The notes beneath the pieces were generated by a model. That model made no database searches. It was not told where the DNA came from and saw only the letters and a list, made by a program, of their open reading frames with translations. From IMG/VR virus record IMGVR_UViG_3300025809_000064, positions 1 to 33,373 of that record: a stretch of 33,373 nucleotides of DNA; one strand, given 5' to 3'. The DNA is from a virus. A program made the translations under genes and the position numbers. Position 1 is the stretch's first letter. Every line of letters begins with the position of its first letter. Positions 1 through 33,373 of this stretch are shown one piece after another.

Positions 1-1359
1 CGCGTGGGTATTGGTACTAGCAACCCCTATGGTTTGATGCACTGTCAGGATAGCTCAACAATTAATTTAATTGGTACAAACTCTGGTGCTGATGGTCAAA
101 CAGACACTACTGTTTTGTCTTTAATAGGTCAAGCGCGTGGATACAACAACAACCTACCCAAACTAGCCAGTATTGACTTTAAGACAGACCCAACAACTTG
201 GTATAAAGGAAATATTACATTTAATGTAGCAAACAGTGATGGCACTGACCCATCTTTAACACCGCTTGAAGCCATGCGTATTTTTTCTGACGGTGATGTA
301 TCTATCGGAATGACCTACAATTATGCGAAGCTAAACGTCAATGGTGACATTCGCGCAGAAAACTCTAAATTCCTTGCGGGGCGTGAAAATGCGTCAGCCC
401 CCGCCTTTGCATTCCATGATGATCATGATACAGGGATATTTAACATTAACCCGAATATTCTTGGTTTTGCTACTGGTGGACAGGAAGCCGCACGTATTGA
501 TGCTAGCCAAAATCTGTTGGTGGGTACTACTGACTCCACTCCATATAACAACAATGCTGGAAGCACTGCTGATAATGGAATCGTTCTATCAGAAGCAGGT
601 TGGTTAGCAGCTGCTCGTTATCAAGGTACTGTAGCTTTTTTAAATAGAACTGATAACGATGGAGATATTGCAGTATTCCGCAGAGACGGCACAACCGTAG
701 GTAGTATTGGTAGCTTATCAGGAACCCAAATTGTCATCGACAGTGGCGGCAACCGTTCTGGAGTACGCTTTGAAGATAACGGTTTACTACCCCGTAAAAA
801 CTCAGCAATGGCTGACGGAACGGTTACATTAGGAAATCCGTCATACAAGTTTTCTGACCTCTACCTGTCAGGGACGGCAAATGTCCAGTACGCAGGCGCA
901 ACTGACACTGGTATATATTTCAACGGTTCATTCAACGCGGTAGTGCCTTATCGCCCAGACACTGGTGTCGCTGTAGATGATTACTTAGATTTAGGTGTCT
1001 ATTCTCACAGATGGGATGATATCTTTGCGACCAACGGCACTATTCAAACCTCAGACCGAAACGAAAAGCAAGACATTGAAGACCTTACTGAAGCCGAAGA
1101 ACGTGTAGCAGTAGCGGCTAAAGGCTTACTCAAGAAATTCCGATGGAAATCAGCAGTGGAAGACAAAGGTGATGACGCTCGTATCCACTTTGGAATCATA
1201 GCCCAAGACCTACAGGATGCATTTGAAGCCGAAGGTTTAGACGCAGGTCGCTATGGAATGTTCACCAGTAATACGTGGACTAATGAAGACGGTGAGGAAC
1301 AAACAAGAATGGGTGTTCGCTACAGTGAACTACTCGCATTCATAATTTCAGCAATATAA
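1..1359 (+). CDS. Tail fibre protein, C-terminal part, with S74-type self-cleaving chaperone domain (5' partial)
   Basis: The reading frame is open from the first base, so the true start lies outside the window. The 452 visible codons have the beta-rich composition of marine phage fibres, including a GIGTSNP motif at the very start and the phrase FHDDHDTGIF. Residues from about 350 onward form an intramolecular chaperone (peptidase S74) domain: TSDRNEKQDIEDL with the conserved Ser351, where family members cut themselves, then FGIIAQDLQDAFE and VRYSELLAFIISAI. In this family the domain drives fibre trimerisation and is then released. The protein stops right after the last motif, without the long terminal helix seen in many homologues. 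It is probably the 3' part of the gene that begins at 33195. Sure of the class; the exact receptor is unknown. Confidence 0.88.
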   Translation, partial: RVGIGTSNPYGLMHCQDSSTINLIGTNSGADGQTDTTVLSLIGQARGYNNNLPKLASIDFKTDPTTWYKGNITFNVANSDGTDPSLTPLEAMRIFSDGDVSIGMTYNYAKLNVNGDIRAENSKFLAGRENASAPAFAFHDDHDTGIFNINPNILGFATGGQEAARIDASQNLLVGTTDSTPYNNNAGSTADNGIVLSEAGWLAAARYQGTVAFLNRTDNDGDIAVFRRDGTTVGSIGSLSGTQIVIDSGGNRSGVRFEDNGLLPRKNSAMADGTVTLGNPSYKFSDLYLSGTANVQYAGATDTGIYFNGSFNAVVPYRPDTGVAVDDYLDLGVYSHRWDDIFATNGTIQTSDRNEKQDIEDLTEAEERVAVAAKGLLKKFRWKSAVEDKGDDARIHFGIIAQDLQDAFEAEGLDAGRYGMFTSNTWTNEDGEEQTRMGVRYSELLAFIISAI

Positions 1360-1374
1360 AGAGAGGATAATCTC

Positions 1375-1704
1375 ATGGCAGTAACGTGGACAGTAGTACA
1401 ACTAGAGCGCAATGCAAGTGACGATGGTGTAATCGTTGCACATTGGCGCGCATCAGACTCAGAGGAAGTAGGCACTGGCGATGACGCAGTGAACCATTAT
1501 GGTAGTTCGTATGGAACCACTGGTTTCACTCCAGACGCAGACTCAGATGACTTTGTAGCGTTTGACGACATCACAGAAGAGACGGCTGTTGGATGGGTCA
1601 AAGATTCTATGGGAGAAGAGCAAGTGACTTCCATTGAAGAGTCTATTGCTAACCAGATTGCAGAGTCAAAGGCTCCTTCAGTTGTTGCAGAGGTTCCTTG
1701 GTAA
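1375..1704 (+). CDS. Small fibre-associated protein of unknown function
   Basis: A 109-residue acidic protein starting MAVTWTVVQLERN and ending VAEVPW. A good ribosome site (GAGAGGA) lies 8 bases before the ATG. I recognise the layout (MAVTW start, a segment near GWVKDSMGEEQV, PW at the end) as a small protein common beside fibre genes on marine phage contigs; no function is established that I know of. It lies in the same frame as the fibre gene upstream, separated by one stop codon and 15 bases, and its stop overlaps the next start (TAATG). A role in fibre assembly or as a minor virion part is inferred from position only. Confidence 0.75.
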   Translation: MAVTWTVVQLERNASDDGVIVAHWRASDSEEVGTGDDAVNHYGSSYGTTGFTPDADSDDFVAFDDITEETAVGWVKDSMGEEQVTSIEESIANQIAESKAPSVVAEVPW

Positions 1705-2006
1705 TGAGCGAGAAAGGCATAGTAATTCCTACATGGGCTATCCCATTAGTAGTATCTTTATTTGTAGGTGCTATCTCCTATGGGGCGGCACAAGCAAATG
1801 CTGAAAGCACTACTACTGAAGTTAAGCGTATTGAAGTCATTGTTAAGGAAACAGCTAAGAAGGCACAAGAGAACGGTCAGGCTCAAGCTGTAACAGAAAC
1901 AAAGGTTGATGCGATTGTTGAGTCTCTTGCTAGACAGGAAAAGATACAAGAAAAGACTAACGATCAAATCTCTGCGTTAGTGCAAGCGTTATTGGCTAAA
2001 CAGTGA
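1704..2006 (+). CDS. Small membrane-anchored coiled-coil protein (lysis-region candidate)
   Basis: The preferred start is the ATG that overlaps the previous stop (TAATG), giving 100 residues; a TTG six bases upstream is also possible. Residues about 8-30 form one hydrophobic segment (IPTWAIPLVVSLFVGAISYG). The rest is a charged, heptad-like helix (VKRIEVIVKETAKKAQEN, VDAIVESLARQEKIQEKT). One N-terminal membrane helix with a long helical domain is the shape of inner-membrane spanins and of some holin-associated proteins. It opens a run of small membrane proteins that ends in two holin-like genes, so a lysis role is plausible. No outer-membrane spanin lipoprotein was recognised nearby, and the function remains inference. 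Confidence 0.72.
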   Translation: MSEKGIVIPTWAIPLVVSLFVGAISYGAAQANAESTTTEVKRIEVIVKETAKKAQENGQAQAVTETKVDAIVESLARQEKIQEKTNDQISALVQALLAKQ

Positions 2007-2194
2007 GAATGGTCTTTGCTTTGATCTTCTTTATCAATGGTGAAATTGATGAGAGCAAGACCAGATATTACGTTAACAAACACGCCTGTGTCTATATGTG
2101 TCAGGAGTTAGCTAGACCACAACGAAAGTATGAAACTGTTGACTGTATCTGTAAGGTGACTTGGGTGGACAATTCGACAAGAGTTATAAAGTGA
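2003..2194 (+). CDS. Small cysteine-containing protein, paralogue A of a tandem pair
   Basis: It starts with GTG overlapping the previous stop (GTGA); an ATG two codons later is the alternative. About 63 residues: a hydrophobic start (VFALIFFING), then Cys residues in HACVYMCQEL and DCICKVTWVD. The next gene has the same architecture: a hydrophobic start, a central Cys in a helix-like stretch, and a Cys followed by K/V, T, (K)WVD near the end. The pair therefore looks like an old tandem duplication. Similar small proteins occur in marine phages in my recollection, but with no known function. The N-terminus could be a signal or short membrane segment. Confidence 0.62.
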   Translation: MRMVFALIFFINGEIDESKTRYYVNKHACVYMCQELARPQRKYETVDCICKVTWVDNSTRVIK

Positions 2195-2403
2195 AGACCC
2201 TTGTATTTGTTCTGATGATTCAGACGATCAACAATAATTATGTTGAATCGGCTGAAGAATATGCTTTTTTTCGTGATCTAAACAGATGCATCTATTTCAG
2301 TGAGTTGATAGCAAAGCAAATAAGATTTAACGAATACCTACCTGTTACTGCTTACTGTGTTACGAAATGGGTAGACCCAGAAGAGACGGTAATTTTTGAA
2401 TGA
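2191..2403 (+). CDS. Small cysteine-containing protein, paralogue B of a tandem pair
   Basis: The GTG at 2191 overlaps the previous stop (GTGA), giving 70 residues beginning with a hydrophobic KTLVFVLMIQTI. A start further upstream would lie inside the preceding gene and is less likely. Motifs are DLNRCIYFSEL in the middle and VTAYCVTKWVDPEE near the end, parallel to HACVYMCQEL and VDCICKVTWVD in the preceding paralogue. The chain of GTGA/ATGA overlaps at both ends indicates translational coupling within the run of small genes. Function unknown. Confidence 0.66.
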   Translation: MKTLVFVLMIQTINNNYVESAEEYAFFRDLNRCIYFSELIAKQIRFNEYLPVTAYCVTKWVDPEETVIFE

Positions 2404-2501
2404 GTAACTTTGACTACAAAGATAAAGAAGAATGGAAGGCTTTAATCTTCACTATTGTGTTTTTTAGTGTTGGTTTTAGTTCATTGCTATGGATAAATTA
2501 A
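2400..2501 (+). CDS. 33-residue single-pass membrane peptide
   Basis: The ATG overlaps the previous stop (ATGA). The translation starts MSNFDYKDKEEWKAL and continues into one hydrophobic segment (IFTIVFFSVGFSSLLWIN) that runs to the end. A charged N-terminus followed by one membrane helix fits a small inner-membrane peptide. It lies within the overlapping chain of small genes leading to the holin candidates. It could be a lysis accessory peptide; nothing more can be read from it. Confidence 0.5.
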   Translation: MSNFDYKDKEEWKALIFTIVFFSVGFSSLLWIN

Positions 2502-2514
2502 AGGAATAATGATA

Positions 2515-2679
2515 ATGATTGAGGAAACAAAAGAAGTAATTGATGTAGCCGCGGCATCCACTGCAATATTAACTATAGGCGCATGGTTACCACCTATTGC
2601 TTCTTTGTTTACTATTGTTTGGTTAGGTTTACGTATATATGAAAGTGACACTGTTAAACAACTATTAGGTAAGAAATAA
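2515..2679 (+). CDS. Small two-helix membrane protein, holin candidate
   Basis: The ATG at 2515 is preferred over the one at 2509, because AGGA is 9 bases upstream of it and only 3 bases from the other. The 54 residues have a short acidic helix (MIEETKEVIDVAAAS), two hydrophobic stretches (TAILTIGAWLPPIASLF and TIVWLGLRIYE) and a basic end (VKQLLGKK). Size, hydrophobicity and basic tail match small phage holins, which make holes in the inner membrane at lysis. A second holin-like gene of a different family lies 0.6 kb downstream, so one of them could be an antiholin or have another role. The call rests on architecture. Confidence 0.6.
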   Translation: MIEETKEVIDVAAASTAILTIGAWLPPIASLFTIVWLGLRIYESDTVKQLLGKK

Positions 2680-2681
2680 TT

Positions 2682-3290
2682 ATGACTACTCTATTAACTA
2701 AAGTAAGTTCTACAGCGGACGCAGTGCCTACCGCAGGAAATCTTACACAAACTTCAAGTGGCGCTGAGTTAGCAGTTAATACTGCTGATAAAAAACTATA
2801 CTCAAAAAACAGTTCTAATGCTGTAGTTGAGATTGCAGGAGCATTACACGCTTATCCTGTGGGTGCTATATTTATAAGTGTTTCTCACGCTACTGAATCC
2901 GCAGTACAAACTGCATTAGGTGGAGGTACTTGGTCTGTCTTTGGAGCAGGTAGAGCGCTTGTAAGTTTAGATTCTACTGACACTGACTTTGATGCGCCGG
3001 AAGAAGAAAGAGGTTCTAAGACTGTTACATTGTCCGAAGCTAATTTACCTTCTCATAACCATAAAATTGCCGCAGAACATGGAGGCGGTACAACATCTAC
3101 TGTTCTTTCTACTGGCTCTCAAACTTTAGCAACTAGACAAACAAACGCAGATACAGATAATCATGATTATAGATTAGGAAGCACAACTGTAGCGCCTACT
3201 TTAGGTAAAACAAGTGATGTAGGTAGCGGTACTGCTGTAAACAATATACAGCCGTCCATTGTTGTATACATGTGGAAAAGGACTGCATAA
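2682..3290 (+). CDS. Tail collar-domain fibre protein
   Basis: 202 residues. The N-terminal about 50 carry a module, ELAVNTADKKLYSKNSS followed by VVEIAG, that also appears at the start of the fibre gene at 33195. From about residue 58 comes the phage tail-collar signature: YPVGAIFISV, GGGTWSVFGAGRALVSLD, then TLSEANLPSHNHKI and a final NNIQPSIVVYMWKRTA. Proteins with this domain form short fibres or receptor-binding tips, as in T4 gp12. It lies between two holin-type genes, so lysis and adsorption genes are interleaved here. The collar domain is clear; its place on the virion is inferred. Confidence 0.85.
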   Translation: MTTLLTKVSSTADAVPTAGNLTQTSSGAELAVNTADKKLYSKNSSNAVVEIAGALHAYPVGAIFISVSHATESAVQTALGGGTWSVFGAGRALVSLDSTDTDFDAPEEERGSKTVTLSEANLPSHNHKIAAEHGGGTTSTVLSTGSQTLATRQTNADTDNHDYRLGSTTVAPTLGKTSDVGSGTAVNNIQPSIVVYMWKRTA

Positions 3291-3694
3291 TGTCCATCAT
3301 TACTTCATTAATTGGCCCTGTCTCAGGTTTACTGGATAAATTTATAGAGGACAAAGATAAAAAGAATGCGCTTGTGCATGAAATTACAACAATGGCAGAA
3401 AAACACGCACAAGAGCTTGCTAAAGGGCAAATTGAAATTAACAAGATTAGCGCAGGACATAAGTCGCTTTTTGTCTCTGGTTGGAGACCTGCTGTTGGGT
3501 GGACTTGTTGCCTTGGCATGGCAAGTAACTTTCTTCTTATCCCGTTGGCAAACTTTGCGCTTGCTTTATCCAAGTCTACAATCGTTGTTCCTTTAATTGA
3601 TTTGTCAACAATGATGCCTGTACTTCTTGGTATGTTAGGACTAGGCGCAATGAGAACAGTAGAAAAAACAAAGGGCGTTCAAAGGAACAACTAA
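3290..3694 (+). CDS. Holin of the three-transmembrane (GTA-type) family
   Basis: The ATG at 3290 overlaps the stop of the collar gene (TAATG); an in-frame GTG 18 bases upstream is less likely. The 134 residues begin MSIITSLIGPVSGLLDKF, then a charged helix to about residue 60, then GHKSLFVSGWRPAVGWTC, hydrophobic segments (ASNFLLIPLANFALAL; MMPVLLGMLGLGAM) and the ending MRTVEKTKGVQ. The WRPAVGW and LGLGAMRTVEK motifs are typical of the 3-TM holin family also found in gene transfer agents. It would let the M15 endolysin (encoded at 24065) reach the peptidoglycan. Confidence 0.8.
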   Translation: MSIITSLIGPVSGLLDKFIEDKDKKNALVHEITTMAEKHAQELAKGQIEINKISAGHKSLFVSGWRPAVGWTCCLGMASNFLLIPLANFALALSKSTIVVPLIDLSTMMPVLLGMLGLGAMRTVEKTKGVQRNN

Positions 3695-3729
3695 TGAAAT
3701 TCACAAAGCAAGGATACATACTCTTATGA
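3694..3729 (+). CDS. Possible 11-codon coupling mini-ORF
   Basis: An ATG overlaps the holin stop (TAATG) and opens a frame, MKFTKQGYILL, whose TGA overlaps the ATG of the next gene (ATGA). It exactly fills the gap between the two genes with both junctions overlapped, which would carry ribosomes from the holin into the adaptor gene. It may be only a translational bridge or a decayed remnant; chance is possible at this length. Confidence 0.3.
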   Translation: MKFTKQGYILL

Positions 3730-4376
3730 CTTATTTACAACTTGTACAAAGTGTACTAAGGCGACTAAGGGAAGACGATACAATTACGTCTGTATCGGAT
3801 AACAGCTATTCTAAGTTAATAGGAGAGTTTGTAAACGATGCTAAAAGGATTGTAGAGGACTCTTGGGATTGGTCTTCACTACGTACAACATTTACTATTA
3901 ACACAGTAGCTAATACATTTAGTTATCAGCTAACTGATTCGGATGTCAGCCTTAAAACATTGGATGTTATTAACGATACATCCAACTACTTTATGAGACC
4001 TGTGTCATCCCACTGGATGAATAATGCTTACTTAAACAGTGGTGTGCCTAATAGCTCACCTGTGTACTACTCTTGGAATGGTTTTAGTGAGACAGGGGAA
4101 GCTTTAATTGACCTATATCCTATACCTGACAAAGAGTATGTCATACGTGTTAATGCTGTGGATAAGAAAGCACCTATGGTTGCTGACAGTACTACCTTGT
4201 ATGTTCCTTCCAATCCTGTAATACATTATGCAGTAGCATTGGCTTCTAGGGAGCGAGGGGAAACTGGTGGTACATCCTCAGCGGAACTGTTTGCTATTGC
4301 AGATCAAACATTGGGTGACATGATTGCTCTTGATGTTGCAAGACAGGAAGAAGAAACTATTTGGAGACCAGTATAG
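3726..4376 (+). CDS. Head-tail adaptor / tail tubular protein A (T7 gp11-like)
   Basis: 216 residues beginning MTYLQLVQSVLRRLRED, with VNDAKRIVEDSWDWSSLRTT, a beta-rich middle (FTINTVANTFSYQL) and SNPVIHYAVALASRERGE near the end. This helix-strand-helix order, the W-rich segment after a nucleic-acid-like helix, the length and the position just before the nozzle gene all fit the gp11 family, which forms the ring joining portal and tail nozzle in podoviruses. The stop shares its last base with the GTG of the next gene (TAGTG), so the two are translationally coupled. Confidence 0.82.
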   Translation: MTYLQLVQSVLRRLREDDTITSVSDNSYSKLIGEFVNDAKRIVEDSWDWSSLRTTFTINTVANTFSYQLTDSDVSLKTLDVINDTSNYFMRPVSSHWMNNAYLNSGVPNSSPVYYSWNGFSETGEALIDLYPIPDKEYVIRVNAVDKKAPMVADSTTLYVPSNPVIHYAVALASRERGETGGTSSAELFAIADQTLGDMIALDVARQEEETIWRPV

Positions 4377-6112
4377 TGGCTCAACAATTACAGAACGTAA
4401 CAATTAATGCACCTGCGTTTGGCGGTATTAATACGCAGGACTCTCCTGTGGGTCTTGATCCTAGTTATGCGTCTGTTGCAACTAATTGTGTTATTGACAA
4501 GTTAGGGCGCGTAGGGGCTAGGAAAGGCTCAGTGTTGTTGTCTACAGCTACAAATACCGCAGGAGCTTCAGCAGTAAGCACAAGCACTGTAAAAGTAGAA
4601 ACAATATTTGAGTCCTTAGATAAAAGTGGTGATAAAGTTGTTTTCTCTGCGGGTAACAATAAGATATTTAGTGGTACATCAACTTTAACTGACATAACTC
4701 CTTCAGGTTATACTATAAGTGCTAATAACTGGAAGGTTGTCAACTTTAACGATCATGTTTATTTTTATCAAAGAGGGCATGAACCTTTAGTTTATACTGA
4801 TGAGAGCGGCTCTGGTGTTTTAGAAGCTATGTCTAGTCATAGTCATTCTACAGGAACATCTCCTTACGGGAACGAAGTACTAGCGGCTTATGGTCGTTTA
4901 TGGGTAGCTGATGTATTAAACAATAAACATACTATTTATTGGTCAGATACTTTAAACGGACATGCTTGGACAGGAGGAGCAACAGGCTCTATTGATTTAA
5001 CAACTGTATGGCCTACAGGTCACGATGAAATTGTAGCGCTTGCGGCACACAACGGTTTTCTTATTGTTTTTGGTAAAGTATCTATTGTTGTGTATTCTGG
5101 TGCAAACGATGTTGTTACATCTAATGTCTTTAAACTACATGACACTGTAGAGGGCGTAGGTTGCGTTGCTAGAGACTCCGTACAACACACAGGTACTGAC
5201 ATTGTATTCTTATCGGATTCAGGTGTACGTAGCTTTGGTAGAGTTATACAGGAAAAGTCTATGCCTATGCGTGACATAAGCAGAAACGTCAGGAATGACT
5301 TAGTACGCTATGTTAGTGAGGAAAGAATAGTAAACTCTACACTAGCTTCCGTTAAATCTATGTACAGCCCAGAGGAAGCTTTTTATCTTTTAACTTTACC
5401 TAATAATAATATAACGTATTGTTTTGACATGAGACAAGCGTTACCTGACGGATCACACAGGGTTACAACGTGGTCAACTCCTATTGCTTTGTGTTACACA
5501 AGAACACAGGACGGTAAGATATACATGGGAAGACAGGGGGGTATTTATGAGTACAAAGGTTTTACTGATAGAAGTGGTGTTTATATAGACACAGGTAGTG
5601 ATGGAATACCTGATACTTGGGACTATGAAACATCTTCCTATCAACTATCTTACTTTAGCAACCCATTAGATTTTGGAAATTCATCTAATATTAAATTCCT
5701 TAAAAAGTTTAAAATGACAATTATTGGGGATGCGGCGGCACAGTCCGTTCTTAATTGGGGATATGATTATTCAGATTCTTACTATAAGCAAACTTTTACA
5801 TCCACAAGAACTAATGCAACTACAGCTTTTTACGGAGTTGCAGAGTACGGTATTTCTAGTGTAAATACTCCTGTAGGAGCAACTGCTGATTTTACAGAAA
5901 AGTTGGTAGACCCTACTAACCCTAGTGGTGCTAGAGTTCCTGCTACTGAGCCTTCTTTTGAATACTCAGCAGGAACAGAAATACAAGTACCTAACGTACA
6001 GGGTTCAGGACATGGAACAACAGTTACTGTAGGTTTAGAATCAACCATTAGCGGATCAGAATTTTCCATACAAAAAATTGACATAAACGTATTACTGGGG
6101 AGACTTATTTAA
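4376..6112 (+). CDS. Tail nozzle / tail tubular protein B (T7 gp12-like)
   Basis: The start is a GTG sharing a base with the previous stop, with GGAG 9 bases upstream; this gives 578 residues. The beginning NVTINAPAFGGINTQDSPVG followed by NCVIDKLGRVGARKG is the usual N-terminus of marine podovirus nozzle proteins. Further on are beta-propeller-like phrases such as HNGFLIVFGKVSIVVYSG and DIVFLSDSGVRSFGR. Nozzle proteins form a hexamer that closes the tail end and carries DNA out at infection. Neighbours on both sides are structural. Confidence 0.84.
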   Translation: MAQQLQNVTINAPAFGGINTQDSPVGLDPSYASVATNCVIDKLGRVGARKGSVLLSTATNTAGASAVSTSTVKVETIFESLDKSGDKVVFSAGNNKIFSGTSTLTDITPSGYTISANNWKVVNFNDHVYFYQRGHEPLVYTDESGSGVLEAMSSHSHSTGTSPYGNEVLAAYGRLWVADVLNNKHTIYWSDTLNGHAWTGGATGSIDLTTVWPTGHDEIVALAAHNGFLIVFGKVSIVVYSGANDVVTSNVFKLHDTVEGVGCVARDSVQHTGTDIVFLSDSGVRSFGRVIQEKSMPMRDISRNVRNDLVRYVSEERIVNSTLASVKSMYSPEEAFYLLTLPNNNITYCFDMRQALPDGSHRVTTWSTPIALCYTRTQDGKIYMGRQGGIYEYKGFTDRSGVYIDTGSDGIPDTWDYETSSYQLSYFSNPLDFGNSSNIKFLKKFKMTIIGDAAAQSVLNWGYDYSDSYYKQTFTSTRTNATTAFYGVAEYGISSVNTPVGATADFTEKLVDPTNPSGARVPATEPSFEYSAGTEIQVPNVQGSGHGTTVTVGLESTISGSEFSIQKIDINVLLGRLI

Positions 6113-6351
6113 TGAGCAATTATACAAAAACCACGGACTTTGCACAAAAGGATTCGTTACCTTCTGGTAGTGCGGCTAAGATTGTGAAGGGTTCGGAAAT
6201 AAACAATGAGTTCAATGATATTGCTACGGCTGTTGCAACTAAAGCAAACCTAGCAGGGCCAACATTTACGGGGACAGTTACAGTCCCTACACTATCAGCC
6301 GCTAATATTGCGGGTACTTTAGCAGGAACAATTAGCGGAGGGAGTTACTAA
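6112..6351 (+). CDS. Short fibre-like structural protein
   Basis: 79 residues: TKTTDFAQKDSLPSGSAAKI, then KGSEINNEFNDIATAVATKA, and a repetitive GPTFTGTVTVPTLSAANIAG tail ending in ISGGSY. The first half resembles the N-terminal virion-attachment region found at the start of many podovirus fibres, and the second half is the start of a fibre shaft that stops early. It may be a stand-alone adaptor or spike tip, or a truncated fibre. Both ends overlap neighbouring genes (TAATG), consistent with an intact small gene. Confidence 0.72.
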   Translation: MSNYTKTTDFAQKDSLPSGSAAKIVKGSEINNEFNDIATAVATKANLAGPTFTGTVTVPTLSAANIAGTLAGTISGGSY

Positions 6352-7232
6352 TGGGTTTTTTATCGGACTTGTTAGAATCAGGTCAAGCTTATAAGAGCTT
6401 AAAAAGAGATATAAAAAGAAAAACAGACTTTAGAGATGAAACGCTAGCTCGTGGTACTGCCGTAGGTGAGCAAGGATACGAGCAGTCACAATTTGTTCCT
6501 TTTAGTGTTACATCTAGCTTAGGCGGAGTACAAGGTACTGCTGAAGGTGGGTTCGACATGAACTTGTCTCCAGAACAACAGGCCATGCAGGATCGTTTGT
6601 TTGGTATGTCAGGCAGTTTCCTAGATGAGCTAGGCGGTGATCCTCTTGAAAGACAACAGGCTTTATATGATCAAATAAGAGCTATACAACGGCCTGAGGA
6701 AGAACGTCAAAACCTAGCTTTAGAAAATAGACTATTGGGTCAAGGTAGATTAGGCTTAATGACTTCTCAATACGGTGGTAGTCCAGAGCAGTTTGCACAA
6801 GCTTTAGCTCAAGAACAAGCACGTAACGAAGCTTTCTATAATGCTTATGGACAGTCTCAAGCAGACAGACAGCAAGCTTATGGTTTAGCTAGCGGTCTTA
6901 TGGGTCTAGGTTATGTGCCACAGCAACAACTAAGTGAGTTGTATAAAACTGCTACTCCTACAGCATCCTTAGCACAAAGCGGTAGAGAAACAGGTGCGGC
7001 CTTAAATGTTGAATCAATGTTAAAAACTTTGTTTGATAAGGAAGGCGGTTACATTGGACAAACATTAGGAACAGGTTATAACCCCAAGACAGGGGAACGT
7101 GTAGGCGGTATCTTTGGAGGATTAGCGGCTAAGGATGACGCTAGAAGCGGTTTCTGGAATGATTTACTTGGTACTATAACAAGCGCAGTTACTGGTGGAG
7201 CTAGTGGCGGTTCTGGTGGGCCTAAAGCCTAA
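6351..7232 (+). CDS. Internal virion protein, T7 gp14-like position
   Basis: 293 residues: a helical, Gln-rich protein (QQAMQDRLFGMSGSFLDEL, FAQALAQEQARNEAFYNAYG, QSQADRQQAYGLASGLMGLG) with a Gly-rich end. Size, composition and position as first of three consecutive genes after the nozzle match the ejected core proteins of T7-like phages (gp14, gp15, gp16), which form a channel across the host envelope. Sequence similarity to T7 itself is not evident to me, so the assignment rests on order and composition. Confidence 0.68.
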   Translation: MGFLSDLLESGQAYKSLKRDIKRKTDFRDETLARGTAVGEQGYEQSQFVPFSVTSSLGGVQGTAEGGFDMNLSPEQQAMQDRLFGMSGSFLDELGGDPLERQQALYDQIRAIQRPEEERQNLALENRLLGQGRLGLMTSQYGGSPEQFAQALAQEQARNEAFYNAYGQSQADRQQAYGLASGLMGLGYVPQQQLSELYKTATPTASLAQSGRETGAALNVESMLKTLFDKEGGYIGQTLGTGYNPKTGERVGGIFGGLAAKDDARSGFWNDLLGTITSAVTGGASGGSGGPKA

Positions 7233-7258
7233 TAACAAACTATTTATAGGACAATATA

Positions 7259-8566
7259 ATGGCAGATCGAGATTTAGTGGGTTTATTAACAGGCACTCCC
7301 ACGCAACCAATTCAACCTCTTACAAGAAATCAAAGACTTGCTCAAGAAGCCGGAGGTGGCGGCAGGGCAGTAGGTAAGCTGTTCGCTAAACTAACAGGAA
7401 GAGAAGTTCCAGACAACCCTATGGAACAACTAGAAAAATTACTTCCTAATATGAATCCTGAAAATCCTGACGATTTAACTCAGCTTGCTAAGTTACAAAT
7501 GTCTTCAGGAAACCCAGTAGGAGCCGCTGAGACAATTGCACGAAGAAATGCTATTTTAGAAAAACAAGAGCTTAAAGATGAAAAACAATCAGGGATAGAT
7601 GCGAAGAACACAAGCCGTGCGAAGTTTGCAGAATACTTGAATGAAACCTATCCTAATAAAGGTTATGGTGCATTAGCCTTACAGGGTTTAATTACTCCTG
7701 CAAACATGAAAAACTTTATTAAGGAAGCTAATGAAGCTAAAGACTATGCAGTGGTAGGCAATAGTGTGTACATACCTAGTACAGGAAAGTTTATAGAAGG
7801 GCCAACATCATCAAAAGCAGGTACACCGCAAAAAGAATATAATTCTGAAACAAATCAAAATGAACTTGTTTGGAGAGACGCACAAGACCCTAAAATCGTG
7901 TTGCAAAGATCGCCAGTTGCTAAAGCGGAAGATGGAGAAATGTCTGACGCTGACAAAAAAAGAACAGCGCGTAATCGTGACTTAATAACAAATGAAAGAG
8001 CAACAGAAAGAAAGGCAACCGATTTAGCTGACTCTTATGAAGGAATGTTAAATAAAGTAAATAGTGGTTTTTATAAAAGTATAGAAGAAGGTTTAAAAGA
8101 GATACTTGGTAAGCAGGATAAACTAAGTGATATGTATTTAGCCGCAGACAGACTTAGAGTTGGAAGAGGTGTTAAAAACTTACCTATTGGCCCTGCTTCT
8201 GATAAAGATGTTGCATTAGTGATGAAGGGTGAACTTCCTGCTAACGCTTCTCCCGAAGCAATTGTTAGGTATGCCAGAGGAATAGCTAAACTAGCTAGAA
8301 TAACTAAACAAGACGCTATGTTAGAGAATTCTTGGTATGATCTTTATGGAGACGCTAGAGGTTTTAGTTCATATTCAGAAAAAGAAAGGCTAGAAGAAAG
8401 TTTTGCAGGATTTCCTTCAGGAGCTATAGCGGAACTAGAATCAAATATGTCTGATGAAACTATAAAGGAATTTAATGCGGCTTTTAACGTAGATTATTTA
8501 GATATGCGTGAAAGGTTAAAAAGATCAAACAAAATTCTTGATGAACTTGACAGAGGTTTTAAATAA
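7259..8566 (+). CDS. Internal virion protein, T7 gp15-like position
   Basis: 435 residues, strongly helical and charged, with no membrane segment seen. Features are a Gly-rich stretch near residue 32, a KLLPNMNPENPDDLTQLAKL segment and long charged helices toward the end (MRERLKRSNKILDELDRGFK). It is the middle member of the three-gene core-protein set and its stop overlaps the next start (TAATGG). Role as an ejected channel component is inferred from synteny. Confidence 0.65.
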   Translation: MADRDLVGLLTGTPTQPIQPLTRNQRLAQEAGGGGRAVGKLFAKLTGREVPDNPMEQLEKLLPNMNPENPDDLTQLAKLQMSSGNPVGAAETIARRNAILEKQELKDEKQSGIDAKNTSRAKFAEYLNETYPNKGYGALALQGLITPANMKNFIKEANEAKDYAVVGNSVYIPSTGKFIEGPTSSKAGTPQKEYNSETNQNELVWRDAQDPKIVLQRSPVAKAEDGEMSDADKKRTARNRDLITNERATERKATDLADSYEGMLNKVNSGFYKSIEEGLKEILGKQDKLSDMYLAADRLRVGRGVKNLPIGPASDKDVALVMKGELPANASPEAIVRYARGIAKLARITKQDAMLENSWYDLYGDARGFSSYSEKERLEESFAGFPSGAIAELESNMSDETIKEFNAAFNVDYLDMRERLKRSNKILDELDRGFK

Positions 8567-10830
8567 TGGTTAATCGTTTTGATAAATATAAAACTCCTGT
8601 CGATCAAGACGTAAAACCTCTTGATGATAACAACCGATTTGCTAAGTATATAAAAGACGCAGACAAGACAGAACAAGAAGTTCAAATAGAAAGCGGAGAA
8701 TGGTTAGAAACTGATAACTTTTCTACTGCTATGGCTTTTATGCAAGGTGTTTCCCTTGGTTGGTATGATGAGTATAGAGTAGGTATAACTGCTCTTGCTG
8801 AAAGTGCTTTTGGTGACGAAACATATCAACAAGCATACGACAGAAACAGGGCTGAATATGATGAAGTAGCTGAAAATTTTAAAAAAAGACAACCTGTTGT
8901 TAGTGCAGGTGCTGAAATAGCAGGTGCTGTTGTTAGTCCAGTGGCTAAAATAAAAACTGCTTCAACTCTTGGATCGTTAGTGGCAAGAGGGGCGGCAGAA
9001 GGTGGTATCTATGGAGCAGGAAGCGCAGAAAGCGTTGAAAAAATACCTTCAAAATTTGTTGAGGGTGCAGGTTTTGGAGCAATAGGTGGGGGCATCATAG
9101 GATCAGGCGGTTGGCTGTTAAAACGTAAAGTGGCCTCTCCTTTAGAAACAGACGGTGTTTTTACTCCAATCACGTTAGCCGCTCAAAAAGATAAGCCTTC
9201 TGAAGCATTGTTGCAGTCTTTTTACAGAGATGTTGTTGGCCCTAGTTTTGGTGGTAAAGGAGTTATACGAGGACAAGAGGAAGTTATAGTTGCTCCTTTA
9301 GCTTTAAAACAAGCCGAAAGAAAGAAAGAACTTAAAAACTTTATTAGGGCTTCTAAAGCTGAAGGCGCTGAAGCGTCTGCTCAGTTAAATAGAGCAGTGG
9401 CTGATATTAAAGAAACAGGTAAGATAAAAATAGCAGATGTAAAAACACAAGAAGAAATATCTAAAGAAGTTATTGGTGGCAGGTATGATAAATTCTTAGG
9501 TAAAGAAGGAGAGATTATTTCTCGTAAAACAGAGCAGTTAAAAAGAAACGTAGAAAATAACAATGATATGTTACGTTTAGCGGCTTTTGAAAGCTCACTG
9601 CCTGTTGGGATTAAGAAGTTAGACGTTTCAAACGTGTTAGAGTCTCCTACTCCTAACGTAGCTATGCATCGCCTTGAAAAACTCTGGCAAAAAGAAGGCT
9701 TCAGGTCTATTAAAGATATTTCTTTTAGGATAAAACCACAAGAGTTACTTACTCAAATAGAAAAAAAAGTAGCAGAGGACACTACGTTGTCTTTATTAGC
9801 AGGAAAGTCTAGTGTTCGCTCTTTGCTTGAAGACGGTTTATCAACTTTATCTGCAAAAAGAAATCCTAAGACAGGTAGAGTTAAAGGAGAAGATTTATCA
9901 GCAATTAGGAACTCTTTTGGTATGGCGGCTTCTAAAATGTCTGACGAAGGTGGACAAGCTGTTTTAATAAAAGGTCTCTATAGAGAAATACAAAATGTTA
10001 TAGATGAGAACATGAAAAAACAATTAAGCGGTAAGAGGTTGGCTTCTTTTGAAGCTGATTTATCTGGTTGGGCATCACAATCTGTTCTTAGAAATGCAGT
10101 AACTAAAGCTTCTACAAAAGCAGGGAGACAAGGTAGGTTTACTCCTGATGAGTGGATAACATCAATTAAAAGCAACTCTCCAAGACAAGCCAGAAGAGGA
10201 GAAGGGCCGCTAAGAGCAGAAGCGGAGCAGATAGCCGCCTTAACTGCAAAGCAAGAAGAAGCTGTTGTAACTAGTGCTAATGCTCTTTCTAAAAAGTTAG
10301 CAGTTAGAAGAACAAACGAAATAAAAAGAGTTAGAAACAAAGCAATCTCTGAGAAATCTGCTATATTAAAACAAACAGCTAGTCTTGAAAGAAATTTACG
10401 TAATAATCCAGAATTTGCTGAAAGAATAGCAAGAAACTTTAAGAGAGAAGACGAACTAACTGATGTTATTGAGTCTAGTAAGAAAGAGTTAGACGACATA
10501 TCTCGTTTAAGAACACCAGAAACTCCTACGTGGTTTCATCAAATGGCGGCTTCAGGTATTATAGGGACTTCTACAGGGGCTACTGGTTTAGCTACAGGAG
10601 GAGGGATGGCAGGAGCAGGAGCAGGTATGAGCGGTATTATAGGGACTGTAGCAACTGCTAAAGGTTTGGCTAGTCCCTCTGCCCAAAAGTTTTTAGCAGG
10701 TCAGACAGGACTTCAACAATCGGCTCAGAGAGGGTTAAAACAACAAATACCTATGACAGGTATGCAAGCTGTTGATGTCATTAAATCTTTTCCTAGAGCA
10801 GGTGTTGGAATGCTTAGCAGAGAAGAATAA
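8566..10830 (+). CDS. Large internal virion protein, T7 gp16-like position
   Basis: 754 residues and the largest gene in the window. The first 190 residues include Gly/Ala-rich stretches (SAGAEIAGAVVSPVAKI, GAGFGAIGGGIIGSGGWLL), the middle is long charged helix, and residues about 655-710 are a Gly/Ala/Met-rich hydrophobic stretch (MAASGIIGTSTGATGLATGG and following) that could insert in a membrane. In T7-like phages the last ejected core protein is the largest and carries membrane-active segments, sometimes with a lytic transglycosylase; no such catalytic motif is recognised here. A terminator follows directly. Confidence 0.65.
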   Translation: MVNRFDKYKTPVDQDVKPLDDNNRFAKYIKDADKTEQEVQIESGEWLETDNFSTAMAFMQGVSLGWYDEYRVGITALAESAFGDETYQQAYDRNRAEYDEVAENFKKRQPVVSAGAEIAGAVVSPVAKIKTASTLGSLVARGAAEGGIYGAGSAESVEKIPSKFVEGAGFGAIGGGIIGSGGWLLKRKVASPLETDGVFTPITLAAQKDKPSEALLQSFYRDVVGPSFGGKGVIRGQEEVIVAPLALKQAERKKELKNFIRASKAEGAEASAQLNRAVADIKETGKIKIADVKTQEEISKEVIGGRYDKFLGKEGEIISRKTEQLKRNVENNNDMLRLAAFESSLPVGIKKLDVSNVLESPTPNVAMHRLEKLWQKEGFRSIKDISFRIKPQELLTQIEKKVAEDTTLSLLAGKSSVRSLLEDGLSTLSAKRNPKTGRVKGEDLSAIRNSFGMAASKMSDEGGQAVLIKGLYREIQNVIDENMKKQLSGKRLASFEADLSGWASQSVLRNAVTKASTKAGRQGRFTPDEWITSIKSNSPRQARRGEGPLRAEAEQIAALTAKQEEAVVTSANALSKKLAVRRTNEIKRVRNKAISEKSAILKQTASLERNLRNNPEFAERIARNFKREDELTDVIESSKKELDDISRLRTPETPTWFHQMAASGIIGTSTGATGLATGGGMAGAGAGMSGIIGTVATAKGLASPSAQKFLAGQTGLQQSAQRGLKQQIPMTGMQAVDVIKSFPRAGVGMLSREE

Positions 10831-10868
10831 AAAAAAGCCCTCTAGGGAAACCTAAAGGGCTTTAGTTT
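10831..10868. terminator. Bidirectional rho-independent terminator
   Basis: Stem AAAGCCCT (10834-10841) pairs with AGGGCTTT (10856-10863). An inner stem TAGG/CCTA closes a GAAA tetraloop, with one C/A mismatch between the two stems. A-rich bases precede and T-rich bases follow, so it can work on both strands. It lies where the rightward structural block and the leftward replication block meet. Confidence 0.9.
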
Positions 10869-10885
10869 TATAACAAGTTACAACT

Positions 10886-12760
10886 CTATACTATTTCACA
10901 TGCTCCACCTACACACGCTAACTCTTGAGAACCTGTAGTATTATCCTCTTGTTCAAAATGTTCAAGGTCATTCCAATCAACACCCACAGGCATCTGCTGT
11001 ACTAACTCCTGATACTTATCCTCGCTGATGTCTTCATAAGGAGCTTGCTGATACACATGATCACTTACTGGCAACAAACTAATCCCACTGCACAAGTCAA
11101 AGTTATTCCAAATCCACTGTGCTACTTCCAAGAACTCATCGTCTGTATAATAAACAGTGATGCTTGGCTTATGTTCACACCAGTGGTTCTGATAAGCCTT
11201 CCATAACTTAAGCTGTTCCATTGCACCCACCTGTTTGACTGTAACACTAGTCTCTGGTGACTTGACAGGGAAACTATAGACTAAGGATGCAGGGGACATG
11301 ATGTCTTGCTCTACAGGGAATCCTCCTGCTGACATGAACTGTGCAAGCGGGTCTTTCGCGTCTGAACGAACTCTTCTAATGTAATGCTTAGAAAACCTAG
11401 GATGAATGCCACTAGCGCTATCGACCAACTGAGACACAGTACCACTAGGCTTAACGCACGTAATAGCCACTGACTGATTGATTCCCAACTTTTTTGCCCA
11501 AGCTTTATTAGTTTTGATTGCCACATCTTTTAAATCCTCCAACCACTTTGCTGACGTTATGTCATTGCTTAAGACCTTGTGATCCATAATGCCTGTCAAG
11601 CTTAAGCCAAGTAACGCCTCTTCCTCTGTGTTTCTCTGCCACAACTTACGTAGATACCTGAAGTCAGTCAGAGTAGCCTGTAGTGTGCCTATAATAGCCG
11701 CTAGTTCTACTTTTTCCTTAAGGGTAGCTTTGGTATCATTAGCACGTACAACCACCTCAGACAGGTTACAGAACTGATTACTGCGTAGGATAATCTCAGA
11801 GCAAGGGTTAGTACCAAAGTCCTGCTCAGGGTCTCTACGTCCGTTCCTAGCGGCTATCTTTTGTGCCGCAACTCTACTAAAGATACCACGCTCACCTGCT
11901 TTAGACTCGTACATGTTCTGCATCTCAGACAGAAAGGACTCAAAGTCAGGCTTCTCTGTGTACGCTACGCTGTTGTTAGCGAGTCTACGGTGTCCTTCAC
12001 TGCGCCACCAATCACCCATCTTAGCCTTAGCCATACGTGGGTCGGATAGGTTAGACAGGCTAATCAAAGCAGACCTACGTACACCACCCACCACTACAAT
12101 GTCAGCTATCTTACAGCAGATGTCGTGACACTCAATGGATGTCAGCTTACGTCCTGTGGCCTTGGTAAACACCTCTATACAGAAGTTAAACAAATCTACC
12201 AAAGGCTCAGGGCCGCTTGCTCTACCACCGAATGTCTTAAGTCTTGCTCCGGCAGGTCTCACTTTGCTCACATCCCATTGAGGTACTTTACCTGCGTACA
12301 ACATAGCTATCAACTCACGGAATGCGGAAGCCCAACCGATCTTACTATCGGAGACAACAATCATACTGTCAGTTTTATGGAAGGACTCAGCAACCATCGG
12401 TAGCTTGTTGATAAAGTTACGCTCAACACTGAAGCCTACACCTGTACCACACATAAGGACATACATCAACTCATCAAAGCTACGAGGTGAGTCTATGTGC
12501 AAATAACTGCAGTTAAACCCTGCTACATTGTCTTTGTCTAATGCTTCCCCTGCTGTCATCATACATCGCATTGACGGCATTACTTTTAAGCTGTGTATTC
12601 CGTTGTACAGTCGTTTGGCTGTCTTCTTGTCAAGCTGTCCACGGTTGACCCAGAAGTCCACATAACGCTGTACTGTCTCCTCCCAAGTCTCTCTACGTTT
12701 CTCTTCAGGCATCCAACGTGCGTAGCGAGACTTATGTATAAACTGCTGATATTGATCCAT
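10886..12760 (-). CDS. nrdJ: Class II (B12-dependent) ribonucleotide reductase, monomeric RTPR type
   Basis: Reduces ribonucleotides to deoxyribonucleotides using adenosylcobalamin. The start chosen is the ATG overlapping the previous stop (TAATG) with AGGAGA 7 bases upstream, giving 624 residues. All five catalytic cysteines of the Lactobacillus-type monomeric enzyme can be aligned: Cys84 (GFNCSYL), the radical Cys320 in NPCSE with Asn318 and Glu322, Cys331 (FCNLSEV), and the C-terminal pair Cys616/Cys621 (CVGGAC). The spacings 320-331 and 616-621 equal those of the L. leichmannii enzyme (408-419, 731-736). It is shorter than that enzyme (739 residues). It ends the replication block before the terminator. 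The phage would depend on cobalamin in the host. Confidence 0.93.
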   Translation of the reverse strand: MDQYQQFIHKSRYARWMPEEKRRETWEETVQRYVDFWVNRGQLDKKTAKRLYNGIHSLKVMPSMRCMMTAGEALDKDNVAGFNCSYLHIDSPRSFDELMYVLMCGTGVGFSVERNFINKLPMVAESFHKTDSMIVVSDSKIGWASAFRELIAMLYAGKVPQWDVSKVRPAGARLKTFGGRASGPEPLVDLFNFCIEVFTKATGRKLTSIECHDICCKIADIVVVGGVRRSALISLSNLSDPRMAKAKMGDWWRSEGHRRLANNSVAYTEKPDFESFLSEMQNMYESKAGERGIFSRVAAQKIAARNGRRDPEQDFGTNPCSEIILRSNQFCNLSEVVVRANDTKATLKEKVELAAIIGTLQATLTDFRYLRKLWQRNTEEEALLGLSLTGIMDHKVLSNDITSAKWLEDLKDVAIKTNKAWAKKLGINQSVAITCVKPSGTVSQLVDSASGIHPRFSKHYIRRVRSDAKDPLAQFMSAGGFPVEQDIMSPASLVYSFPVKSPETSVTVKQVGAMEQLKLWKAYQNHWCEHKPSITVYYTDDEFLEVAQWIWNNFDLCSGISLLPVSDHVYQQAPYEDISEDKYQELVQQMPVGVDWNDLEHFEQEDNTTGSQELACVGGACEIV

Positions 12761-13068
12761 TAACTGTTCTCCTTTTTCCAAGTAACATAATTATAAATAG
12801 CTTCTCGCAAGGTTTTGCCATAGATTTCTATTTCTTTTTTAAACCATAAAAACTCAAACAAAATCCAATAATCGTTCCACCAAAGTTTAGGTTCGTTAGG
12901 TGGTACGCTCTTCTCTCTATAATAACAGAAGCCCAGTAAAGCCCTTGTCTTCGCACACATATCATTAGGGTTCTCATCCCCTACAGAAATAAGTCGTAGA
13001 TATGTTTCTCTCATCTTATCGTCACGTTTCCAATTTCCTCCATTAAAAAGACTAAAAGATATAAACAT
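12760..13068 (-). CDS. Hypothetical protein between DUF3310-type gene and RNR
   Basis: 102 residues, Trp/Tyr/Phe-rich with charged helices (LWWNDYWILFEFLWFKKEIE). No motif recognised. Both ends overlap neighbours as TAATG, preceded by nearly the same junction (AAGGAGAA, pyrimidine, AGTTAATG), so it is part of a coupled operon with RNR. A function in nucleotide metabolism is possible from position only. Confidence 0.62.
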   Translation of the reverse strand: MFISFSLFNGGNWKRDDKMRETYLRLISVGDENPNDMCAKTRALLGFCYYREKSVPPNEPKLWWNDYWILFEFLWFKKEIEIYGKTLREAIYNYVTWKKENS

Positions 13069-13418
13069 TAACTATTCTCCTTGGAAACTATAATGGTTAG
13101 TTTGTTTAAGTACCACTTAGCTTTATTTAAGTCCTCTACCTGTCTTCCTTTGTAATCATAACGCCAAAGGTACTTCATACAGTTGCCCTTGAGATACCCT
13201 TTGAATGCAACACTGGACATAGACTCTTCTATAGCTTCAATACACTCAATGTTTCCTGTGTTATAATGCTTAGGTTTGTTAACTACATCCTCACGTTCAC
13301 TGTTCGCTATGTCGTGGTAGGCTTTCATAGCCGTGTCAATCTTAGGTGCTTTTTCAATAGCAGGGTATTCCTTTCGTAACCTATCCCACTCAGCAGGAGT
13401 TGCATCATTAAGTCTCAT
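13068..13418 (-). CDS. DUF3310-family protein
   Basis: 116 residues. The C-terminal 70 match the DUF3310 pattern common in phages: NKPKHYNTGNIECIEAIE, then FKGYLKGNCMKYLWRYDYKG and DLNKAKWYLNKL. Members are sometimes labelled nucleotide-kinase-like, but no activity is established. The about 50 N-terminal residues are extra and charged. It is translationally coupled on both sides within the replication operon. Confidence 0.85.
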   Translation of the reverse strand: MRLNDATPAEWDRLRKEYPAIEKAPKIDTAMKAYHDIANSEREDVVNKPKHYNTGNIECIEAIEESMSSVAFKGYLKGNCMKYLWRYDYKGRQVEDLNKAKWYLNKLTIIVSKENS

Positions 13419-13575
13419 CTTCAGTATCCTCTGTGAATTTATCTCTATTAATAATTAAACGATCTTCAAAAGCTTCCAAAACATCTTCGGGGGTTATGTC
13501 CAACACTTCACACAACAGAACAACATCATACTCCCTTATTACTTCTTCCTTTAATTCCTCAAGTGTTAGTGACAT
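13408..13575 (-). CDS. Small acidic conserved-looking phage protein
   Basis: 55 residues: MSLTLEELKEEVIREYDVV, then LLCEVLDITPEDVLEAFEDR. The ATG lies inside the 3' end of the endonuclease I gene and the stop overlaps the DUF3310 start, so it fills an otherwise empty 140-base gap in the operon. The pattern LTLEEL-EYD-LCE(V/L)L-ITPEDVLEAFEDR is one I have seen in many marine phages, without assigned function. It looks like a small helical adaptor. Confidence 0.72.
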   Translation of the reverse strand: MSLTLEELKEEVIREYDVVLLCEVLDITPEDVLEAFEDRLIINRDKFTEDTEDET

Positions 13576-13939
13576 TTTTATTCCTCACATACTTCAGTAA
13601 CTCTTTAGTTGTCTTTACAGTGAAGTGTGCTAAACCTTCCTTGTCACACCACTGCCCCATTGTCATTTTACTACCTTTCCTTACTTTTTTGTTAGGGTCT
13701 GACAACACAAATACTAACTCCCAATCTCCGATAGAATCTCTTATGGATGTGTACTTCTGTGTGTCCCCTACTCTAAAGTAACCCTTGGCCTCAATCAGTA
13801 TCTTCTTGTCTTCATGTACAAAGTCTGGAAGATAGTTCTTACGTATAATGTAAGGTAACTTGTAAGGCTCATACTTAAACTCTTTATTAAGTTGATCATA
13901 AAGAGCGGACTCAAGTCCCGATCTAAAAACCTTCTTCAT
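13559..13939 (-). CDS. Endonuclease I, Holliday-junction resolvase (T7 gp3-like)
   Basis: 126 residues. The active site of the T7 endonuclease I fold is visible: Glu10 (FRSGLES), Asp39 (NYLPDF) and Glu50-x-Lys52 (ILIEAKG), followed by KYTSIRDSIGDWELVFVLSD. It cuts branched DNA and resolves replication and recombination intermediates before packaging. The start overlaps the end of the upstream nuclease gene by 17 bases and its end overlaps the small acidic gene. Confidence 0.92.
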   Translation of the reverse strand: MKKVFRSGLESALYDQLNKEFKYEPYKLPYIIRKNYLPDFVHEDKKILIEAKGYFRVGDTQKYTSIRDSIGDWELVFVLSDPNKKVRKGSKMTMGQWCDKEGLAHFTVKTTKELLKYVRNKNVTNT

Positions 13940-14807
13940 CTAGTATGATCTCCTGTACGTTAGGTTCCTTAACCACCTTACAGAGAAACTTAGGAGCGTA
14001 GGAATAATTGAATACTCTTAAGTCTGGGTAGCAATGTTTTTTGAATTGACAGTAGGAGCAACCAACGGAGAGTTTTAAGTTTCCTGACTTGCCATCGGGC
14101 AAAGGTTCGTAACAAAGTAACTCTGGTTCTGAAGACTTTACTAGCTTTTTTACATGACGTACTCTCTCTGCTATATCCTGAGACAGCGCATCGTAAACTC
14201 TAGCATCCTTATCATCCAAGTCGTACTTGAGGTAGGTCAGGTGTCCGTTGGCTTTGTCCATAGCTAACCATCCAAACTTCCTGTCTCCTTCTGAGTGAGC
14301 GTAGGCTTTGATCTGATCAATATAACCAAAGGGATCGTCAAAGGCAAGCGATCCATCCTTGAACTTCTTAAACCCATAACTGCTTGCTGACTTGACATCA
14401 GTAACAACACCGTCAATCTTGCAGTCCATGTGACCCACAATTCCTTCAACTTTACATACCTTCTGTTCGTCAGTTACACTATGTCCTGCCATGCGAGTAA
14501 GGAACAACAACATCTCCTCAATCAAGTGACCGTACATAAACTTTACATACGTGTGTGGTAAGATGTCCTCACCCTCAGTACCATTGACATGATTCCATAG
14601 GTACTTATCGGTGCGCCCAATGTTAGACAGACGTAACTTACGATTATCCTTACGCTTCTCCCTGCCAAACTCTGTACGCATAAGAGCCTTAACACCCTCA
14701 CCAAACTTGTCTATCTCTGCCTCAACGTCTACGGATGGATCAGCGTCCTTACTGACCATTAGATCGTAGATGTCTTGCACTAAGTTATCCGTTGTTTTAG
14801 TGTTCAT
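13923..14807 (-). CDS. PD-(D/E)XK superfamily exonuclease, Cas4/RecB-like
   Basis: 294 residues. The nuclease core is at GIVGHMDCKIDGVVTDVKSA: Asp128 and Asp137-x-Lys139. A cysteine cluster near residues 250-260 (VGCSYCQFKKHCYPD) resembles the C-terminal cluster of Cas4/AddB-like nucleases, which bind an iron-sulfur cluster, although the fourth ligand is uncertain (a Cys near 120 is a candidate). In T7-like phages this position is held by a 5'-3' exonuclease that removes primers and degrades host DNA; this enzyme may fill that job with a different fold. It lies between the GIY-YIG gene and endonuclease I, overlapping both. Confidence 0.85.
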   Translation of the reverse strand: MNTKTTDNLVQDIYDLMVSKDADPSVDVEAEIDKFGEGVKALMRTEFGREKRKDNRKLRLSNIGRTDKYLWNHVNGTEGEDILPHTYVKFMYGHLIEEMLLFLTRMAGHSVTDEQKVCKVEGIVGHMDCKIDGVVTDVKSASSYGFKKFKDGSLAFDDPFGYIDQIKAYAHSEGDRKFGWLAMDKANGHLTYLKYDLDDKDARVYDALSQDIAERVRHVKKLVKSSEPELLCYEPLPDGKSGNLKLSVGCSYCQFKKHCYPDLRVFNYSYAPKFLCKVVKEPNVQEIILDEEGF

Positions 14808-15285
14808 GGATCACTTCCAGTATTAGTTCATTAGCTACAGCGTGGGGTAACTTAAACCACTCATTAATGTTGTCACACTCTTTGGCTAACCTTACGTGTG
14901 CCGCAGATTCCGCAACTCTCCTATCGTTTACTTCATAGGAGTACAGTAAAGCGTAGTCCCTAAAAGGTGAGGACGTTTGATAATTCTTTAGCCTGTCATT
15001 GGAATCTACAGCCATCCCAACCTTCACCCACTCAGGCCAAGCTTTGTTATATATAACGTAAACTTCTCCCTGTGGGTTCGCCTCATAGTTTTCCAAGGAA
15101 CTAAAGGCCGCTTCCTCAAACCCTTTGTATCTCCCTGCTTTGTACAAAGGGTGGGTCTTCTTTATTTCCTTACCGTTAACCCACATACGTTTTGCATCGC
15201 GAGCCTTAACAGCGTCTGGATTATCTTTGTAATACCAAGGCTTATTAGTTTTAGGATTAATGCGTGTCTGCCCAACTATTTCCAA
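14797..15285 (-). CDS. GIY-YIG (T5orf172-type) nuclease-like protein, TTG start
   Basis: The start chosen is TTG at 15285, inside the 3' end of the polymerase gene, because AGGGGAG lies 7 bases upstream and residues before it read as an out-of-frame copy of polymerase sequence; this gives 162 residues. The GIY-YIG-like domain begins at GEVYVIYN (about 73-80), then EWVKVGMA (85-92), DRLKNYQT (R98), VAESAAHVRL (Glu126) and NEWFKL (141-146), as in the T5orf172 family. Such domains cut DNA, but in many phage members the substrate is unknown. The first 70 residues (INPKTNKPWYY, MWVNGKE) could bind DNA. It could be a domesticated homing-type enzyme. Confidence 0.8.
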   Translation of the reverse strand: MEIVGQTRINPKTNKPWYYKDNPDAVKARDAKRMWVNGKEIKKTHPLYKAGRYKGFEEAAFSSLENYEANPQGEVYVIYNKAWPEWVKVGMAVDSNDRLKNYQTSSPFRDYALLYSYEVNDRRVAESAAHVRLAKECDNINEWFKLPHAVANELILEVIHEH

Positions 15286-16990
15286 CTTTAAACTCCCCTG
15301 CAAGGGGGCAGTTGAGTTTGTAGTGAATTCCTGCGGCTTCGACACAGCTAGTAGCGAGTCCTCCGAAAACCTTTGCTTTCTCTTCTCTGACCTCTGTCTG
15401 GATTTCATCGTGTATGTTTCCTATAAAGTTATAGTCTATACCCCATAGTATAGCATATTCGTTAAGTAAGCACAACGCTTTTTTCATTACGATAGCACCT
15501 GCTGATTGCAACAGCGTATTTAGAGCCGCGTGTTCTGACCGTACATAGACCCTTCTTCCATCCAAGCCATAAACATAACCTCTTCCTGCCGCCAAGCTAA
15601 CTCGTTCTCGTAACTTTCCAAGAGATGGCGTATTTCTAAGGAACTTTTCCTTAAGACGTTTACCATCCTGTCTAGTTCCTCCAACGATACTTCCGATCTT
15701 GGCATCTCCGGCCCCATAAAGGAAAGCGTATATGAAAGTCTTTGCTTGATCTCTAGTTTCAAGGCCGCTAGCCAACTGATTTGCCGTGTGAATATCTCCT
15801 GTGAGAATTTCATTTGTATAGCCCTCGTCGTTCATGTAATGTGCAAGCATCCGTAACTCAAGACCACTTGCGTCCATACCTACAAGTTTGTAACCTTCCG
15901 GTACTGTCCATACGTCCCTGCACTCCTTACCGTACGGTGAGTAAACCGCAGGTACTTGACCCATGTTGGGACTAGAATGTGTCATGCGGCCCGTCACTGC
16001 ACCGTTAGAATTAACGTACCCGTGTACTCTACCGTCCTCCTTAACAGCCTCTAGCCAACTCTGTACCTGAGCCACACGCTTCTGTATCATAAGATACTCA
16101 GCTATCAAAGCGGCCTGTGGTATGCCCTTCACTGTACCTAGCACTGCCTCATCAACGATGGCCTGTCCTGTCTCAGTGAATTGCTTAGGTTTCCATCCAT
16201 AATACTGCAGGTGTCTACCTATCTGCTGTCGTGACCCTAGATTAAACACAGGGAAATCTATGCGGCTAAAAGGTGCTACTGCTGTTTGCCATTGCTCACC
16301 AAGGAACTTAAGCCCAACAACAGAGAGCGTACCGTCCTTCTTAATCTTGGGTGTAATCTGTTTGACAAATGTCGGTAACGGTGTGAAAACCTGATGCACT
16401 TCGTCTTCAAGGTCATTCTTCTTCTCCTTTAGTGTAGCCAGTAAATGATAAGCTTTCTCTTGGTCTAAAAGCCAACCTGTTTTAATTTGCTTTGAAATAA
16501 CACCCTGTACTTGATGCTCAAGATCAACACTTTCAGGCTTAAAATCCTTAAGTTCAAGAAGTAATCTCTGGTACACCAACGTATTAACTTTAACATCCTG
16601 TATACAATACTCCAACATATCATACGAAAAAACATCCCAAACATTATGATCTCCTTTAGGGTAATTAAGTACAGTACCCCAGTTATCTAAGGAATGACCA
16701 CCCTCTCTTGATGGATTAGCTAGTCGGGACATTACCAGTGTGTCAGTTATTTTACACTTGCTAAAGTCTGCCGCTAGCAGTTTCTCCAGTACAGGTATGT
16801 CATACCCTATAAGGTTGTGACCAATTAGTTCGCACTCGTCCTGTAGTTGTAACCAAGTTATAAATTCAGGTAATCTATCTCCTGACCAAGTAAGGGAATC
16901 ATCGTGTCCTCCTAGCTGTCGCACAACAATACACCACACGGTATCAGGGTCAAGCCCATTGGCTTCAATGTCAAGTACAAACTGTTTCAT
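15257..16990 (-). CDS. DNA polymerase, family A, T7-like, with proofreading exonuclease
   Basis: 577 residues. The 3'-5' exonuclease has Asp7-x-Glu9 (VLDIEANGL), Asp64 (LIGYDIPVL) and Asp132 (YCIQDVKV). Polymerase motif A is Asp373 (GMDASGLELR), motif B is RDQAKTFIYAFLYG with Lys417 and Tyr421, and motif C is HDE at 527-529. The protein ends GNSWADTH, aligning with the T7 ending. Tyr421 aligns with T7 Tyr526 (E. coli position 762), a state associated with fast polymerases of lytic phages. It is about 127 residues shorter than T7 polymerase; the spacing between exonuclease and motif A leaves little room for the thioredoxin-binding loop. Its ATG overlaps the primase stop (TAATG). Confidence 0.97.
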   Translation of the reverse strand: MKQFVLDIEANGLDPDTVWCIVVRQLGGHDDSLTWSGDRLPEFITWLQLQDECELIGHNLIGYDIPVLEKLLAADFSKCKITDTLVMSRLANPSREGGHSLDNWGTVLNYPKGDHNVWDVFSYDMLEYCIQDVKVNTLVYQRLLLELKDFKPESVDLEHQVQGVISKQIKTGWLLDQEKAYHLLATLKEKKNDLEDEVHQVFTPLPTFVKQITPKIKKDGTLSVVGLKFLGEQWQTAVAPFSRIDFPVFNLGSRQQIGRHLQYYGWKPKQFTETGQAIVDEAVLGTVKGIPQAALIAEYLMIQKRVAQVQSWLEAVKEDGRVHGYVNSNGAVTGRMTHSSPNMGQVPAVYSPYGKECRDVWTVPEGYKLVGMDASGLELRMLAHYMNDEGYTNEILTGDIHTANQLASGLETRDQAKTFIYAFLYGAGDAKIGSIVGGTRQDGKRLKEKFLRNTPSLGKLRERVSLAAGRGYVYGLDGRRVYVRSEHAALNTLLQSAGAIVMKKALCLLNEYAILWGIDYNFIGNIHDEIQTEVREEKAKVFGGLATSCVEAAGIHYKLNCPLAGEFKVGNSWADTH

Positions 16991-18606
16991 TAAAACTCCG
17001 ATTCATCGCCCATTGGACAGCTTGTCTCCACCATCCTTCCTGAGTCCTTGTCATAATAAAGGTAGCAAGCAGGGCCAGTGAGTCCAACAAATCTGTTCTT
17101 GAGTACACGAACTGTTGTAGTGTTCCGTGTCTCAGGGTCAGCGTGTTGTTGATCTCGTTCAAGTCCAATAACAATGTCGCTAAGTTGCGCGATTGCCGCT
17201 GAACCTCTGAGTTCTCCCAAGCTTATCCTACCACCATCTTCATGTGCCTTTGATCCGCTAGGTCTACGCAGGTGTGATACTAGGAATAGCCCTACACCTG
17301 TCTCCTGTACTAGCTTTCTAAGGTTAGTCATAATACTATCAATAGCCTTACGCTCGTCACCGTTGTCCTGATCACTGACCACGATACTCAGGTGGTCAAG
17401 GATGATCCACTTGCAGTCCAAGCCCTTAGCCATGTAACGTATGCGGCCTAACAGATTGTCCTCGCTAGTCGAACCCCAGTGATCAAACAGAAAGATACGT
17501 CCTGTACCTAGCGTCCTGTCCCAGTAGCCTTTCTTCTCTTCCTTGCTGATAGTCTTGTCTAGGTGTAACTGCTTGTTGGCCTCTATGGACATGATGCCCA
17601 ACGCTGTCTTGGGGATGTCCTCCTCCAAGGCTAGGATACCAATGTTGTCCTCAGTAGCGCCTAGCAGGTAATGCTCAAGTTCTCTGACAATCTGAGACTT
17701 ACCCATGCCTGAGCCTGACGTAATGGTGACTAGTTCCTTCCTGCGGAAACCGTGGGTCATCTCATTGAGACAATTCCAAGGATACAGGATAGACTTAACA
17801 TCGGCCTGTTCCATGATCATGTCCCAAGTGTCACTGCCTGACACAATACCGTCGGGTTGATATGTCTTAGCGTTCCACCACTCCTTAACAAAACCAGTGA
17901 CCTTGTTAGCCTTGAGCATCTCCCCTGCATCCTTCATAGGCAAGGTGACATTCTTGGCCTTGTTGGGGGTGAATAAATCAAGTACAGCTTTGGATGCCTC
18001 CTGTCCTGCCTTGTCATTGTCAAAACAAATGACTACGTTCTCAAAGGATTCTAACCACTCAAGGTTTTCTTTAATGTCCTTTGATGCTCCGCTTGCGCCA
18101 CTTCTAATGGAGACAACGGGCCATTTCCCGTCGAACATTTCGTGAACGGCAAGTGCGTCTGCCTCGCCCTCTGTGATCGTAATGTACTTACCGCCACCCT
18201 TGAAAGCTTGTTGACCGAACAACCCAACATTGCCGAACTCCCCTGTTGCATAAAAACTCTTGTTGTCCACAATGCGAACCTTAGTGCCCGTAGGTGTACC
18301 TGAGTCCTTATCGTGGTATGGATAATGATGCTTGACAATTTGCCCCTGAGCATTGTACTCAACCGTTACGCCATACTTTTGTGCTATGGCTTGGCTGATA
18401 CGCCTGTCAGGGATTGCCGCTACTACTCCTGTCATCTCTAATCGCCTCGTTATACTTGGTGTTACGTTTACAACCTGACCCGTACCTCTCTCGTAGTGGT
18501 CACAACCGCCTGTAAAACAAACGGCGTGACCATCGGAGTACCTTGCTAGGTTGTTCTTAGAGCCACACGAAGGGCATGGCTCATGTTTAACAAAGGTAGA
18601 CGACAC
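16990..18606 (-). CDS. Primase-helicase (T7 gp4-like), GTG start
   Basis: 538 residues from a GTG with GGGGAG 8 bases upstream. The zinc-binding site is Cys11, 14, 30, 35; the TOPRIM core is TEGEADA with Glu146 and FDNDKAG with Asp196/198; the RecA-like helicase has Walker A at 297-304 (SGSGMGKS), LEEDIP, the Walker B-like WIILDHLSIVV, SHLRRPSG and the arginine-bearing LKNRFVGLTG. It both makes primers and unwinds DNA ahead of the polymerase. The acidic ending GDESEF with terminal Phe resembles the T7 gp4 tail that docks on the polymerase. It lies in the coupled order SSB, primase-helicase, polymerase. Confidence 0.97.
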   Translation of the reverse strand: MSSTFVKHEPCPSCGSKNNLARYSDGHAVCFTGGCDHYERGTGQVVNVTPSITRRLEMTGVVAAIPDRRISQAIAQKYGVTVEYNAQGQIVKHHYPYHDKDSGTPTGTKVRIVDNKSFYATGEFGNVGLFGQQAFKGGGKYITITEGEADALAVHEMFDGKWPVVSIRSGASGASKDIKENLEWLESFENVVICFDNDKAGQEASKAVLDLFTPNKAKNVTLPMKDAGEMLKANKVTGFVKEWWNAKTYQPDGIVSGSDTWDMIMEQADVKSILYPWNCLNEMTHGFRRKELVTITSGSGMGKSQIVRELEHYLLGATEDNIGILALEEDIPKTALGIMSIEANKQLHLDKTISKEEKKGYWDRTLGTGRIFLFDHWGSTSEDNLLGRIRYMAKGLDCKWIILDHLSIVVSDQDNGDERKAIDSIMTNLRKLVQETGVGLFLVSHLRRPSGSKAHEDGGRISLGELRGSAAIAQLSDIVIGLERDQQHADPETRNTTTVRVLKNRFVGLTGPACYLYYDKDSGRMVETSCPMGDESEF

Positions 18607-18608
18607 TA

Positions 18609-18974
18609 CTAAAACTCCCCTCCACTAGTATCTTCCGCTACCTCTAAGACCTTGATCTTATTAAGGTAGGTTGAGACACCATGTACAGGATGTTCCTGAC
18701 CCTCAGCATACAACACTCGCACCTTAGACCCTCGACCTATGCGACCTTTAAAGGGTGAACCCTCAGCGTCCAAGACAGGCACATCGTACTTAGTGCTGAA
18801 CTTGCGCTGTTTGACACCTTCATACTCTCGCATCTTAACACCCTTAGCTGACAGGTCTCCTGCTGTCTCATCATCTAGTGACAACACAACAGAGAATTTA
18901 CCTGTTGATTGACCTTGATACATTTCATGCTCATCAAGATTTTCAAACGCTAACAAACCTTCTAATACTGCCAT
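18609..18974 (-). CDS. Single-stranded DNA-binding protein (T7 gp2.5-like role)
   Basis: 121 residues: beta-rich with SVVLSLDDETAGDLSAKGVK, SKVRVLYAEGQEHPVHGV and STYLNKIKVLEVAED, which fits an OB-fold SSB of marine podoviruses. The end EDTSGGEF is acidic with a terminal Phe, as in T7 gp2.5 and in the primase-helicase next door, which suggests that both compete for the same polymerase patch. It is shorter than T7 gp2.5 (232 residues). It is the first gene after an internal promoter, with AGAGGAAG before the ATG. Confidence 0.82.
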   Translation of the reverse strand: MAVLEGLLAFENLDEHEMYQGQSTGKFSVVLSLDDETAGDLSAKGVKMREYEGVKQRKFSTKYDVPVLDAEGSPFKGRIGRGSKVRVLYAEGQEHPVHGVSTYLNKIKVLEVAEDTSGGEF

Positions 18975-19085
18975 AGTTACTTCCTCTTTTTTCTAGCTTA
19001 GTGAATGACCCTTATGTATAACTTAAGGATCGTTTGGTTAATACTATAATTATATATTAAATATTTTCCTTTAATACATAAGTAT

Positions 19086-19115
19086 AGTATACCATGAATT
19101 AGGGCATAACCTCAA
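19086..19115 (-). promoter_or_regulatory. Sigma-70-type promoter for the SSB-to-RNR operon
   Basis: Read on the minus strand: TTGAGG (19115-19110), an 18-base spacer, then TATACT (19091-19086). It lies in the only gap (178 bases) of the replication block, about 110 bases upstream of the SSB start, in an AT-rich leader that also holds an ATCCTTAAGT motif (19021-19030) shared with the terminase leader. Confidence 0.65.
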
Positions 19116-19152
19116 TCATTCAAAGTTATACCCATTATTCATTAAATAAATA

Positions 19153-19428
19153 CTACTCTCCTGTTATGTAAAAACTAAAATCACAATCTTCACCAAAGGA
19201 AATATACTTTTGTTCAGTCTTCACAACTTCACTAAGCACATATCCGTAGTCTGGATGCTTCATTACCTTACCATTTTTGTGCTTCTTTGGGGCATAAATA
19301 CGCTTAAGATGTGATATTGTTGGATACTCTTCTAGCTGATTATAACAATCTAGATCAAAACCATATTTCTTTTTGACGTATTCCTCTATCGCCTCTAATA
19401 CTTCATATTGACATAATTTAATTTCCAT
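19153..19428 (-). CDS. Hypothetical early protein
   Basis: 91 residues, basic middle (APKKHKNGKVMKHPDYGY) between two more acidic ends (MEIKLCQYEVLEAIEEYVKK; ISFGEDCDFSFYITGE). No family recognised. It has a good ribosome site (AGGAG before the ATG) and overlaps the stop of the preceding gene (TAATG). It is the last of the small early genes before the SSB promoter. Confidence 0.65.
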   Translation of the reverse strand: MEIKLCQYEVLEAIEEYVKKKYGFDLDCYNQLEEYPTISHLKRIYAPKKHKNGKVMKHPDYGYVLSEVVKTEQKYISFGEDCDFSFYITGE

Positions 19429-19631
19429 TACTGCTCCTCCATGTCCGCTAGGAATTCAAAGGGATTAACAAGGTCATCAAGAATCGTATGCATAGGGCTA
19501 TCTGTCATCGTTGCCTCATTGGATGCTGACAGGCAATTACTGCACAACTCTGAGTAGTCACCTGTGGCTCTGTCAATCTTCCTCATCTCGAAATCATTCA
19601 TTATAACGTCACACGCTTTGCATCTACTCAT
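19428..19631 (-). CDS. Small zinc-ribbon-like early protein
   Basis: 67 residues with two CxxC pairs: MSRCKACDVI and SELCSNCLSA, about 23 residues apart, a treble-clef or zinc-ribbon pattern. The rest is acidic (DDLVNPFEFLADMEEQ). Small zinc proteins like this in early phage operons often bind host proteins or nucleic acid, but the target cannot be read. Overlaps both neighbours. Confidence 0.7.
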   Translation of the reverse strand: MSRCKACDVIMNDFEMRKIDRATGDYSELCSNCLSASNEATMTDSPMHTILDDLVNPFEFLADMEEQ

Positions 19632-19845
19632 GGCTAAAAGCCCTCTTGTGTTGGTCTAAAAACTCTTTAGCTGTCAGGGTGTTATAGTAAGCCCTAACGC
19701 TATCCTCTGCGCGTTGGTGCGCCTCCTGTAATGTCATGGCTAACATCTCATACTCAACCATCTCATCAATCAATCGGGTAATAGGTCTGATGTCGTTATC
19801 GTCGCCTCCCTCGTACCCTATCAAGCGTTCCTTGATTCTACTCAT
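19624..19845 (-). CDS. Small helical early protein
   Basis: The start is the ATG at 19845, with GGAGG 9 bases upstream; the frame stays open further upstream but only inside the preceding gene. 73 residues: MSRIKERLIGYEGGDDNDIR, then a long helix (MVEYEMLAMTLQEAHQRAED) and ending KRAFSHE. No family recognised. Coupled to both neighbours by overlaps. Confidence 0.66.
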   Translation of the reverse strand: MSRIKERLIGYEGGDDNDIRPITRLIDEMVEYEMLAMTLQEAHQRAEDSVRAYYNTLTAKEFLDQHKRAFSHE

Positions 19846-20056
19846 TGTCAAGTTCCTCCGTCTTATAGACATAACCAAAGGATATTACCAGTAGCGGTAA
19901 CAGTATTATTGTACCACTAAAGGGCATAGCCTGTAAACTGAAAGGATCATTTTCGTTTACCGTCCATACTGCCCTAGAATCCACGAACTCTATATCAATA
20001 CCAGTACCGTTGCGTGGTTCTATTGACAGCGTATTTTTACCAATTCGCCAGTTCAT
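19838..20056 (-). CDS. Small membrane protein, beta-rich N-terminus
   Basis: 72 residues. The first about 45 are polar and strand-like (RIGKNTLSIEPRNGTGIDIE; SRAVWTVNENDPFSLQAM), followed by one hydrophobic helix (GTIILLPLLVISFGYVY) and a short acidic tail (KTEELDNE). It is a C-terminally anchored membrane protein. No family recognised. Its ATG overlaps the previous stop (ATGA). Confidence 0.66.
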   Translation of the reverse strand: MNWRIGKNTLSIEPRNGTGIDIEFVDSRAVWTVNENDPFSLQAMPFSGTIILLPLLVISFGYVYKTEELDNE

Positions 20057-20424
20057 AACTTCACCTCTGTTAGCGTATATTCTTTACCTTCAATGGTTAT
20101 AGTCTTAACTTCGCAAGGTCTTTCGCCAATGGTTACTCCATTAATAGAGTCCTCACGATAAACTTCTTTTCCAGTCTGGTCGTACTCGCTTTTAATCCAA
20201 GAACCATTAAAGTAACTGCCGCTACTGCTCTTAGAACTCTCAAGGAAAGTTATATTTCCTTTGGAGTCATGCTCCCACCTTAACCAACAACCCTTGGATG
20301 CTTCAAAGTAAACTCTGTTACCCTCTTTGTTGTAAAGAACAAAATCGCCTTCAACAACACCAAATCTTTTTTCGTATGCTTTTCTTAATTTTGTTTTATC
20401 GGAACCCTTAAACAACGCCTTCAT
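20053..20424 (-). CDS. Early protein with YD-type short repeats
   Basis: 123 residues. The middle contains degenerate repeats of the type N-x-x-G-N-x-(V/I)-(Y/T)-F-x-x-S-x-G-x-W-x-(R/K)-x-E-(H/Y)-D-x-x-G: NKEGNRVYFEASKGCWLRWE, EHDSKGNITFLESSKSS, NGSWIKSEYDQTGKEVYRED. Phage proteins with longer arrays of such YD/RHS-like repeats exist and usually lack a known function. The end is a separate beta piece (VKTITIEGKEYTLTEVKL). Coupled to both neighbours by ATGA overlaps. Confidence 0.68.
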   Translation of the reverse strand: MKALFKGSDKTKLRKAYEKRFGVVEGDFVLYNKEGNRVYFEASKGCWLRWEHDSKGNITFLESSKSSSGSYFNGSWIKSEYDQTGKEVYREDSINGVTIGERPCEVKTITIEGKEYTLTEVKL

Positions 20425-20612
20425 AACTCCTCCTCTTTTCTTTCGTCTTCATATTCTTGAAAAATCACCATCATTTTCTCTAAGTACTTATCGTCAGTCA
20501 AAGCCTCTACAATATGTTTAATCCAAGCATCGTGAGTCATAGTGCAATTATCTACATCATAATCAAAGTAAGTCTCAAACATTTCAAACAGTGCTTGCTG
20601 TTGTATTGTCAT
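20421..20612 (-). CDS. Hypothetical acidic early protein
   Basis: 63 residues, acidic and helical (ALFEMFETYFDYDVDNCTM; IVEALTDDKYLEKMMVIFQE; YEDERKEEEL). No family recognised. ATGA overlaps at both ends place it in the coupled chain of early genes. Confidence 0.62.
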   Translation of the reverse strand: MTIQQQALFEMFETYFDYDVDNCTMTHDAWIKHIVEALTDDKYLEKMMVIFQEYEDERKEEEL

Positions 20613-20860
20613 AACACCACCCCATAAACATTAGCCATAAACTCAACTGCTTTATCTCGCATAACCTGCTTTGAATGCTCTGTGAAAGGTCTGCAAGCAT
20701 AGACACTCTCTAAGCCCTCCATGTGTACATTGGCTAGGTGTTCACGCCTAACCTTATCATATAGCAAGCCTTGAGCATAGGTTCTCTCATCCCCTAAGCG
20801 AGCGAGGGCGTCAAACTGTGCCTGCACTATCTCTTTTTGTGTCAATCCTTCAATCTTCAT
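20609..20860 (-). CDS. Hypothetical helical early protein
   Basis: 83 residues: GLTQKEIVQAQFDALARLGD, YAQGLLYDKVRREHLANVHM, SKQVMRDKAVEFMANVYGVV. All-helical by appearance. GGAG lies 8 bases before the ATG. No family recognised. It opens a run of four genes joined by overlaps. Confidence 0.64.
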   Translation of the reverse strand: MKIEGLTQKEIVQAQFDALARLGDERTYAQGLLYDKVRREHLANVHMEGLESVYACRPFTEHSKQVMRDKAVEFMANVYGVVL

Positions 20861-20861
20861 T

Positions 20862-20966
20862 TTATAGACTCCAATAGTCAGTAGTTCCTAAAATTACATA
20901 GCAGATACCTAACCCTGCTACACCTAACCAACATAACAACTCATCATTATCATCATGATTCATCAT
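20862..20966 (-). CDS. 34-residue single-pass membrane peptide
   Basis: It starts at an ATG within the end of the next upstream peptide gene, with AAGGA upstream. Acidic start (MMNHDDNDELL), then one hydrophobic helix (CWLGVAGLGICYVILGTT) and a short end (DYWSL). It fits exactly between two genes and the ribosome site of the next gene lies inside it. Function unknown. Confidence 0.48.
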   Translation of the reverse strand: MMNHDDNDELLCWLGVAGLGICYVILGTTDYWSL

Positions 20967-21075
20967 GAAATTCCTTATTTTTTGTATCTTTCTCAACATC
21001 AATAATTAATTCACTGATATATAGAGCATACAGTAGAATTAAACCCAATACAACGCCTATTACATATGCAAACAT
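20953..21075 (-). CDS. 40-residue single-pass membrane peptide
   Basis: MFAYVIGVVLGLILLYALYI is one N-terminal hydrophobic helix, followed by an acidic tail (SELIIDVEKDTKNKEFHDES). GAGG lies 9 bases before the ATG. Its end overlaps the next membrane peptide by 14 bases, so the two may act as a pair. Function unknown. Confidence 0.5.
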   Translation of the reverse strand: MFAYVIGVVLGLILLYALYISELIIDVEKDTKNKEFHDES

Positions 21076-21141
21076 ACCTTAAAACCTCATATAATCCATT
21101 CTAAGCCTATTTCATGGGTTAGGCCATGCTACCCTACTAAT

Positions 21142-21188
21142 AAACACTAGAAAGCCTAAGGATGTAAACTATAGGCTTTGTGGTGTTT
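21142..21188. terminator. Two-part hairpin, possible weak terminator or processing site
   Basis: Outer arms AAACAC (21142-21147) and GTGTTT (21183-21188); inner arms AAAGCCTA (21151-21158) and TAGGCTTT (21172-21179); loop of 13 bases. It lies directly after the stop side of the 77-residue gene in a 116-base gap. No long T run follows on the minus strand, so it may attenuate or stabilise mRNA rather than stop transcription. Confidence 0.5.
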
Positions 21189-21191
21189 ACT

Positions 21192-21425
21192 CTATTCGCA
21201 TCCGTCTGAATTATTCACGGTAAGATACGAACTCATAGTTCCACTTGCCCAAACATCATCAATTGTTGTGATCAGATTATTGGCAACGTAAAATTTTAGT
21301 CGCCGATCTACAGGAACATCTAAATCAAGACTTAGTTGTTGTGTAAGCGGAAATTGTAAGCCATGCTCAACCGCTAGGGCAATCATTGCCGCAAATTCTT
21401 TTAAACAGTATGTTTTAAATTCCAT
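21192..21425 (-). CDS. Hypothetical early protein
   Basis: The start is the ATG at 21425, because GGAGG lies 8 bases upstream; an ATG 15 bases earlier lacks such a site. 77 residues: MEFKTYCLKEFAAMIALAVE, a strand region with DVPVDRRLKFYVANNL, ending NNSDGCE. No family recognised. It follows the 277-residue gene directly. Confidence 0.62.
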   Translation of the reverse strand: MEFKTYCLKEFAAMIALAVEHGLQFPLTQQLSLDLDVPVDRRLKFYVANNLITTIDDVWASGTMSSYLTVNNSDGCE

Positions 21426-21429
21426 TGTA

Positions 21430-22263
21430 TTAGCCTCCAATAGCTATTATATCATTGAATTCTAGCACGTTTGCACTAGTCACAAAGAATGAATTAGATT
21501 TAAGATTATCTTTTGCGCGTTCCTTTTTGTTGCTACCTTTACGCGTCAATGTGCCAACTACATTAGAATCTAAATGGCGTAGGTCTGTGGTATCAAAAGA
21601 CTTTAAACTGTGGTTGATCTGTAAGCCATCATCCGCTAGACCTTTAGTATTGTACGCCATAGCTATTCGATGCTTTGCGGCCACAGCTTTACGCAATGCC
21701 GATTTACTCTGTACGCTGTACATACTACCTGAAAATGTCAGATCATAATTAGTCAGTGAATTCTTGCGAACTCTACTCAATATTTTTGTATAATCATAAA
21801 ACATAGAGTCGGGACGTTGAGCCATGATAGCAGTAAAATCTAGGTCACTAGTACCGTTTAATCTGAATAATGGAGGGATGCCAGTTTTTAATGCTTTGCG
21901 TTCCGCTTTATCTATCTCTGACAATAAAGCACTCTCAAATAGTTTGGGACGTAATAACATTAATATGGTGCGTTTAGTTGCCGCATTCTGACCAACACTC
22001 ATACCCAATTGACCGCTAGATATTAGGCATGGCTCTTTACATCCGGCCAATACAGCAAAGCTACAAAGTGTTTCTGTGGCTACTTTATCAGCCGGTTGAA
22101 GATACATTACATAGGTATCGTATTTATCCGCGCCTTTCTCAACCTTTAGACTGCTACCGAAAAACCGCATAGGTTTATTCAAGTAGTCTAGGTTATCAAT
22201 AGCCCATTGTTTAGCTGTTGAATTGATCAACGTAGTGCTTTCTATCTCTGCTAATGTAATCAT
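21430..22263 (-). CDS. Conserved phage protein of the RLNGTSD family, function unknown
   Basis: 277 residues. Motifs in order: CSFAVLAGCKEPC (about 87-99), GQLGMSVGQNAATKRTILML, LLSEIDKAERKALKTGIPP, FRLNGTSDLDF, FYDYTKILSRV, NYDLTFS, then a C-terminal SNVVGTLTRKG. I recognise this order as a widespread family in phages and plasmids, usually labelled only as a DUF or gp88-like. The three Cys and RLNGTSD suggest a metal or cluster site, but no activity is established that I know of. Compared with typical members, one expected Cys/Gly (CL..AGRG) is replaced by CLISSGQLG. It has a long inverted repeat 22 bases before its ATG. Confidence 0.75.
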   Translation of the reverse strand: MITLAEIESTTLINSTAKQWAIDNLDYLNKPMRFFGSSLKVEKGADKYDTYVMYLQPADKVATETLCSFAVLAGCKEPCLISSGQLGMSVGQNAATKRTILMLLRPKLFESALLSEIDKAERKALKTGIPPLFRLNGTSDLDFTAIMAQRPDSMFYDYTKILSRVRKNSLTNYDLTFSGSMYSVQSKSALRKAVAAKHRIAMAYNTKGLADDGLQINHSLKSFDTTDLRHLDSNVVGTLTRKGSNKKERAKDNLKSNSFFVTSANVLEFNDIIAIGG

Positions 22264-22284
22264 ATCTATATACCTATTGGTTTA

Positions 22285-22337
22285 AATTGACTTGCTAATG
22301 ACTGCCAGTGTATCCGACAGTCATAGGTAAATCAATT
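22285..22337. repeat. 20-bp imperfect inverted repeat in the leader of the RLNGTSD gene
   Basis: Left arm 22285-22304 and right arm 22318-22337 match at 16 of 20 positions; the four exceptions are two G-U-compatible pairs and two mismatches. The loop is 13 bases. It begins 22 bases upstream of the ATG at 22263 and overlaps a weak promoter-like pair (TTGAGA 22365-22360, CATAAT 22340-22335, 19-base gap, minus strand). It could be an operator or an mRNA hairpin. No T run, so not a standard terminator. Confidence 0.6.
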
Positions 22338-22381
22338 ATGTAAAGTAGTTATCATTCAATCTCAACATATATGAACCGTTA

Positions 22382-22729
22382 CTATGCTACCTCCCGTGAT
22401 CTTAAATCAGCAAATTCTAACCATTTTTCATAGGTCTCTTTAGCTTTGGTATGTTCCTCACTCCACAACACCAATGCCAGTTTTACCCGTGGATCAAACA
22501 ATACAGCGTCGTGCGTACCCTTTCTATTAACGAACTTTTCACCGACTAACTTTCGTGAGAACTCACGGATATCATGACCAATATCTGCATATTTCATGGC
22601 ATTTTGCCAACAATATTCATCCCTCTCTTGACTGATATCTATATACGCTAAATGTTTCCACGTTTGGCTCTCTGTGGCTTTGCTTAAATCCTCTAAGCGT
22701 CCCTGTATTAATATCTCTAACTTGTTCAT
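22382..22729 (-). CDS. First leftward early gene, hypothetical
   Basis: 115 residues, helical: MNKLEILIQGRLEDLSKATE, QNAMKYADIGHDIREFSRKL, EEHTKAKETYEKWLEFADLR. No family recognised. It is the first gene transcribed leftward from the divergent region. Its leader (AGGTAGATAGATATGA) is nearly the same as that of the RLNGTSD gene (AGGTATATAGATATGA), suggesting shared translational control. Confidence 0.66.
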   Translation of the reverse strand: MNKLEILIQGRLEDLSKATESQTWKHLAYIDISQERDEYCWQNAMKYADIGHDIREFSRKLVGEKFVNRKGTHDAVLFDPRVKLALVLWSEEHTKAKETYEKWLEFADLRSREVA

Positions 22730-22800
22730 ATCTATCTACCTTTAGTTGATAATGATTCTTATTTGTATTACAAGAGACTATTCCCTTGCTTCTTGCGCCC

Positions 22801-22806
22801 ATTATA
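22801..22806 (-). promoter_or_regulatory. -10 element of a possible leftward early promoter
   Basis: Minus strand TATAAT at 22806-22801, about 70 bases before the first leftward gene. No good -35 box is seen at the right spacing (TTAGTA is the nearest at 17 bases), so the promoter may be activator-dependent or lie elsewhere. Confidence 0.35.
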
Positions 22807-23080
22807 GCGAATGGGTAGTAGCTTACTAATGATTTAAATGCATGACCTATTAAAACTATATGCATCTAGCGCATGACATCTGGGGCCATGTTCTACCTTT
22901 ATATATGCGCGTGTACGCGTAGCAATAATCATGCCAACTATTGAAAGATCAACAATAAACTTCTTTTGATACTAGGGCATAGGCTAAGGACAAACACGCT
23001 TACAACGTAATAGAGAGCCATCTATAAACATAATATAAACTTATGACTACTTGGCATGGTGTTTGCATATGGCTTCGTAG

Positions 23081-23262
23081 GTATCCACAAGCATACTCAC
23101 TCTTCACTTGTCAAACATAAGCTCGACCCAATGGCGGCCCTTGGTCACCCATGCAATACCCGTGCCAACTTGTGGCCCTGTGGATAACTTGTGTACTACC
23201 TGTGGATAACTTATGCACAGGCCGTGGATACTGTGGATAACTCATGTATAACCTGTGGATAA
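23081..23262. other. DnaA-box cluster, probable replication origin
   Basis: Perfect DnaA boxes (TTATCCACA, read on the minus strand) lie at 23179-23187, 23201-23209, 23232-23240 and 23254-23262, with a 7/9 box at 23223-23231. Starts are 22, 22, 9 and 22 bases apart. An opposite-strand 8/9 box (GTATCCACA) is at 23081-23089. Downstream is a G-rich stretch (23268-23286) and then AT-rich DNA. The rest of 22730-23080 shows no gene and nothing else recognisable. The cluster resembles a bacterial or plasmid oriC and suggests that host DnaA opens this origin. Confidence 0.78.
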
Positions 23263-23345
23263 CTTTAGGGGGCGGGGGGCCGTGGGTTATCGCAAGATTG
23301 TTACAGTACCCACTGGTATACAAAAAAGGTGAAATTAAGAAAAAA

Positions 23346-23370
23346 GGGAGGTATACATATGTATCCGTAA
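23346..23370 (+). other. Strong ribosome site before a 3-codon ORF, on a palindrome
   Basis: GGGAGG (23346-23351) is 7 bases before ATG at 23359, which reads Met-Tyr-Pro-stop. The start codon sits in a perfect 12-bp palindrome, ATACATATGTAT (23353-23364). It could be a minigene, an operator, or the remains of a deleted gene. Confidence 0.4.
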
Positions 23371-23469
23371 GTCATTGATTTACATAAGGAAACACAGGTT
23401 CGCCCTTTGGGGTTGACATCTGTGTATAAAGGGCAACATAAGTTGACACACAAGGGGCCTAGTTGGTCA

Positions 23470-23492
23470 TAAATAGTTAGTAAATAGTTAAA
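23470..23492. repeat. AT-rich direct repeats, candidate DNA-unwinding element
   Basis: AAATAGTTA occurs twice, 11 bases apart, in a very AT-rich stretch about 210 bases from the last DnaA box. Origins with DnaA boxes usually have such AT-rich repeats beside them as the melting site. The element lies just upstream of the terminase promoter, so transcription could help opening. Confidence 0.5.
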
Positions 23493-23499
23493 ATAAAGC

Positions 23500-23528
23500 T
23501 TGACTTTTAGACCAATACGTGCTATAAT
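23500..23528 (+). promoter_or_regulatory. Strong sigma-70 promoter for the rightward packaging block
   Basis: TTGACT (23500-23505), 17-base spacer, TATAAT (23523-23528). Transcription would start near 23535 and run into the terminase small subunit. Two more TTGACA boxes lie upstream (23413, 23443) but lack good -10 partners. GCCCTTT/AAAGGGC arms (23402-23408, 23428-23434) bracket the first of them. Confidence 0.85.
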
Positions 23529-23565
23529 ATTTAATATAGTAAAGTAAAGAAAAACAAGGATCGCC

Positions 23566-23651
23566 CTTAAGTATCCTTAAGTAAGCTTTAAGTATTTTAT
23601 TAATTTTAAAATTAAAGAATATAGTAAAGTTTACTTAAGTATCCTTAAGTA
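23566..23651 (+). promoter_or_regulatory. Symmetrical repeat array in the terminase leader
   Basis: CTTAAGTATCCTTAAGTA occurs exactly at 23566-23583 and 23634-23651. A perfect 16-bp palindrome, TTAATTTTAAAATTAA (23600-23615), sits midway. Each 18-mer holds two CTTAAG palindromes 10 bases apart, one helical turn. The second copy begins a small hairpin, CCTTA (23643-23647) with TAAGG (23654-23658), whose right arm contains the ribosome site AAGGGG of the next gene. Confidence 0.7.
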
Positions 23652-23667
23652 CATAAGGGGAAATACC

Positions 23668-24072
23668 TTGAGTGAAGTAAAAGTAGAGTCAGCCCCATCC
23701 GCGAAGCGGAAAGGCCGCCCTAGGAAGTCAGATGTTGTGTCAAGAAAGAAAGGCACTACTGGTTTGTCTAGAGGTAGGCCGAAGGGTGATGCGGCAATCA
23801 TCAACGAGTATAAAAGTCGGATGTTGACATCCCCTAAGTCTCGTAAGGTGTTAGAGTCAATCTTTGATGCGGCCCTAAACGATGATCATAAGAATCAAGC
23901 CGCGGCATGGAAGTTAGTTATGGATCGAATCCTCCCTACTGCTGTCTTTGAAAAGGATGTAGTCAAAGGAGCAGGTAGGTCAGCCATACAGATCAATATT
24001 ACAGGCGTTGGCGGTGAGACTACCGTGGTGTCGGGTGATAATGATATAGAAGGAGAGTATATAGATGGCTAA
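23668..24072 (+). CDS. Terminase small subunit-like DNA-binding protein, TTG start
   Basis: 134 residues from TTG at 23668, with AAGGGG 7 bases upstream. The N-terminal 40 residues are basic and hold two AT-hook cores: KRKGRPRK (GRP at 16-18) and SRGRPKG (36-38). Then a helical segment (YKSRMLTSPKSRKVLESIFD; NQAAAWKLVMDRILPTAVF) and a Gly-rich acidic end. This matches small terminase proteins of marine podoviruses by position two genes before the large subunit, and by the ILP-A-FEK motif. It would recognise phage DNA for packaging. AT-hooks may bind the AT-rich array just upstream. Confidence 0.72.
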   Translation: MSEVKVESAPSAKRKGRPRKSDVVSRKKGTTGLSRGRPKGDAAIINEYKSRMLTSPKSRKVLESIFDAALNDDHKNQAAAWKLVMDRILPTAVFEKDVVKGAGRSAIQINITGVGGETTVVSGDNDIEGEYIDG

Positions 24073-24424
24073 GTATTTTTCCAGAGAAGAGTTCTCCTGT
24101 CAGTACACAGGTGAGAATAGAATTAAGGATGAGTTCATTGAACGATTAGATGAACTGAGGGAAGCTTGCGGTTTCCCCTTTGTAATCACTAGCGGTTATC
24201 GCTCCCCTTCACACCCTATAGAGGCTTCTAAAAAAATTGCAGGACAGCATTCACAAGGCCATGCGGCAGACATTAAAGTTACGGACGGTGTACAAAGATT
24301 TAAAATTGTGGAACAAGCCATTTCGCTTGGATTCACAGGAATCGGAGTTGCTAGTAGCTTTGTGCATGTTGACACCCGTGATTTATACGATGATGGTCTT
24401 AGCCCAGTAATGTGGACTTATTAA
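24065..24424 (+). CDS. M15-family peptidase endolysin
   Basis: 119 residues. The zinc site of the VanY/M15A family is visible: His62 and Asp69 in HSQGHAAD, and His101 in FVHVDTR; Arg46 in TSGYRSP is the usual substrate-side residue. The enzyme cuts peptide cross-links of peptidoglycan and releases progeny with a holin. No signal peptide, so it needs the holin (3290 or 2515). Unusually placed between the two terminase genes, with its start overlapping the small subunit end and AGGAGA 8 bases upstream. Confidence 0.92.
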   Translation: MAKYFSREEFSCQYTGENRIKDEFIERLDELREACGFPFVITSGYRSPSHPIEASKKIAGQHSQGHAADIKVTDGVQRFKIVEQAISLGFTGIGVASSFVHVDTRDLYDDGLSPVMWTY

Positions 24425-25678
24425 TTGACTGAGCTTAATGTATCGCTACTCCCGTGGCAACAAAAAGTCTTTAATGATAAAACAAGATTTAAAGTAATAG
24501 CGGCAGGTAGACGTACAGGTAAAAGTAGATTAGCCGCTTGGATGCTAATCATTAGAGCCTTGCAAGCTGAACGTGGACATGTGTTCTACGTTGCCCCTAC
24601 ACAAGGACAGGCTAGGGACATTATGTGGCAAGTCTTGCTAGAGATAGGTCATCCTGTTATAGCAACTAGTCATGTAAATAACTTACAAATAAAATTAGTT
24701 AACGGTGCAACCATAGCCCTTAAAGGTGCTGATAGGCCGGAAACCATGCGTGGTGTCAGTCTTAGGTTCTTGGTTATGGATGAGTACGCTGACATGAAGC
24801 CTGAGGTATGGGAGCAGATACTGAGACCTGCCTTGGCTGACCAAAAGGGTGACGCATTATTCATTGGTACGCCAATGGGTAGAAATCACTTTTATGATTT
24901 ATATACATACGCTTGTGTGTCGGATGATCCTACTTTTGTAGGTTATCACTTCACAAGCTACGATAACCCATTGCTAGACCCTGAGGAAATAGAAGCGGCT
25001 AAGAAATCCATGTCGGCCTTTTCCTTTCGTCAGGAGTTCATGGCATCCTTTGAGGCCCAAGGTAGTGAATTATTCAAAGAAGAGTTTATTAAATTTTCTG
25101 AGGAAGAGCCTGAACAAGGTCAGTTTTACATTGCGGTTGACTTGGCGGGTTTTGCGGATGTCGCTAAAGTTACAACGAAGACAAAAAGACTTGACCAAAC
25201 GGCTATCTCTATTGTTAAAGCAAACGAAGAAGGTTGGTGGGTTGCTAATATTGTACATGGGCGTTGGGGCGTCCAAGAGACTGCCAGAAGAATCTTCCAA
25301 GCAGTCAGAGACTACCAACCAGTAGCCGTAGGTATAGAGAAAGGAGCACTAAAGAACGCTGTCCTTCCATACTTAAGTGACTACATGAAGAAGAATCAAC
25401 GCTTCTTTAGGGTGGATGAGCTTACCCACGGTAATAAAAAGAAAACTGACAGGATTGTTTGGGCTTTACAAGGTAGATTTGAACACGGTACAATTTCCTT
25501 GAATAAAGGAGAATGGAATAGTCAGTTCCTTGATGAGTTATTTCAGTTCCCTAACCAATTAGTTCACGATGATTTAATTGATTCTTTGGCTTACATAGAC
25601 CAATTAGCTAACATAGCGTACACATCGGACTTTGAGGAAGAAGAATATCAACTATTAGACGCATACGCAGGGTATTAA
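24425..25678 (+). CDS. terL: Terminase large subunit
   Basis: 417 residues. Packaging ATPase: Walker A AGRRTGKS (27-34) and Walker B FLVMDEYADM; nuclease: VDLAGFADV (Asp), GIEKGALKNAVL (Glu) and HDDLIDSLAY (Asp). It pumps DNA into the prohead and cuts the concatemer. The start is TTG directly after the endolysin stop; no ribosome site is obvious, and no other start precedes Walker A, so it is probably translated by re-initiation. Shorter than T7 gp19 (586 residues) but complete in motifs. Confidence 0.95.
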   Translation: MTELNVSLLPWQQKVFNDKTRFKVIAAGRRTGKSRLAAWMLIIRALQAERGHVFYVAPTQGQARDIMWQVLLEIGHPVIATSHVNNLQIKLVNGATIALKGADRPETMRGVSLRFLVMDEYADMKPEVWEQILRPALADQKGDALFIGTPMGRNHFYDLYTYACVSDDPTFVGYHFTSYDNPLLDPEEIEAAKKSMSAFSFRQEFMASFEAQGSELFKEEFIKFSEEEPEQGQFYIAVDLAGFADVAKVTTKTKRLDQTAISIVKANEEGWWVANIVHGRWGVQETARRIFQAVRDYQPVAVGIEKGALKNAVLPYLSDYMKKNQRFFRVDELTHGNKKKTDRIVWALQGRFEHGTISLNKGEWNSQFLDELFQFPNQLVHDDLIDSLAYIDQLANIAYTSDFEEEEYQLLDAYAGY

Positions 25679-25679
25679 T

Positions 25680-27626
25680 ATGCTAAATGAAGAAAGAGAT
25701 CAATTTGTATTGGAACAAACGCTTGAAGGTTGGGTAATTAATAAGTGTCAAGGTTGGCGAGATCACTTTGATACTAATTATTCACGTAAATTTGATGAAT
25801 ATTATCGGTTATGGAGAGGACAGTGGTCTTCCGCAGACAGAACTAGGGACTCAGAGAGATCACGGATTGTCAGTCCTGCATTACAACAAGCAGTAGAGTC
25901 TTCAGTTGCTGAATTAGAGGAAGCAACTTTTGGTCGAGGCCGTTGGTTTGACATTGAGGACGATATAAATGATAGAGAAAAGCAAGATATATCTCTTTTA
26001 CGTGAAACTTTGTATAAAGACTTTAAAAAGAACAGAGTACGGAAAGGTGTTGCTGAGTGTCTTCTAAATGCCGCTGTGTTTGGTACAGGTATTGCGGAGA
26101 TTGTTCTTGAGGAAGAAAAGGAAATGGCCCCTGCAACCCAACCTGTTATGGGTGGTGAGCTAACAGCCGTTGGTGTTAATATTACGGAAAAAACTTGCGT
26201 TAAACTGCGTCCAGTAATGCCTCAAAACTTTCTTATTGACCCTCTAGCTACTTCCGTAGAGGAAGCTTTAGGTTGTGCAGTGGATGAATTTGTATCCTTA
26301 CACTTAGTTGAGCAGTTACAGGAACAAGGTATCTATAGAAATGTAGAAGTTACTATGGCGGCTCCTGATTTTGACATAGAGCCTGATCAAGACCTAGTAG
26401 CACACGACGATGACAAAGTACGTCTAACTAAATACTACGGTTTTGTACCTAGACATCTATTAGAGATGGCTCAAAAGGAATCCGAAGCAGAGGAAATAGC
26501 TACACTAGTTAATGATAATGAAGAAGAAAGTAAAAGTTATTATGTAGAAGCTATTGTTGTTGTAGCTAATGATGGAACTTTATTAAAAGCGGAAGCTAAC
26601 CCTTACATGATGGGGGATAGACCTATTATAGCATTTCCTTGGGATGTCGTTCCTAGCCGTTTCTGGGGCAGAGGGGTATGTGAGAAAGGGTATAACTCTC
26701 AAAAGGCGTTAGACGCTGAAATACGAGCTAGAATAGACGCTCTTGCTCTTACTATACACCCTATGTTAGCAATGGACGCTACACGTATGCCTAGAGGTGC
26801 TAGACCTGAAGTACGTGCAGGTAAGGTTATCTTAACTAATGGTGCGCCTAATGAAGTCATACAGCCATTTAACTTTGGTAATGTAAGTCAGATTAGTTTT
26901 GCACAGGCTGATGCTTTACAACGCATGGTACAGACAGCTACAGGCGCTATTGATTCCGCAGGTATCTCAGGATCAATCAACGGTGACTCCACTGCCGCAG
27001 GTATTTCCATGAGCTTAGGTGCTATTATTAAGCGTCATAAGCGAACTTTAATTAACTTTCAAGAATCTTTTCTAATCCCTTTTGTAACTAAAGCCGCACA
27101 TAGATACATGCAGTTTAATCCTGAAGCATATCCTGTTGCTGACTACAAGTTCCATACTTCCAGTTCACTAGGCATTATTGCGCGTGAGTACGAAGTTACA
27201 CAGCTTGTACAGTTGTTACAAACTATGTCACCTGAAACTCCAATGTACTCACAGCTTATCATGTCGATTATTGATAACATGAACGTAGGTAATCGTGAGG
27301 AACTTATAGCGGCCCTTGAAAAAGCTAATCAGCCTGACCCTGAAGCACAACAAGCACAGCAAGCGGCTCAGGAATCACAGTTAGCGTTCCAAGCGTCACA
27401 GACTGCGGCCTTAGAAGGTCAAGCTATTGAATCACAGGCAAGAGCGCAAAAGCTTGCTACTGAAGCTCAATCTATACCTCAAGAGTTAGAGATTGACAAG
27501 ATTAAAGCTATCACTACTAACATACGGGAAGGTAACGATGATGACCGTGAGTTTGAACGTAGACTTAAGGTTTCCGATCAGTTATTAAAGGAAAGAGAAG
27601 TAGCTATTAAAGAGAGGGCTAACTAA
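25680..27626 (+). CDS. Portal protein
   Basis: 648 residues directly after the terminase. Features are WRGQWSSADRTRDSERSRIV near residue 50, ALQQAVESSVAELEEATFGR, PFNFGNVSQISFAQADALQR in the middle, and a Gln/Ala-rich helical end (EAQQAQQAAQESQLAFQASQ) typical of podovirus portals, whose C-terminal helices form a barrel. It is the ring through which DNA enters and leaves the capsid. Ends overlap the next start (TAATG). Confidence 0.9.
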   Translation: MLNEERDQFVLEQTLEGWVINKCQGWRDHFDTNYSRKFDEYYRLWRGQWSSADRTRDSERSRIVSPALQQAVESSVAELEEATFGRGRWFDIEDDINDREKQDISLLRETLYKDFKKNRVRKGVAECLLNAAVFGTGIAEIVLEEEKEMAPATQPVMGGELTAVGVNITEKTCVKLRPVMPQNFLIDPLATSVEEALGCAVDEFVSLHLVEQLQEQGIYRNVEVTMAAPDFDIEPDQDLVAHDDDKVRLTKYYGFVPRHLLEMAQKESEAEEIATLVNDNEEESKSYYVEAIVVVANDGTLLKAEANPYMMGDRPIIAFPWDVVPSRFWGRGVCEKGYNSQKALDAEIRARIDALALTIHPMLAMDATRMPRGARPEVRAGKVILTNGAPNEVIQPFNFGNVSQISFAQADALQRMVQTATGAIDSAGISGSINGDSTAAGISMSLGAIIKRHKRTLINFQESFLIPFVTKAAHRYMQFNPEAYPVADYKFHTSSSLGIIAREYEVTQLVQLLQTMSPETPMYSQLIMSIIDNMNVGNREELIAALEKANQPDPEAQQAQQAAQESQLAFQASQTAALEGQAIESQARAQKLATEAQSIPQELEIDKIKAITTNIREGNDDDREFERRLKVSDQLLKEREVAIKERAN

Positions 27627-27904
27627 TGGCTAAAGACCCTAGATTAGTAAGAGCAGGAGTTAGCGGTTTTAACAAACCTAAACGAACTCCCAACCATGCT
27701 ACCAAAAGTCATGTGGTGGTGGCTAAGGAAGGAGATAAAGTAAAGACTATCCGCTATGGACAGCAAGGTGTTTCAGGTGCAGGTAAAAATCCAAAGACTG
27801 CTTCAGAAAAAGCAAGACGTAAATCATTCAAGGCTCGACACGCTAAGAACATCGCTAAGGGCAAAATGAGCGCGGCCTACTGGGCTAACCGTTCTAAGTG
27901 GTGA
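27626..27904 (+). CDS. Small basic protein ending in AAYWANRSKW
   Basis: 92 residues, strongly basic: ATKSHVVVAKEGDKVKTIRY, GQQGVSGAGKNPKTASEKAR, RKSFKARHAKNIAKGKMS, and the ending AAYWANRSKW. I associate this family with many marine phages and some bacteria, always short and of unknown function; its charge suggests nucleic-acid binding, perhaps during packaging. A 14-codon ORF 0.36 kb downstream repeats the ending almost exactly. Confidence 0.8.
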   Translation: MAKDPRLVRAGVSGFNKPKRTPNHATKSHVVVAKEGDKVKTIRYGQQGVSGAGKNPKTASEKARRKSFKARHAKNIAKGKMSAAYWANRSKW

Positions 27905-27908
27905 TCTG

Positions 27909-28265
27909 ATGGCCGAATTATCTGAAGACACAGCGGTAACAATTCCGCTCAGGAATCTGATTGCAATGATTGCGTTTACATCAGTATCTACAATGGCGTA
28001 CTTCTCTATACAAGAGCGGTTAAATACCCTTGAACATGCCTTAGACAAAACTCAGATGGACATAGAGTCTAACTCTGAGTTCCGTATTAAATGGCCCAGA
28101 GGCGAGTTAGGGGCGCTCCCTGCTGATGCGCGGCAAGATATGCTAATCGAATACACAGCGGGTCTTGTCGATAAACAAATAACTAAAAGTGAAGAACTCT
28201 TAGATGACATACATAACCTCAAGTTAAGGCTTGCCACTCTAGAAAAAGGTTTAAGTCCAGAATGA
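27909..28265 (+). CDS. Membrane-anchored coiled-coil protein after portal
   Basis: 118 residues: one N-terminal membrane helix (LRNLIAMIAFTSVSTMAYF), then helices with heptads (IQERLNTLEHALDKTQMD; ELLDDIHNLKLRLATLEKGL). This is the shape of spanins or of small structural membrane proteins. Similar proteins sit beside the portal gene in marine phages in my recollection. A lysis role is possible, but its place in the packaging module is not typical. Confidence 0.7.
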   Translation: MAELSEDTAVTIPLRNLIAMIAFTSVSTMAYFSIQERLNTLEHALDKTQMDIESNSEFRIKWPRGELGALPADARQDMLIEYTAGLVDKQITKSEELLDDIHNLKLRLATLEKGLSPE

Positions 28266-28306
28266 GAAGGCATGCGGCATACTGGGCAAACAAAAGCAAA
28301 TGGTAG
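28262..28306 (+). CDS. 14-codon ORF MRRHAAYWANKSKW
   Basis: The ATG overlaps the previous stop (ATGA). The peptide's AAYWANKSKW differs in one residue from the last ten residues of the 92-residue basic protein encoded at 27626. It may be a tiny coupled gene or the relic of a duplicated copy whose middle was replaced by the coiled-coil gene. No clear ribosome site of its own. The following 68 bases hold short palindromes (ACGTACGT at about 28310) and no further gene. Confidence 0.4.
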   Translation: MRRHAAYWANKSKW

Positions 28307-28374
28307 TAAACGTACGTTTTAATGTACGCTACAGTATACATTGTATAGTATATGAAACATAACAGGAGAATCAA

Positions 28375-28584
28375 ATGCCACAAGGTAAAGGTACATACGG
28401 AAGTAAAGTTGGACGACCACCCGCAAAAAAGAAAGCTACACCTAAAGCAAAACCTGCGGCTAAAAGAGCAAGAGCGATGCCTCTAAATGCTAAACAAGCT
28501 AAGGCGGCTATACAGACTCTTAGAAATGATGCAGGGGCTAAGACTTACCGTAAGAACAAAGCTAAAAAAAACAGCAAGATATAG
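28375..28584 (+). CDS. Small Lys/Ala-rich DNA-binding-like protein
   Basis: 69 residues, with about a third Lys/Arg: GSKVGRPPAKKKATPKAKPA holds an AT-hook-like GRP core (13-15) followed by Pro/Ala/Lys repeats like histone H1 tails; the end is KTYRKNKAKKNSKI. AGGAG precedes the ATG. It may neutralise DNA charge in the capsid or bind host DNA; function not established. Confidence 0.7.
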   Translation: MPQGKGTYGSKVGRPPAKKKATPKAKPAAKRARAMPLNAKQAKAAIQTLRNDAGAKTYRKNKAKKNSKI

Positions 28585-28594
28585 AAAATAGTTC

Positions 28595-28623
28595 TTGACA
28601 TTTCTTTTCAAACGTGATATAAT
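28595..28623 (+). promoter_or_regulatory. Perfect consensus sigma-70 promoter for the capsid genes
   Basis: TTGACA (28595-28600), a 17-base spacer, TATAAT (28618-28623): both boxes and the spacing equal the consensus. It sits in the 106-base gap before the scaffold/capsid region, which needs the highest expression of any virion gene. Confidence 0.9.
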
Positions 28624-28690
28624 ATAACTATACTATGTATTTAGTATATTTTATTTTAAATTAATAAACTGTCCTTTAGGAGAAACAGTA

Positions 28691-28966
28691 ATGGAAGATA
28701 AAGAACTCGAAAAATTCTATAGAGCTTTTGAAGAAATGTTTAGAACAGAAGGTTGGAAAAACTTACTGAACGATCTTTCTCAAAATGCAATGCAGATCAA
28801 TTCAATAGAAGCTTGTAAAGATGTGAAAGACCTTTCCTTTAGAAAAGGACAACTTTCAATGATAGCTAACCTGTTGAATCTTGAAACGCAAATAGAAACA
28901 GCCAAGCAACAGGCTGAGGAAGAGCAAGAAGAACTAGAAAACGAAGATGAAATTATTGAAGAGTAA
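28691..28966 (+). CDS. Small acidic protein upstream of scaffold
   Basis: 91 residues: MEDKELEKFYRAFEEMFRTE, then NLLNDLSQNAMQINSIEACK and DLSFRKGQLSMIANLLNLET, ending in an acidic tail (EEEQEELENEDEIIEE). Helical throughout. It has AGGAGA before the ATG and is first in the capsid transcript. Similar proteins occur in marine podoviruses at this position in my recollection; function unknown. Confidence 0.72.
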   Translation: MEDKELEKFYRAFEEMFRTEGWKNLLNDLSQNAMQINSIEACKDVKDLSFRKGQLSMIANLLNLETQIETAKQQAEEEQEELENEDEIIEE

Positions 28967-28972
28967 TCTAAG

Positions 28973-29203
28973 TTGGCTATAATAATTGACTTCCGATGCG
29001 ACAACGGACATACTACTGAAAAGTTTATAGATTCTAAAACTACTGAAATAGAATGTCCTCACTGTTCGTTAATGGCTAGTCGAATCATATCTCCCGTTCG
29101 CAGTCTCTTAGACCCCGTTTCAGGTGACTTTGCAGGTGCTACCATGAAGTGGGCGAGAGACCGCGAAAGGAAGATTCAAAAAGAACGTAAGGCTAACTCC
29201 TAA
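28973..29203 (+). CDS. FmdB-type zinc-ribbon protein, TTG start
   Basis: 76 residues from a TTG. The N-terminal half is a zinc ribbon of the FmdB kind: IIDFRCDNGHTTEKF with Cys9, then IECPHCSLMASRIISP with CPHC; His replaces one cysteine of the first pair. The rest is a basic helix (WARDRERKIQKERKAN). Such proteins are common in marine phages ahead of the scaffold gene. Role unknown, possibly regulatory. Confidence 0.72.
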   Translation: MAIIIDFRCDNGHTTEKFIDSKTTEIECPHCSLMASRIISPVRSLLDPVSGDFAGATMKWARDRERKIQKERKANS

Positions 29204-29258
29204 CCGAACCCTTACATACAATACACCTCCATAATGAGATTACTCACGGAGTTTAATA

Positions 29259-30074
29259 ATGGCAACACTAATTGACGAGCGTCAACCTTTAGACGACACA
29301 ACTGAAACTGAAAGCGTAACGGACATAACTAAACAAGAGCCTCCAGTAGAGCAACCTCTTGTAGATGAACAACCTACACAGGAACTTGAAGAACAGGAAC
29401 TTCCTGATAAATACAAAGGTAAGAGCACAGCGGATATAGTGCGAATGCACCAAGAAGCTGAAAAACTCTTAGGTAAACAAAGTTCTGAAGTAGGTGAGTT
29501 ACGTAAAGTTGTTGATGACTATATACAGACACAACTCTCAAACCCAGAAGCACCGCAACAAACTTCTGAAGACGAAGTAGATTTTTTCTCTGATCCCGAC
29601 AAGGCAGTCGAAAGAGCTATTAATAATCATCCTAAGATTAAAGAAGCAGAGCAAGTATCTGCTCAATACAAACAAAATGCGGCTATGACCGAACTACAAA
29701 ACAGACATCCTGATATGAAGGATATTCTGGAAGACGGTAAGTTCGTAGATTGGATCAAAGGATCAAAGATTAGAACACAGCTTTTTGCACAAGCAGATCA
29801 GCAGTATGATTATGAGGCCGCAGATGAGCTTTTCAGTAACTGGAAGGAACGTCAGCAAGTTGTAGACCAAACTGCCGCTAATGAGAAACAACAACGCAAA
29901 GACACTATTAAGGCCGCATCCACAGGAAATGTTAGAGGAAGCGGAGAGCAGTCAGCCAAGAAAATCTACAGGCGTTCAGACATTATTAAACTTATGAAGG
30001 ACGATCCTGAACGATATATGTCATTATCCGATGAGATTATGCTAGCTTATCAAGAAGGGAGAGTCCGACACTAA
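29259..30074 (+). CDS. Capsid scaffolding protein
   Basis: 271 residues, very acidic and Gln/Glu-rich at the start (ITKQEPPVEQPLVDEQPTQE), then LPDKYKGKSTADIVRMHQEA and long helices (EKLLGKQSSEVGELRKVVDD). The basic C-terminal part (SAKKIYRRSDIIKLMKDDPE) would bind the capsid protein. It lies immediately before the major capsid gene, as in other podoviruses. It guides prohead assembly and leaves before DNA fills the head. Confidence 0.86.
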   Translation: MATLIDERQPLDDTTETESVTDITKQEPPVEQPLVDEQPTQELEEQELPDKYKGKSTADIVRMHQEAEKLLGKQSSEVGELRKVVDDYIQTQLSNPEAPQQTSEDEVDFFSDPDKAVERAINNHPKIKEAEQVSAQYKQNAAMTELQNRHPDMKDILEDGKFVDWIKGSKIRTQLFAQADQQYDYEAADELFSNWKERQQVVDQTAANEKQQRKDTIKAASTGNVRGSGEQSAKKIYRRSDIIKLMKDDPERYMSLSDEIMLAYQEGRVRH

Positions 30075-30099
30075 TTAATTTTATTTAAGGACTTGTATT

Positions 30100-31053
30100 A
30101 TGGCTACATCAACTTACCCCGCCATGGGCGGAGCAGTAGACAACACTAGCGCGGCTACTTTTATTCCAGAGATTTGGAGTGACGAAGTAATTGCGGCTTA
30201 TCAATCTAACCTAGTATTGGCTAACCTAGTCAAAAAAATGAGCATGACAGGCAAGAAAGGTGATACTATTCACGTTCCTAAGCCTACTCGCGGCTCTGCA
30301 AATGCTAAGGCAGAAAACACCGCTGTAACTATTCAGAATGCTACTGAGAGCGAAATCCAGATTTCAATCAACAAGCACTTTGAATACTCTCGTCTTATTG
30401 AAGACATTACTGAAGCACAAGCTCTAGCTTCTCTACGTCAGTTCTACACTGGTGACGCAGGTTATGCTTTAGCCAAGCAAGTTGATAACGACTTGTTTAA
30501 CCTAGGTAAGTCTCTAGGTAATGGTGATGGATCAGATTGGACTCATAGCACTGTTTATAACTTTGCAGGTGGTTCTGGTATTGAAGCTTACGCTGTAGAT
30601 TCAGTAGCTTCCACTGACGTATTTAACGATGCAGGTTTCCGTGCCGCTATTCAGGTATTGGACGATGCTGATGTTCCTATGGACAACCGATGTTTTGTTG
30701 TTCCTCCTTCCCTACGTAACGCTATTATGGGCGTTGATCGCTACATGTCTTCTGACTTTGTAGACGGACGAGGTGTACGTAACGGTCAGATTGGAAACCT
30801 ATACGGTGTTGACGTATTTGTTTCTAGTAACTGCCCAATCATCGAAACCGCTTCCGCTAACTCAGCAGGTGGAGATGTTAAAGCCGCTTTGTTACTTCAC
30901 AAGGACGCTATGGTTCTTGCTGAACAGCAGGGTGTACGTTCTCAGACTCAGTATAAGCAAGAGTTCCTTGGTACTCTGTATACTGCTGACACTTTATACG
31001 GTACGCAAGTAATGCGTCCTGAAGCAGGTGTTGTATTGGCTGTAAACGGCTAA
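30100..31053 (+). CDS. Major capsid protein
   Basis: 317 residues. Start MATSTYPAMGGAVDNTSAAT, then FIPEIWSDEVIAAYQSNLVL, GKKGDTIHVPKPTRGSANAK, INKHFEYSRLIEDITEAQA and a C-terminal TADTLYGTQVMRPEAGVVLA: the usual pattern of T7-type/marine podovirus capsid proteins with the HK97 fold. AAGGA precedes the ATG. A terminator follows directly, so a distinct capsid transcript is expected from the promoter at 28595. Confidence 0.95.
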   Translation: MATSTYPAMGGAVDNTSAATFIPEIWSDEVIAAYQSNLVLANLVKKMSMTGKKGDTIHVPKPTRGSANAKAENTAVTIQNATESEIQISINKHFEYSRLIEDITEAQALASLRQFYTGDAGYALAKQVDNDLFNLGKSLGNGDGSDWTHSTVYNFAGGSGIEAYAVDSVASTDVFNDAGFRAAIQVLDDADVPMDNRCFVVPPSLRNAIMGVDRYMSSDFVDGRGVRNGQIGNLYGVDVFVSSNCPIIETASANSAGGDVKAALLLHKDAMVLAEQQGVRSQTQYKQEFLGTLYTADTLYGTQVMRPEAGVVLAVNG

Positions 31054-31064
31054 GTAAGAAAACT

Positions 31065-31102
31065 AGGGACTCCTCTTTTATAGGGGAGTCTCTTTTTATT
31101 TT
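31065..31102 (+). terminator. Rho-independent terminator after the capsid gene
   Basis: AGGGACTCCTC (31065-31075) pairs with GGGGAGTCTCT (31083-31093) over 11 bp including two G-U pairs; the loop is 7 bases, and a T-rich run follows (to 31102). It would limit readthrough from capsid to tail genes. Confidence 0.88.
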
Positions 31103-31119
31103 ATTCAATAGAGGCGCTT

Positions 31120-31515
31120 ATGGCTATATTTAGAGGCACAGGTGGTTCGGGTACTTCCACTAGTCTAGGCCAACTAGACGAAATAACTCAACAAGCCCTC
31201 ATTGCTACAACTAAAGCAACCGAAGCCTCCCAAAGTGCTACCTCTGCTCTTAATGCTTTTGATAGTTTTGATGATACGTATTTAGGTGCTAAATCTACCG
31301 CTCCTTCAGCAGACAATGACGGAGATTCTTTATCTTTAGGTAGTCTTTACTTTGATACTTCTCAAGATGTTTTACGTGTTTATACAGGATCAGGTTGGTC
31401 AAGCGTGACTTCAAGTGGACAGTATTTACCTCTTTCTGGAGGAACCTTAACGGGCGATTTAAGTTTAAGCAATAATTCATTTAATAATTTTCTAATTGAT
31501 GCAGGAAATTTTTAA
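31120..31515 (+). CDS. Short fibre-associated virion protein
   Basis: 131 residues: MAIFRGTGGSGTSTSLGQLD, an Ala/Thr-rich helix (QALIATTKATEASQSATSAL), then DSLSLGSLYFDTSQDVLRVY and GQYLPLSGGTLTGDLSLSNN. The LPLSGGTLTG phrase recurs in the two fibre genes downstream. The N-terminus is of the virion-attachment kind seen in marine podovirus fibres, but the gene stops soon after the shaft motif. It may link fibres to the tail. Confidence 0.75.
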   Translation: MAIFRGTGGSGTSTSLGQLDEITQQALIATTKATEASQSATSALNAFDSFDDTYLGAKSTAPSADNDGDSLSLGSLYFDTSQDVLRVYTGSGWSSVTSSGQYLPLSGGTLTGDLSLSNNSFNNFLIDAGNF

Positions 31516-31536
31516 TAAAAATAGGGATTTAAGACA

Positions 31537-33153
31537 ATGGCACAAACAATCAAAATCAAAAGAAGTTCGTCTACTACAGCGCCAACAAGCTTGGCCTCTG
31601 GTGAGTTAGCTTATAGTACTAAAACAGGTGTTCAAAAACTTTATTACGGTGACGGTACAGATGTTCTTGCCATTGGTGGTAAATCATACACAGACAAGTT
31701 AGACGGTATTGAAGCAGGGGCAACCGCAGATCAGACGGACGCACAGATCAGAGCCGCTGTTGAAGCCGCTTCAAATTCTAATGTTTTTACTGACGCAGAC
31801 CACACCAAGCTAGACCTCATTGGTGCGGCCAACGGAACCAATGCCGCAGATGCAAGTGTTGTAGCCTCTGCAAATAACTTAGGAGTTATTAGGATTGGCG
31901 ATGGCCTTTCTATAGCCGCTAATGGAGAAGTATCTGCTGATGAAGTAACAAGTACTTCTGTCACAAACGCAGGCGCTTTAATGGATTCTGAGGTAACTAA
32001 TCTTGCACAGGTAAAGGCGTTTTCTTCAGCAGACTATGCTACAGCGGCACAAGGTACACTCGCTACAAACGCACTGCCCAAGTCAGGAGGAACCTTAACT
32101 GGAAATTTATCTTTTGGTGATAATGTCAAAGCGCAATTTGGTGCTAGTAATGACCTCCAGATTTACCATGACAGCAACAACTCCATAATCAAAGACGCAG
32201 GTTCTGGGGTGTTGCGGTATACAAGTAGCAGTTCTTCAGCCGCAGGGGTTGTATTTGAAATAGAAAACACAGATACGGATGCGGCCTCTGGCTCCTTTAT
32301 ACATTTCAAAGACTCATCGGGATTAGACCCTTGTAAAATAGGTGCTGTAGGTTCTAGCTTTTTTGTAATGAGTCCTACAAATGAATACATGATTAAAGCT
32401 AACAGCAATTCTGATGTAGAACTTTATCATGATAATGTTAAAAAGCTTGAAACGACTACTGACGGAATCGCAGTTAGCGGCGACATAGCATTGGGCGACA
32501 ATAACAAAGTTCAATTTGGTAACGCTGTTGGTGGGGACTTACAGATTTATCACAATGGGTCAGCCTCCTACATAAGTGAAGTTGGTACTGGCAATTTAAA
32601 GATAATGGGCAGTAATCTTGAAATGAAAAGTACGTCTGATGAGATGTATTTAGATGCTACTCAAGATGGAGTCTTAAGGCTATATTGTGACAACCAAATT
32701 CGGCTAACAACGACAGGTACTGGTGTAACTGTCTCAGGCGATTTAAAAATAAACAATACAACTCTTGAGAACAGTCTTGAGACAGGTCACATTTACGCTC
32801 CTGAGGTTTTAGTTATTGACCCTGCTTCTCATTCTGCAAATACAGGAAAGGTAGTTATTGATGGTGACCTTGAGGTCAAGGGCGTAACTACAACGATTGA
32901 CTCTACTACAGTAAAAATCGCTGATAACTATATTCAACTTAATACTGACCAAGATGAAAATAGCGCACCTCCTACTACTATGTTTTGCGGTATTCAAGTG
33001 GATCGTGGTAGCGAACAGTATGACTCAGGAATTTACTGGGTTGAGTCCTCCGATGAGTGGGTTGTAAACACTGGTGGTGCAGGTATTAACCGTTTGATTC
33101 ACGACAGTAATTTTGAAGCCAAATATCCAACACTTGATGGCGGCACGTTCTAG
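31537..33153 (+). CDS. Tail fibre protein
   Basis: 538 residues. The N-terminus (MAQTIKIKRSSSTTAPTSLA, GELAYSTKTGVQKLYYGDG) is shared with the gene at 33195. The shaft has repeats typical of marine phage fibres: KSGGTLTGNLSFGDNVKAQF, DLQIYHDSNNSIIKDAG and later DLQIYHNGSASYISEVG; VSGDIALGDNNKVQFGN and VSGDLKINN. The end (GINRLIHDSNFEAKYPTLDG) has no S74 domain, so this fibre does not self-cleave. Likely host recognition. Confidence 0.88.
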   Translation: MAQTIKIKRSSSTTAPTSLASGELAYSTKTGVQKLYYGDGTDVLAIGGKSYTDKLDGIEAGATADQTDAQIRAAVEAASNSNVFTDADHTKLDLIGAANGTNAADASVVASANNLGVIRIGDGLSIAANGEVSADEVTSTSVTNAGALMDSEVTNLAQVKAFSSADYATAAQGTLATNALPKSGGTLTGNLSFGDNVKAQFGASNDLQIYHDSNNSIIKDAGSGVLRYTSSSSSAAGVVFEIENTDTDAASGSFIHFKDSSGLDPCKIGAVGSSFFVMSPTNEYMIKANSNSDVELYHDNVKKLETTTDGIAVSGDIALGDNNKVQFGNAVGGDLQIYHNGSASYISEVGTGNLKIMGSNLEMKSTSDEMYLDATQDGVLRLYCDNQIRLTTTGTGVTVSGDLKINNTTLENSLETGHIYAPEVLVIDPASHSANTGKVVIDGDLEVKGVTTTIDSTTVKIADNYIQLNTDQDENSAPPTTMFCGIQVDRGSEQYDSGIYWVESSDEWVVNTGGAGINRLIHDSNFEAKYPTLDGGTF

Positions 33154-33194
33154 TAAATAAATCTCTAGCGTATATACGCATATAGGAGAGCCAT

Positions 33195-33373
33195 ATGGCA
33201 CAAACGATTAAGTTAAAAAGATCAGCGACCACAGGAAATGCGCCTACAGCTTCCCAATTAGCTTTGGGCGAGTTAGGTATAAACACGACTGATGGAAAGT
33301 TATTTCTAAAGAAAAGCGTTAGTGGCACTGAGTCTATAGTAGAAGTCGGTGGCCTACCCCTATCTGGCGGCAC
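33195..33373 (+). CDS. Tail fibre protein, N-terminal part (3' partial)
   Basis: ATG with AGGAGA 7 bases upstream; 59 codons to the window end. MAQTIKLKRSATTGNAPTAS is a paralogue of the preceding fibre's start, and LGELGINTTDGKLFLKKS resembles the collar fibre's module. It stops inside the repeated phrase LPLSGGT. It is probably the 5' part of the gene whose 3' end fills positions 1-1359, but the two parts do not join in frame (stop 12 codons after a direct join), so sequence is missing. The 41-base gap before it holds a perfect 12-bp palindrome (GCGTATATACGC, 33168-33179). Confidence 0.85.
   Translation, partial: MAQTIKLKRSATTGNAPTASQLALGELGINTTDGKLFLKKSVSGTESIVEVGGLPLSGG

Follow-up and report, generated by a model that had tools for sequence, protein, structure and literature searches.

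DnaA is best known as the starter of bacterial chromosomes, and duplication of the terminal repeat is a long-unsolved step in T7-type packaging. A close parallel to the locus described here is provided by the cobaviruses, RNA-polymerase-less members of the T7 supergroup, whose terminal repeats of 159-173 bp have been determined experimentally, and by SIO1, in which a similar sequence lies where an ORF-free region separates two gene modules (PMC6775973). In phage T5, the injection-stop signal in the terminal repeat has been described as containing DnaA boxes, for which a role has been proposed (PMC13250531). Inspection of the left terminal repeat of T5 revealed one exact box and three boxes with one mismatch at 9358-9439; compared with the locus considered here, T5 differs in its 10-kb repeat, in having few and mostly imperfect boxes, and in the presence of palindromes and other repeats.

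Terminal repeats, and DnaA boxes within the T5 repeat, are thus already known. For dense, phased DnaA box arrays in the terminal repeats of a marine phage family and of T7-like phages, no earlier description was found in open-access papers, and the same holds for DnaA boxes of any kind in T7-like terminal repeats. The sequence analyzed here (the window) is an IMG/VR virus contig of 33,373 bases from an uncultured marine phage.

Genomic setting and gene content

The array is located in an ORF-poor, non-coding gap of approximately 800 bp (22866-23667), the largest in the window, which separates two divergent gene blocks. The left block comprises small genes, a GP88-type gene, a primase-helicase, a polymerase, a Cas4-type exonuclease, ribonucleotide reductase and a small putative ssDNA-binding protein, and the right block contains a TerS-like gene, an M15 peptidase, TerL, portal, capsid and tail genes. 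The main features of this setting are as follows:

15257-16990, minus strand: family A DNA polymerase
16990-18606, minus strand: T7-type primase-helicase
23440-23660, no strand: AT-rich stretch (27% GC) with TTAAGTATCCTTAAGTA repeats, outside the predicted terminal repeat
23500-23528, plus strand: sigma-70-like promoter TTGACT-17-TATAAT (11/12), before the TerS-like gene
23668-24072, plus strand: TerS-like gene, named so from its position alone; small, with a basic N terminus, and immediately preceding TerL
24425-25678, plus strand: terminase large subunit (TerL)

The primase-helicase and the polymerase match phrog_239 (3.6e-187) and phrog_17 (1.5e-150), respectively, which places the replisome with that of T7. 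The portal and capsid differ, matching SU10/P22-type and Phage_capsid_2 models, so that the original description of a T7-like phage applies to the replisome and not to the virion proteins; the T7-type character of the window is limited to the former. As had been noted for the window, no T7-like RNA polymerase was detected there, and the same holds for six long relatives; the single-subunit RNA polymerase characteristic of Autographiviridae (PF00940) is absent from G000-G006.

Several further observations concern the same contig. Copies of CTTAAGTATCCTTAAGTA are found between the promoter and the TerS-like gene (23566-23583 and 23634-23651), and in relatives no words of this region are repeated more often than the related 9-mers ACTTAAGTA/ATACTTAAG, which rank above the DnaA box and occur in at least two copies in 23 of 37 clusters. 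A GIY-YIG/homing-endonuclease-like ORF (14797-15408) extends, in a different frame, into the end of the DNA polymerase gene. A search of binned genome contigs for host assignment yielded no more than four stray contigs, which belong to bins from different phyla.

The DnaA box array and its conservation

Four exact DnaA boxes, all reading TTATCCACA on the minus strand, lie at 23179-23262 with spacings of 22, 31 and 22 bp. When a degenerate copy at 23223-23231 is counted, the grid becomes 22, 22, 9 and 22 bp; this arrangement of four exact boxes and one degenerate box in a single orientation, with one 9-bp offset, had been predicted from the sequence, and its positions were confirmed:

23179-23187, minus strand: DnaA box 1, exact TTATCCACA
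23201-23209, minus strand: DnaA box 2, exact; 22 bp from box 1
23211-23219, plus strand: TTATGCACA, an oppositely oriented box with one mismatch, shared by close relatives
23223-23231, minus strand: degenerate copy CGTGGATAC, two mismatches, on the 22-bp grid
23232-23240, minus strand: DnaA box 3, exact
23254-23262, minus strand: DnaA box 4, exact

Beyond the array, the whole 33-kb window contains a single further exact box, at 4157. The whole-genome 9-mer search proposed with the original prediction gave 16 boxes with at most one mismatch against 8.95 expected, a number that was reached in no shuffle.

To place the array among related phages, 80 relatives were retrieved by a TerL search and clustered to 37 distinct regions for box counts. 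Many of these relatives carry boxes approximately 1.0-1.4 kb before TerL. The 37 regions contain 38 exact boxes, compared with 0.35 in shuffles, and the density of exact boxes is 1.0 per kb within the region versus 0.014 per kb outside it; two or more copies are present in 10 of the clusters. Since relatives conserve the boxes, a chance origin of the array is excluded. A pattern scan for three tandem boxes in an unselected slice of IMG/VR yielded at least 120 stretches, of which 118 were examined; among the 118 three-box arrays listed, 35 belong to the TerS-TerL family of the window, with TerL identities down to 52%. Relatives still have an array ahead of TerS where TerL identity has dropped to about 52-60%. 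Box spacings peak at 11, 22 and 33 bp, with a period of 10.6 bp (vector length 0.67), which would be expected if adjacent DnaA molecules touch on one face of the helix. The proposed comparison of spacing with relatives therefore bears out an array kept at the same place and phased at about 10.6 bp. Judging from the exact consensus, the conservation and this helical phasing, the array is very probably bound by host DnaA.

The array varies in form. A fixed orientation of the boxes relative to TerS was considered and discarded, since the box block is inverted in L117, L130, L089, L144, L147 and L193 with the orientation of the adjoining core unchanged. It also expands and contracts, since L060 (five boxes) and the near-identical L061/L062 (three boxes) differ by a 61-bp unit of the array. 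L226 (G041; 1765-1861) has a further cluster of three DnaA boxes, some 1.9 kb ahead of its terminal repeat, and second arrays are also present in L117 and L130. In the gap of the window, another repeat, GCAATA..C.TGCCAACT, occurs at 22922-22939 and 23153-23170; its copy number is higher in relatives such as L006.

Predicted terminal repeat and terminase cut site

The array is flanked by conserved elements on both sides:

23307-23327, minus strand: cut-side motif CTTTTTTGTAT followed by ACCAGTGGGTA; terminase cut predicted between 23307 and 23306
23268-23279, minus strand: C-run (GGGGGCGGGGGG on the plus strand), beginning 28 nt in from the predicted genome end
23090-23306, minus strand: predicted direct terminal repeat of 217 bp, as judged from relatives; left genome end at 23306, reading leftwards
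23080-23100, plus strand: far-edge motif GGTATCC..NAGCATACTCAC, including the 8/9 box at 23081

On the TerS side, a core is recognizable on the minus strand that consists of CTTTTTTGTAT, 11 nt ending in GGGTA, approximately 27 nt, the C-run and the array, and it is also conserved in relatives without boxes. The C-run lies 24-31 nt inside the predicted end in nearly all relatives, and the first C-run falls at nt 15-40 in 38 of 43 relatives, compared with 8% in shuffles. On the far side of the array, a second conserved motif, GTGAGTATGC...GGATACC, follows at a distance that varies (125-220 nt), and the array is invariably flanked by the cut-side and far-edge motifs. An opposite-orientation box with 8 of 9 matches had originally been assigned to the array at 23081; this apparent box is explained by the conserved far-edge motif at 23080-23100, at which relatives have GTATCCTAT or GTATCCACT, and the motif marks the far edge of the predicted terminal repeat.

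The ends of related contigs locate the genome end. IMGVR_3300050343_000022 (G041), a near-complete contig of 36,338 bp, carries at its ends an exact direct repeat of 221 bp that contains the whole array, here with seven boxes, and stops directly after CTTTTTTGTGT-N11. IMGVR_3300046168_000002 (G068; 36,208 bp), which has no boxes, has an imperfect end repeat of 138 bp (94%) that stops at the same offset. L371, a box-containing member of the window's subfamily, starts with ACTGTAACAATC where CTGTAACAATC was predicted, one nucleotide off. Three TerL-side contigs from different samples (L273, L275 and L276) share an identical start base, and contig L050 starts at the equivalent of position 23090 of the window, at the far-edge motif. 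The window contig itself has no end repeats, being permuted and running through the site, and ten array contigs from outside the family yielded no informative end repeats. An identical repeat at both ends is therefore seen in G041, approximately so in G068, and is predicted for the window. A cos site had been considered, since a G-tract precedes TerS, and was rejected because contig ends do not cluster there and relatives show end repeats.

Taken together, it can be regarded as nearly established that the array region is a terminal repeat, and thus a concatemer junction, and the core beside it is the predicted terminase cut site. In G041, G068 and L371 (within 1 nt), the cut follows CTTTTTTGTRT-N11; together with the C-run that follows after a further 28 nt or so, this pattern provides an in silico rule for locating the genome ends of a large family of uncultured marine phages.

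Comparison with cultured T7-like phages

A DNA search with the array led to cultured T7-like phages. Like the window, the Berlinvirus phages A7 and P483, the Eapunavirus phiEap-1, and Kp7 carry tandem DnaA boxes of one orientation in the terminal repeat. Exact boxes fall within this repeat in 8 of 8 cases in Shigella phage A7 (repeat of 177 bp), 10 of 11 in phiEap-1 (195 bp) and 10 of 11 in Klebsiella phage Kp7 (238 bp), and the spacings in phiEap-1 are 21, 22, 30 and 22 bp. A7, phiEap-1 and Kp7 also share a similar order, namely the TerL side, the cut, approximately 25 nt, a C-run, the boxes and the early genes. Unlike the window family, these cultured phages encode an RNA polymerase, have T7-type virions and infect enterobacteria.

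The sequences on the cut side are alike in A7 (ATCTGAGTGGGTA, then the cut), T7 (ATCTGAGTGACTA, then the cut) and L165, a relative of the window (ATCTGAGCGGGTA, then the cut). Given the similar order and cut-side sequences in cultured T7-like phages, the genome end of the window is predicted at 23306/23307. A C-run is found 21-31 nt inside the end in T7, SP6, K1F, A7, phiEap-1, Kp7, ICBM1 and VpV262 (21-28 nt in SP6, K1F, ICBM1 and VpV262). No DnaA boxes were found in the ends of T7, SP6, K1F, ICBM1 and VpV262, which likewise have a short repeat at the genome end; T7 carries there its own array of short repeats, CCTAAAG, instead of DnaA boxes. TerS and TerL are transcribed away from the junction in the window and toward it in T7.

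Proposed function and alternative explanations

With moderate confidence, the locus is interpreted as a landing platform for host DnaA in the direct terminal repeat, just inside the cut site, that aids end processing. DnaA would assemble on the tandem boxes where two genomes join and help to open and process this junction, allowing the single repeat copy to be duplicated and the ends to be cut for packaging. The array tracks the genome end and not the mode of initiation, and a role at the end is therefore favored, either in duplicating the repeat or in processing at the concatemer junction. The more specific proposal that DnaA acts as a host factor of the genome end and not as a replacement origin is put forward tentatively; we know of no phage in which DnaA has been linked to packaging or repeat duplication by experiment.

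The original prediction was a DnaA-directed origin, with conserved and phased boxes, a T7-type replisome and no phage RNA polymerase. These components were all recovered; the origin role was not. According to this explanation, DnaA opens the terminal repeat, which is internal on circular or concatemeric DNA, and a self-loading T7-type helicase and polymerase follow. Although unlikely, it draws support from the phased tandem array of consensus boxes, which forms a cluster of the oriC kind, the absence of a phage RNA polymerase, the location in the largest non-coding gap between divergent gene blocks, and the nearby stretch of 27% GC. In the skew check that had been proposed, the cumulative GC-skew minimum falls at 22.5-23.5 kb, but it coincides with the change of gene direction, and skew was therefore set aside as independent evidence of an origin.

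Other observations argue against an origin. The array lies within the repeated genome end next to the predicted cut, and is therefore not by itself evidence of an origin that replaces priming by RNA polymerase. Similar arrays occur at the same place in A7, phiEap-1 and Kp7, which encode the polymerase that such an origin was supposed to replace. Conversely, the RNA-polymerase-less relatives G002, G003, G004 and G006 have the same replisome without any exact box, which argues against an essential DnaA origin and against a need for one wherever the phage RNA polymerase is absent. The window shares tandem consensus DnaA boxes with bacterial oriC regions that have a basal unwinding system, in which DnaA-trios lie within 16 bp of a box (PMC8287927). 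However, a DnaA-trio or basal unwinding element was sought beside the window boxes and rejected: no trio is present within 16 bp of any exact box, and there is no adjacent AT-rich element, the repeat being 50% GC and the AT-rich stretch starting approximately 180 bp away, past the cut.

A serious rival, although an improbable one, is an entry or end signal, in which DnaA bound to the leading terminal repeat would halt or anchor incoming DNA, as proposed for T5. The DnaA boxes described in the T5 injection-stop signal (PMC13250531), and those found here in T5, are in line with such a function, and the array of the window would sit on the early-gene, probably leading, end. Against it, the array occupies the first ~200 bp, compared with a stop about 9 kb in for T5, and the trailing end has a copy as well. 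Titration, by which the array would sequester host DnaA and stop initiation on the host chromosome as phage copies build up, is highly improbable: it would fit the several perfect boxes per genome and the varying box number of L060 and L061/L062, but leaves the confinement to the terminal repeat beside the cut site unexplained. Least probable of all is binding of a phage protein such as TerS with an incidental match to the DnaA consensus. The array does adjoin TerS, as repeated binding sites do in cos phages, but phages that are unrelated and have different terminases share the exact DnaA 9-mer, and the box block changes orientation where the core does not.

As for the favored platform at the genome end, many relatives lack boxes, so that DnaA must be dispensable or replaceable. 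The box-less relatives L016, L020, L048 and L071 (also L273 and L258) carry other short repeats within the predicted terminal repeat, and these, together with CCTAAAG in T7, suggest that DnaA is one of several solutions. A more far-reaching suggestion, which should be considered speculative, is that DnaA boxes were placed independently in the terminal repeats of unrelated phages (the marine family, several T7-like genera and T5) because DnaA both opens the concatemer junction and initiates the local DNA synthesis through which the repeat is duplicated before packaging. If true, perfect phased arrays in the terminal repeats of unrelated phages would point to a role of DnaA at viral genome ends, with a bearing on terminal-repeat duplication and on how replication starts in RNA-polymerase-less phages of the T7 supergroup. 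Since cultured T7-like phages carry a similar array, these proposals are testable now.

Tandem repeats of related interest were also observed elsewhere. Contig L296 has tandem copies of AGAGTAACCTACGTAAAATCATT at its start, and tandem DnaA-box-like sequences are present in the small ssDNA Microviridae MK496754 (H71) and PQ006958 (H80).
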